Assembly (NCBI GenBank): GCA_018105865.1
Contig: CM030856.1
Location: 7,213,220-7,277,219 of the forward strand
Length of the DNA: 64,000 nucleotides
Direction of reading: 5' to 3'
Origin: Metaphire vulgaris
Lineage: Eukaryota > Annelida > Clitellata > Crassiclitellata > Megascolecidae
Below the pieces are notes generated by a model that saw nothing but the letters and a program-made list of their open reading frames with translations, was not told the origin of the DNA and ran no database searches. This document shows positions 1 to 64,000 of this stretch, piece by piece. Every line of letters starts with the position of its first letter. The first letter of the stretch is position 1. The position numbers were made by a program, and so were the translations under genes.

Positions 1-72
1 TTAATCTTTCGCATATAAATTTTACTGCTTTGGATATTCTAGCAAAATATATCTATAGCTTTATCATCACAC

Positions 73-257
73 CAGTGGCGGCTCCAGGGTTTGGCAAGTG
101 GGGGGGGAGCGTTGAGGTGGCAGCTTCTAAGCAGGTGGCCAGCCATTTGTTGATAGGTATGTAGTAGTAAGCATAGGGTCCCAACAGGGGTGGTCACTGG
201 CCATAGGCATTCAATAGGGGACACGGGCCCCCGGACCCTCCATGTGGACCGACACCG
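73..257 (+). mobile_element. hAT-like MITE family A, diverged copy
   Basis: Starts CAGTGGCGGCTCCAGG and shares the TTTGGCAAGTGGGG start and the internal CAGCCATTTGTTGATAGGTATGTAGTA block. The right end is degraded, and the flanks CATCACAC/CATCAATA only partly match. Confidence 0.65.
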
Positions 258-616
258 CATCAATAATTATTGTTCTCAGACATTGGTCTGAAGAACTGTC
301 AGAGGCTAAGGAACCGAGAAAGTCTTAGAAAACTGTTTTATGCAATGATTGCATATATACAGTATATATATTGCATATATACAGTATATATTGCATATAT
401 ACAGTATATATATAATTATATATATATATGTATATATTATATACCTGTCATATTTTAAATTGGTCAGCTCTTGTAAGCCTATGTCACAGTTATAGACTGT
501 AAATTGCGCTAACGAAAAACTGATCGAAGTCTTATCAAGCAGTATAGCAATGGCGAAGCCGCCTTGTAAATATTAGTCATCTGTGTTCAATCGTTTGGAC
601 TTCAGGATAAGCTTAC

Positions 617-984
617 TGTTGCAGATGAGCTCAACAAGTCGACTTCCGTTGTCCTTGGACAGCATCGGAAAGCTCTCGACGTACAGAACGTTATCGTTGT
701 GCGACCAACTGGCTACGTTCTTCACCTCGTAGACGTTCAGCCAAGCGCCGACTGCTATGACGATTATGTGAACGCCCCGTTGCTTGCAGCTTCTCGCCTC
801 CAATATTGCCGCCGTCTCGTTCATGGAACCGCCGTTCGTTACGACAACGAGGACGTTCGGAACACCGCTCCTGTCGCCTCGTTCCCCGGAGAATTCCAGT
901 CTGCAGACGTCCGCCAAGGCGCGGGCCAGGTTCCGCCGACCGCCGGCGAATCGAAGGCCGTCCACCCTTCCGAGAAGTTGGTCC
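617..984 (-). CDS. VWA gene exon 8: C-terminal half of VWA3
   Basis: The acceptor TTTCTAAG starts with one base that completes the Arg codon from exon 7. It encodes DQLLGRVDGLRFAGGRRNLA (the GG-N-A helix region), NVLVVVTNGGS (TNGG in place of TDG) and HIIVIAVGAWLN, ending at LVELICN. The donor is A|GTAAGC, phase 1. The gene continues leftward beyond the window. Confidence 0.82.
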
Positions 985-1405
985 CTTAGAAATATTTCAA
1001 AGTTCAACGTCTTCAGTGAATCGCACAATAAATCAATCGATCAATCAATCAACTTCTATAGCGCCACTATCATAATGCCCAGGGCATCAGCCGATGGCGC
1101 ACCAAATCCAAAAAGCATTAGAGCCAGGTCTAGCTAGAGGAGGATCAGTCCGAAACGCATTCCGAGTCGTCAAATTAAGCAATTAATTATGCACTGATAC
1201 AGTGCCTACCTTAAGATCATATAATTATTATTATTATTATTATTATTATTATCATTATTATTATTATTATTATCGTCATAATCATAATCGTAATCATAAT
1301 CATTATTTAATAGCGCTATAAATATGATTGAAGATAAATAATATTTCGTCGTCAATTTATCTTCAATCATAGGCCTATATGCAGTTTAGTAATGCCTACA
1401 ATTGC

Positions 1406-1459
<54 letters not shown>

Positions 1460-1516
1460 TAATAATAATATAAATATTATTAGTTTAATAATAATTATTA
1501 GGCCTATTATTATACC

Positions 1517-1597
<81 letters not shown>

Positions 1598-4500
1598 GTC
1601 TCATAATGACAACTGGATTTTTAGCGGTTTAGTATGATTTTTCACGTGTTGAAAACAACTGTCACTCATTGGCCTACGTGCAGCTTTAAATTTTCTTCCA
1701 CCTTCTACAGTATTTGTCCGCTACAGCTGTTAACTTCGATTCGCAGTAGGCTATACAGTATACAATGCAAAATTACTTTATAATATTAACATCCATATTA
1801 AGTGTATTATATTAATTTATTATTTATGATATTGTGAGACGGTTTCCTATCGTTTTACCGTTTCTTCTGCGGACAGGACAGACAGACGCGTTCGACGATG
1901 TCGTCGGCGAATGTAGCGACGCCGATTCGAAGGACGTCGCCGGCCATATCCACGCTGCGGGAAATCAGATTTCCCACAAAGACCTTCACGGACGCAAAAT
2001 TGTGATATTCCATCAGATCAGAAGCGTCGAGGACGAAGATCACGTCAGCTTCGTGACGACAACTCTCTGAAGATACGCATATAACATCCATTGCGCATCA
2101 AGGTGTAGTCGTCGTTATCGTCCTCGTCGTTGTCGTCGTCGTCGTCGTCGTCATCACTTTCGTCATTTACAACAGAGATATTATAATCTATTCCGTTATT
2201 CTGTGGGTGGGTAGAGTGGCGGCTCTCGTTTTTGGCAAAGCAAAACCGTTGGGGGAAGCTTCAATCATCAAAATAACAATATAGTTTGTTTAATGTATGT
2301 AACATTAAGCCTAACTAACTTCCCAACTGGGGATAAATGGTGACGACCTCTTTTTGATTGTCAAGATTTTCAATTGGGAATGGTCATAATCGCCCCTCAG
2401 GTGGAGCTACGCCACTGGGGGGAATCAGACTGGGGTCAAAATCGTTTTTGAGGAAGTCTTAAACGGAAAAGATAGAGAGCAGAGAAAAATATCAAAATAT
2501 CAATATAGTTGTACGCAGCTCTTTTAGTGATCTAAATATTTGCCTAACTGAAACTTAATCTCAATAAAAAAAGATAATAGGTGACAGACCTCTTTTTAAT
2601 TGTCAAGATTTTGGACGATGGTTGGGAATGGTCATAATTCGCCCCTTCAGGTGCCCCTCCTGTCGACTCAGCCATTTCGATCTTAATGGAATCACATTTG
2701 CGATCCCATCCAGAATGGGGCCAGGCGCCATCTTATATACCCCCAGTGAGGCTATGGGCTTACAGATTATAGAGTGATTACGCGAATCTTGATTCGAATG
2801 TCGGCGGAAACAAAGTAATCGAGCGTAATTTTCCCGACGGTCTTGCCCAAATCTCACGACTGATCAGAGCCAGAATAGGGGACCCGCCCCGTGCTCCCGG
2901 TGGCCGTGCCAATGCATAGAAGTCACTGACCTTGAACATTTTTTGGCGTCGGTCTAAGGATAGGCCTATCGGTTGTAACCGTTGTACGCACAAGAGTCGT
3001 AAACCCTGAAACGTTCAAATAAGCAGTTTAATTCGATAGTCAAATCCATTATCTCCGCTACAACGTTGACTTGAAAAGTGATGAAATAATGCTTTCGAAA
3101 TTATCTTTTTCCAGGTTTCTTGGCCGAAACCCAAAACCTGAGTCGCAGACATTGCACGGTTCCGTTTAAGGAATGTTCGTAGCTTAAGACAGATGGCCAA
3201 GTTCTCAAGGCGAGTTGTTAATGACACGAAATGTCGTATGGGGCTGTCCATTAATTACGTCAACAATTTAGGGGAGGGGGTTTGAAAAAGTTTGACAGTT
3301 GTGTACAAGGAGGGGGTCAAGAGAAGTTGACGTCAACAATTTCACTTTTTACAAATAATCAAAAACTAGGACATTTCATGGAATACTACTTATTATAATG
3401 GAAAAAGCATTGCAAAAAAGGTCATAACCATCACATTTTGACACTCGACGAGCAAAAAATGGAAAAAATGGTCATCATCGCAAAAAATATTAACCTTGTT
3501 ATTAGGACCCGTCATTGATCTGGGGGGGGGGTCAAAAGTTTTTGACGTAATTATGGGGGGAGGGGTAACTGAAAGTTGACAGTTGTTGACAAGGGGGAGT
3601 GGGTCAAAAATTGTCCAAAAATTCTTGACATAATTAATGGACAGCCCCTATGCGACCGAGTCTTTTAGAGTGTGTGGTTGAAATAAAAACAGATCAGCAG
3701 TGGGCTAACAGCCCAGCAGGCCGTTCGACTTGCAAATTATATCGCGAGGAGAAGATGAATTGAACGGGGTACGATTAAAAATTCTATCCCTTAAAAGTTG
3801 ATTGGAAAACAAACCGTCCCCAAAAATGTTTTATCTGATCAGGCGTATCCAGGACTTTCTGAAAATATTTTCAAATTTAAGTGGTGACGTCACTACAGTG
3901 TGATATTTTTAGGCAAAGGGGAATTCCCGGTCGTTGCTTACGTCTCCACCCGACTTGTCCCCACCATACATACATAGCAAGGGGGATGATTCATGCTGTC
4001 GTTAATTCATTTAACTAAATTATTTGGCATATAATGAGGCGATTACAAATTTCCTTCCACCCACTGATCTGATTCTTTCCTCCCCCTCCCCCCCCCTCCC
4101 CACACAGCTGGTCTGAAAAGTGGCGTAACCAGAATTCTGAAATGGGGGCACTTTGACATTTTCGGGGAGAAAAGTCTCCGACTATCATGAAAACCTCGTC
4201 AAGTAAATAAGTCCTCACTTTATTTCACGTATTATCTTCGATCATGCTGTACCTACCCCCACCCCCAATTTCTCAACGGTTTTGCGCAAATCCTAACGAG
4301 AATAGGGGTCCGGCCCCTGACCACCCCAATTTTTCTGACTCTTAAAGTTAAAGTCTGCGCCATTGACGCGGAATTTAGAGTCACCTGGTCGAGGGGATGA
4401 CACCTTTGCGTCAATGACGTTGTCTGGAGCTCGAGTCCGAAGAGTGAGCGACATGTTGACTACGAGAGATCGGCAGAAGTCCCTGTCGAATATCCTGTCG

Positions 4501-5019
4501 CTGACCGTTCCCGCGCAGTCGAAACTGTTGAGTGGAACGTAGTCGTCTCTGGTCGGTCACGATGGTCGTCAGATGGGTTTCGTTCGACAATTTCTGCGAT
4601 CGTCAAGTACAAAATGGACAACTGAAGACCGTTCGTCGTATGAAGGACATTGGCCTTCTTCTTCTGTACATGGCTGCTGTCTGCGCATGCGTAAAGTAAC
4701 GAAATAGACGCCGCTTGAAGACTGCGAATCATTATGATATGCCAGTGACACGATGTTTTAATACGACGTGCATTGAATGGGGAGAGAGGGGTTGCACTCT
4801 TTCCACCCAAGAGTTTTGATCTTCAGTATGGAGTCGGACAACTAAGCCCAGAATTTTTCATCTCCACCCCGTGGTCGGTCGGCCGCGATCAGGATCGAGG
4901 TTAGATCCCCATCCGTTGGTAATTCGATTGCTGTGTGCATCAGTGTATCTCTAATTGGCAGCAGCCTACTACTGAAGAGGACGATGAATGAGCAGGAACA
5001 AATGATGACGACAACGACG

Positions 5020-5051
<32 letters not shown>

Positions 5052-5966
5052 AACGACATCAACAACGACGACGATTCACAAGCGTACGGGTGACTAGACT
5101 AGTCGGCTTCATCATCGTTCTCAAACCTCGTTTCTGCTTCTGAATTACACGCAGCCAGAGAAGAGGGCAGTGTTTTATCCAGGCCTGTTAGGGGAGAGAT
5201 CTCCCCACCCAAAAACAACAAAAGTTCCCCCTTCCCAAATCCCAGCAGTGACATTTTTGCATTGAACTGTGTCTCTTCCCCTCCAGCCAAGCCAATCCCC
5301 TTCAAGGCCTGGAGTCTGGATGTCTGTGGGGAAAAAACACTGCCTGGCCCTCCCAGAATAAAGATTAAACAACAAATGGTTGGCCCCCATGATTAACGCC
5401 CACCCCAACAGCCCCCATTTGCCAAATCCTAGAGCCGCCACTGCCCCCATTTTTCACCCAAGTTTGCCTCTATGAGTCACTCACCGTAGGCTTTGCGATT
5501 CCAATTGCTAATATTCGAATCCTCATTTCACGGATTTTCCTCAACTCCTCCTCCAGCTCCTCCACGCGGTCAACGGCCAAAGATTCACGCGACACGAGTA
5601 TCACCACACGACGGACTGACCCCCGACCCACCCCCCACTCTCCGCGGAACAATCTTTCGCGGGCCATCCTCAAGCCACGAACTACGTTCGGGTTACCGTC
5701 GACGTTACGCGCCCCAAGGCGTTCGAATGCGTCCACCAACTGGGCGGTCGTTCGACGGGCGGACAGGTTCAGGGACAGGTAGGCGTCGCTTCCGAATTCG
5801 ACGACACCCACTCGCGTTCCGTCGTCGGTGAAGTTGAGGAGAAAGACGACGCTTGCCAGGCAGCTGACCGTCTTGTGCCAATCGTCGGCTGAATTGTTTC
5901 TTCCAGAATTTTCCACGACCAACGCCACGTCTGCCATGCAGCCTTCAAGTACAGCGTGTGCTTGTG

Positions 5967-6021
<55 letters not shown>

Positions 6022-6027
6022 AACAAC

Positions 6028-6066
<39 letters not shown>

Positions 6067-6166
6067 CATCGCCACCTTCTGACCTTCATTGACAAGTCAG
6101 CGGTGTCAAAGCGCTTTTGATTTTGGATATTAAACCATGAGTACAGCGCTATATAAATTGTCCTGG

Positions 6167-6240
<74 letters not shown>

Positions 6241-6503
6241 CAGTGGCATAGCCAATGGGGGTTTGCGGGTTAAACCTCACCCCTTGGCTGCCGAAAACAA
6301 AATTCTTTTAATGAGATTATATGCATTTTTAATTTTGGGACGCGAATTTGGGCGATTTTGGGGGTCAAACCCCCTCTTGGCTACCAGGCTATTAGAATGT
6401 AACGCTTTAAGAGGTGACGACCTTTTTCTTTGCTTTTGCGAAGTTGGTCACGGTCAAAACCAAAAACCAAAACCCCCTTCCGGAAATCCTGGCTACGCCA
6501 CTG

Positions 6504-6577
<74 letters not shown>

Positions 6578-7979
6578 TCATAAATCTGCTGATTCTGAAG
6601 AGCATTTTGCATGTAGTACGCACCCACTAAATTATCAGAAGAGCGTTTGGTTGTTGATGTTGTCATTGGCGTTGTCGTTGTTGTCATTGGCGCCGTCGTT
6701 GTTATCACTGGCGTTGTCGTTGTTATCATTGGCGTTGTCGTTGTTATCATTGGCGGTGTCGCTGTTATCATTGGCGTTGTCGTCACTGGCGTTGTCGTTG
6801 TTATCACTGGCGTTGTCGTTGTTGTCATTGGTGTTGTCGCTGTTGTCATTGGTGTTGTTGTCATTTGTGTTGTCGTTGTTGTCGTCATTAGCGGTGTTTT
6901 AGGCGGCGGCCGAGTAGCTGCTTCGGCGCAGAGGGAGTCGTTTTCTAGAACAATTCTCTTGAAATCCTTTATCTCGAGAGACTTAAAATCTTCGACAAAA
7001 TGGTACTTACTGTCGTCGGAGGCAATCTCCTTCAGTAGAGTTTCATTTACCTGGAAAAAATATTCTTGAAAATTAGTAACCGTCCCTTTTGCAGTCGTCT
7101 GTAGGTGGTTCGAAATCCCAATCAGAGCCGTATACGTAGAGTGGCCTATTTGGAGCCCCGGGGCAAGGCACAATTTCACCCACGGACAGTTTAAAAACTG
7201 GTGATGACCATTTTTATCAGACTTTGAGGGGCGAAGTAGTGCAGAAAGCGGGCGATTACCTTTTTTCTTGTCATGCTGACAATACCTTCTACAGGCGTTT
7301 AACTTGTTACAACCATGGTTTCTGGCGCCACCCCTCCCCCACTCCACCCCAAGACAGCGTCCGGGGCAGCTTGCCCATGGGCGTCCGCATAAATTCTTCC
7401 AGAGGGGTGCAAAACAGGGTCTTGTGACGAAAGAAATGAAATTTTTTTCCAAGGAGGTGCAAGACAAGGTTTTGTGACAAAGAAACGAAATTTTATTTTT
7501 CATTCTGGTTGGTTGTAGTCAAGATAAGTAATTTTGCTAGTCAGAAAAAGTGTTTTGAAAGTCATCGAAGAAAATGACAGTCTTATCCTATCGTTAAGTT
7601 AAGCAATAAACAAAAAATACGTTACTGGTCACTGGGTAAACCTAAACAAACAACTACGTTTCTTAGTTTTTAAAAGAGATTATATATTGGAAGTTGGTTT
7701 TAATAGCTTCAAGTTTTGACTTGAAATAGCGCTTGTGCCGTTGAGTCTTTTCTTTTTTTCGTCATTTTCTCTTTCTCAGATCTCTTAGATATAAGCATAT
7801 TGTTGTAAGCTTATTTTAAATTGTATGATGGGATATAATTATGAAACACAAGAAAGAAACTAGGCCTCCTCCTAGAGGACTAGACGGCAAAGAATGAGAT
7901 TACACAGCAAGACCGTAATCATAATGGGTGAGATAAGCAGTTTCACACAGGACAGACCCTATTGAACCATTCGAAACCC

Positions 7980-8057
<78 letters not shown>

Positions 8058-8077
8058 TGTTATTATTATAGTTATAT

Positions 8078-8138
<61 letters not shown>

Positions 8139-8167
8139 ACTACTACTACTACTACTATTATTATTAT

Positions 8168-8228
<61 letters not shown>

Positions 8229-8233
8229 TGTTG

Positions 8234-8269
<36 letters not shown>

Positions 8270-8454
8270 TTTGTCAATATTATTAATATTGATTATTATT
8301 ATCACCATAATAATGATTATAATTAGTATTATTGTGGTGATGATGACGATGACGAAGACGACGACAACGATGATGATGGTGATGACGACGACGACGATGA
8401 TGAAGATGATGACGATGAATGCATGCATGTAACATCATTATCATATTGCGAATG

Positions 8455-8488
<34 letters not shown>

Positions 8489-9795
8489 GTAGTCGTCGTC
8501 GTCGTCGTCATTACAATTTTTCTACTGACCAATCTGCTGACTCCGATTGTGATGATCGTGATATTCATGGCTTTGATCAGCGTCACTTCGTCCGGGAGTC
8601 TGTTTACGTCGAACGTCGGGACGCCGTCGGTTATCAGAATGATGACGTGGCTCACTTCCGGTCGCATCCCGTGGCTGGCGTCGAACAGCGCTTCCCTGGC
8701 CAGTCGCAGTCCGGCCGTCGTGTTCGTGTTTTCGCCCTTGTATTTCAGGTTTCGCACCCAATCTCTGACGTTTGCCTTGTCTTGTCCGGAATTGAAATTC
8801 CAACCGAGATAGCCGCGGTTTCCTATATAATTATACGAACGCCATAGCTATTTTCAGTGGCTGCTCTAGGATTTGGCAAGTGGGGGCGGGGCCGTTGGGG
8901 TGGCAACTTCTAATCATGGGGGCCAACCATTTGTTGTTTAATGTATGTAGCATTAATTATAGGGTCCCAACTGGGAGGGCCACTGAGGGGGGGCAGGCAC
9001 TCAATAGGCCCCCCGGTGGAGCCGCCACTGGCTCCACCGGGGGGCCTAAGAAAGTCTGAGTGCCTAAGAATAAGCAGCTATTGTGCTGAATTTTCAAAGC
9101 GCTATATAAATCCACGAGATTTTACTTACTTACCTAATGCTCATCATCAAGCATCGACCTTGTTAGGCTGATGTGACGATTGTCGGATCTACAGCAGTGG
9201 CGGCTCCACATGTTGATCCCGGGGGTCTGTGCCCTCGATTGAATGCCTGCCCCCAGTGGTTCCCCTGTTGAGACCCTATAGTTACTAATGCACACCTGTC
9301 AACAAATGGTTGGCCCCCGTGCTTAGAAGTTGCCACCCCAACGACCCCCGCTTGCCAAATCCTGGAGCCGCCACTGATCTACATAGAACTGACTGTTAGA
9401 TATAGGGTCTATAGACCCACATTATCTATTGCTAATTTTTATGGCCATATGCTAGAGTAGACCTATATCTCTACCGTATGCTATGTCCGACGGTTTTCTC
9501 TTTTCTCAAAAAGCTACTAAGGTTATATAGAGGAAACTGCGTCTCTTCGGATGTATCTGTCGTATGAAAGATGATAGAAAGATCAAGCCTAAAATGTTGG
9601 CTATTATAATGCTTCGCAGGGAATGGTGTGATGACATTGGTGATTGGTGTGGAAAATGTCTGCAAGAACTATGTCATCGAGCTGCGAACAGAAAATATGG
9701 GGACAAAACGGTGATGGTGGCATCAGACACCAACGGTCGCTCAGCCCAAGGCTATTGATGATGATGATGATGTTGATGATGATGATGACGAATGC

Positions 9796-9854
<59 letters not shown>

Positions 9855-9877
9855 CGAATGCGATGATGATGATGATT

Positions 9878-9928
<51 letters not shown>

Positions 9929-12132
9929 ATGATGATGATGACGAATGCGATGATGATGCTGATGCTGCTGCTGATGATGATGATGATTATTATGATGATG
10001 ATGACGATGATGATGATGATGAAAAGGCTACGACGAAGTTATATCTGCAGAAATAAAATCGTTCCTCAATCTTCTGCGATTTCATCGAGGGCACAAAGAA
10101 TCAAACGGTTTAAAATGCAGGCTCCGAATACTCTTTACAGTAAAATTATTTTTATTATTCTTCATGGCCTGACAATTCCTTCTACACAAAAGTTCTGTAT
10201 CAAAGTCAATTGAATTTCGGCCATTTTAAGTAAAACAGTATGCGCTAAATCAAGTCCGAGTTAATAAAGTTTTACTGAAGGCCGGAAGATACCAGAGTGG
10301 GTCAAGCGCTGGAGCGGTATGCTGGCGGAGCGAGGTTCAAGCCCCTTTGTCGTCCCCAGTGGCTTTCACACAGGCAGTAATGCCCCCTAAGCAGTGGCGG
10401 TTCCACGTTGGGAATGACTGGGGATGCATTACTCACCTCTACTTTCTTTGCTTGTGAAACACCTATTTTTGGGTAAAAGTCTAATAAAACTACGGGGAAA
10501 AACTGCGGATGACCATGTTTTGCTTGTCAACCTATTTTTCGGTAAAGTGTAGTAAAATTGAGGATAAAATTCCCTTTTGTCAGCCTTTTTGCGGCAAAGT
10601 TAATTGATTTTCCCCTTCTATTTTCATCACCCCCACCAACTTCCTATGAATTCATTTCATCCCACACCAAGAAATCCTGGAACCGCCACTGCCCCTAAGT
10701 CACTCTAAATCACGGTATGGTTGTTTCCAATGCTTTTAAAAATCAGTGTTTATTCTAGGCCTTCTCTGGGGGAATCCCACCCAAGTTTTAATATCCCCCT
10801 TAATTTTTTAAATGTTGGCTGGGAGATGTAAATTCACCCCCAAATGTGGAGACTCAGACCTTGCCCCCTCCCCCCAACATTTCAAAATCTCCCCCAATGT
10901 CAAGGTGGCTAGAATAAACACTGTTTTAAAATGTTTATTGTTCTTACCGAATTCCACGAGTCCAACGTGCATTCCTCGAGGAGCGACCTCCAGCGATTCG
11001 ACGAGAGAAACGATGAAACCGATCATCAGCTGCCAGTTGTCGGTTCCGTTTTCATTGGTGTCTCTGATGCTCCCAGAATTGTCGACGACGAACGCTAGAT
11101 CTGCTATACAGCCTGCAAACAAGTCACGATACGCTCTATTAACCCCTTAACTGGGGATCCTGGATATATCCGTCCATTTTACATTGAGTTACAGACTCAG
11201 GGCTTTTTTTCAGTGGGAACGCACGGGAACGGCGTTCCCACACCTTTTTTGCCAGATTGTATATATAATTATGGATATGTTATAAAGCATTTAGGAACGT
11301 ACAGGTACGGCGTTCCCACACCTGTTTTGTTGAGGAGCAAAAAAGGATGAGTTCCCAAACCTTTTTTCCTAGAAAAAAGCCCTGGTTACAGTTAAATACA
11401 CGGTTAAGGTGTTAATACAACTCGTAACGAGTAAAAAACACAGACAGGTCAAGCAGTGGCGTAGGCAGGATTTCCGGAAGGAGGGTTGGTTTTGAGAAAA
11501 AATCCTGACAAGCAAAATAGGGTCATCCTCGCCTTTCCTTCTTGTAATTTTTCTTTCCGAAGAACTTGTTTGGGTCGGCAGCCAAGGGGGGGTTGACCCT
11601 CAAACTGCGTCCGAAAATAAAAAATGCATGGAAACACAAAAAATTCAAACTTAATGCTGCATTTTAAAAAATTAATCTAGTCTTCAGATTTCCTCGAATG
11701 CCGTTCCGCCTCGTTCCGGCACAAAACGTCCTGCATTTAGGGTGATAGGCCTATTAGAGTCAATCTTGAGACTTGAAGCACATTTTCAGACTATTTGACA
11801 ATTGACAGTATCTTGGCAATCATTGTACTACCCGCAACTGATTGCACGTTTCTAATAAGAAATCAATCGAAGATAGCCATTCAATAAATAAACATGTAAG
11901 TCGCTAAACTATCAACAGAAAGCACGTAAAGTTGTAAACCGTTTTAATTGAACATTATTCAAACGATGAGACTAAGCAAGTAAAAGGATGTTGCGCTAGC
12001 TACCTCCACCACTCGGACTCGAGTACGGGACCTACCTTTACCTCCACTCAAACGTCCAGTTGAATGCAATGTCCTGCAGTGCAAAGTCGCAGCGAGACAG
12101 ACAAAGACGACGAAGAAACTCAGTCCGGTCAT
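617..12132 (-). CDS. Secreted multi-VWA-domain protein, 5' part (gene span, continues off left edge)
   Basis: Seven confident exons and one tentative one give about 700 residues with a continuous reading phase: signal peptide, VWA1, Thr-rich linker, VWA2, VWA3. VWA domains are extracellular adhesion modules that usually bind ligands through a metal ion held by a DxSxS (MIDAS) motif. VWA1 keeps DNSGS. VWA2 has ENSGR and VWA3 has DASDL, so metal binding is probably lost in both. Each VWA module starts in phase 1 and the third ends in phase 1, the class 1-1 symmetry typical of shuffled extracellular modules such as those of matrilins and collagen VI. Cysteines lie at module edges. The product is predicted to be secreted or extracellular matrix, but an anchor could lie in exons beyond position 1. 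The ligand is unknown. Confidence 0.8.
1411..1600. repeat. AAT microsatellites
   Basis: Two long (AAT)n arrays in the VWA gene intron, plus (ATT)n at 1221-1272. Confidence 0.95.
1859..2066 (-). CDS. VWA gene exon 7: N-terminal half of VWA3
   Basis: The acceptor is TATCTTCAG, phase 1. It encodes SCRHEADVIFVLDASDLMEY and then RIGVATFADDIVE, the first strands of a VWA fold. The MIDAS reads DASDL, so the last Ser of DxSxS is lost. The donor is CG|GTAAAA, phase 2, which fits the next exon. Confidence 0.82.
3240..3648 (+). mobile_element. MITE with GGGGCTGTCCATTAATTACG ends
   Basis: Right end CATAATTAATGGACAGCCCC is the imperfect complement of the left end; interior is a near palindrome rich in TCAAAA and TTGACG blocks. 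Flanked by TAT/TAT-like bases. Confidence 0.85.
4506..4593 (-). CDS. Tentative VWA gene exon 6: tail of VWA2
   Basis: Exon 5 ends in phase 0 before the last helix and strand of VWA2, and exon 7 begins in phase 1, so an 0-to-1 exon must lie between them. This 88-nt stretch has acceptor CGCAG and donor G|GTCAGC in exactly those phases. It encodes KLSNETHLTTIVTDQRRLRS, which aligns with the EIASDDSKYHFVED tail of VWA1. Against it: the acceptor has a weak pyrimidine tract, and the helix would be shorter than in VWA1. Two other frames are also open here. Confidence 0.4.
5168..5342 (+). mobile_element. MITE with CAGTGTTTTATCCAGGCCTG end
   Basis: Same family as 20562-20800, directly followed by a truncated family A piece ending GAGCCGCCACTG near 5443. 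Confidence 0.75.
5485..5942 (-). CDS. VWA gene exon 5: most of VWA2, MIDAS degenerate
   Basis: The acceptor TTGAAG is followed in phase 1 by GCMADVALVVENSGR. The exon carries nearly a whole VWA domain (VGVVEFGSDAYLSLNL, an amphipathic helix, RRVVILVS, RIRILAIGIA). The MIDAS Asp is Glu and the second Ser is Arg, and the usual TDG is SRE, so this domain probably does not hold metal. The donor is ACG|GTGAGT, phase 0. An AAC/AAT microsatellite of about 100 bp lies 20-30 nt upstream of the acceptor. Confidence 0.82.
6241..6503 (+). mobile_element. hAT-like MITE family B inside an AAT microsatellite
   Basis: TIRs CAGTGGCATAGCCA and GGCTACGCCACTG; both sides are (AAT)n so the ATAATAAT duplication is uninformative. 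Confidence 0.85.
6624..7050 (-). CDS. VWA gene exon 4: end of VWA1 plus Thr/Pro/Met mucin-like linker
   Basis: The acceptor TTTTTTCCAG gives VNETLLKEIASDDSKYHFVE, the last helix and strand of a VWA domain, ending near DSLC. After RPPPKTP it becomes about 85 residues of TTTTTPM/TTTTTPV-type repeats, a likely O-glycosylated stalk. At DNA level the linker is an imperfect 15-18 bp tandem repeat, so its length may vary between individuals. The donor I prefer is G|GTGCGT because it gives phase 1 for the next exon. GTGGGT four bases away is stronger but out of phase. Confidence 0.7.
7981..8270. repeat. Compound ATT/ACT/GCT triplet array
   Basis: About 290 bp of (ATT)n, (TAC)n and (TGC)n blocks in the VWA intron, followed by GAT/GAC triplets to 8412 and (CAT)n at 8455-8490. 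Confidence 0.95.
8530..8822 (-). CDS. VWA gene exon 3: middle of VWA1
   Basis: The acceptor TTATATAG joins in phase 1 to exon 2 and rebuilds a Gly after VEF. It encodes the GENTNTTAGLRLAREALF region, with the conserved Thr of the second MIDAS loop, followed by VIILITDGVPT, the ITDG strand and loop that supplies the third MIDAS residue, and TIITIGVS. The donor is GTCAGT, phase 0. All metal-site positions of VWA1 are present. Confidence 0.88.
8855..9030 (+). mobile_element. hAT-like MITE family A copy with hairpin right end
   Basis: Terminal CAGTGGCTGCTCTAGG and GGAGCCGCCACTG. The right end runs into an inverted repeat (9005-9048). No clear target-site duplication. Confidence 0.75.
9005..9048. 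repeat. 19-bp perfect inverted repeat at a MITE end
   Basis: Left arm 9005-9023 (TAGGCCCCCCGGTGGAGCC), six-base loop, right arm 9030-9048, its exact complement. Very GC-rich hairpin in AT-rich surroundings. Confidence 0.9.
9195..9376 (-). mobile_element. hAT-like MITE family A, inverted copy
   Basis: TIRs CAGTGGCGGCTCCA and TGGAGCCGCCACTG; flanked by ATCTACAG/ATCTACAT (7 of 8 identical), an 8-bp target-site duplication. Confidence 0.88.
9600..9758 (+). pseudogene. Non-LTR retrotransposon 3' ORF fragment
   Basis: Encodes REWCDDIGDWCGKCLQELCH, then VMVASDTNGRSAQGY, like the DDI..WCG...VASD..G end of RTE/CR1-type ORF2. Followed directly by a long (GAT)n run. Confidence 0.65.
9750..10022. repeat. 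(GAT)n array
   Basis: About 270 bp of GATGATGAT with repeated GACGAATGC interruptions that form a higher-order unit. Confidence 0.95.
10744..10923 (+). mobile_element. MITE with CAGTGTTTATTCTAG ends
   Basis: TIRs CAGTGTTTATTCTAGGCC and GGCTAGAATAAACACTG. It lies just downstream of the donor of VWA exon 2 on the minus strand (exon end 10948). Confidence 0.85.
10948..11112 (-). CDS. VWA gene exon 2: N-terminal half of VWA1 with MIDAS
   Basis: The acceptor is TTTGCAG and the donor G|GTAAGA, phase 1 to phase 1. It encodes GCIADLAFVVDNSGSIRD at the start of a VWA fold (beta-1 strand, then MIDAS loop DNSGS) and ends at VGLVEFG, the usual beta-3 strand. The MIDAS DxSxS motif is intact. Confidence 0.88.
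11143..11411 (+). mobile_element. TTAA-flanked MITE with a second MITE nested inside
   Basis: The outer element CCCCTTAACTGGGGAT ... CACGGTTAAGGTG has TTAA on both sides (piggyBac-like). At about 11196-11384 a GGGCTTTTTT/AAAAAAGCCC element is inserted, flanked by GTTACAGA/GTTACAGT; an uninterrupted copy is at 61093-61164. Confidence 0.82.
12042..12132 (-). CDS. VWA gene exon 1: signal peptide
   Basis: The ATG at 12132-12130 opens MTGLSFFVVFVCLAATLHC, a classic signal peptide (short n-region, hydrophobic core, small residues before the likely cleavage site). The exon ends in phase 1 at a GTAAAG donor. That phase matches the next exon, and the joined codon gives Gly before Cys-Ile-Ala-Asp. Another in-frame ATG lies upstream, but this one places the hydrophobic core at the N-terminus. 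Confidence 0.75.
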
Positions 12133-12428
12133 TTCTAATTTAACGTAGAAAAAGACTTCCGAACAAATCAACTCTCCATTCGAACAGTCACGACTGTAAT
12201 GTGCGTCTTCCAACGATACCAGATTATTAAAATCATGAACAGTCCCCCATGCTGGCTATAATATTGAGTGCCAGATGCTGTAGGCCCTACATCTAAGATA
12301 ACTAACTAATTATATTGTTGCTGTTATCACCTATTTTAGACGCCGCTAGGTTTATCGTGCTGATAAACGTGCGCTTTTAGAAGATCTTTTTTCACAGTCG
12401 TGCCAAACATTATATCTGTCCGATTCAA

Positions 12429-12490
12429 AGATGCGCCAATCAATCAACTCAGTCAATCAATCAACTCAGTCAATCAATCAACTCAGTCAA
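12429..12490. repeat. 18-bp tandem repeat, about 3 copies
   Basis: Unit CAATCAATCAACTCAGTC, near-perfect. Confidence 0.9.
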
Positions 12491-12576
12491 ATATGTTAGG
12501 CGATATGCGGACGTACAGTAAATGATGATATGACTATATGGCTGCCAACACGACAACGGCTGTAAAGTGTAGGACC

Positions 12577-12880
12577 CAAAGGCGTAGCGAGGGGGCAGGT
12601 GGGGCATATGCCCCCGGGCGCCGAGGTGAGGGGAGCGCCAAAATCGGGTTTTGGGGGTAAGTTAAACAGTTAAAATTTAATATATAATAAATAAGAAGAA
12701 ACAAGTGCGGCGACCTTTTTTCTTTTTTTGCTCGTCAGGAGTATAGGGAGAGGGGGCACCGTAGAGAGTTGAGGGGCGCCGAGAGAACGACGTGACGAAC
12801 TTTTTTTGCTCGTCAGCAGTGTTGGGGGCGCCAACGGGACACTTTGCCCTCGGGCGCCGGATACCCTCGCTACGCCTCTG
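12577..12880 (+). mobile_element. hAT-like MITE, CAGAGGCGTAGCGAGG type
   Basis: Ends CAAAGGCGTAGCGAGG and CCTCGCTACGCCTCTG; perfect duplication GTAGGACC. Carries two TTTTTTTGCTCGTCAG motifs. Confidence 0.92.
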
Positions 12881-14273
12881 GTAGGACCCTAAAGAGTATA
12901 GATATTTGATCAAAGAATGTTCGGGAAAATGATGATGTACAGTGTCTGTACTTGTTTCGGATACCATACACAATCAAATTAAAATGTACTAATATTGGCC
13001 TACGGCGAGAAGCGGATGATCTGATCATGCACGAAAAATTGAGCTGCTCAAATGCTCAAAGATAACAGCGTTTTGGGTTGACGCAAAATCTCATCTATTC
13101 TGGAACATATTAAAATGAAGAATTAATGGATTGGCAAACTGATCAACGACCGGGCGGATGGAAGCAGGGTTCATTCCAGTGATAAAATTATCTGGACCTG
13201 AAGTTAGGGTTGCCAGAATTTTGCCAGAAAAATTTCGAGGGCATGGGGGACATTTAATGTCAGAGTAATTTATAAGCGACCGTGGACTGGAGCCGAGTAG
13301 ACTACTCAGTGCATTCACTCATTGAGACACACACGCACACACACACAATGAAAACTATGCCACTGCATATTTGTCCATAGTTTTGGCAAATGTGTGTGAA
13401 TCGATTTTCAAAATGTTTTCACTATTTGGCTAGCAGAAATGAATTGGGCCCGGTCCCTATTTGGATAGGGACTGGCAGGGATATTTTTACACCCCCTAAC
13501 ACCACTCAACACTTCCCCAATTTGAGACCGACACCGCCCAACAACACCCAATTTCGGCGATGGGGTAACCTTTTTTTGCTTGTCAGACTTTTTTTGGCAG
13601 GGGACCCCAGAATTTACCGACACCCCCAAATTGATAATCTTAGAAATAACTCTGGAAACCGGTCGTGAGATTCGTCCAAAACTGGTAAGTAGGCCCTAGT
13701 ATTGGAGTGGCACATGTGGAGGGGGCGGCAAATTGAGCGGTGATGACCTTTTTTTGCTTGTCGGGCCATTTTATATAGGCCTAGTTGATGACCTTTTTTT
13801 GCTTGTCAGGCATAAGAACAGCAGATTGGGGCGGTATTTTTTCAGGAGCCATGGGCGGCACAAGACCACGCTACGCCACTGCTGGCAGCCGAGTAGCGGA
13901 TAGTAGCGGGTTAATCCGCGGAATATGTAGGCGCGTTGCATGAGAACACTTGCTCCGTATCATGTAACTTTCACCAGTTTCCTGGATGAGGGCTTTGGAA
14001 ACGGAAATCAGCGCCGCCCTAATAGCCTTGAGGTTAGCCCTAAGAGCTCGTGATGGACTCAACTTTACGCTATATAAATTTACGCTATATAAATTTCGTT
14101 TTACTTACTTCCTTTTACTGATTTACCGTTGAAGAGCTTGGGCGATAATTGAGAATCTAATTTTGTTGAAGTTCTACTGTAATTTTAAATGAATATTTTG
14201 TTAAATGAAGAATAAATCATTTGATTTCTTTATTTGAAATAGAGAACTTTAACTGGAAATGTTGAATTAGAAA

Positions 14274-15284
14274 ATGGAACCAGAAAACAGAAAACGACTG
14301 AAGAAAAACTACTGTTTGTTGGTCGACAATTTACAGTTTAACGAAATCCAGGACCTCTTGTTTCAAGAGAATATTTTGGACGACGAAGAAGTGGAAACGA
14401 TAGAAGGAAAAGCAACAAAAAAGTCGAGAATCAGGGAGTTGCTAAAGATTCTAAAGGGCAAACAGGGCGTATTTGAGAAATTTTGTCAGGTGCTGAGAAA
14501 TTGCGAGGCTGGCTACTCTTATATAGCAGATGAGTTAAAAAATACTGAAATAGTTGATGATGACGAGGACCTGGTAGACGGAAATGATCAGTCTTACAAG
14601 GAGAAAGTCGACCAACTGATGACGCAGGTTTGGGATCAGACGCAGATTATGTCTGATTTGAAGAAACAGCATCACATGGAGGTGACTGAATTGCAACGAA
14701 GATTGAGTGCTGCTTCTCAGTTGCAATCTCCAGAAAGTCATAGGCCTGTCGAAAAGGATGTTGTTGGCACTCGTTTTGTCGAGAAGTATGTCGCAGAATT
14801 CATGCAGATGCCAACGAATGACAGATTCAGTCCTACAGATTGGATAAACCACTTCAGTCAACGATCAGCTGATGATATTGCCTGTCATTTGGGAATTGAC
14901 ATAATGCATTATTGTCTTAGAGATGCTGGCTATGATGTTAAATTGAACCCAGCGGACATGTACACATCTGTAATGAGAGAAATGGTTAAAGAGGCTCTTG
15001 AAAAATATGGAAAAGATTTGGAAAATTGTGTGTTGGAATTGCACACAGAGGAACTGAATGGCTATTTTGCAATTGAATCGCTAGCGGACGAATTGTTTGA
15101 AGATGACAAAGAGGTTAATTGGGGTCGAATAGTGGCGTGGTATGCTTTCTGGGCAAAGTGTGTAATTTCATTTCCAAAATTGCACATCGCCCAGCTCAAC
15201 GAGTTCATCAACCTCTATGGAAAATTTATTGGTTTTTATTTGGCTCGACGACTTCAAAGTTGGATTAAAATGCAAGGAGGTTGG
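14274..15284 (+). CDS. CARD-BCL2 exon 1
   Basis: 337 codons. The start ATG follows AT-rich DNA with in-frame stops, and the CARD begins within five residues of it. The frame stays open 10 codons past the splice site, but the sequence TTGG|GTAAGA is a strong donor in phase 0, directly after Gly-Gly-Trp of BH2. Reading through would replace the second half of BH2 with VRNFVKYLT. A possible non-coding upstream exon boundary (AAATAG before AGAAC, about 14242) is visible but unproven. Confidence 0.88.
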
Positions 15285-16641
15285 GTAAGAAACTTTGTTA
15301 AGTATTTAACTTAGATGTTTTGCTCAGTAAAGTTAAGCAATTGGGTATTGTTTCCAGTAACTAAGTTTTTGATTATGATCTGTGTAGATTAATGTGTTAT
15401 TCATTCATTGTAGGGGTTGTTGTCAATATTCAATTTTTAGAAATGCAGTGGGATCAGACTGTATCCACATAATAATTTTAAACCTCCATGGGGGGGGGTT
15501 GAATGGCTGAGTCAGGATATGCAATGCATGCACATGCCTTGACAACCTCAACATGAATCTCCAGTGAATGTGGTCTTGTGTGAGTCGTGTGACTGAAGTC
15601 AGGTCTAGTCTGGTATTTGTGGGGTCATGTCTTATGTTGTCCATCCATCTTTGCTTCTGGTGTCCCCTTAATCTCATCCCTGATAACCTTCTAAGCAAGG
15701 CTTTGTGTGGTGGTCTATGGTTATCCATTCTGTTGACTTGCTCAAAGAATTTCAAAAACAATTTCAGCTGTTGGCATCCAAGTCTTTTGGGCTGTTGAGT
15801 AAGAAGGTCAGTACACATAACCATGGAGTCATAAACATGAAACTTGGTTGCTACTTTGATCACTTTGTTTTTCCAAAGGGTCTGCAGCACTAGCTAGACC
15901 CATGGTTCTCAAATTGTGTTCCACAGACCTCCAAAGGTCCATCAGAATGCTTTAGGGGTATGGGGAGGCTGTGAACAGGGTCAAGAGCAGGACAAAATTT
16001 GATTAAAGGCAACATATAACTTTTGTAATGGTGTATCGAATGTATTACAATTCTTGTATAAATGTCAGAGGTTCATGAGAATATCAGGCCAGAAAAGGGG
16101 TCTGCCACTAAAGAATTTTGAGAACCGTTGAGCTAGATGGATTCTTCCTATGAACTAAGCAGACATTAAAAAAACACCTTAGATCCTGGGATGAAATGGA
16201 AACAGTATTGGTGTTCCATAGCATGTCCATGTTGTTACAAATATGCTAATGGACAGTATATAATCCATTCTTCCTGTAAGTAGAAGTCCGTTATAACACA
16301 ATTTAACCTCTAGTTTTACCATAACTGTGTAATGTAAAGTAGCTTGCAGTAGTAAATGACACAATTACATGCTATTTACTGTTTATATAAGCCAGTATGG
16401 TATTCCAGTTTGAGGTTGTTTGTATATGCCAATTTTTGTGTTTGAAGATAATAATGTTAAAGCACAAAAACTGTCTACAAGTCTTGAATTATATTTCTGA
16501 ATATTGTTTGTGTTTTCTGTTTAGGCTTCTTTTGTCAAATGGCAGGCCAATGGTCGTAAAATTCAGAGGCAAAGAAGTGCTGTTATAAACATTGCTTACG
16601 TTGTCCAGATACTCTTAAAACATTTTCCTTTCCAACCATAA
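14274..16641 (+). CDS. CARD-BCL2 fusion protein (two-exon gene span)
   Basis: The joined exons encode 375 residues. Residues 5-90 form a CARD, an adaptor death fold that pairs with other CARDs (as in APAF1 and caspase-9). Residues 105-148 look like a coiled coil. Residues 200-355 look like a BCL-2 fold: a BH4-like helix (IDIMHYCLRDAGYDV), a weak BH3-like segment (ALEKYGKDLE, Gly-Lys where Gly-Asp is usual), BH1 (EVNWGRIVAWYAFW) and BH2 (WIKMQGGW continuing ASFVKW). BCL-2 proteins control mitochondrial permeability and caspase activation. The C-terminus has a basic patch and a short hydrophobic run (AVINIAYVVQILL), a possible but weak tail anchor. I know of no human BCL-2 protein with an N-terminal CARD. 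Whether this one promotes or blocks death cannot be told from sequence. Confidence 0.88.
15480..15890 (-). pseudogene. Non-LTR retrotransposon 3' ORF fragment
   Basis: Reads GMRLRGHQKQRWMDNIRHD, the typical G-[RH]-P-x-x-RWxDNI end of an ORF2 protein. Lies antisense in the CARD-BCL2 intron. Confidence 0.7.
15900..16130 (+). mobile_element. hAT-like MITE in the CARD-BCL2 intron
   Basis: Ends CATGGTTCTCAAA and TTTTGAGAACCGTTG; flanks AGCTAGAC/AGCTAGAT (7 of 8). Confidence 0.82.
16525..16641 (+). CDS. CARD-BCL2 exon 2: rest of BH2 and C-terminal tail
   Basis: The acceptor TTTTCTGTTTAG is strong. It opens in phase 0 with ASFVKWQANGRKIQRQR, giving GGW-ASFV across the junction and matching the GGWDAFV of vertebrate BCL-2. 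Then come AVINIAYVVQILL, KHFPFQP and a TAA stop. It is only 38 codons. Reading-frame fit, splice signals and completion of a known motif together make it convincing. Confidence 0.85.
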   Translation, partial: ASFVKWQANGRKIQRQRSAVINIAYVVQILLKHFPFQP

Positions 16642-17725
16642 CAGCAATGGCAGAATCATGCATTTGTCTTTATTTTACTACAGTTTGTGGATTGTCAAGT
16701 CTACAGTGCTGTTTGAATTTTGTGGAATGAGATAAATGATTGGTACATTAGAAGCCTAATCTCTCCAATAATGTCAAGTTGTGACTATCTTGCTAACATT
16801 TCATTTTGCATATTCATTGTATTCATCTACCGGTAGTTGGTGCTTTCTTAGTTTGCAGATTTTTGTGAAATTATTAGTAATGTTTTATGGTTTGCTGTGT
16901 GTGCCAGTAATTAATTTATACTGTTAATCATAAATTAACTAACTTAAGCCATGCTAAAAAGTAAAAAATCGGAAATGAGCACTTATTGTTTGTAGATTTT
17001 TAATTCATTTGCTTTGAAACTATTTTTAAAATTTGAATTCAGCTGGCTTTAATAGAACAATGTCTGTGATTATGTACTGAAAATATAATTAAGGTGTACA
17101 TTTACATTTTAGCCAGGATTTATAATTGATTGTGTAAGAAGCTTTGTCCAAAAACTATTTGTGATGTTTCTTGTTCTCTGAAGAATCCTAAATGTACATT
17201 TTCAAATCCTTTGTTGAAGTTCAATAACTAGTTGCCCTTACTGTTTGATGACTCTTTGCTTTTGTTTAAAAGAGTTAAGTGTTTTTGTACTAAATCTCTT
17301 AAAGTCAGGGTGCGATTTGTGACCTGGAGCAGTGGGGAGAATATGTCGAGAGCTTGGGGATGTAGTTGTTGGGAAATGTAGCAGTGGGGGGATGTAGTGG
17401 TGGGGATGTAGCAGTAGGGGATGCAGTTTGGCAGTGGGGGGAAGATCCCCCCTTCCCCACAAATCGCGCCCTGCTTAAAGTGTACAGTAATGGGATTGTA
17501 TAGCATTATGTAAGTATGTACAGCATGTTTGATGGGCTAAGTGGTTTTCCAGTTTCTAACATATTTTGAAACAAATATAACTTTGCTGTGGTTAGGTTAA
17601 AAATCAGTTTTGACTAGTTGGCTTTTAACGAAATTTAGCCTTTGTACTTTATTTCTTGACAATCATGTTAAGTTTACTAAAGCAAATATGTGAACATATC
17701 CAGATTCTACTGTTCTAAGTTCAGT

Positions 17726-17731
17726 AATAAA
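17726..17731 (+). promoter_or_regulatory. Likely polyadenylation signal of CARD-BCL2 gene
   Basis: AATAAA about 1.08 kb after the stop codon. The 3' UTR (16642 to about 17750) is AT-rich and has no other coding signal. A hidden nearer signal cannot be excluded. Confidence 0.45.
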
Positions 17732-17850
17732 TTAAGTTCCTATACAGTAGTAATATTTAATGGTCATATTTAATTTACAACCAAGTCAATCTAATGATGA
17801 TTGAAAAAATGTTTGTTTAATAATTAAATTGAAATATGCAGATTTGAGTT

Positions 17851-17856
17851 TTTATT
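17851..17856 (-). promoter_or_regulatory. Likely polyadenylation signal of DAPK-like gene
   Basis: TTTATT on the plus strand (AATAAA on the minus strand), 540 nt after the DAPK-like stop codon. The two convergent genes would end about 120 bp apart. Other AT-rich variants are present in the same stretch. Confidence 0.4.
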
Positions 17857-18395
17857 TTTGTAACTTCTCCAAACATCAGTCTATATCTGAAAAAAATTTG
17901 TCAAGTACTGCACATAGGAGGACTTGTGATCCATTCTAAGGAACCATATTACAACAGATGACACCTCAATATTGTGTTGTGTACTGCATTCCAGCATTAC
18001 CAGCACATTAAGTGTACTAAGCACAGCACTTTAAGTGTACATTAAGTGTTACTATCATCAACAATGTATCTCTTGTGCACGTGTGCTTTAGTGAAATCTA
18101 TGTGAATTGAATCAGATTTCATTTTGATTACAAATCGGTATAAGAGTTCTCATTAGAAATGATTTGAAATTATGTTGAAACCTGTGCAAGAAACCAGTTT
18201 CAGAACTAGCAGCCAAGTTTCAAAATATGATTCCACAGATTATTACAATGTAGCAACAGAATTCTGTTAATATATTAGAGTTTTAGAACAAAATTAACAA
18301 TAAATTTACAATTCTTTTCCCATAAACACTGAACTGGACCGAAAATGACTGCAATGGCAAACTGAACGCAAACAACTTTGTTCCCAGAACGTTCG

Positions 18396-19629
18396 TCAAC
18401 TGTTTGTTGAGTGACTTCCATTGTTCTTAAATGAATTTGTCAAGTCTTTCGTGAATTTTGATTTATCTTCCGGTGGGAAATACCGAAACATCGGCGCAGA
18501 AGATAACACAGCATCAACCGCATCGCTTCGACCAAGGTCCAGCAGCTTCTGGATAAGAAGCCGAATTGTGGCATTCGGATCTTTTGTCCAAAGCGCTAAA
18601 ATGTGATCGGTTTTACTTCCTATCTTCGAGGCTTGTGTGTCCAAATGAGGCAGTTCACTAGAAAGGCCAAATGAAACCGCCAGGAGGCACCAATCACGAC
18701 CGATTGGATCCGGTGGATCGAGAACAGAACTCAACTGACGTCGAGCATTTAGTGACATGTGGCTTACGTGAAGCTCAAGGCCAGGCTTCATGCAGGCATA
18801 GATTTCTTCTGATCCAAATGCAACTAGGTCGATCAACCGTTCTTTTATAACTTTACCGCCACACTTCAATGTCAGCGTTTCTCGTTCTTCCATTTTGGCG
18901 AGCAGGACGTCCTTCGGAATGTAGGCTGTGACAGGATCGTGGTGCGCAGCCAGCTGGTACACGCTCAAAAGATGTCGCTCGAGACTGACCGGACGGCAGG
19001 CTGTCTTCGATTACACTGAAAACAACTTCACAGATATCCTCAAGAAAATGATACAGTTGCTTGTCGAAGTTCCGAGGACCTCGGCATTTGATTTCAATGA
19101 CTTGTTCTTCCTGCTCCAGTGTTAGCAGAGTCTCGAGGCTTCCACGACAATATTTTGATCCGTGATACCACTGGTAGAGGTCCACGTCAGGATCACCCTG
19201 CTCTTCCAGAAACTGTCTTCGCAACCGGACCTGAATTTGAGGGAAAATGTGCATTAGTTGGTTTGTCATTCCTCTCTGCGTTACTAGTCGCACTCCGCCG
19301 TATGCGAAGTCTTCCAACAGGCGAGGTTCTAAGCGATCCCAAAGTCCACTCAAAGTTTCGACGAAATTGAGACACGGCAGTTCATATTCGACTTCGCCGT
19401 CGATATCGCAGCGGGTGCTGACGTGCAGTGCTTCCAACAAGACCAAGAGTTCTTCCGCCTCGCAGTCGGGAAATCGCATCTGGAAGTCTTCTATCGTAAA
19501 ACAGCCGGTCTGCTTGGGACGAAGCGTCCCGTTATGGGAAAGCACCTGGCCGATAACAGTGCCGCATAACCAACGAGGACTCAGCACCACGAGATCGTCG
19601 TCTGGTCTGTCTGTTTCAACGTAGACTAC
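18396..19629 (-). CDS. DAPK-like exon 15: COR region and death domain, with a frame break
   Basis: 1234 nt. The first part (VVYVETDRPDDDLVVLSPRW through LEDICEVVFSVIED) is in phase 0. Homology then continues one base out of frame as VSLERHLLSVYQLAAHHDPV to the stop at 18398-18396. The switch must fall between about 18968 and 19010. The exon length is 411 codons plus one extra base. The C-terminal 110 residues are a death domain (DPIGRDWCLLAVSFGLSSEL, then LLDLGRSDAVDAVL). A true frameshift would remove the death domain. A sequencing or assembly error is equally possible. Confidence 0.82.
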
Positions 19630-22491
19630 CTAAACAAAAAATAACAAATCAAACGTTACAAACAGATTCCTTAATACAGAATAAATGTATTTATGGATAT
19701 GGACTATTATAGAGGTCCCCAAAAATTGTCATTTGCTGTAGCTTTGAACATTTAACTATGGCATTAATCATAACCTTTTATCTTAATATTTAAGATAAAT
19801 GTTTAGGTCCCAATATAAACCATACCAATATATAGTATAGTATAGTATACCATCATGGACTACGGATTACAGACTATGGATTTTACCCAGATTGAGCTCT
19901 CGTGAATAAGCTGGTGCACTGCGCCAAGCTTTCGGACAGCGCTATAGAAATTTCGTTTTTACTTACTTACTTAGGTAAAATATAAGTTCTAAACTCCCAT
20001 TTCAGCCTTCAGATTTTTATCCATTGGTAATGGCACTGTATTTTCTACAGAGCTCATGATTATAAAGTACAGAAAGTCTTTACTTCTCCAAGAAGCTGCA
20101 GCTGACACATGACTTCCTTCATGTGTTCCTCGCTTGCCAGGATGTTGACAACAGTTCGAATGTATTCGGTGAAACTTGGCCAGGTCACGACCGGGTAGGA
20201 TGCAAGAATCTGACGCCAAGCAGGCAGAGCAGCCACTGTTGCTTCCAAGAACCCACTACCGGCTGGAAGCTTCTGTTGACAACAAAAAATGCAAAACAAG
20301 ACACACTGATAGCAAATACATGTACATGTACTCTCTGATCTTGTAACATTCCATTCAAATTTCAAAATACAAATTGAATTATTGGTAATTTCAAGTCCTG
20401 CTCTGTAGTGAAACCATCATCCAAGTGGTTTAGCAGATTACATTAATTCTTTTTAAATAAATATGATTTTAGTCAAAAGCTGTGAAGAAAAGTACTAAAA
20501 TAAAAATGCATTGCCCAAATTGGAAAATATTAATACAAGTTATATTTTTATGACTACCAAACAGTGTTTTATACAGGCCTGTTAGGAGGGGAGATCCCCC
20601 AAACCTCAAAATTCCCCCCAAAATCCCAGCACTTACACAAATTTTGCACTGAACTGTGTCTTTTCCCCTCCAACCAAGTCGATCCCTCCCCAAAATGCAC
20701 TGAACTGTGTCTTTTCCCCTCCAACCAAGTCAATTCCCCCCCCCCACCAAAAAGCCTCAATTTCCCCCACCCCAAGGCCTGGAGTCTGGATAAGACACTG
20801 CTATCAAACTTTATATGGTATGCATTTTAGAAACAGTCTTGTACATGTCTGACCTCACAAATATTGCATAAATCAAAGAATATATTTCAAAATTGGATGA
20901 GAAAGAAATAAAAATTAATGCAATCACTAAAGAAAATGAAAATTTAAAAATACACCATCATTGCCAGCAGTAACATTTTTTTAAAAGTATCCAGTGGTAG
21001 GAGTCAAACTATTTGACTCTCCAAACACCAGTAACTGGTTGCTAGCAATCATTCTTTACCAGTCTATTCTATTCTATTCTTTATGACAATTTGTATAGCA
21101 CAGTAACATAGCAAGGGCCAAAGTCAAGAGCACTTTATATGGAACAATCCAACGAGATATTAAAAAGGTGCGTCTTTAGTCTTCAGTCATACATGACATT
21201 ATTTGATCATCTTTAATGTTACAAAAAAACAAAGAATTATAACTCATTTTGGTTTCACAGGGCTCCACAATGTATGCTTTTCGTTAAAGAATGACCAAAT
21301 TAGATATTAAGAAATCGTAATCATTTGCAAATTTACCTGGCAGATGGAGGCTTTTATGTCACTCATGACATTCCTCAGGGCTTTCATTTCAGACGACATC
21401 GCTAGATGGGAATCGACTATGAATATCCTTGGATAGATGTTTAGTTCGGCCTCGAATTTCTGGCGCACTGTCTCCAGAACTACGGACACCTCAGGGCTAT
21501 TGTACTCTCCCTTGCTGTTAGCCGCGACTGAGGACTTGTCAACGTGAGTAGCAACAAGGAGAACCTTTGCTGGACATGGGAGACGTCCAGCACATCCTGA
21601 AAAAAGAACAAATCTCTTAAATGTAAGAGACAAACTTTTAAAACATGTCCACTGCAGGGAGTACATTAAAGAGGTCTACTACTCCATTATATATCAATCA
21701 CAGTATAAATTGAAGAGTTAGTTTAACGCAATTTTTCATGACAACACAATTGTTCATGAAAACACGATTTTCATGATGACACAGTACTGGAAACTTCTTG
21801 AATGTGCTTATCCTGTGGGAAAAATATTCAGTCTCAACATAATTAAGTAAATAAATAACATAATTAATTAACATAAATAACAATTAAGCTTGTTGAATTT
21901 GTCAGTGTACCAAATAAAGTGCCATAAGAATTGTTTGAGTAACTTCTGAGCAGATTGCATAGGGAATGCAGGCTTTGGACAGCAAATGCTTCGCTTCTCC
22001 TGTGTCTCCCTTTTAGTATCCTAATCCTTTAACATCTAGTTTAATATATCAAATATCTAATATATCTAATATTGTGATAGGAAATACTTTTACAATTGTC
22101 TGTACAACTATTTTCTGATATTGAATTGTAATATTGACGATCTTTGGTTCTGACATTGATACTAATAAACTGATTCTGACTGCTGTCAACTGTCGTTAAT
22201 TAGATTTCAGCGGGCCTAATATATTGTGAAAAAATTGGAGGAAATATGCAAAGCTTCCAACCGATTGGTTCCAATGGAGGCATTCGGGCCTTGAGAAAGT
22301 TGAGCCAAAACAGAAGCTGCGTCAAATGGATATCCTGTGAGTCCACGAGACTGAAGACAATCATGTGTATGCAATTGGGATCGCCAATGAAGTGGTCGTA
22401 CATCATGTAATAAGGCTCATAACCGGAAAACTCCCAAAAACTTAGGTCACCAGCAGCTAAAAGAAACAAACAAGCAACTTACAACGCAATC

Positions 22492-22535
<44 letters not shown>

Positions 22536-22988
22536 GCGCGTATTATACATACTGTACATTTACAAATGCATATATTATATATAATGAGGATACTTGCATC
22601 ACATGCACAACATCTAGGATAGGTCTTCAGCTCAAGGTCCCAAATCCAGAAAAGTTACGGCATTAAGCTCCCTACTGCAGTAGAACTTCCCTTATATGGT
22701 ACTTAGCAGGTCTTTAAAAATGTAATACGCTATATCCGAGGTACGTTATATCCAATACCATGCAATACAGTAGCGCATAAAATAGGACAGTCCATTGCAA
22801 TATGTTATAACTGAGTCTGTTATATTGAAGTTCTACTGTATAGTCTCTGTTCTGGCAGCGCACATACGAAGCAGGATTTAGTATTTCATCTAAACAAGAC
22901 AAAACCTGAAATGGTAGCCTGTTGCACATCTATTCCATGTGTGTAGCCATCATGGACAGCTTCAAATGACAATTGCGTATCTAAACTG

Positions 22989-23026
<38 letters not shown>

Positions 23027-26000
23027 TCGTAAGCCGTTTTCTTGAATAATACCTTCAAATGATTACATAAGAAAAACAAACAACACATTGCAAAACTTTA
23101 TCCCAAAGGAATTTAGAAACATTTTCACAATTTAAATGATATGATAATCCTTTAGCTGCAATGCATACATTCATAAATAAAATAGTGCATATTGGAAAAA
23201 CTGCTTAAAGCAAATTATGTTAATATTATTCATGCTTGCTTTAATTATAATTAGCCATCAAGTTAATTAATTAAATCGAATTAAACAAATGTGATCAAAA
23301 TTAATGGTTCAATATTTTCTCATCGATCAAAACACAAATATGATACCGTTATCTTCACATTTATTAACCTAATATTATACCTTTGGAACTTGAAGTAGAT
23401 GAGGTAGTAGAATTCTGAATACTGTTACCAAGGCCTGCCTTTCGCAAGAAACTGCCAAAGTAGCCACACTTAAGCGAGTCAATCAACGTTGTTTTTCCAA
23501 CTCCACTGCCCCCAAATACTTTAACCTTTATCCTATTAAGTGGAGTCTGATTTGGCATCAGCTGGTGAATGCAGGCTTCCTGTCGTTCCTAGGTTAAATA
23601 AATCAGTTTCTATTTTAACCATCTATCATTCAATCATAGTCTTCGCTTTTCGGCTAAAAATAAAAACACAGATCAAACTAAAACAGCAATTATTTTTAAA
23701 CACAAAATTCCCTCCGCAGAAAACAAGATCGCTTCAAGTCTATTAAATTCAATGTAAGTAAGTATGCAAGTAATATCTCGTGAATTTATATAGCGCTTTG
23801 GAAAGTAGTACCGTAGTGGCTGCTTATTCTTATGTGCCTAGTCACTCTTGAAATAGCTATAGGCTAGGTACAATTGTCAGTCAGGAAAAGATCGGCATAT
23901 CCATAAGGCAGTGGGGCAGGTTGTTATAGCTCCAGAGGAAATTACTTTTGTGCTGTTGATCACAGAAGAACAACATCATCACTGAATACAAAATTAAAGC
24001 AATATTCTCAAAATTTGTATAAATTAATTGCTGCAATGAACAACAGGTAAACAGTTACAAAGGAAGCAACAGGAATGCACTCACAGGTCTTAATCTGCCA
24101 AGTAATTCAGCAACTTCATTCTGCCCCTGAGCTATTGCCATTATTTCCGCTGTAATGCCGTCCTACAAAGAATCCGAAAATGTTAAACATCAATTTACTT
24201 GAATTGCAATTTTGTGAACTACAATATAAGCAGATTGCTTGATTAGTCAGTCAATCTGGCCACTTAACTTGTCAATTAATTGTTTATCAATGATGTGGAA
24301 TTTCCAAAAATTTCCAAAACAAAATTATAATCAAAAAGTTTTTACTAATTTTAACCAAATTCTCTGATAGACCTTGCAGAACAAATGTGTTCAAAAAGAT
24401 TAGTTCAAAATTCTTGTTTCATTTTTGGAGGATGGTAGTAACTATGCTACATCCCACATTTTATTAGACACAGTGACAAAACGTAGCTAAATGCAAGAAA
24501 ATTTCTGCAAGGGTGCAGCACCCAGAAGAATATTGCTATTTTTCCCTGAAAAAACCATTGACTTTCCTTTTTGTCTATCTGCTGAAAACCCCGATTTTAA
24601 ACTCTTTTCAAGTTTTTCATCTTCTTGGGTTTTGACAAACTGTGCAATTTCTTAAAAAGTACTTTAAGTACAACATTAGTAACACCCTATTCAATTCTCA
24701 CCTGCAAGGCATGAACCAATAACTGGAGCTTTGTAAGATATGCCTGCCATGCAAAACCTACAGGTTGTGTGTGAATTGAGAAAGGTCCAACAATAAATTC
24801 ACAAAAAATAGGATAATACATAATATTTCTGCAAACCAATAGGTTGCACTGACCTTGTTCTGAAGATCTAGCAAAGCCCCAGACAACAGAAGACAACGGA
24901 CGACTTCAGTATGACCATATCTGGAAGCAAGATGGATCGGTGCCATTCCTGCCTACAAGAAACCAAAATAACCATTAAGGATGCTCCAATATTATCTTAA
25001 TCAGACCAACATTTATTAATTTCATGCAATTCTTCAGAAGTCAGAAGTTATGTTTCAGTTTCGCAGAACATACCATAGACCCTCTGATAGAAGTCTCTGA
25101 CATTTACTCCTCCCCCACGCTTGGCTTATGTTTGAGACCTGGCTTTTATTAGAGGATCTATGGTATCTTTTCTTGACTGCCTATTTCACTTAACCAGAAC
25201 CAGCCAAATTCAGGCTCATCATTTAGAATTTGACCCACAAGCAACCACAGACATGATTACAATAAATGATTTTACCATCCAGCGTATGTTGGCTGATGCA
25301 CAGTGCACTGATATACAGTCAGTGGCATAGTCAGGATTTCCGGAAGGGGGGTTTTGGTTTTGATCGTGATAAAAAATTTTTGCAACCAAATTCTTTCAAT
25401 TTTCTATAGCACTTAGAAATTTTTTCGGTGGCAGCCAGCCAAGAGGGTTTTGGCCCCAAAATTGCATCTGAAAATGAAAAATGTATGGAAAAGCATGTAA
25501 AAATTTTCTTGTCGGTGGCCAAGGGGGTTTTAAACCCCCAAACCCCCTGTCTGTGCCACCTTATACAGTTATGTCACTGTGGGAATTTCCACAATCTCTT
25601 TCTCAACATTGAACACATTGCTGTTCCTCAATTTGATGCTACAACCGCCCGCCCTCTAGTGAGTAAGGTTGAGTCGACCTCAGAGACTTCCGTGGGGTTG
25701 AACCCACTCCGTCAGTGTGCCTTCCAAGCGTGTGACCACTTCTGCCGTCTTCATTGAAAATTAATTCCAGCAGTATCTTCTAAGTGAAGATTTTGTTAAG
25801 TCAAATTCTACAGCAGCTACAATGCCATGAGTAAAAGCAGTGCTTCTTTTCTAGGAAAAAGGTTTGGGAACTTATTTCCAGGGCCGTCATCAAGAGAAAT
25901 TCCGGGTCCCTGGGCAGAGCTGTGACGGGCCCCTAAAAAGTTTTGACACTTTATTTTTTAGTGGTGACGACCCCTTTTAGTCATCAAGTGTCAAAAAGTG

Positions 26001-28651
26001 GTGATGACCTTTCTTGCTCATCAACAAAAACAGGTGTTGGAACGTTCCCAAACGCATTATTACATACCTATCCATAATTATATATACAATCTGGCAAAAG
26101 AGGTTTGGGAACGCCGTTCCCGTGCGTTCCCACTGAAAAAACCCTGAGTAAAAGTAAGTAAGTACCTTACTGACAACATCAATCTTGCAACCATAGGCAC
26201 ACATGGTCTGTACCACGGGAAGCAAACCCTCTCGGCACGCAGGATGCAGTGCAGTTTCTCCATTCTGGTCAACGATATCGAACTGACATCCAGCTTCCAG
26301 AAGCACAATGGCGATGGAAGTGTGGCATCTTCGGCAGCTGAGATGGAGAGCAGTGTTTCCTCTCTGATATGCGAGCAAAATAAAGAATGAATTTAACAAG
26401 GCAATCAGGAAAGAAAAATACTAAATTCAAGAAATATCAAGAAACAAGAAAGAAACATGGACGTCTGCAGAAATTTTTCCAAGGGGGGTGCAAAACAGGG
26501 TCTTGTGACGAAAGAAATGAAAAAAATTTCCAGGGAGGGGGTGCAAAACAAGGTTTTGTGAAAAAAAAACAAGTAATTTTACTTTTTTCATAACTCCACA
26601 ATTTTTCCAGGGGGGTGCAATTGCACCCCCTCCGGACGACCATGGCAAGAAAAGCAACCTGCAATCATATAAACATCAAACAGATCTGACCACTGGTAAA
26701 TACAAATGTTATGCATTCTCCATATTATACTTTCAATATTTTATTTTCACAAGCTAATCTAACATTTGATGGAGTCTGAAAAGTTCAGCATTTCTATGCA
26801 AGAAATTCCTAAATAAGCAAATCCTGCTAAATAGAACTTAGCCATACTTTTAAAGATCTCAACAAGTTTTAAGCAACACTTTCTAACCTTATCAGGGACA
26901 TCAATTACTGCGCCATGACTGAGTAAAATTTTGAGACAATCTATATTTCCTCTGGCTGCTGCACAATGCAATGGGGTGTCACCTTCCTACAATGCATACA
27001 TCTGAACACTACATTTAAATAACAGTCAGCATAATGATTGGTTGGGGCAGCATTTATTCCAGGCCTTCTCTGGTCTCTGGGGGGATTCCCCCCAAGTTTT
27101 AAAATTCCTCCCAAATTTTTTTATGTTGGCTGTGGGGATGGAAATTCCCTCTCCCCCCAAAAAGCGTGGAGACTCAGACCTTGTCCCCCCAAACATTTCA
27201 AAATCCCCCCAATATCAAGGTGGCTAGAATAAACACTGGGTTTGGGCATGCTAAAAGAATGGATAACAATAGATGGACCTACAAAGCACTACGTACACAC
27301 AAAGAAGAAGGAGATAGAGGGCGAGGAAGACCAAGGAAAAGATGGATGGATAAACAACATGGAGGATCTGGAAACAAAGAACATGACATTATTGTGGAAG
27401 GATGCAGATTAGCACAAGGGATTGCTTTCTAAAGATATCTCAACAACATAAAACACACTGATGTCTCTAAGAGTGCTGATTCCATTTGAATTTAAATTTG
27501 ATGACTAAGATTTGCAATTTTCTGATTAAATAATTGATTGACGAAACAAGTAGCCTATGTGTTAATCTAATTACAGTTAATTTAAAATTTAAATTTTATG
27601 AGGTCTGCGAGTCATCACAAAAATTTCCAAGAGACCACCACATGAGAAATCCTAAAAAGTTTGAGAACTGCCACTTTAGATTCTTGGAGAAAAATATGCA
27701 CAGGAGTCTAAGGAGTACATAACAACTCACAAAAATGGTGAAAGTATGTAAAATCTTGAGTATTTTATCTTAAAAAAATCCGATGATTTGCCTTGTTTCG
27801 TAAATTCACTTTGCTACCAGATGAGCATAGAATCTGAGTCACTTCAGAGGGAAGATCGTACCATGCGGCCAAATGCAGGGCGGTATCACCTTGCTGAAAT
27901 CCATACAACGGTAATTCCTTAAGACCATCAGAGTCAAATAATATACCTTCATAAAATCAATGAGAGTTTCAAACATTATGTTAGATTTATGGCTATTTTA
28001 TTGTCTATTTTTCAAGCACATGCAAAACACATTTGGATGTATTCAAATGTAACCCACATATATTTAATACCATGTACAGTATCACTGGCACTTCTAGGTA
28101 GTTCTGAAAATGCATTAATGATATAACACAATTTTTCAAATGGTTTATGGCATCATACTGTGTGAAAACCACTGCAATTACTCTAAACACTTAATAACCC
28201 AGGGGGTTCTACTAGATAACTTTTGAATCCACATATTGTTTCAACTGTGATTGCCTTTTTGTTCAAACTCTCCCATTTATCTCTAAAACCCTCATACTAA
28301 AAATTTCTTTCTTGATCCAACCCTCTTCTTGAAGAATTTGCATTTGTGGTTTCTTGTGCTGCTATAGTGTGCTAATACAGTACATCTACTTTGTCAGTCA
28401 TTATCTTGCATGTTTCTATGAAACATGCTCTCTCCCTTCCTTCCCCTTTCTAATATTGTCAATCCAAAATCATGAAGTCTTTTACTTATAGGCACTTAAC
28501 TAAAAGGGCTGGTGAAAATGTCAATTGGCATGCATTCAGCTTACATGATCACAGAAACAAAGAGGCTGAAGACAGCCCTCTTTTAAAAGTAAAATTGAAC
28601 AGTGTCATGTACTGTGTTCTTGTAATACTTCATTGGTTATAGTGCTGAATA

Positions 28652-28696
<45 letters not shown>

Positions 28697-29558
28697 TGTC
28701 AAGGTCACTTATTCCATGCAAGTGCAAAGTTAAGCATGAGACTAAACAATACAGAGCTTGAGTGACACAGAAGAATTCAGATAATAATAACAATAACAAT
28801 ACTACTACTACTAATAAACATATAATAATAATAACAGTTATTGTTATTATTATTATTATTATTATTATATTATTATTATTAAGAAATTCATGAGAAATTA
28901 CAACTATAAGCAACAAGTAATGTTAGATGTTGTAAATAAAATTCATTGACTGAGAACTCATTATTTATCTCACAACTGCTAGTCAAATTCCCATGAAATT
29001 AATTTCAAATTCCTCAAAGAATTCATTAATGTCTATGAATGCATTAGTCACAAAAATCTTAACTGTGCCAAGTATGATCAATTTTGTAAAGAACAAAGAA
29101 CGAAGGTCAGGTTGGGCCACTCTTCATTTGTATGCATAGAAACATGGCTTGTGATTTTAAATAATTTGGTTTCATCTCAGATTACTGAACTGAGCAAAAT
29201 CTTATGACAAGAAGTGGAATGCATTATGCTTCAGTAGCCTTCATAAGACCTTACCATAAAACATCATAATAGTTGGACATTCATAAGACCTTACCATAAA
29301 CCATAATAATTTAAGGTATCAAGATGCCAAGTGTAAAAAGTTAATACACCATTGTCCTTACTAATGGACAAGCCGCCTAAATCACTATTCCTCTCAATTT
29401 GAAGAAAATAGCATATAGATTCACAATTTTTGCACCAAATTTTGCATCTTATTTTGCATCATATTTCACATCATCAACGAAAATATCTCAATATTCAAAA
29501 CAGAAAAAGGAAACTAAAAAAACTAACAACATTAGATTCAAAATTATTTACAATCTGC

Positions 29559-29612
<54 letters not shown>

Positions 29613-30230
29613 TATAATGTGATATAACGTGGTTTAGGAGGCTAAGTAAGCCTGTGTGAAAACCACTGTAGTAACTCTCCACATTCAATAACCTAGTTTT
29701 CTGAGATAAAAAGATAGTTTGGTTACAAGTGAGAAGCACCTTGTCCTGAAGGTTGATGTTTGAACCCGCCTCACAAATATAATTGATGACATCGACGTGG
29801 CCATAGCGAACGGCAACATGAACACACGATTCCCCAGACTAAAAAAAACCCAAAGAAATTCAACACTTTGTTCTTTAAATAGACCAACTGGTTTTAAAGA
29901 AAGAAACTGCACAGTAAGGATGGCCGCGTCTTTTGTGTCTCAAGTGTCGGGTAAGTTAGAAGAAGACATTTGAAACAGTGCTTCCAAAATTAGACAGAAA
30001 AAAGGCCGGTAAAAATTTGTCATGCTACTGTTGGACATTCATAAGACCTTACCATACCTGTTGATTCTATGGCCTTCTTTCTGAAACAACTTAAAACCTT
30101 TCTCTTTATCAACAGGCTTTTTTCCAGAAATTTGTGTTCAGGGGTGTCCCAAAATTGCGGCAGTGTCAATGTCCAGTGTTGAGTCTCATACGGCTAGTTT
30201 TTCGTATAATAATAATAATAATAATAATAA

Positions 30231-30268
<38 letters not shown>

Positions 30269-30757
30269 TGATTTTAAGTGGCTTTGTATCATCTGCAAAC
30301 TGAAATTTCTGATTTGAACATATAATACACTGTTCAAGATGGCAGCATCATCATAACCATGCACTATCCTTCACAGCAGCTTCATACTACTTTTAACATA
30401 TGTCTGTTTGGGTGATAGCCAACACCACCCTTGGCAGGGGGTGTAGGGAAAGGGGGTGTCGGTCAAAAACAGGAGGTGTAACCCCACCGCTGGGGGTGTA
30501 GATAAATCCCTGTCTATCAATATGTAGTAATCACAGTGGAAGTGCTTCTGAGTGCTTTTGCATAAGAGGAGCTATACAAGATTCTGTCTTTTTTTAGATC
30601 AAACTTAAAACACATCTCTTTCAATTAGCTTTTCCTACATAGTAGGTCTTACTCTTTCCCTCTGGCTGATCTGTGGGAATAACCTGGTCTCTTGCGGATG
30701 TATTTGAAGTACCATCAATTGATACCCTTGGGTATTAGAACTGGTGCTATAGAAGTG

Positions 30758-30824
<67 letters not shown>

Positions 30825-33800
30825 GATTCATATACAGGGTGTAAAAGTGAAAACTGGCCCCCTTTATGATATTTAATATATCGGCCGCGTGTGTAGGGAT
30901 TTCAACAAAATTTATAGACCATATACCTGGGAATGTTTCTGATGGAATTGCCAAATTTCATGATGATATCTTTAGTGTTTGCTGAAATATGGCCACAAAC
31001 TAGAGACCAAAATTTTGAAATTGACAACGGAATATAACGTCATAATAAAGTGAAAGAAAATTTAATTTTTATTTTTGGGTACTGAAAAGGGCCGTTTTAA
31101 AGGGGGTTTCAGATGATTTGTTGCAGGAGCAGGTGCTCAAAATGCCCATGCACCCTTAGCCTTCACACATGCCGACAAGCGCTTCTTCACTGACAGTATC
31201 GACTTCTTGATCTGGTCTTCAGGCAAACTCTCTCAGATATTCTTCAGCACAGTCTTCAACTCCGTGATGTTCTGTGGCTTTGGCTGATACTTTTGATATC
31301 TGTCGAGCATGAATCCCCAGACATGGAAGTCAAGTTGGATTGATATCTGGGGAGTTGGGGGGCCAGTCATCTTTCTTGATGAAATCTGGACAATTTTGCT
31401 CCAGAAAATCCTGGGTCCTAAAAGCAGAGTGGGCAGGTGCTCCGTCTTGCTGGAATATAAAATCTTCTCCAAGCAAATCAAGACAGCCCTGCATCCAATC
31501 ATAATGATGCTGTGTTTATCTGTTGGCCGTAAGTAACCCTTGATCTTGTCTGGTGCGACGACAACGATGCTATTTTATACATTAAAATGATACATTTTCT
31601 TATGACGTTATATTCCATTGTCAATTTCAAAATTTGGGTCTCTAGTTTTTTGGCCATATTTCAGCAAACACTAAAGATATCATCATGAAATTTGGCAAAT
31701 ACATCAGAAACATTCCCAGGTAAATGGCCTATAAATTTTACGGGCATCGCTACACACGCAGCCGAGATATTAAATATCATAAACAGGGCCACTTTTTAAC
31801 TTTTACACCCTGTACTCTACATCACAAACAAAACAAGTCACATGTAAAAATAGCATGAAAGAAATTCAATGATAATTAAATGGTTACGTAAATGCTGTTT
31901 CTATCACTTGCAATAGCATAGCTGTCATGAATAAATACATACATACATACATACATACATATAATTTAAAACCATATATTCTTGTGTCCCCATCTTTGTT
32001 GTGTCAAACCATACTAGAATTGCCAATATATTCTGTCTCAATTTTTTTCTAGAGCTTTCGATATGCCACAAAAAATAATGAGCCAGTTGAAATGACACTG
32101 TACAAAGTCTTTCAGAAATCTATTCTCTGCCAAATGTCCAACAAATCAATTGAGAGATAAGATGGCGCTTAAGAGAGCTGGTTTCTTCTATTACAGGTTT
32201 TATAGACCACAAAAATATTATAAAATTGATACCCTGTTTGAAATTGGACAATGCAAGGACTAGTGCTACAGTAGGCTATAGATATGCAAAATTCAGAAGA
32301 GTGATGAAACGAATTACTAGTAAAACCATGGAGGGTGCCACAAGCAAAATATTGGGTGGGCCAACATGGCCAATATTTCAGAGTCAAGACAGCGCAGCGA
32401 GAAATTCTCGCCATTACGATCAATCGATCATTGAAAAAACACAGTTGCATGGTTCTATAAATATAATAGTTTTGAATGGTCTTCCACATCTGTGACATTT
32501 CAATTATATATGGCAATATTATGCCAATATATTGGGGATTTGGGGTTATTAGTTCCACAAAACATTGTAATTTGCCAATTGAAATTGGGTGGGTCAAACA
32601 CATTGTGGCCCATTGGGTCTAAATATTAGGTGGGCCATGGCCCACCCTTTTGTGCCCCCATGATATATATACATAATTAAAATAAATACTGGTAAATAAA
32701 ATAATAAATGTATATCTATATAAGAATGTTTTGAACCTTATTTTGTCTGTCAAGGCTAACTCCTTGTTGCTTTTCCAGATATTCTACAATTTCCAAGTGA
32801 CCTTGCCTAGCAGCAAAGTAAATCGGATCATCACTATTCTGCAAAACACAGTTCCACACAAAGCATACAATTTTCCAAGAATAGCTACCACATTCAATGC
32901 ACGATTTCATTAGCCAGACAAATAACGAAAATCCAAATGTTCTAGCACAGTAAAGAACAGATTTAAACAAATACAGGCTGGTTCAATCATGCCTGACCAG
33001 CAGGTTGGACTTTCTAGAAGAGGTTTGTGATAGCCTGGATGAGGGGGCAAGGTAGTGGAAATACTAGATTTTGCTAAAGTCCTGTGGAATGGGAGGGAAT
33101 ATTCTCAGTCGGAGAAAAATCGCTGATGGGAGAAGACAGAAGGTTGGTGTTAGGGTGTCTATTCAAAATAGACAAGAGTTACTGGATGGAATACTCAAGT
33201 ATAAGCATGAGTATACGGGAAGATGGCAACTTGGCAACACGCTAGAATGGCACACTGACAGAATGGGTTCAACTCCTGTAGGAGTCCTTAAGTTCGACTC
33301 AGAATTCGTTCGCCAGAAGACCGCGGTAAATGAGTACTGTAGCAGCTTTGTTTGTGGAATGTGGAGGTAAAATGCAAGTCTGGAGAAAGCAATGGCAAAC
33401 TACTCTAGATTAATGGCATAAGCCACCTGCATCGCTGCTTGCCTGACACCGGAGGTCAGCACCAGGGTCCGATGCTCAAAATCGAGTATGGGTGAACCTT
33501 CACCTTAAGTATGAATAGTGAGCACCACAAGTTTAATCCATGCATGCATATATATGTTTCTCAGTAGAAAAATTATCTGTTATCATCCATTTTGTTATAC
33601 TATATCAAAATTATTGATAACAGAAAACATTGTCATATTTGTCTGAATCTGTGCCCTGTAAAATTTTTGTAGCACAAATCAAATCTTATACACTGCCATG
33701 ACAGAATTTGGACTCTTAAACTGCAAATACTGGTAGATGCAAACATCATTAGATCAACAGATTATTTTTAAAAAATTGTATATAAATGATCAGTATAGAC

Positions 33801-35297
33801 CTTGTCTCGGGCTACAAGACTGAAACCTTTGTCGTTAAGAAACTGAACGGTTTCCAGATGCCCGCCATTTACCGCAAGATGCATGGCTGTCTCACCATAC
33901 TGAACAGTTAAATAAAGAAACAAACTGCAGTTAGAACAATAATAATAGAAAAAAGTAAAATTTTAAATAAGATGAATACAGCATGTCCAATGACTAATTG
34001 AATCTGCAAAATGAGATTTTCAACCAGTGACGCTCCAGGATTTGGCAAGTACCTGTCCTGTAGGTGTTTAGAACAAGACTGAAAACCCCATCTTTTGGAC
34101 TTGGCTTACCACCATAAGTTGCCACCCATCTGTCTAGCCGAATACCCTGGATTTGATCTGGATCTTTAATGATTTGATTTGGTGTGCCATCGGCTGATGC
34201 TTCTGTATGTGCATTATGAAGTGGCGCTATAGAAGTTTAAGATTAGATTAGATTAAAAGAGGGGAGCTGTTGGGGCGGCAACTTCTAAACATGGGGTCAA
34301 CTATAGCTATTTTTCATAAACCTGGACTAGTTTAGTTGCTTAGAATGAGTGCAGTAAAGTATGGGAGCCAATGGTGGGACTAGGCATTCAATAGTGGCAC
34401 TGAACCTCCCTCCCCCCAGTGGAGCCGCCTTTGATGACAGGCAATGCTTAGTTTTAGCCGTTATTACTGGCAATAAAATTCCAGTAGAAAAACACCTTAA
34501 TGCCATGTGTCAAATGTTCGTGTAACAGAAGGAGCTCAATATATGGCCAGTGCCAAAGGCGCTAGGAAAGCTAACTGTCACGCAAAAGAAGTTAATTTCC
34601 TTTGAATTGCTTTTTCTGCAGTCTTAAGAAACGGACGCGACTGACTTTGTTCCTTGCGTTGACGTCGATGTCTGGGTGGGAGGACAGCAATTCTTTCAGA
34701 GCCAGAGTATTTCCTTCATCGGCAGCCGTCAAAAGAGTAGTCAGAAGAAGATTTTCTTCCTCCTCCTGTTCCTGTCACAGCACAAACCACATTTATATTC
34801 TTATTATCAGGGCCAAGAAGACAAGTTCGATAATACCACGTGAGCCAACACGGAATGCAGCCATGCTCTACCAATAGCCACCAAGTAGACTACTTACTTA
34901 CTTACTGTTCATGGTTCAAATGCAGTCTTAATATATTAAATCCAACACTTCAGTAAGTCTTCTGGACAAGATTACAAGGCTGTGATGATTTTTTCGTGTC
35001 AATCCAATTTTCTATGGCTGCATGAAGCTAAATATGGATGACACAGATTAGATTACAGATATAAGTTCACAGAATACAAATAATGTGTGTCCTCCATTGG
35101 CCACAATTGGATCTGTTAAGAAGACCATATCAGCAGATCCCTGTATCATGAAGTGAGACAAAGAGGGACATACACCATTATCTCTGGCCCTTGCAGACTG
35201 ATTTTCTGCACTTAGCGACGAGGTGGGTGGGTGGGTGGGTGGGTGGAGGTATATCGGTATGTATGGCCCCAAAAATCAGTATATATATTATACATGT

Positions 35298-35340
<43 letters not shown>

Positions 35341-35341
35341 T

Positions 35342-35380
<39 letters not shown>

Positions 35381-38300
35381 CAATATATAACTCCCAAATT
35401 TATACCCCCACCCCCAATCAAATTCCTAGTTATGCCCTGAACCTGGATTCAATCCCAGGGAACAAAGACTGTGTCTTGACCATTCACATGTCCACACCCA
35501 CAAAGTGGACATCAGCATTGTCTGTGTATAATTCAGCATCAACATAAATTGAACAGTTACATTCATAGCAGGCAAAGTTTTAACGACTTATTTGCAAAAT
35601 GATTAAAAAGCTAAAATTGTTTTCATTGTTGGTCTGTCTACCTTTTGAAGACAAAAGGTTGAAATGCAAAATAATGACAAAATTTTCATAAGCCACCTCA
35701 GGCAAGAAATGCCATATCTAAACAACTGTGTGTTATAAGGTATTTACATGTAGATAGAAATGGTAACTGAAGATTTTATTTTTGCAAGGACAATTTGTAG
35801 CACAGCACTATCATTCTGTTGTTAAACTCTTGGCTACACTCACACTCCATCTTAGAAGATGTAGAGACTAACTTGGATCAATGTATATATACACATTTCA
35901 AACATGTATATATCGTAATTACACTGTTCATAGTCATGAAGCAGCATACCGGTAATCATAATACTGCCAACCAATAAGGCACAGTAGACATGTGGACACT
36001 TGATTAGCATAGTGCACAAACCAGAACTTATGTTATTGTTCAGAACAAGTACCAATAAATTGGTATTACATTGCAATAACTGGTTAACCACAAGCTTTAT
36101 CATTTCACTGTCTCTGAATAGTCAGCAGTTTTAGTACAATACAAAGCTTAACAAATACGAAAGACATGCATTTTCAGAGACCACAAAACTGTAAGAATAG
36201 TAGCCGTTAATGCTCAATACTTCAGCAAAATCACAGAGAAATATTTTATTCAACGTGAGGCAAGCATGACATTAAATCCTGTTGCTATAAGCCACAACAG
36301 TAATGGAGTATAACAGTAGAGTGGATATGGATTACAAAATCCAATTCAATTTCACAGTTCATAAACTGTAAGAAAGCGCTGTACGTTATTATCCACCGGT
36401 ATGAATAATGGTAATATGCACAGCATCAAATCACTACAAATCTTTTATGACATCACCCAAAGACAGGATAGAAATTGCCTCTTTATCCAAAGACTTTCAT
36501 GGCTCTAACACTGCCTCAAAATTGCATGAGACCGAGGTGTCATAATGTGCCTCAATGGTTCAGTCATGTAAGGCATCGACTTGGTGCAGAGATTGTCAGC
36601 AATCAGATATATTCCTATTTCAGGCATTCATAATTATGTCTACTAACTCTGTGCTGGCTGACAAGTTCCGGTAGTCAGATTGCCTGATAAATAAAATCTC
36701 TGACAGCCCATGTATTGACAGCCCATATATTGAACCTGAGTCAGTGGTGGCTCCACAGGGGGGCCCATGCCCCCTTTGAGTGCCTGCCCCAAATGCCCCC
36801 CTGTTGGGACCCTATACTTAATACTACATACACTGTACCTAACAACAAATGGTTGCCCCATGATTAGAAGTTGCCACCCCAACGGCCCCCCACTTGCCAA
36901 ATCCTGGAGCCGCCACTGACCTCAGTCAATAGAAAATCTCCCAGTTTCAGAACCAAAATGCCCCTAAAACAGCCACTGAGGCAAACGATGAAGGCTAATA
37001 TGGTTGGCTGATCAAGTATTGCTTCACTTCAACATTTCAGCAATGACAATCTGTGGAACTTTGTTATTACATACTTAGCAGGTCTGCAAATTTAGTACTT
37101 TATATCCAAGGTAGGTATGTTGTATCCAATACTATCCAATATGGTAGTGCATCACATGGGACTGTACACTGCTGTATATTACAAATGAGTATACGCTATA
37201 ACCGAGTCCATTATATCAAAGTTGTACTGTAGATGTAGTCAGCTATCAGTATGTTCACTACTACAAATATCTGACAATCGAGCTGCACACAATTACACGT
37301 GCACATACAGTTGAAATAAACTTACAACAATTCACATTTACAGGAATATCCAGGGTCTATTGAAAGGTTCTATCCAATAAAATTTTGAGCCATGTGCAGA
37401 AATACCTTCTTCATCTCACAGCCAGACAACCACCTTACAAGTCACATCAGGTCTTGCCTCGTCATGTAATGTAGTGTAATGTAATGTAGCATTTTAGTGT
37501 GCATATGTTTAGTCTTCAGCCATTCTACAAGGGTAGGCTGTGAATGAGCTTGCTCCGCAGTTTTCTGTTGCCTGTCATTCGAGTCACCATTTCCATTGTC
37601 TTGTCCATCTACTCCTGGGTTTGCCCTGTTTTCTCCCCCAAAATCAGGCAGCTTCCTAAAATTCACAGTTATATCTGAATACTCACCTCAATTACATGCA
37701 AATCAGTCTGTAGATCCATAGAGTTTCAGGATTCAAAAGTGTAGATCTTATGCCACTCTAATCCGTATTCTATACCAATTTTTACGAGCAATCAGCCAAT
37801 TGTCTAATAAAAAACTCTATGGCTGCATGCACTACAACTACATAAATGTTGTCTATCTGCCAAAGCTGATATTAAGAGCAGCACATGAGTTACAAACAGT
37901 TCCTAAAACCAGTAACTTCCCATGCTAAGGGAACTTAGAACAGTAAAGCAATATGTGTTGACATTCTGTTGAAAGACATAGTCTACGTGCATGTTTTATT
38001 AACAGGGCGGGCAATTCACACTACACTGACCATGAAGCCTACATAGCTTTGTAACTTGAGGGGTGCTTCTACAGAAATACTGCCAAGAAGCAAGCCACGA
38101 TAGGACAGGAATATTTTTGCGCATGACTGATTCCATATCAGTGGCATCACCCATTAATTGTAAAGATATGACATGAAAAGGCAGTTTCTTAAGCTATACT
38201 GGAGCCAGTTCTCATTACTTGTGCTAAATGTCTGGGTTTTTTCACAGCCTGTTTCACCGTGGCATACATTTCCAGTTCCAGGCCAAGAACTGGTTATACC

Positions 38301-41300
38301 TAAGAAATATCACACCATCAACAGCATTTGCAATAAAAAAACACTTCAATCACTAGCAAGGTGTCAAAAATCCAGAAACATACCGGTACCTACATGTATG
38401 CTGTTTATCATATACCTGGTATACATTTTTCAGTTCATTATTCCAGTAAATTTTTTTACAGCAGATCTACAGTATTGCTAAAAAGCAAACTGATAACAGC
38501 AGAAAGAGAAGGCAGTCACTGCAAATTCTGGTTGTCATAAAATTTAAGGCAAGAGTGCCACAAATGCTCAAATACAGGGTGGCCCAATAAAAACGGCACC
38601 AGCCTATTTCATTGTAAAAATTTGTACAACCCCTTCAGTATTATATTGCGAATGTGGTCGCTTAAGTTTTTGTCTAAAATTTCATCCCACAGAGGTGCCA
38701 ACCAGTGAAAATACAGGCTTGCTGTATCACTCATTTAACAAAGAAATAAACTACCGTACTATGCTTGGCTGTTACATGTACAATTATTAGTAACTTATGT
38801 TTTGAATACAGTACCTGAGTAAATTTTCTTGCTCACTTACATATTACTTGTAATATTGCAACTCCTAATTCTATGGCCCTCTTTTTGAAATGACTTAAAA
38901 CTTATCTCTTTGTCAATATACAGTAATTTGCCGTGGAAGCGCTTCCGAGTGATTCTTCAGATGAGGCGCTGTACAAATATTTTGTTACATTACATTACAA
39001 TACATTACTTATTCACTGAATTGATAAAATCACAATGATATCCTTGCTTTAGTTTCAGTTTGTTTTTTGCTAAGTAAATTTTGTAAAATTTAATAAGCTG
39101 GGCAGAATATCTAAAGATGATTGTTTCCTAACAATGGGTGTGTGTTAGGGGAATGGTTGGAGTTTGCCACAACTTCTGACAGAATATTTCCAAACAATGT
39201 GGAATAGAGTCAGTCTTGAATTCCCACTGAAGAAAATTTTCTTCAGTCGCAAACCAATGCAGCGAATAAGTAATGTAATGTAACAAAATATTTTTATAGC
39301 GCCTTTTGTGAGTCTGCTTTGTGGCAAACATCAACTGCTGCCAGGTGCATTATTAAAATGGCGCTATATAAATTTTATAATTAGTTCACTGGAAAATAAC
39401 TAAACAAGTTCTCAAAAATCACAAGATTAGACATTTTGCTAAAATAACAAAAGTCAGTTTTCATTGGGTTAAAGGTCAGAAATTCACCTTTTTTAAAACA
39501 GGCTTCGAATCCTCATTACCTGTAATTCCTTCGCCACCTCCTCAAGCCTTTAGGTATAAACTTAAAAATTTCCTATTCCAAAAGTCATTTCCTCCATAGC
39601 TATAACAGCCCGACCCCCTGCCTCATAGATACACTGACCTTTGCCCGGCCAACAAGGCAACAACCCACCTTGTCTACAGCTATTTCAAGAAAGATTAAGT
39701 GCATAAGAATAAGCAGCTACTACTGTACTTCTAACCAAAGCTCTATATAAATTTACAAGATTTTACTTACTTACATACATACTTCATCAATTTCGTGATG
39801 CAATATAATAAAGAATGGTCAGAATAATTAACTCTATTAGGTGAACTGCCCTCAGTTGAAAGACCATCCGTGTGACCAAGGCTAAGTTGTCTTTGTTCTT
39901 GGTTCAAAAAGGACATTCTCTTTCACTTTGAATTGGACAATCAGCCAACATTATGATTACATCAACACTCATTATTTCAGACATGCAATATTTATCCAGA
40001 GGGAATAGAAAGTGTGTGCATGTGTATGTGCACGAGTGTGCATGTGTTTCTCTCAGAATTAATACATCGTATCAGTCTGAATATCACATACAGTATATAT
40101 GCTTTGTTATAAAATGTACAGTTTCAATTTATGTAGTGCTTTGATGACCTTGGTGTCAGCTTAAACTGGTACATTGAGCATACTGTAATAATGCCCACTC
40201 TGTCAATAAATATGACTCTGTTGAATAATTATTGAGCGCATTTGCTGAGCGCATTTGCTGCTTTGCGATTATTTGCGCTATAGAAATGTTCGTAATAATA
40301 ATAATAATAATATTAATCACCTATTAATTCAATTTATAATAATTGTAATTCTCCTTAAAATGCTCAAAAACTGATATTTTCCAGAGAAGTGGACCCAGCA
40401 CAATCTCAACTATTATGGTAAATTTTTCCCAAAAAAAACTATAAACACAAAACTTCAATTACATGATATACATTATGTCTGCCTCAGCCGCTCTTTCGGC
40501 AGAGACTGGAAGAAGTTCCATCGGACAGTGTTCAATATCTGGGAGGTCAGAGATTTTATTTCTCGGGCAGTAACATGCCTGCTGGCACAGAATGGAAATT
40601 AAAATGTTCAGTGTAATGCATCAAGCTTCACTGCGCTTCGATATGTTAGCGGCTATAGAATAAGTGAAGCTGTAGTAACTGTCTACCAAGAAAGGTCACT
40701 ATAATAAGTACCGGTACCTGACATGGCAACCACACACAATTACCAAAACATATGCAACAGTCAGCTGGTCACAGTAACACCAGAGAGGACAGAAAGGGAT
40801 TGAAGATGAGAAAAAGCGTTGGAGAAAAAGCTAATTTGTAGAAATTAATCTTTCACAAGCATCAAAGAATTTCACGAGATATTGCATTACATTACATTAC
40901 AAGCTATCTGAATAAGCTGACAAGCTGACATGTAGGCAGGAAAAAGCTTTACTAATACATTTGGAATTGCCATACTTTACTTGAAAGTGACAAGCACAAA
41001 GAGGCCTCATAATTGTATAAATCACTGATGAGCAGCATAATTTGTTTAGTAAGACAAGGGAATGTTAACCTGCTAATCTAGTTATGACTAAAACACACAG
41101 AAGAAATCAAACCAGAGACCTCATTAGAGGCCAGAAGTGTAGGGTAGAGATTGAGGTACTTTGGACATATACCAGTAATGAGGACCAGAGACACTCTGGT
41201 AAAAGCAATTATGCTGGGGAAATGGAAGGATCTAGAAGAAGAAGAGGAAAACAACAAATGAGATGGCTGGATGGAGTTTATGAAGCAACATGCATGAAAA

Positions 41301-44260
41301 TGAATGAGTTAAATTGAAATTGTGAAGAACAGAGAAGATGGAAAACATATCCACGGTATCACCAGAAATTACCAGCAACTTGACGGTGATGATGATGATG
41401 GTGGTGGTGGTGATGATGATGATGATGATGATGGTGGTGGTGATGATGATGATGGTGATGATGGTGGTGGTGATGATGATGATGGTGATGATAGTGGTGG
41501 TGATGGTAATGATGGTGGTGATGATGATGGTGAGGAGGATGAGGATGATTATGATGAGGATGATTTATGATGAAGATGATGATGAAAACACGCACAACAG
41601 CTTTGAATGAATGCACTGAAAGCGAATGTTCTCAAAAACGCCATTATGTGACAGCCAGTTGATGCTACACAGCTGCCATTAACATGGGAATTGCATTAAC
41701 AACACACAGCACCAAACTGACAATGAATTACTCACATAAAGCGATGGCACAACACCAAAGAAAATTCTAGATAATATGACAAAAAAATAATAAGATGGAC
41801 ATCAGGGTATATTAAAAAATCCGGTGCAGATATATTCAAGCAAATGCTGCTGCTGCTGCCATCACTTGTAATATGCAGTCATTCATTCACTTAGCATCTC
41901 TGTCATCCCACAGAGAGCAGATCTTTTGAGCAGAGCAACAGTATGAATACAGCTGCTCTCCAAAGTACATACATTTCCTTATGTATGACTGTACTCACAA
42001 CGTTGAACGTGGTTCAAAAAAAAAACTCAGTGTTTTTTGCATCATCAAGGGATTCTTTAATATTGCTAGACAACAAAGACAGGAAGCCAAAGCCAGCCAA
42101 GGGGCCAAGAATTTGATTTGGGAGGGTATAAATTTTTGGTCAAAAATCTTAACTGACACCACAGTTGTTTGTTAAATCAAGAAAAACTTTAAGGTAGATT
42201 TTGGAGTGGGGATAAATACTATTCAAACATGAACCTGTTTCACTATTCAAACATGAACCTGTGTGCACTGCTTTCCACTTACACACATTCTGCATGGATA
42301 AGAGCAGATGTGTGCTGTAAAGACTGCTCTAGATACAGTGAAATCTCATTAATATCACATACGATGAATACTCAAACCATATCCAAATAGACTGTCACCC
42401 GTTTGTCCGATACCCTGGTTTGAAATGGATCTTTAATGGTTTGGATTTGGAGTGCCATGAATGATGCTCAAACCTATGTTTAAGATTAGATTAGATTAGA
42501 TGTGATAGAAATAGGCCATTACCAGTGCCAGTACATAAAATAACTACATGAAAATCCGGCTGCTTTTAGTTTTTTACTTGTCAGTGTCACAATTTTCAAA
42601 ATTAACTTATAAAAAATAAAAAACAAAAAGTAAAGTCAAATTTATAATAAGAATTTTTCTGTCCTTATAAATTAGGGTTTTAGATTCTTTCATATTTTAC
42701 GCCTAACTCATAATAGTGAACTTCAATGGTGCCATTTTAATAATGCACTTGACAACAGAGAGTTTGTAAAATGAGGAATTATGGCTACCCAGCTGGCTAT
42801 CTTGCACTGTCAGTGAAATTTAGTGAACAAACTCAAAGCCTATATGCCTATCAAATATATGCTTAACAGAAACTTGCATGATGAAACAAATAATAAAAGC
42901 CCCTTGTCAATAAATTCCTGCATAAATCAGAAGATTTAAGTATGGGTAATCAAAAGAATGCACCCTCCATATTCTGTTAGTGCAGGAGAGGGGGGTTGAG
43001 TAAGTGGGAATTCAATCTTGAACTGTTCAAGGAACCACACTCAAAGTTATTGGTTGCTTTCATTGCATTTGATTCTGTGTCTGGCAATAAAATTGATATT
43101 CTTGTCAACAGCATACATACACTGTGGACTATGGTACTGATTCACTGTAAACAATTTTACAGTCCATTCCCTGCCAACGCTCTACATCTATGCTATGCGC
43201 CACTGATCCAAACACTGACTAGAAGCGTGGCTTCTGTTATAGTGGGTGAACCAAGCTCTCTAGTGTCCAGCCATCACATAAAGGCCTCTGACTACTAGAT
43301 TCATCTTCATCCAATTTGCAGTAATACAAAAGAGTGACAGATCCAGGATAGCCCTCAGCATGGAGTATGCCCGGCTATAATGCTGTCGTTTTTGTCAAGG
43401 ACAGCTAAATGAATGTAAACTTTTATATCTTTATACAGTGAAACCCACTTAATTGCATAGGTGCCGTGCAAGCCTTGCTTATGCGATTAACTGGGCTATG
43501 CAAATAGCCGGGACGTCTGATAATGAATTGTACGCACAAAACACTGATTCGGATTTTATGTTGTCATGCGATTATGCGGGTTATGCAACTAAGCGGTATG
43601 CGATTACCGGTAAGTGGGATCCACTGGATAGCTATTTCTCTCTAATTATAAAATTACTATTATGGTAGTCAACTAATCTACAGTACTTAACCAAAGAACA
43701 TCAATATAACTCATAGAAATAGAAATTTCTTGCTGACAAAACTGAGTATATAGGCAGCTATTTGCACACTACCATTGTGTAATGGGAAGAACTGTGCAGT
43801 GTGCACTGTCTTGAATCTGTCCTATCCACCTCCCAAAGTAGATTTATATGCAGCGAACATCTCATAACTGGTCACACACTAGGGTGATGACACAGATGTT
43901 CTGCCATATTCAATATCAATAAAGAAAAACTCAGAATAAACTCAGCACCATATTTGTGGTGGTGGTGGTGGTGGTAGTAGCAGTAGCAGCAGCAGTGGCA
44001 GTAGTGGCAGTAGTAGCAGTGTAGTGGTAGTGCAGCAGCAGTGGTGCAGCAGCAGCAGTAGCAGTGGCAGTGGCAGTGGCAGTGGCAGGTGCAGTGGCAG
44101 TGGTGGTGGTGGTGGTGGTGGTGGTGGTGGTGGTGGTGCAGTGGTGGCAGGTGGTGCAGCAGTGGTGGTGGTGGTGGTGGTGGTGGTGGTGGTGGTAGTA
44201 GCAGTGGTGGTGGTGGTAGCAGGTGGCAGTAGTGGTAGTAGTAGTAGTAGTAGTAGTAGC

Positions 44261-44304
<44 letters not shown>

Positions 44305-47300
44305 AAATGGCAAAAATAAACACAAAAATGATGCTGAAGATGACAACAATGATAAGAAAACATGTCTTGTGAAGAACTATTCATAGGCACTCTAAATATT
44401 TTTAAAAAAACACTGCTTTTCAGTTAACATGGACACTTGTAAGAAATCCTCTGAAGCTGGATGTCTACTGCATTTAATAAATATTCATTGTTGTTCACAA
44501 GTTAAAAATGGATCCAAAGCTAAAGCAGAAAGGGAACTCTGGATTCATTTCCAGTTAAGTGCAACTGTACCCAGTTCAACAAAGCTCTATAATTATCTTG
44601 CCTGGAAATGAATGGGAGCGGTTGAGAGGAAAGGACACCCACTTCCTGGCCCCACCTCTCCTAATCTCTCTTCATTCAATGTCACAAATTAGAAAAGGTC
44701 TTTTCAAAACAGAAATTTGCTAAACAAAGACTAGTAGGTTAAAATAGGACAGCCATAAAAAATGTTTGCACCTGACAATTCTTTTCTAAACTCTGCTGAT
44801 ACATTGTAGCAGCAGCAGCAGCAGCAGCAGCAGCAATAGATTTCCACGAGATCTCTTTATAATAAAAGTCAACTTTGTCTGCACAATATCTCAGAAAACT
44901 GTTTTAATTTTTAAAGGGTTGGGATTTGATAGAAAAATTGCAAACTGTTATAATCCCAATGCCAAAAAACACATTCTTTAACATGTAAGATTTTATCCAT
45001 TAAGGAATTCTTGCCTAGACTGCCTCCCCCACCCCACCCCACCCCGCCCCATCACTCCTCAAATTATGTAGAATGGTCTCACTGATCACAGTGTGTGAAG
45101 TTTTTGTTATTCAATGAATCTTCCCAGCCATTGGACCATTGAAGTTGATACCCCTATTGATGATGCATTCCTCTGACACAAAGATTGCAGTAAATAGAGT
45201 GGCCATTCTTTGAATTCCTTGCCTATTTACAAAGCATTACCATTCATTTTCATGCAGGGACCTCCTCAATAAACAAGTATTGCCTTCAATGTGCACACAA
45301 ATGGTCCAGCACAACCAATAGGCTACTGTATAATGCATTATCATTATACAGTACATACAAAATCTCAACCAGGATGTGCTCACAGATCAAATAACACAGG
45401 AAAAGTTCCCTAATTTCTTGCTGAACATCTTGTTGAATACTTAAGATGTACAAGCACAATTACTCTAATGTAAAGTAATGTAAAATCACAGAAAAGCATG
45501 CAGATACACTGCAGAAAATTTGCAATGGAAAGCTCTCTAAATAGTGGGGAAAATCTGATGAACTGTCTGCAGGGCCCAAATAAATGATATAGGCAATGAT
45601 AATAACAAGGTTTAGGGTGATTTTGTAGTGTCTGCCCTGTGTAAAAACCGTAAAGGAATAATTTTCTCTGATGTTAACTTGTAGTCCCTGACAGTGGTAG
45701 CCAGGATTTTTTGAAGGGGGGTTATGATTCCCATTCACATGATTCTCAAATTTCCAACTTCAGAAAATCCTGGCAAGCAAAAAAGGTTATCATCATCATG
45801 GTTCCCATTACTAAAAAAAAATCCTGACAAGCAAAAAAGGAGCCCATACAACCATATAAGCAATAACGAAAATTTGTTGAACAGCCAAGGGGGTTTTACC
45901 ACAGAACCCACATTATTATTATTAACCCCCCTTAGCTATGCCACTGGTCCCTGATAATCTAAAACTGCCAGTCATGAATCATCACAGAAATCAAGAACTG
46001 CCAAATCCAAAACTTATATCACTGAATTGCACAAGTTTCACCAGCACAGACAAATCATTTATCTCATCACAAAACAGTATGCTAACATTTGTAAAACTTC
46101 CACTTGTTCTACATCCGTCCTGGCATTCACATGACCAAGTGCATGACAGCATGACAGTCCTGTACTCTTGCCTTCTCAGGCTCAGCACTCTGTGGCTCCA
46201 GAATGTTCTGCACTGTCTGTGTGCAATGTCGATTACAATAAGATTCAATTCCCACCTCTTTATCTTTGCTACCCCAGCCCCTAATACACTGGTATGTGTT
46301 TGGCCTGACCTATCTGATTGAACTGGTTTATGCACTCTAGCTGCTAATCACAATAATCTTCAATATTATGAAGCAACACTGCAGACCAGTGCAGACCACT
46401 GCAGACCAGTGGCGGCTTCAGGATTTGGCAAGTGGAGGCAGTGGCGGCTCCACAGGGGGACCCGGGGGGCCCGTGCCCCCTATTGAGTGCCTGGCCCCCC
46501 AGTGGCCCTCCCTGTTGGGACCCTATACTTAATGCTACATACATAACAACAAATGGTTGCCCCCCATGATTAGAAGTTGCCACCCCAACGCCCCCCACTT
46601 GCCAAATCCTGGAGCCGCCACTGAGTGGGGGGTGGCAACTTCTAAGCATTGGAGGCAAACCATTTGTTGATAGGTATGTATTAGTAACTATAGGGTGCCA
46701 ACAGAGGGGCCATTGGAAGGCCAGGCATTCAATAGGGGCACAGGCCCCCCATGTGTTGCCGCCACTGCTGCAGACAATAATGATTAAATTGCTACACAAT
46801 ACCAAATAATAATTACTAGACATTATTTTGAAATTAATTAAATAGTAAATATTATTGATGGCAAATTGACAGTTGAAGCAAAAGTATCAATCCTTTCATA
46901 AGACATTTTCGGACAATGCAAAGCCAAAGGTCAACTGATGACAATTAATGATGAAATTTTCCAACAACCAATCAATCAATCAATCAATCAACTTCCTAAG
47001 CATCAGCTGATGCTTATCAGCTGATGGTGCACCAAATCCAATCCCAATTAAAGCCAGGTCAAGCCAGAAAGTTCAGTCAGATCAGAAATCTAAGGGGAAT
47101 AGGGCCAGGGTTATTTCTAGGATTATCAATTCTAGGGTGTCAGTATATATTGGGGGTGTCGGTCCCTGCTGACCTGAAAGTCTGACAAGCAAAAAATGTA
47201 ACCTCTGGCTCAGAGTTGGAGGTTGTCAGGCTCAAATTGGGAGGGGGGTGTTATGATGGTGTAAAAATATCCCTGAATAGGGCAAGCAAAACTGATGCCT

Positions 47301-50300
47301 TGCAAGATTGGATCTAAGAGATGATAATGTGCTTGGCAATAGTTAGACTTCAAAGCATTTCCAACTTGCTGGATCTTGTGCTAATCTGCATCCTTCCACA
47401 ATTGCCATGTTCCATGTTTCCAGATCCTCCTTGATGTTATCCATGCATCTTTTTCTTGGTCTTCCTCGGCCTCCGTCTCCTACCTGGTACTTTGCTTGTT
47501 TGTAGTGCTTTGTTGAAACATCTCATAAGTTCACACATTGGCGGCTCCAAGATTTGGCAAGTGGTGGGGGTGTTGGGGTGGCAACTTCTAATCATGGGGA
47601 GGGCAACCATTTGTTGTTAGGTATGTAGTATTAAGTATAGGGTTCCAACAGTGGGGGCCACTGGGGGGACCAGACACTCAATAGGGGCACGCCCCCCCGT
47701 GCCCCCACTGTGGAGCCGCCACTGAGTTCACAACAGATTCATGCTAAAATGCATCAGTCAAGATCAAAGAACTGCAAGCAATTACGCAAGATTTAGACAA
47801 CACAGTATGAGAAGGAGTGCATGGCTTACAATCAGAACCAGTGAAGTCATACGTAGTGGTAGACTCAAAAGGCAGATCCCACTGAACCACTCTAAACCCT
47901 GCTATTATTTTTACTCCTTATATATAAGTTCTTTGCAAACTACCGCATTTTAAAACTGAAGCATATTTTATGAATAATGGCAAAATGATCATCAGATCGT
48001 CTTTGTAGACTGAAACTACAGGGAAAAATAACCAGTGCATATATGGTCTACAGCGCTATAAGCATAAACACTGAGGGTGATTGCGAACGTTGTTATTTAA
48101 AGGGTCATATCTGTCTTGACATTCTCTCCTGAAAGTAAGTAAGTAAGTAAGTAAAATCTCGTGGATTTCTATAGCGCCTTGAAAAGCAGCACAACAGTAG
48201 CTGCCTATTCTTAGGTGCTCAGCCTTTCTTAAATTAGCTATGGGAAAGATATATGATCAGCCAGGCAATAGTCAACATCCAAAGGGCAGTGAGGCTAGGT
48301 TGAAATTGGTCGTGTCATTTTCTCAGAACCACTTTGTTCAGGATTTTCTGCAAGATGACATTAAGCTATACTCCTGAACAGATTTATCAAGCACAAAGAG
48401 ATATGATGTCTGCCACAATCAATAAGGCATTCTGGTCTGAAGACGGTGCAATAGTACAAATAAAAACCATTAGTTGGATAATGCAAAAGGGATTACCGGT
48501 ACTTCTGCTTTAAGGCAAAACATTCTTGAAAGAAAGTGTTCTAATATACAAAAGATGATAGGATCTTTACATCTGTTCTGAGACAAGATAAAGCTAATGT
48601 CAGCCAATATTTATAAATGAGCCATAACATGGATTCAATTGAAAATAACCTGATGTAAGTCAACATTCCTATTTGGTCAAAATTCATTTAAGAACAGTTT
48701 TAAAATCTGATAAAGCTATGCAAATGAAATATGAGAAAGCTTATACATAGAAAGGTTCCCTTAACATTCTAGAAATTGTGTGTGCTTACAGAGCAAAAGT
48801 CATTCTGTGTTTTTTGTACTGTACCTAAAGAAACAAGCAAAATAAACAGAGAATATGGGGAGTTCCCCTAATGCAATTACCATAAACCAATCCCTATGAA
48901 CAGGCTTAATGTCTCTTGGTCTCTGGTTTAATCTTATAGTTTGCTTCTATTCTTACAGTTAAACTGGTTCCTACTAGAAAAACATCAAATGCAAAAGATA
49001 TGAATCAAAGAGAAAAGCTTTTCAATCTTCAATAACCACAATCTGTCAAGAATCTCTCTTTAAATAGTATATACTGTATATATATATGTGTATATATATA
49101 TGCACACACACACATATATATATATACATATATATACATATGTATATGAACATATGTCAGGCCAACCAGTGTTCATGCCTGTTATCATAAGCCTGTAAAG
49201 ATCAAACATCATTGTCATCATTGGATGTGTGCATTAGGATTAACCCATCTACCAGTAAAAAAAATTAATAAAATACAGGAAGTCAGGTTGCAAATCCGTG
49301 TTGGAAAATTTTCTCTTCCATGCTGCAAATATATCAGGCCAACAGGACCGCGCAGTAGTACGAACACAGCCGCAGTGAAAATCCAGTCCTAATATATTTA
49401 ACACTGAACAAACAGGTTTGCACAGGTCGTGTGCATAAAATAAAATCATAGCTGGTGCAAGGTCTGCAATCTGTCATCCTGTATAGACTGGCTTATCAAC
49501 TCCGTTACTAATGGCTCTTGGCTGGCAGTGTACCACATGTGCTTTGTATATTGCCCATCTGTATTGGCATCACTACAATTCTAAATGCAGTCAATCTTGA
49601 ATTCATGGTCCACTTTGCATAGAAACAGTAGATCTTTATCCATTATGTAACAGTGTACAGTGGAGGTCTTACACATTCATTAGACATGCATAACCTCGGG
49701 CATACCGAGAATGACAATGCAGTGAGCAAAATGAAAAATGAAAACAACGATTGATTCAAGTACAAAAATTATTATCTAAACCGTAAAACTGAAACAACTG
49801 AAATTTTTATAAAGAATTACTTTAATATAAATGGAAACTGAAAATAATACTCAGCACTGAATTGATTCTGAAAAGGTATTTTAAAATGAAACACACCAAA
49901 GACAGCTCTGCACTGCACTGCTTAAGAATGATGGACAAATGAACGAAAGTACAATGACCTACAGCATACAGAGGTCAGCATACAGTGTGACTAAAATTCA
50001 GCAAAGAATACAAAAAGGAGAAAGAAATGATAATGAAGATCTACCTGGTAGTTGCCAAACTCTCCTCCTCCATCACCCTCTTCCTCCTCCCTTTTTCTCA
50101 CCAAAATCACCAATATACACCACCTTTACTTCTATCGTAAATGTCCTCCTAGTTCCATCCTCTGGTAAATTAGCCATTTAGAATGCACCACACCAAAGGA
50201 CAATAAATACAACTTATCCAAAAGTATGCAATCTTAATTTTCTCTAGGATTTCTCCGTCTCTAGCAGCAGGCTTAAGGTGGCGCCTTAACCCCACTGTGG

Positions 50301-52453
50301 TTGGTGCTTATCTCCAGTCGAGGCAATCTGGGGTAGGTTACCATTACTTTCCTCAGACCCACGTTTTACCTTGCAGCCTAACGTTGCTCCTCATTTTACC
50401 ATCACCCTCTAGCAAGTAAGGCTGAGCCGACCTTAAGGCTCCTCCTGCAGGTATCAAACCCGCGACCTTCTGCTCTATCATCCACCATTGTAACCACTCT
50501 GCTAAGTTAAGCAATAATGCATACCCTCAAATGCAGCACATATACCTCAGCATTTTGTGAAGGTTAACCATTTCTGCTTGTGTTCAGCAGTTTCAAACAC
50601 ACACACACATATATATGTATATATATATATATATATGCATTGCAAGCAGGACATTCTAGAAGGAATGATGCACACTTAAATCAAGAAGAAGCAGTGATTT
50701 AGTGCAGTGCCAGATCACAGAGTAAGTCAAAAGACAAAATTTAAAAGCCCAAAGGCAAATGCCTTCATTTCATTTACAGTTCAGTGGAGAATCCTCATTT
50801 CTTATTGCAGAGATGCCAGTGAAGGTAATTTATTGAGCTGCAGCAGAGATCACTCCTTGCCATCAATCAAAATAAATTCCCCCTCACAGTCAATCATCTT
50901 TATAGAAGAAAGTGGCGTCCTGACAGGATCCAAATGAGTGTGCAAATGAAGGGCAAAATCCAAACACGGATCCTATTTATTACCAGAGGCAGAAGTGGAA
51001 AAAAGTGAATGGCAGATGTAGGACAGCAGAAATGGAAGGAGAAACTCTTTAAAAATATACAGCAACTCTTTAAAAATATACAGCATTGCCAATTATCGAC
51101 CTAATTCGAGACACCGAAGACACACCGGAACAGTGTCTAATCTAGACTCCTGGACTCCGGGGAACTGACAAGACCGGTGGGGAGTCAGCTAGGGGCTGCT
51201 CTTATTTTATATAGTGTGCAAAAATTTCCGGGGGGATTTGAAATTTCCGGAGGAAAATTGCCGGATAATAACCCTGCACCAGAGACACTGACACAGCAGA
51301 GGCAGTGCCAGGAAATTTGAAATGGGAGGAATAAAGCATGGCAGCCCTTTTGGCACTGCATTAATAAGCAAATAAGGCCTCCACTTAAGTTTTTGAAGGG
51401 TTGAGCATAATTGCAGCGGAGGTATTGCACTACTATTGTTGAACATCAGGCTCAATAAAAAATTTTGAAAAAGGACCAAAACGTGGTAAGCCACAGTACA
51501 AAAATAGAAAAATTCTGTTGATGCTCAAAATCAAAATTTCCTTCATTAACACCTGAATTTGATGAAAAGAACTACTACATTAATTTTAGCCCTTTATATT
51601 CCCAGTTTAACAACAACAATTATTAAGACAACTACATGTATATGTAAAGACTGTGCAATTAATGCGATTATGCTATAGCATATGCAACAAATTTTTTAAT
51701 GTACAGCATTTTCAGTCGTTTTCTTCACATGTGCGATTTCTGTACAAATATGCGGCAATTTTATCCGAATTTTTAGCTTTCGTCACATATATAGCACTTT
51801 TTTTGCTATTTTTCCTAATATAGGCATCGATTTACTGGAATTTACAGGGTATAAGCACCTGTCTGGATGGTCTTGCCCTTTTTAACCAAAAAAACATCGC
51901 AACTTCTGCAAATATGCGGCACATAAATGGGAAATTTAGGCACATAAATGAGAAATGTCCACATTTGCCACATTTCTGTCCCGCATATTCAGGACCTCTG
52001 AGACTCGCATATTTCCAGAAAAATTGTTGCACCAAACTCACAACCCTAATAAATATGCATTATAAAGAAAGCAATTCAAGAAGTGAGACAACTTTCAAAG
52101 CACTAGCAATTCAAAATGTATTAAAAAGCATTAAGTCGCAAAATTCAAATGAAATGGAAAATAATTGCTGGTATACAGCAGCTGTTAAAAACTATGAAGC
52201 AACTCCTATATTGCAAAGTCGCTAGAAAACACATTTTCAAATATAAAAACATAAATATCAGAGCATGACAATAAAACCTAATCGAATCTAATAATTAACT
52301 TTTATAGAGCCATCTCATAATGTATAGAAACATAACAGAAAAGTTAGAAAAGATTCATACCATATAGGTACAGTAACTTACCCCAAATACGTCATTTTCT
52401 TCTTCAATTGTTGAGAGTTTTGACAAATCGAGGTAGGTTCCGTAAACAGACAT
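18396..52453 (-). CDS. DAPK1-like ROCO protein lacking the kinase domain (15-exon gene span)
   Basis: About 1050 residues from 15 exons whose phases all agree. Order: a 24-residue unique N-terminus, an acidic helix pair, about ten ankyrin-type repeats, a ROC GTPase domain (P-loop GGSGVGKT, WEFSG, THVD), a COR-like region and a C-terminal death domain. This is the order of DAPK1 downstream of its kinase and calmodulin segments, and most ankyrin exons end at the same Asx-Lys position. DAPK1 is a cell-death and autophagy regulator. Here the first exon has its own ATG with an in-frame stop 18 codons upstream. No kinase exon lies in the 17.6-kb first intron, and the next gene upstream on the strand is a glutamate receptor. 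I infer a scaffold or GTP-binding death-domain protein without kinase activity. The last exon contains a one-base frame break. Confidence 0.85.
19857..19975 (+). repeat. SINE-like repeat, copy 1
   Basis: Shares CTCGTGAATAAGCTGGTGCA, CTGCGCCAAGCTTTCGGACA and AGCGCTATAGAAATTT with 62046-62165; ends in (TTAC)n. Confidence 0.75.
20084..20272 (-). CDS. DAPK-like exon 14: ROC-COR junction
   Basis: 63 codons, phase 0 to 0: LPAGSGFLEATVAALPAWRQ, then WPSFTEYIRTVVNILASEEH, ending QLQLLGE. Acceptor TTGTCAACAG, donor GTAAAG. Confidence 0.85.
20562..20800 (+). mobile_element. MITE with CAGTGTTTTATACAGGCCTG ends
   Basis: Right end AAGGCCTGGAGTCTGGATAA followed by GACACTG; flanks CTACCAAA/CTATCAAA (7 of 8). 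Internal tandem copies of a CACTGAACTGTGTCTTTTCC unit. A related copy lies at 5168-5342. Confidence 0.85.
21337..21596 (-). CDS. DAPK-like exon 13: ROC domain G4 region
   Basis: Phase 1 to 0. It encodes PAKVLLVATHVDKSS, with THVD as the base-specificity G4 motif (NKxD type), then VRQKFEAELNIYPRIFIVDS. Acceptor TTTTTTCAG, donor CAG|GTAAAT. Confidence 0.9.
22262..22456 (-). CDS. DAPK-like exon 12: ROC domain switch II
   Basis: Phase 1 to 1. It encodes AGDLSFWEFSGYEPYYMMYD (WEFSG is the DAPK equivalent of the G3 motif) and IHMIVFSLVDSQDIHLTQLL. Acceptor TCTTTTAG. The donor CG|GTTGGA is weak but gives the right phase and a Gly at the junction. Confidence 0.87.
23381..23588 (-). CDS. DAPK-like exon 11: ROC domain P-loop
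   Basis: Phase 0 to 1. It encodes NRIKVKVFGGSGVGKTTLID, a Walker A/G1 motif (GxxxxGKT), then a Ser/Thr-rich loop. Acceptor AACCTAG, donor G|GTATAA. Confidence 0.9.
24085..24162 (-). CDS. DAPK-like exon 10: last partial ankyrin repeat
   Basis: 26 codons, phase 0 to 0: DGITAEIMAIAQGQNEVAEL, ending LGRLRP. Acceptor TCTTTGTAG, donor GTGAGT. It matches the TAEDLA...LLARLR end of the DAPK1 repeat array. Confidence 0.87.
24854..24952 (-). CDS. DAPK-like exon 9: ankyrin repeat
   Basis: 33 codons, phase 0 to 0: AGMAPIHLASRYGHTEVVRC, ending DLQNK. Acceptor TCTTGTAG, donor GTCAGT. Confidence 0.87.
25838..26146 (+). mobile_element. MITE abutting the donor of DAPK-like exon 8
   Basis: Begins CAGTGCTTCTTTTCTAGG and ends GAAAAAACCCTG; perfect duplication AGTAAAAG (25830-25837, 26147-26154). 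Related to the element nested at 11196-11384, and itself interrupted by a CAGGGCCGTCATC repeat near 25881. Confidence 0.85.
26166..26363 (-). CDS. DAPK-like exon 8: two ankyrin repeats
   Basis: 66 codons, phase 0 to 0: RGNTALHLSCRRCHTSIAIV, then NGETALHPACREGLLPVVQT, ending VVSK. DAPK1 likewise keeps these two repeats together. The donor GTACTT is weak and lies 11 nt from the target-site duplication of a MITE. Confidence 0.87.
26888..26986 (-). CDS. DAPK-like exon 7: ankyrin repeat
   Basis: 33 codons, phase 0 to 0: EGDTPLHCAAARGNIDCLKI, ending VPDK. Acceptor GCATTGTAG, donor GTTAGA. Confidence 0.87.
27048..27238 (+). mobile_element. MITE with CAGTGTTTATTCTAG ends, second copy
   Basis: Same family as 10744-10923; flanks GGTTGGGG/GGTTTGGG (7 of 8). 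Confidence 0.85.
27240..27432 (+). pseudogene. Non-LTR retrotransposon 3' ORF fragment
   Basis: Reads RGRGRPRKRWMDKQHGGSGN, same hallmark. Abuts the right end of the MITE at 27048-27238. A related antisense piece is at about 47330-47520. Confidence 0.7.
27792..27893 (-). CDS. DAPK-like exon 6: ankyrin repeat with GC donor
   Basis: 34 codons, phase 0 to 0: QGDTALHLAAWYDLPSEVTQ, ending LRNK. The acceptor is ATTTCAG. The donor reads AAG|GCAAAT, so the following intron would be of the GC-AG class. No GT lies nearby that keeps the frame and repeat length. Confidence 0.82.
29740..29838 (-). CDS. DAPK-like exon 5: ankyrin repeat
   Basis: 33 codons, phase 0 to 0: SGESCVHVAVRYGHVDVINY, ending NLQDK. 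Acceptor TTTTTTTTAG, donor GTGCTT. Confidence 0.87.
30835..31812 (-). mobile_element. Decayed Tc1/mariner-type element with long inverted ends
   Basis: Bounded by TA duplications and CAGGGTGTAAAAGT/AACTTTTACACCCTG. The outer 150-200 bp on each side are inverted copies (blocks GGGATTTCAACAAAATTTAT and AAATATCATAAACAGGGCCA). The middle keeps a transposase remnant on the minus strand: QQDGAPAHSAFRTQDFLEQ and WPPNSPDINPT, then a stop. Most of the transposase gene is gone. Confidence 0.85.
31230..31480 (-). pseudogene. Tc1/mariner transposase C-terminal fragment
   Basis: DGAPAH and NSPDINP are hallmark motifs around the second and third catalytic acidic residues of DDE transposases of this superfamily. 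Stops interrupt the frame; no N-terminal DNA-binding region is present. Confidence 0.85.
32737..32838 (-). CDS. DAPK-like exon 4: ankyrin repeat
   Basis: 34 codons, phase 0 to 0: NSDDPIYFAARQGHLEIVEY, ending DRQNK. Acceptor TTTTGCAG; the donor GTTCAA is weak. PIYFAARQGH corresponds to the divergent second repeat of DAPK1. Confidence 0.82.
33801..33899 (-). CDS. DAPK-like exon 3: ankyrin repeat
   Basis: Exactly 33 codons, phase 0 to 0: YGETAMHLAVNGGHLETVQF, ending ARDK. Acceptor TGTTCAG. One exon equals one ankyrin repeat. Confidence 0.85.
34026..34434 (+). mobile_element. Family A MITE interrupted by another repeat
   Basis: Family A left end (CAGTGACGCTCCAGGATTTG) and right part (GGCGGCAACTTCTAAAC ... 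GTGGAGCCGCC) are separated by about 210 bp of a repeat also seen near 42400-42500, ending in ATTAGATTAGATTA. Confidence 0.65.
34646..34771 (-). CDS. DAPK-like exon 2: acidic start of the ankyrin array
   Basis: 42 codons, phase 0 to 0, acceptor TGTGACAG, donor GTCAGT. It encodes EQEEEENLLLTTLLTAADEG and then ALKELLSSHPDIDVNARNK, matching the helix pair that starts the DAPK1 repeat region. Confidence 0.8.
36742..36918 (-). mobile_element. hAT-like MITE family A, inverted copy
   Basis: TIRs as above; flanks ACCTGAGT/ACCTCAGT (7 of 8). Lies in intron 1 of the DAPK-like gene. Confidence 0.88.
38574..38720 (+). repeat. Mariner-type terminal fragment
   Basis: TACAGGGTGGCCCAATAAAA followed by ACGGCACC is typical of a mariner end; no opposite end seen. 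Confidence 0.5.
41130..41317 (+). pseudogene. Non-LTR retrotransposon 3' ORF fragment
   Basis: Reads GSRRRRGKQQMRWLDGVYEA after KSNYAGEME, the C-terminal signature of ORF2. Followed by a GAT/GGT microsatellite. Confidence 0.7.
41380..41590. repeat. GAT/GGT triplet array
   Basis: About 210 bp of GATGATGGTGGTGGT units with a roughly 33-bp higher-order period. Confidence 0.93.
43953..44304. repeat. GGT/GCA/GTA compound triplet array
   Basis: About 350 bp of (GGT)n, GCAGTG and (AGT)n in the DAPK-like intron 1. Open in many frames on both strands but not a gene. Confidence 0.95.
45692..45946 (+). mobile_element. hAT-like MITE family B copy
   Basis: CAGTGGTAGCCAGG ... TAGCTATGCCACTG; perfect duplication GTCCCTGA. 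Contains two inverted copies of the GCTTGTCAG motif. Confidence 0.9.
46407..46767 (+). mobile_element. hAT-like MITE family A with a second copy nested inside
   Basis: The outer element has a perfect CTGCAGAC duplication. At 46439-46623 an inverted copy of the same family is inserted, with its own AGTGGAGG/AGTGGGGG duplication. Confidence 0.88.
47536..47726 (+). mobile_element. hAT-like MITE family A copy
   Basis: Ends CATTGGCGGCTCC and GGAGCCGCCACTG; perfect 8-bp duplication AGTTCACA on both sides. Confidence 0.9.
52382..52453 (-). CDS. DAPK-like exon 1: unique N-terminus
   Basis: Begins MSVYGTYLDLSKLSTIEEEN and ends DVFG at a strong donor (G|GTAAGT), phase 0. Upstream in frame there is a TGA at 52507-52505 and no good acceptor between it and the ATG. 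The acidic end runs into EQEEEEN of exon 2. It replaces the kinase and calmodulin segments of DAPK1. Confidence 0.7.
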
Positions 52454-52849
52454 TTTCTTAAAGTTAAGTTGTACAGTTAAAAGTTTCTGTATCTGCTGTT
52501 GATTTCATTTTACGCGGTCAACATTCAAAATTGAGTCAATCGTTATCTAGGCCTACCAAATTCCTGACTGGCAAATTACACTGTAAGCGTTCCGCAAAGT
52601 ACAAGAAACACGGCAGCACCTCATGACATCGGCATTGTCAGCTCAAACAACGTTGCTTCATGATTTCCCGACAGTTCCGGTCAGAGGAGAATGATCTAAG
52701 TTTGCAATTGTTGCAGTGGGTCTTTGCGTTCCTAGCCAGCTGGCATCAAAGCCATCCTCCGGCTCTCAAAACGATCAAAGTAGCGAATAAAATAAAATAA
52801 ACAGCGCTAAATAACCGTCTAAATAACTAAATCCTCAGCAGAACGAAAG

Positions 52850-53450
52850 CCAGAGAATCCAGTCTCAGATAGGGGCCTACTGGGATGGATTGAGACGAGA
52901 ATGGGTCCCCAGAATATTTCGACGCATCGGGGGTCGTCGAAACTCCTCGGAAACAACAACCGGACAACTGTCGGGAGACAACGGTCTGGGAACAACGGTC
53001 AGTCCAGTTCTCCGCAGAGATCCCAGTCAAATGAACGTATCCTCCGGATATTCCAGAAAACTGAATGCTTCTGATCGTAAGCGTCTCCGTTACTTGAGCC
53101 TCTGGCATTCCGGATTTTAGCCGTCCCCGGAGATTAGCGATTACCCCGGAGTCCGGATTCCCCGAAACCTATCGTGCATCTTCGGTCTTCAATAACGGAT
53201 GCGGCCTTCTTCTTCCGCTGCAGTCTGCAGATGCTGATCTTGATCCGGCGGATGGAATAAACCGCGGTGTGCTTACTGACAACGTTTAGCGGCCAGACGA
53301 GGGGGACAGACACTGCCGAGCAAATAAACCTACACGCCCGTAGTGCGTCTCGACGATCGCACAGACGCTGTAGATCGTGAACGTCTGCCCGGGCCAACTG
53401 TTGTCGTCGGGCGTTAGAATTCGACAACGATGTAGGCCTACTACAGGAGA
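52850..53450. promoter_or_regulatory. CpG-rich patch upstream of the DAPK-like first exon
   Basis: CG dinucleotides and GC content are clearly higher than in surrounding DNA. It lies 0.4-1 kb upstream of the DAPK-like ATG, so it may hold the promoter and a 5' UTR exon (a donor-like TTGTCA|GTAAGC on the minus strand at about 53272). Long open frames on both strands are probably a by-product of GC content. Confidence 0.4.
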
Positions 53451-54358
53451 GCATAAATTGGAACTGATTTCAGCACGATACTGAAACACAGGGCATTTCG
53501 TCGGGTGACTGGTTAATGACCCGTGTCCTTCTTGACCCCATAATAGGCCCATATGCCACGTAGACCTAGGCGCAAATTCATGGCGTCAGAGATACACGCG
53601 AAATTGCGATTTGCACCAGTGAATTTGACGTATGCAAACAAACACCCCGCCCTGCAGAACGGTCTTGACAGGTTAAACTATTTTAACGTAGGCCCAAGTT
53701 ATGCATAGGTCTACATAGAAAAAGTCCTTAGTTAAACTAATAAATATAGGCTAACTACCAGTAGGCCCTATGCAGTTTATATAGACTAGGTCTGTTTAGG
53801 TGCGAAGTGGACATAAGGCCTATAGGCCTACAGTGTATAGGCCTACTGATGAGCTCGTCTGTAGCCAACGTTTGTAGAAAATAATATATATATATGTACA
53901 TATATATATAGGTCTATATATAGGCCTATATATAGGCCTATATGTCTATTTTAAAGACTTTCATTAGTCTCCCGAGAATTTAAGGCATCCCAATATAATA
54001 GTTATGAAGACCAAAGTCGGTCAAATAGCAGTCACGGTTAGACGTAGCCTAAAGACTTAGGCCTATATACCTACCCATAACAGTAGGCCTGTCATAAGTC
54101 GGCATAGGTTTATTTGTGTGGCTTGTATAACTGAACATTATCTATCGGATCAGGTAGGAGCAAAGGTTATTTAGGAATTGAAGGGGGATAGACTAACCAA
54201 GAGACGATGGTCAACGACCCCATACGCGGCGCCGGCCAAAATAATGAAGATTACATTTCGCATATTAGGCCTATGTCTATTAATAATGAAAATTAATTTC
54301 TTCTTCTTGAAAACGTCGTAATGGATTTAAACGAAAAAATGTAGGCCTAGGCAGAGTA

Positions 54359-54530
54359 CAGGGGCGTAGCGACGGAGGGTATATCGGTATATATACACCC
54401 CATCCAAAAAAATCAGACTACCTTAAAGTTTTAAATGTATTTTTCTAAGATTTTCAACGTTTTAAATTTTAAAGATTTATATTCCCCACTCCCATTACAC
54501 CCCCAAATCAAATTCCTGGCTACGCCCTTG
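54359..54530 (+). mobile_element. hAT-like MITE, CAGGGGCGTAGC type
   Basis: Ends CAGGGGCGTAGCGA and TGGCTACGCCCTTG; perfect duplication GCAGAGTA. A related copy with expanded TA runs is at about 35245-35438. Confidence 0.9.
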
Positions 54531-55013
54531 GCAGAGTAAGCCTATCATTCCTGTTCGTCACTTAGAGCAGTGGTTCTCAGACTCCTTTGCCTCGCGGACC
54601 ACTTTTGAAGATTAAAAATCTCTCGCCGACCACCTGAAAATTGAGAAAACTCATGACAAGAAAGGAAAGGTCATCGCGTGTGATCTTCGTCCCTCGCCAG
54701 TGCCCCGACCTGGCCTGATGAGTGAGGGCCGTTCGTGGGGAATCAGCCGGTAACCATTTGTTGTTTAATGGGCCCATGGAGTCCCAACTGGGGGCCACTG
54801 GGGGCAGGCAGTCAATGATGATGTATCAACAATAGCCTGAACCTGGCCTGAAAAGGACTGACCGGTACATTGTTCCGCCTATTCAACATCTCTTGATAAT
54901 GATGTATCAACAATAGCCTGAACCCTGAAAAGACTGCTCTTGAACATCTCTTATAGCTCCAGTTATGTTACTGACTTTAGCTACAGTTATGTTACTGCGC
55001 TAGATAATTGTCG

Positions 55014-55014
55014 C

Positions 55015-55087
<73 letters not shown>
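55014..55087. repeat. (AAT)n microsatellite
   Basis: 24 units. Similar arrays: 6169-6240, 6505-6572, 28650-28695, 29561-29610, 30208-30267, 30761-30823. Confidence 0.95.
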
Positions 55088-55089
<2 letters not shown>

Positions 55090-56589
55090 GGAAAAACAGA
55101 AGCCCGACGAATGTCTGTCAGAGGGTCTGGGTCGATCATGTTAATTTAAGTAATGCCATAAAAGACAGATCGAGGCAAAAAAACACTTTTCACACTTGCA
55201 CTGTCTTGTAACGATCATACGATGACCCGAAATTCTGTTTTGAAAAACACCGACAAGCAAAAAAGATCACCAATCGACAGAGTCGAAGCCACGGAGTGTT
55301 TGGGGTTTGTGCTTTCATATCGTACACGTAGGCCTACTTAGCCTACTGATAAAGATTCACGCTTTGTGAACTTGTAACGACTCCATACAATTACTAAACT
55401 TCTGGTCTAGACTGTAGGCTAAAAGGTCTCTTATTTAAAGATTTGTGCAAAGCACGCGGTTCCAAATATCGATAAAATAAAAATAAAAACAGAAAGCCAG
55501 CGATAGAAAAGTCTTAAAATAGAGATTTGAAATAATTGACGTAAACGTGGAAGAAGAAAAAGCGGGGGAGCCGAGCCCTATACCTTCCCCCCACCCTATG
55601 GCAGCCTCTCAAAAAATGGGAGACTTGAGCCTAGAGGCCTAATAGAAGTCTTCGCCCATGTTTGAAATAAAAACGAACAGCGACTTCATTTGAGAGTTCA
55701 TGGCTGCGCTTGATTGTGAACAGTTTCAAAATCTAGCAAATCGAATGGATACAGGAGGAACATGTCTGACATTCAGCGCACACTGTGAACCGCAATTTAC
55801 CCAAACATTTGAAACTGCGGTCCACTTCAGCGGTTTTGTAACGTACCGCGACCCCAATAAATTCAATAATAGCATGCATAATATAAAAATGTATTACGCC
55901 ATCTGGCAAACGTTGGTTGAAAGGAATCTCCTGAGTTTTGAATAAATGGCAAAACAAATTCGAATGAAAATGTGGCAAATATATTAGGCAGAATTATTAA
56001 TATTTTTGCCAAATAGCCTAAGACGAAAAGAGAGAAATAGAATTATATTGAAATTTCTTTAAAATTATCTTTTAAAATTTTTTTCAGGAACATACCTTTG
56101 TTACGCGTTTTAAAACTCCTATGCATGAGTAAGGCAAAATCGCTTAACCGCCTGGTACGCGACCTTCATCAATCGAGATTCCTATTTTTAGTGGAGTTTC
56201 ACAGCAAAATGGTCGGCATACACTTCGTTGCGTTATTGCGAAATAAGATTAATTTTCAAAAGTACTATAGGCCAGGGTTTTCTAGACTTTTGGAACTGCG
56301 CGACTCACGTCAGCGGTTTTGTAACATGCGGTGACCCTGCAAATCTATTGTCGACTAAAATTGGATACAAGTTTCATAAAACACTAATCATTTTAATATA
56401 AGCTGTGTATGGAGAATTGCAGGCATACACATTTCTTAAAATCTAGGTCTACTTGCAACTTTCAAGGCTAATTGTGACATTGTACTGTAGTATTGGTTAG
56501 AAAGTGTCTTTCTATGAGAAGACTGGCGTATTATTTAAGAAATTACGCTCGCTAATTAGTAACGCTTTACAGTGTACCCTAACCGGTGA

Positions 56590-56765
56590 CAGTGGCGTAG
56601 CCACGGAGGGGGGGGGGTTAAACACCCCCTTGGACGGCGGAAATTTTTTATGTATTTCCATGCAATTTTTTGAGGCGATTTTTGACGATTTTGTGGTGAA
56701 AACCTCTTGGCGGTTATCGACGAACTTTTTTCAACCCCCTTTCGGAAATCCTGGCTACGCCACTG
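56590..56765 (+). mobile_element. hAT-like MITE family B copy
   Basis: TIRs CAGTGGCGTAGCCA and GGCTACGCCACTG; perfect duplication ACCGGTGA. Confidence 0.92.
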
Positions 56766-57887
56766 ACCGGTGACGTATTTAGGCATATTCCACACGTTCC
56801 ACGGAACATAAGGGGCCCCACATAGTAACTGAGGACCTGTTTTGCTCTTCACAATTTTTTTATAAAGTAAAGTGCGCCAACGGTAGATCTTTCTTGCCCC
56901 GGGCGCCGGATACCCTCGCTACGCCACTAGGAGGGAGATTGAGGAACGGGTAGTCTGGCAAGACCCCAGGACATTTGGAACAGGGCCCACACAATCCTAA
57001 ATACGGTCATTAGTCTAGTGCCGTTCTCTCAACCCAATCATCAGAGGTTTATTAAAGGAAAATTGATCACTGTCCTAAACTCAGAAAATTTGTGGACATC
57101 CGTGTAAAAAAGCAAACAAAAGCAGGCCCGTACGAAGTGGGGGTGCAGCTGCACCCCTGGAAAAATTCAGGAGATGCAGCGCACCCCCTGGAGGTCCGTA
57201 GGAATCTGCACCCACCCCCTGGAAAAGATAAAAAGAGAATAAATTCCGTACGTGAAGACCTTTTTTCCTTGTCAGGGGTATAAGAGAGGAAATTCCATGC
57301 GTGAAGACCCTTTTTTGCTTGTCAGGAAGAGTGATTGCCTTTTTTTGCTCGTCAGGTTTTTAAGATGCGATTTTTTCAAAAGAAAATCTGAAATCTGCAC
57401 TCCCTGCTGAAAATTCGTTCCGACGTGTCTGAGCAAAAGAGGTAGTCCGGAAAATTAACCACTGCACAAATCTCAAAAATTGTAATTTTAACATTATGCG
57501 TTTTCAAATGAAATCACCGCACGCTTTGTATTTCATTGCACAATTTTTAAAAAGGCCCTGCCAATATTAGCCGCTGAATGCACAGAAGCACTAAAAATAT
57601 TCGTTTGCAAAACCATTTATTGTTCTGTAACGTCAGTAAACAGTAAATAGGCCCTACTATGCAACTGGTATTGAGCAATATCTCAAACATTGTCACGAAA
57701 GTCAAACGTAGAAGACTAGGCCTACTTCAAATAACATCGACGATTAATTAATACATTAACAGGCGAAATACTTGATTCAAGTCCTAAATGTCATCACATG
57801 TGAACGCTCGAACAAAAAGAATTGCCTATCGCAATTTTCATAAGACTAGATCTCCTGTATTTCTTGTGTTGCTAGATCAGTTGACCC

Positions 57888-58082
57888 CAGTGGCGGCTCC
57901 AGGATTTGGCAAGTGGGGGGCCGTTGGGGTGGCCAACTTCTAATCATGGGAGCCAACCATTTGTTGTTAGGTATGTAGTAGGCCTATTAAGTATAGGGCC
58001 CCAACAGGGGAGGCCACTGGGGGGCAGGCAGTCAAATAGGGGGAGCACGGGCTCTCTAGGCCCCTCTGTGGAGCCGCCACTG
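57888..58082 (+). mobile_element. hAT-like MITE family A copy
   Basis: Ends CAGTGGCGGCTCCAGG and GTGGAGCCGCCACTG; flanks GTTGACCC/GTTGACAC (7 of 8). Confidence 0.88.
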
Positions 58083-59736
58083 GTTGACACAGAGTTTTAC
58101 GTTTGGACCATGGTAAGAGTCTGTCGTGTTAAAATTTTTGCACCAAAAGGCAAAAAAATTTAATTAGAAGATAATCTAGAAATGCAGATACACCAGTAAA
58201 ACAACTTGAAAACGAGTTGAAAATTTCATGTAAATGTATGCGTATAATTTTAACGCATCGAACACAACAAAACTTCCTATACATATAAAAAACTCATTAA
58301 ATATATTTGATTTCAAAAACAAACTAAAACAATTTATCATAACGATTGAACGACGAATAGTTAACCCATCTTTTGCTTCAATTTATTTATATGGGTTATT
58401 ACTTAACATTAATAATAGATGTTCGTCACTCTTTTTACTGTACGTAACTATTACTATTAATTATTAACTATTAATTTACTATTAATAATGTTTACTTCTG
58501 TCAATTTCATTAAATTTTTTGTCATCAAAGGTACCTCTTTGAGGAAAATTTTTCCTTTGGTATCTTATTATAACCTACTTAATTTGTATATGATGTTATA
58601 ATTATTAATTATTAGCTAATTTTTCAACGTATAAATACTGTTACTATTGCAAATGCTAATGTTACCTGTGTATTGTGTTGAACGTACAATTGATAACGGT
58701 GAACTTTGGAAATAATAAAGTCGAAGTCATTAGGAAAACCAGAAATTGCTTTGAAAGCGCTTGGATAAATCACCGTACTTAAACGAAGGTTGGTGGTCTG
58801 GCTAGAGATAGTGACCGGTTGCTTAGGGGAGAGAAGACCCTGGCATTAACAATTATTCAAGAAAATTATGCCTATAACACATTTGTAATCAAACAACTTT
58901 TTTTCAAGACATAAAACACCGGTTTGTATTGTAAATATAGTTTTCAATAACGCCTAATCAAGTGATTTGGGCGATCACATTTCTTAAAAAATAAAAGTAC
59001 TTTTAAAAAACGCTTCAAGATTTTTGGGAGCTGATTTGCTCAAAATTTAATTGCCTATATTCAGTGTTGGAGTTGTGAAATTTGAGCGGGGTTGAGGACT
59101 GAAATTCAATGAATGACAAAATTACTGCATGTACTCGATATGCGATTCTTGGGAGGGTTTCAAAGTTAGCTGGGGGTTCAACCCCACCCCCACCCCCAAC
59201 TCCCAGTAACTCCAACACTGCCTATATTTGATGAAATTTAAATTTTCGACGATCAGACGTATAAGAAAATGAAAAGATACGAAAGACAATTATAGGTTTT
59301 GCAATCTCATTAGCGATTGACTTACAGTACAAGATACAGCATCTTTCATACGTGGCAAAACTAATAGTTAGCCCAAGAATTTTCCCTCTTCAATATAGGG
59401 ACCTACTTCAAACTTGATGACATTCGCAGTTTAGTTGAATGGGTCTGCTGAAAGAACTGATTAATTTTAGGGAAAAAATTGAAATAATAATACCGATAAT
59501 TAATTAACCTATCGACTTTGTCGGTTATTCTTCTATAGATTTTTGAATTTTAGATTTCTGGAAATGTCTCTATTTCGATTACTAGTCTTGTCCTAATGGG
59601 CCTATACAGCAAAAAAGAAGTCTATAGTCATAGTAGGCCTATTACGGCGTATCACCGAATTCTCATCGATTTGATCGAATGTAGCAAATAGTCCTGTATA
59701 GGCTTATTCACTGCATCCTCTTCTATCTGATATGCA

Positions 59737-59941
59737 TGGGCGTCCGGAGGGAGGGGTGCAAGGGGGTGCAATTGCACCAATGAAAAATTGCGAAGTTGTA
59801 AAAAAGAGTAAAATTATTCCTTGTTTCCTGCGTAAACATAACCTTGTTTTGCACCCCAACCACCTAGAAAAAATTTTCCGCTTCTTTCGTCACAAGACCC
59901 TGTTTTGCACCCCCTTTGAAAATTTTCTGCGGACGCCCATG
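59737..59941 (+). mobile_element. MITE with GGGCGTCCGGAGG ends
   Basis: Begins GGGCGTCCGGAGGGAGG and ends TGCGGACGCCC; interior has CAAAACAAGG/CAAGACCCTGTTTTGCACCC blocks. Related copies are near 26458-26645 and 7370-7500. Confidence 0.78.
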
Positions 59942-60308
59942 CTGATATGCGTCTCAATGTCACAAGCATCCATATTATTATTATTTGGTAAAATCTCATT
60001 AAATCGCGTTATTTTTGCGTGCGAACACAAAACGCAAAGACCTTAATACACGCATGTACAATTGTACATGTATGAATCCCTCTAAACTGCCATCGAAAAG
60101 GCTGAATCTGCAGGTCATCGCCGTTAAACTCGAGTAGCCTCGCTGTACCAGAAACATTCGAAGCCGTAGACTACAGTATATTAGCGTCAACACAGCGACT
60201 AACCGCTGACTCTATCGTTGAGCGTGATGAAAAAGGAATAACACCGAGATCTATAGTATTGGCTACAAGTGATAAAAATACGCGTAACGGAGTCTCAGTA
60301 AGAAGGGA

Positions 60309-60383
60309 TCAAACTTGTGTTTGCATGTTACTGTCACCGCAACCGTCGATTCCAACGAGCTGGGCTGCTGGAGCGTAGGAATA
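60309..60383 (-). CDS. Glutamate receptor last exon: PDZ-ligand C-terminus
   Basis: 24 codons plus TGA. The acceptor TTTTTGTCTTTCCAG is strong. Phase 0 reading gives [16 protein letters not shown], then DSNMQTQV and stop. The last three residues, TQV, fit a class I PDZ ligand (S/T-x-hydrophobic), as in channel subunits tethered to synaptic scaffolds. The exon is short, so the call rests on phase, splice strength and the ligand. Confidence 0.7.
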   Translation of the reverse strand, partial: YSYAPAAQLVGIDGCGDSNMQTQV

Positions 60384-60548
60384 CTGGAAAGACAAAAACA
60401 AAAACAAACGAATATCGTCCATTATTGTGTAAACTGTGTGTTTAGTTTATTAGTTTATTATTAGATTATTTTATTTAGTTTTGTTCAGTTGATTTGTGTG
60501 TATTCCTTGTTTGGGTACTATTTGATGTTGTGCTTATCACGAATAAAG

Positions 60549-60606
<58 letters not shown>

Positions 60607-62853
60607 ACCCCTACCAAGAGTTCTTGGAACCGCCACTGGAGATGTGGGTCTAGCTTATTCTAGGCTAATCTGTTTCGACGATCATCTTCCATTGAAGACG
60701 CATTTTTGCTGGGTCGGTGGGGGATGCAGGATTATTTCTAGGATTATCAATTTGGGGGTGTTGATATATTCTGGGGGTCCCCTCCTTCCCCTTTGTTAGC
60801 GCTGCCACCACCTTAGCTGCATCATAATTAGGGGCGTTGCTCTCAGATTGGGTGTGTTGGGGGTGTTTGGAAGTGTAAAAATATCCATGGGGATGCATCC
60901 TCAGTCATCCCCAACGTGGAACCGCCCCTGGATTCGAGACCGACTCACCGTTGACATGGACATATTCGGTGGAATGTCCGGCTGGATGTCCACCGGTTCC
61001 TCCACCGCCACCTCTCGCTGCCCAGTCATCGACAGTCTCGCTCCGGTTCTGGCGGCAGATGTAAACGACGTCTGAAAACAGAACCATATTAACCCCTTAA
61101 CTGGGGATTCCGGATATATCTGTCCATTTTACATTGAGTTACAGTTAAATACACGGTTAAGGGGTTATGTCCATATCACAGTGGGATGTAAACGGCGTCT
61201 GAAAACAGAGGCAGATCACAGTCACGGTTTAATCAAGGCCCTTTCCGGGAGGAAGGAAATTGCCCTTTTCCACCGGAAATTTAAAATTCCCTCCGAAAAT
61301 TTTGGTATACTACATCAACTAACAGCAGTCCCCTAGCTGACTTCCCCGGCCTTGTCAGTTTCCCCCGGAGTCCAGGAGTCTAGATTATACACTGATTACG
61401 GTTGGAACGGTCGAGAAGCATTCTACCTGGATGAAGATGGATGAATGAAGAATGGATGAAGAATGGACGAAGAATGGATGAAGAATGGATGAAGAATGGA
61501 TGAAGAATCTACGTGCAAGGACTCACTCCGTAAGCGCCGGAAACCACCAGAGGCGCAGCGTGCCAATGGCTATTGTGGCTTTAGCCGTGGGCGGCACACA
61601 TGACGGGGGCGGAAAATTTTGGAGGCGACGACCTTCTTTGGTGAAGGAGACAAATTTTAGAAGGGGCGGCACATTTAAAATTTAAAATTTTTGGAAGCGA
61701 CGACCTTTTTTGCTTGTCAGAAGATTTTTTCTGGGAGGGTCGGACAATTTTGGAAACGACGACATCAGTGGCGTCATTTCACACTTTTCTTGAGGGGGGG
61801 GCGAGAAAATTTTTTTGCATGTGCACGCTACGCCTCTGCCAGAAACTGAACGATTTTGCCTAAATCTTGCCAGTACTGCGATAAACTTAACCATAAACTC
61901 CACAAACTTTCCGAAAGAAACTGAAAACTATTCTTTTCAAGAAATCCTATGGCAAAATCTTCACCGCAGGCCTGCATTCTACCCGCCGCAAATCTTGTTT
62001 TCATACTCCATACTTTGCTGCGACTGCCTACCTGGACCTACAACCTCGACTACCACGGACTATACGGATTACGGAATATGGATTTCACCCAGATTGAGCA
62101 CTCGTGAATAAGCTGGTGCACTGCGCCAAGCTTTACGGACAGCGCTATAGAAATTTTGTGTTTACTCTGCTTATAATAACGAATTTTATGGCATTGCTGT
62201 CTAAGCAAGCATCGACTATCAGATAGCAATGGCGGTTCCAGGATTTCTTGGTGGAGGATAAAATGAATTCATAAGAAGTTTGTGGGGGATGAAAATAGAA
62301 GGAAAAATCAATCAACTTTGCCGAAAAAGGCTGACAAAAGGGAATTTTATCCCTAATGTTTAATTTTACTACAATTTTGCCGATAAATATGATGACAAGC
62401 AAAACAAGATCATCCGCAGCTTTTCCCCGTAGTTTTACTAGACTTTTACCCAAAAATGGGTGTTTCATAAGCAAAAAAAGCAAAGTAAGACCGTTGAGGG
62501 GATGCATCCTCAGTCATCCCCACGTGGAACATCCACTGTCAGATAGGCCAACCTTTGTCTTTTATATTGTTACGTCTAAATTCCAGTACATACCATTTTA
62601 CATACATACATACATACGCTATATAAATACAAGTACATACATACAAAGTCATACATACATACATACAAGTCATACATACATACATACATACATACATACA
62701 TACATACATACATACCTTTCGACGTTTGGCTTCGAGTCGCGTTTTGTGTAGAAATTCAATGAGGGCGATGATGAGAGAGAGGGTAAGTCCGCTGATGAGT
62801 ATGTAGAAGATTCCTGCGACATTTGGCAGCTTCAAGGCGCTCGTTGCCTCTTG
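60309..62853 (-). CDS. AMPA-type ionotropic glutamate receptor, last three coding exons (gene span, 5' part outside)
   Basis: Three exons, all phase 0 to 0, encode the last 111 residues of an ionotropic glutamate receptor subunit: transmembrane helix M4, a cytoplasmic tail and a C-terminal PDZ ligand. AMPA receptors are glutamate-gated cation channels of excitatory synapses. [15 protein letters not shown] matches the AMPA M4 signature SALSLSNVAGVFYIL, and the tail segment [16 protein letters not shown] matches SFTDAMRNKARLSITG of GluA2/GluA4. The agonist-binding and pore exons must lie at coordinates above 63000. I see no further exon of it up to 64000. Confidence 0.88.
60550..60603. repeat. 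(TA)n microsatellite
   Basis: 27 TA units near the glutamate receptor 3' end. Others: 22493-22516, 35299-35378. Confidence 0.95.
60949..61071 (-). CDS. Glutamate receptor exon: cytoplasmic tail
   Basis: 41 codons. Acceptor GTTTTCAG, donor ACG|GTGAGT. In phase 0 it encodes [18 protein letters not shown], then an acidic-proline segment ([14 protein letters not shown]) ending MSMST. A second open frame over the same bases is ignored because only this one fits the phase and the family. A short TTAA-flanked MITE ends 18 nt upstream of the acceptor. Confidence 0.88.
61093..61164 (+). mobile_element. 72-bp TTAA-flanked MITE
   Basis: Uninterrupted copy of the outer element at 11143-11411, with TTAA on the left and TTAT on the right; ends 18 nt from a glutamate receptor splice acceptor. 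Confidence 0.82.
61437..61506. repeat. 12-13 bp tandem repeat
   Basis: Unit GAAGAATGGATGA with small changes, about five copies, in the intron after the M4 exon. Confidence 0.85.
62046..62165 (+). repeat. SINE-like repeat, copy 2
   Basis: Near-identical to 19857-19975. Related AGCGCTATATAAA ... (TTAC)n tails are found at 9090-9135, 14060-14105, 39735-39776 and, inverted, at 23757-23830 and 48135-48190. Confidence 0.75.
62580..62716. repeat. (CATA)n microsatellite ending at a splice donor
   Basis: Tetranucleotide repeat with short interruptions; on the minus strand it is GTATGTATGT, so its first unit is the donor of the M4 exon. Confidence 0.93.
62716..62853 (-). CDS. Glutamate receptor exon with M4
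   Basis: 46 codons. Acceptor TTTCCTACAG, donor AAG|GTATGT. It encodes [20 protein letters not shown], then [16 protein letters not shown], the M4 helix followed by the basic membrane-proximal tail. The donor continues directly into a (CATA)n microsatellite on the plus strand, so the first 100 or so intron bases are a simple repeat. Confidence 0.92.
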
Positions 62854-63184
62854 CTGTAGGAAAGAGACAAGACGATTCCACTGACATAACGACAAAGCCT
62901 TGCTATAATTATTTTCAAATGCACTGTGCAAAAACACGAACCTAAAAACGCTTCTATCGTCATCCATCGTTGTGCGTAACACAACTTCCCTTTTAGCTAC
63001 TTGTACAAGCGCAATCAACTCAGTAGGTCGTCACCGTCAAGGTAATGACATCGGTTGGTCAAACGCCCCGCAAGAGAACGCAAAAACTAGCGCTTTCAAA
63101 TTTTTCCCCTGGCGTCGGCTCAATGAATATGTTTGCCCAACCTTTCCGTCCTGAGTAAGCATGTACTTACAACCGAGCCTTGGG

Positions 63185-63957
63185 CAGTGGCGGCTCCAGG
63201 TTTTGGCAAGTGGGGGGGGGAGCGTTCGGGTGGCAACTTCTAATCATGGGGGCCAACCATTTGTTGTTAGGTATGTAGTATTAAGTATAAGGTCCCAACA
63301 GGGGGACTCTGGGAGCAGGCACTCAAAAGAGGAGATGGGGCACGGGCCCCCTGACCTCCCTGTGGAGCCGCCACTGGTATTAAGATATCTGGTTCGTTGC
63401 ACAACAGGTTTATAGACATTAAGAACATGTTTTATAATTAATTCGCTTTGTGAGAGAAGCCAATTGAAGGCCTGTTGAATAGGTAGTGTATAGGACCTAG
63501 ATAATCAAAAGTCTAATCAATTTGAAGAAATTCTCCAACAAAATCCACATTTTCCTTTTGTTTCATCTTCATTGCTTTAAACTGTGCAAGAATAATCAAT
63601 AATATCATTCTCAATTTCGATCTACATGTTTTGAAATAGAGCACTCCAGCGATTTCATACTACACACTAACGCCATTGACTATAACGAGAACGAGAGACA
63701 TCAACTAAATGAAAGTTCTGCCGAATATCTTGCGGAATGGCTCGTAGGGCGATCGAGGGAAGAGCCGCGTATTAAGCAGTGGTGGCTCCAGGATTTGGCA
63801 AGTGGGGGGACGTTGGTGTGGCAACGTCTAATCATGGGGGCCAACCATTTGTTGTTAGGTATGTAGTATTAAGTATAGGGCCCAAACAGGGAGGCCACTG
63901 AGGGGGCAGACACTCAGTAAGGGGCACGGGCCCCAGGCCCCTGTGGAGCCGCCACCG
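63185..63957 (+). mobile_element. Composite of two hAT-like MITEs with shared outer target-site duplication
   Basis: Two direct copies (63185-63376 and 63777-63957) enclose a 400-bp segment. GCCTTGGG lies immediately outside both outer ends (63177-63184 and 63958-63965). GTATTAAG lies immediately inside both inner ends (63377-63384 and 63769-63776). So neither copy has its own matching pair, but the pair as a whole does. Confidence 0.85.
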
Positions 63958-64000
63958 GCCTTGGGTAGAACTCCTAACCTCGTAACTGCTAAGTCACCTT

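What the first reader, a model, noticed from the sequence alone, without database searches (positions are those of the whole stretch)
14274..16641. A CARD fused to a BCL-2 fold in one predicted protein
Seen: an N-terminal CARD-like helix bundle (residues 5-90), a coiled coil, then BH4-like, BH3-like, BH1 (NWGRIVAW) and BH2 (WIKMQGGW-ASFV) in order in 375 residues. Known: CARDs recruit caspases and adaptors; BCL-2 proteins act at mitochondria. In human and fly these modules sit on separate proteins. Inference: this protein may couple a CARD platform directly to BCL-2 control, bypassing or feeding an APAF1-like adaptor. The coiled coil suggests self-association.
Basis: partly seen in the sequence, partly recalled or inferred. 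Interest (0 to 1): 0.88.

Follow-up and report, generated by a model that had tools for sequence, protein, structure and literature searches.

The report
Worm protein fusing CARD and BCL-2
In the genome of an animal that is likely a segmented worm, one gene encodes a single protein holding both a CARD (a module that recruits cell-death enzymes) and a BCL-2 domain (a module that governs cell death at mitochondria); ten related sequences, one of them from a tubeworm, share the pairing, which would likely let BCL-2 signals act on caspases directly.

Summary
One uninterrupted exon (14274-15284, +) encodes a CARD (45.4 bits, cut-off 23.9) and a BCL-2 domain (54.6 bits, cut-off 31.4), so the fusion needs no splicing guess. 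Exon 2 (16525-16641) finishes BH2. A 99%-identical 375-aa protein on a 1,920-base contig, shorter than the 2,368-base genomic span, shows that the intron is removed. That protein and ten relatives, one from the tubeworm Lamellibrachia satsuma, all match both families. A predicted structure shows a CARD bundle, a long helix and a BCL-2 bundle. In its genome the gene is single-copy. The BCL-2 half lies outside the BAK and BOK groups (BAX is unplaced), keeps the BH1 arginine and has a degenerate BH3: likely a receiver of BH3 ligands. The literature searches showed no CARD-BCL-2 protein. Mechanism (inferred, untested): a CED-9/CED-4-like brake in one chain, with the CARD docking CARD-bearing caspases or adaptors and BH3 ligands releasing them; an immune, MAVS-like platform is the main rival. 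A new variant built from known modules.

The parts
14274..15284 (+). Exon 1: residues 1-337, holding CARD, linker, coiled coil and BCL-2 up to the BH2 tryptophan
   Evidence: genome search with P0001 matches it at E 7.4e-231
14292..14540 (+). CARD, residues 7-89
14595..14714 (+). Long helix, probable coiled coil, residues 108-147
   Evidence: AlphaFold2 helix 108-147, block pLDDT 59-80; 6 of 37 invariant alignment columns lie in residues 93-147
14973..15284 (+). BCL-2 domain core in exon 1, residues 234-337
14961..15008 (+). Degenerate BH3-like helix, residues 230-245 (G-D core replaced by V-K)
   Evidence: alignment of 11 sequences
15117..15140 (+). BH1 NWGRIVAW, residues 282-289
   Evidence: W283, G284, R285, I286 invariant in 11 of 11
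15261..15284 (+). First part of BH2, WIKMQGGW, residues 330-337
15285..16524 (+). Phase-0 intron, 1,240 bases, splitting BH2 directly after GGW
   Evidence: GT...AG; the contig coding P0001 is too short to hold it; in 25 of 26 other BCL-2 loci of the genome the frame also reads a valine (GTN) directly after the BH2 tryptophan
16525..16641 (+). Exon 2: residues 338-375 and stop, end of BH2 and C-terminal tail
16564..16623 (+). C-terminal weakly hydrophobic helix, residues 351-370
   Evidence: helix in the model at low confidence; best 19-residue hydropathy in the tail 1.32, against 1.65 and 1.83 in P0008 and P0009

Best explanation
This gene encodes one 375-residue protein carrying a CARD and a BCL-2 domain joined by a predicted coiled coil, and it likely works as a brake on cell death that ties a CARD-bearing caspase or adaptor to a BCL-2 switch inside one chain. 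Shown: both domains lie in one exon, a spliced coding sequence exists, and the architecture recurs in ten relatives. Predicted: CARD and BCL-2 folds, and a 40-residue helix that may drive self-association. Inferred: the BCL-2 half is a receiver of BH3 ligands, pro-survival-like, because its BH1 arginine is invariant, its own BH3 is degenerate, and it lies outside the BAK and BOK groups. Inferred: the CARD keeps charged residues on both faces of a type I CARD-CARD contact and so can join CARD assemblies. Proposed order of events: at rest the CARD and coiled coil hold a CARD-caspase or CARD adaptor in an inactive complex; a BH3-only ligand fills the BCL-2 groove, changes the assembly and releases or activates the caspase. 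This is the logic of nematode CED-9 holding CED-4, with the docking module fused in.
For: Pfam hits over cut-off in one exon and in all 11 aligned sequences. Contig coding the spliced 375-aa protein. Model and structural matches. CARD: the position of Apaf-1 D27 is D in 11 of 11, of caspase-9 R56 is R in 11 of 11, of R52 is K or R in 10 of 11; roles of those residues from passages of PMC3314614. CARD and BCL-2 identities track each other over 55 pairs, r = 0.949. BH3 degenerate, BH1 invariant. Tree: the CARD-BCL-2 clade is starred (99/96) and lies outside the starred BAK and BOK groups. The genome holds caspase-domain exons (77 places), and one lies 2.8 kb downstream of a partial CARD match on the same strand. 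CED-9 directly engages CED-4: passages of PMC7456325.
Confidence: 0.38

Rival explanations
1. MAVS-like immune platform: the CARD takes signals from RIG-I/MDA5-like or other immune CARDs, and the BCL-2 part (tail-anchored in tubeworm relatives) places the signal at mitochondria and decides between inflammation and death.
Against: The same profile also matches RAIDD and caspase-9 CARDs (28.9 and 23.2 bits, against 30.5 for NLRC4 and 26.6 for MDA5). The linker shows no long proline-rich stretch like that of MAVS (sequence; MAVS recalled). The window protein's own tail is only weakly hydrophobic.
Confidence: 0.24
2. CARD decoy with an idle or repurposed BCL-2 half, ARC-like: the CARD caps CARD assemblies and the BCL-2 domain is only a scaffold or a second decoy.
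For: ARC CARD inhibits death and touches BCL-2 proteins (passages of PMC4453921); BH3 core lost.
Against: 23 of 37 invariant columns lie in the BCL-2 half, including the WGRI core, which argues for a working groove.
Confidence: 0.2
3. Pro-death effector: the CARD and coiled coil cluster a BAX-like pore former.
Against: BH3 core degenerate in the family; outside the starred BAK and BOK groups, of which this genome has its own members (9 and 3 loci).
Confidence: 0.14
4. Artefact: two neighbouring genes joined by a wrong exon choice or a misassembly.
For: None found.
Against: Both domains sit in one open exon, and all 11 aligned sequences, from several source records, match both families.
Confidence: 0.01

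Closest known systems
BCL-2 family, pro-survival type (BCL-xL, BFL1, MCL-1, CED-9)
   Same: PF00452, BH1 NWGR, BH2 W..GGW, predicted bundle fold, and an intron directly after the BH2 tryptophan, as 25 of 26 other BCL-2 loci of this genome also appear to have.
   Different: Adds a CARD and a probable coiled coil at the N-terminus; BH3 G-D core lost; C-terminal anchor weak in the window species. The tree joins it to no human pro-survival member.
APAF1 / caspase-9 CARD proteins
   Different: No NB-ARC, WD40 or caspase domain in the protein; R13 and E40 positions not kept.
TRADD-N domain fused to a Bcl2 domain (PMC8195603, passages seen)
   Same: A death-pathway adaptor domain fused to a Bcl2 domain is mentioned there.
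   Different: TRADD-N is not a CARD; the passages seen name no CARD-BCL-2 fusion.
ARC (NOL3)
   Same: A CARD protein that bears on both death complexes and BCL-2 proteins (passages of PMC4453921).
   Different: ARC has a P/E-rich tail and no BCL-2 fold; it touches BCL-2 proteins in trans.
CARD9/CARD11 (CARMA) proteins
   Same: CARD followed by a coiled coil (recalled).
   Different: Sequence match to the CARD11 CARD is marginal (E 0.15); no relation sought for the C-terminal halves beyond Pfam.

Membership tests
BCL-2 family | PF00452 above curated cut-off | tested here: met
   54.6 bits against 31.4; all 11 aligned sequences match at E 0.001 or better
BCL-2 family | BH1 and BH2 motifs in order | tested here: met
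   NWGRIVAW and W..GGW; WGRI invariant 11 of 11
BCL-2 family | Helical-bundle BCL-2 fold | tested here: met
BAX/BAK/BOK effector subgroup | Intact BH3 with small-residue and Asp core | tested here: not met
   Gly/Ala/Ser in 0 of 11, Asp in 1 of 11
BAX/BAK/BOK effector subgroup | Groups with BAK, BOK or BAX in a tree | tested here: inconclusive
   Outside the starred BAK and BOK clades; BAX branch long and unplaced
Pro-survival subgroup | Groups with BCL-xL/BCL-2, MCL1 or BFL1 in a tree | tested here: inconclusive
   Outside the starred BCL-xL/BCL-2 group; MCL1 and BFL1 long and unplaced
Pro-survival subgroup | Binds BH3 ligands and protects cells | not testable with these tools
   Needs peptide binding and cell assays
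BCL-2 family | C-terminal membrane anchor (common, not universal) | tested here: inconclusive
   Tail hydropathy 1.32 in P0001, 1.03 in P0005, 1.65 and 1.83 in P0008 and P0009
CARD family | PF00619 above curated cut-off | tested here: met
   45.4 bits against 23.9; all 11 aligned sequences match at E 0.001 or better
CARD family | Six-helix bundle with kinked first helix | tested here: met
   Predicted helices 3-11/13-19, 22-31, 37-44, 49-61, 67-76, 82-90
CARD family | Homotypic CARD-CARD binding | not testable with these tools
   Some charged type I positions conserved, others not; binding itself untested
APAF1/CED-4 | NB-ARC ATPase domain in the same protein | tested here: not met
   No NB-ARC match in the 375 residues
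CARMA/CARD9 | CARD plus coiled coil related by sequence to CARD9/CARD11 | tested here: inconclusive
   CARD11 CARD at E 0.15; no row for the coiled coil of CARD9/CARD11 among the 60 shown of 68

The most novel reading that the evidence does not exclude
Annelids carry a one-protein apoptotic switch in which a BCL-2 groove controls its own CARD, so BH3 signals reach initiator caspases directly, without passing through cytochrome c or an APAF1-type ATPase.
Probability: 0.25. Interest if true: 0.87.

Novelty: new variant of a known kind. Interest (0 to 1): 0.62.

Why it matters
BCL-2 proteins and CARD caspase platforms are the two control layers of intrinsic apoptosis; in the animals where the pathway was worked out they are separate proteins (established knowledge). 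A conserved natural fusion says that evolution has tied them together physically, and it gives a single small protein in which the coupling can be tested directly: does BH3 binding at one end change CARD assembly at the other? It also bears on how annelids run mitochondrial apoptosis.

Tried and rejected
Misassembly or wrong exon joining: rejected, since both domains are in one exon and recur in all 11 aligned sequences. BAK- or BOK-type effector: not favoured; BAX not excluded. CARD9/CARD11 front end (my own idea from the CARD plus coiled coil layout): not supported by the PDB profile search. A second CARD-BCL-2 gene in the same genome: none found. The fused protein has one full match. A CARD profile built from this family found no CARD of this type in 27 fetched loci covering the other 28 BCL-2 places, with flanks of about 1.5 kb for L001-L008 and 4 kb for L009-L027. 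Of the 150 listed CARDs the nearest to another BCL-2 place is 67.3 kb away; that list stops at 150 scored of 639 candidates. Pfam found no CARD in the 10 of these BCL-2 frames that I scanned. APAF1 in the genome: NB-ARC and APAF1_C gave no match; neither shows absence, because genes match exon by exon and the second search had no positive control. A second structure model led by P0009 was poor (mean pLDDT 52.5, pTM 0.40); its order of helices looks similar but it is not used as support. Literature: nine searches aimed at this or neighbouring questions and one at CARD contact residues. One search was badly aimed ('card' matched cardiac words); the 20 rows listed of 105 hold only the CARD-BCL string, and the titles and abstracts shown are largely about CARD-BCL10. 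No listing or passage seen described a CARD-BCL-2 protein; the library lacks most subscription papers. Papers were seen as search listings or passages only, none in full: passages of PMC4715348, PMC8195603, PMC2246300, PMC3314614, PMC4453921, PMC9921365, PMC8789280, PMC7456325, PMC7329817 and PMC1939704.

Full report
What is there. Window 14274-15284 (+) is one open exon whose ATG stands one codon after an in-frame TAG and which ends at a GT donor; a second exon, 16525-16641, follows an AG acceptor and keeps the frame. The joined product is 375 aa. Pfam finds a CARD at residues 7-89 (45.4 bits, E 8.5e-12) and a BCL-2 domain at 234-337 (54.6 bits, E 1.8e-14), both over their curated cut-offs. 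Because both lie in exon 1, the fusion does not rest on the choice of splice sites. The intron (1,240 bases) interrupts BH2 directly after GGW. In 25 of 26 other BCL-2 loci of the same genome the open frame also reads a valine (GTN) directly after the BH2 tryptophan, as if an intron began there (L026 lacks it, and L027 gave no frame).

Transcript. The protein collection holds P0001, 99% identical over the whole 375 residues, on a contig of 1,920 bases. The genomic span from ATG to stop is 2,368 bases, so that contig cannot contain the intron: it comes from spliced RNA or an equally processed copy. The source tag 'lgn' I take, from recall, for assembled public reads.

Relatives. Three protein searches gave 11 sequences: P0001, which is nearly the window protein itself, and ten others. 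The last search brought no new one, but it used a stricter E-value limit (1e-10) and scored the same number of candidates as the one before. All 11 match both Pfam families. One is named, LSAT2_027704 of the tubeworm Lamellibrachia satsuma (P0008, 29% identity). Across 55 pairs the identities of the CARD part and of the BCL-2 part correlate at r = 0.949, as expected if the two halves have travelled together. Thirty-seven columns are invariant: 8 in the CARD, 6 in the acidic linker and coiled coil, 23 in the BCL-2 part. Seven of the 11 read a valine directly after the BH2 tryptophan and then end or continue in unrelated letters, as if read into an intron at the same site; four (P0001, P0005, P0008, P0009) continue into BH2. 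P0008 and P0009 end in a hydrophobic segment fit for a tail anchor (best 19-residue hydropathy 1.65 and 1.83); P0001 reaches 1.32 and P0005 1.03 in the tail.

The animal. The genome has 728 Mb in 246 contigs. It contains the erythrocruorin linker domain (8 places, best E 1.3e-26), which I know, from recall, as an annelid protein. With a tubeworm among the relatives, an annelid is likely. It has 29 places matching BCL-2, 77 matching the caspase domain, and 150 CARD matches, all that were scored of 639 candidates. The window gene is the only place where the whole fused protein matches. Among the listed CARDs, none lies within 67 kb of any of the other 28 BCL-2 places.

What kind of BCL-2. The tree has 43 rows: the window; 25 other BCL-2 loci of the genome, leaving out L025 (fragments) and L027; 9 of the 11 aligned sequences, leaving out P0001 and P0010; and 8 human segments typed from recall. 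The CARD-BCL-2 rows form one starred clade (99/96). It lies in an open group with seven of the genome's own BCL-2 loci, apart from the starred BAK group (9 loci of this genome), BOK group (3) and BCL-xL/BCL-2 group (4). Human BAX, MCL1 and BFL1 are unplaced on long branches, so the tree does not by itself make the protein pro-survival. The BH3 core is lost: Gly, Ala or Ser in 0 of 11 at the Gly position, Asp in 1 of 11 at the Asp position. The BH1 arginine, which in BCL-xL meets the ligand's Asp (recalled), is invariant. A receiver of BH3 ligands is therefore more likely than a BAX-like effector, though the latter is not excluded.

What kind of CARD. By sequence it is a general CARD: the single protein best matches MDA5 (26.4 bits). 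The profile's top row is a designed protein (34.2 bits), then NLRC4 (30.5), RAIDD (28.9), MDA5 (26.6), BIRC2 (25.5) and caspase-9 (23.2 and less). Aligned with caspase-9 and Apaf-1 CARDs typed from recall, the position of Apaf-1 D27 is Asp in 11 of 11, of caspase-9 R56 is Arg in 11 of 11, and of R52 is Lys or Arg in 10 of 11. The position of R13 is Tyr, Phe or His in the 10 sequences that reach it, and that of E40 is Val, Leu or Met in 11 of 11, though its neighbours are mostly acidic. PMC3314614 (passage) calls R13, R52 and R56 of procaspase-9 crucial for the contact with Apaf-1, and D27 and E40 of Apaf-1 crucial for that with caspase-9. So part of the charged contact is kept and part is not: a type I contact is plausible, its partner unknown.

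How it most likely works. CED-9 of C. elegans restrains death by directly engaging CED-4 (passages of PMC7456325). Here a BCL-2 domain with a receiver's features carries its own CARD. The simplest working model is a brake in one chain: CARD and coiled coil assemble with a CARD-caspase or CARD adaptor, and BH3 ligands at the BCL-2 groove release it. A likely CARD-caspase exists in the genome: a partial CARD match lies 2.8 kb upstream of a caspase-domain place on the same strand, one of five such pairs within 40 kb among the parts of the lists compared. Every step after the existence and predicted folds of the protein is inferred. The main rival is an immune, MAVS-like platform, suggested by the MDA5 matches, the tail anchor in tubeworm relatives and the very large CARD repertoire.

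Novelty. The paper searches showed no CARD-BCL-2 protein (limits under Tried and rejected). The nearest published mention seen is a fusion of TRADD-N to a Bcl2 domain (PMC8195603, passage). Two known modules in a combination not found described, kept in ten relatives: a new variant of a known kind.

Noticed in passing
window 18396-26420 (-): Exons with a Death domain (PF00531, 50.1 bits, 18396-19010), a sub-threshold COR-like stretch (18853-19629) and ankyrin repeats (25980-26420) lie on the opposite strand, tail to tail with the CARD-BCL-2 gene; possibly one DAPK/ROCO-like gene. A simple kinase motif was not found in the window.
   Followed up: partly
window 573-8847 (-): Three von Willebrand A-type domain exons (573-1040, 5473-6096, 8332-8847), with long simple repeats between and beside them that read as homopolymeric stretches.
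   Followed up: partly
G000 (window's genome): Very large CARD repertoire: 150 matches scored of 639 candidates, clustered on a few contigs (22 on C23, 14 on C21, 13 on C8).
   Followed up: partly
L015-L021, L023, L024: Nine BAK-like BCL-2 exons in one genome, grouped with human BAK (98/97 starred): an expansion of what is in vertebrates a single pro-death gene (recalled).
   Followed up: partly
G000 (window's genome): No NB-ARC match at E 0.001 although caspase and BCL-2 places abound; inconclusive because genes match exon by exon.
   Followed up: partly
L036:4964-5281 (-): A separate CARD exon with the same KRLKK start, 35% identical to residues 6-116 of P0001 in a match that holds one stop; the BCL-2 list shows no place within 1.6 Mb of it: a possible relative of the donor CARD.
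   Followed up: partly
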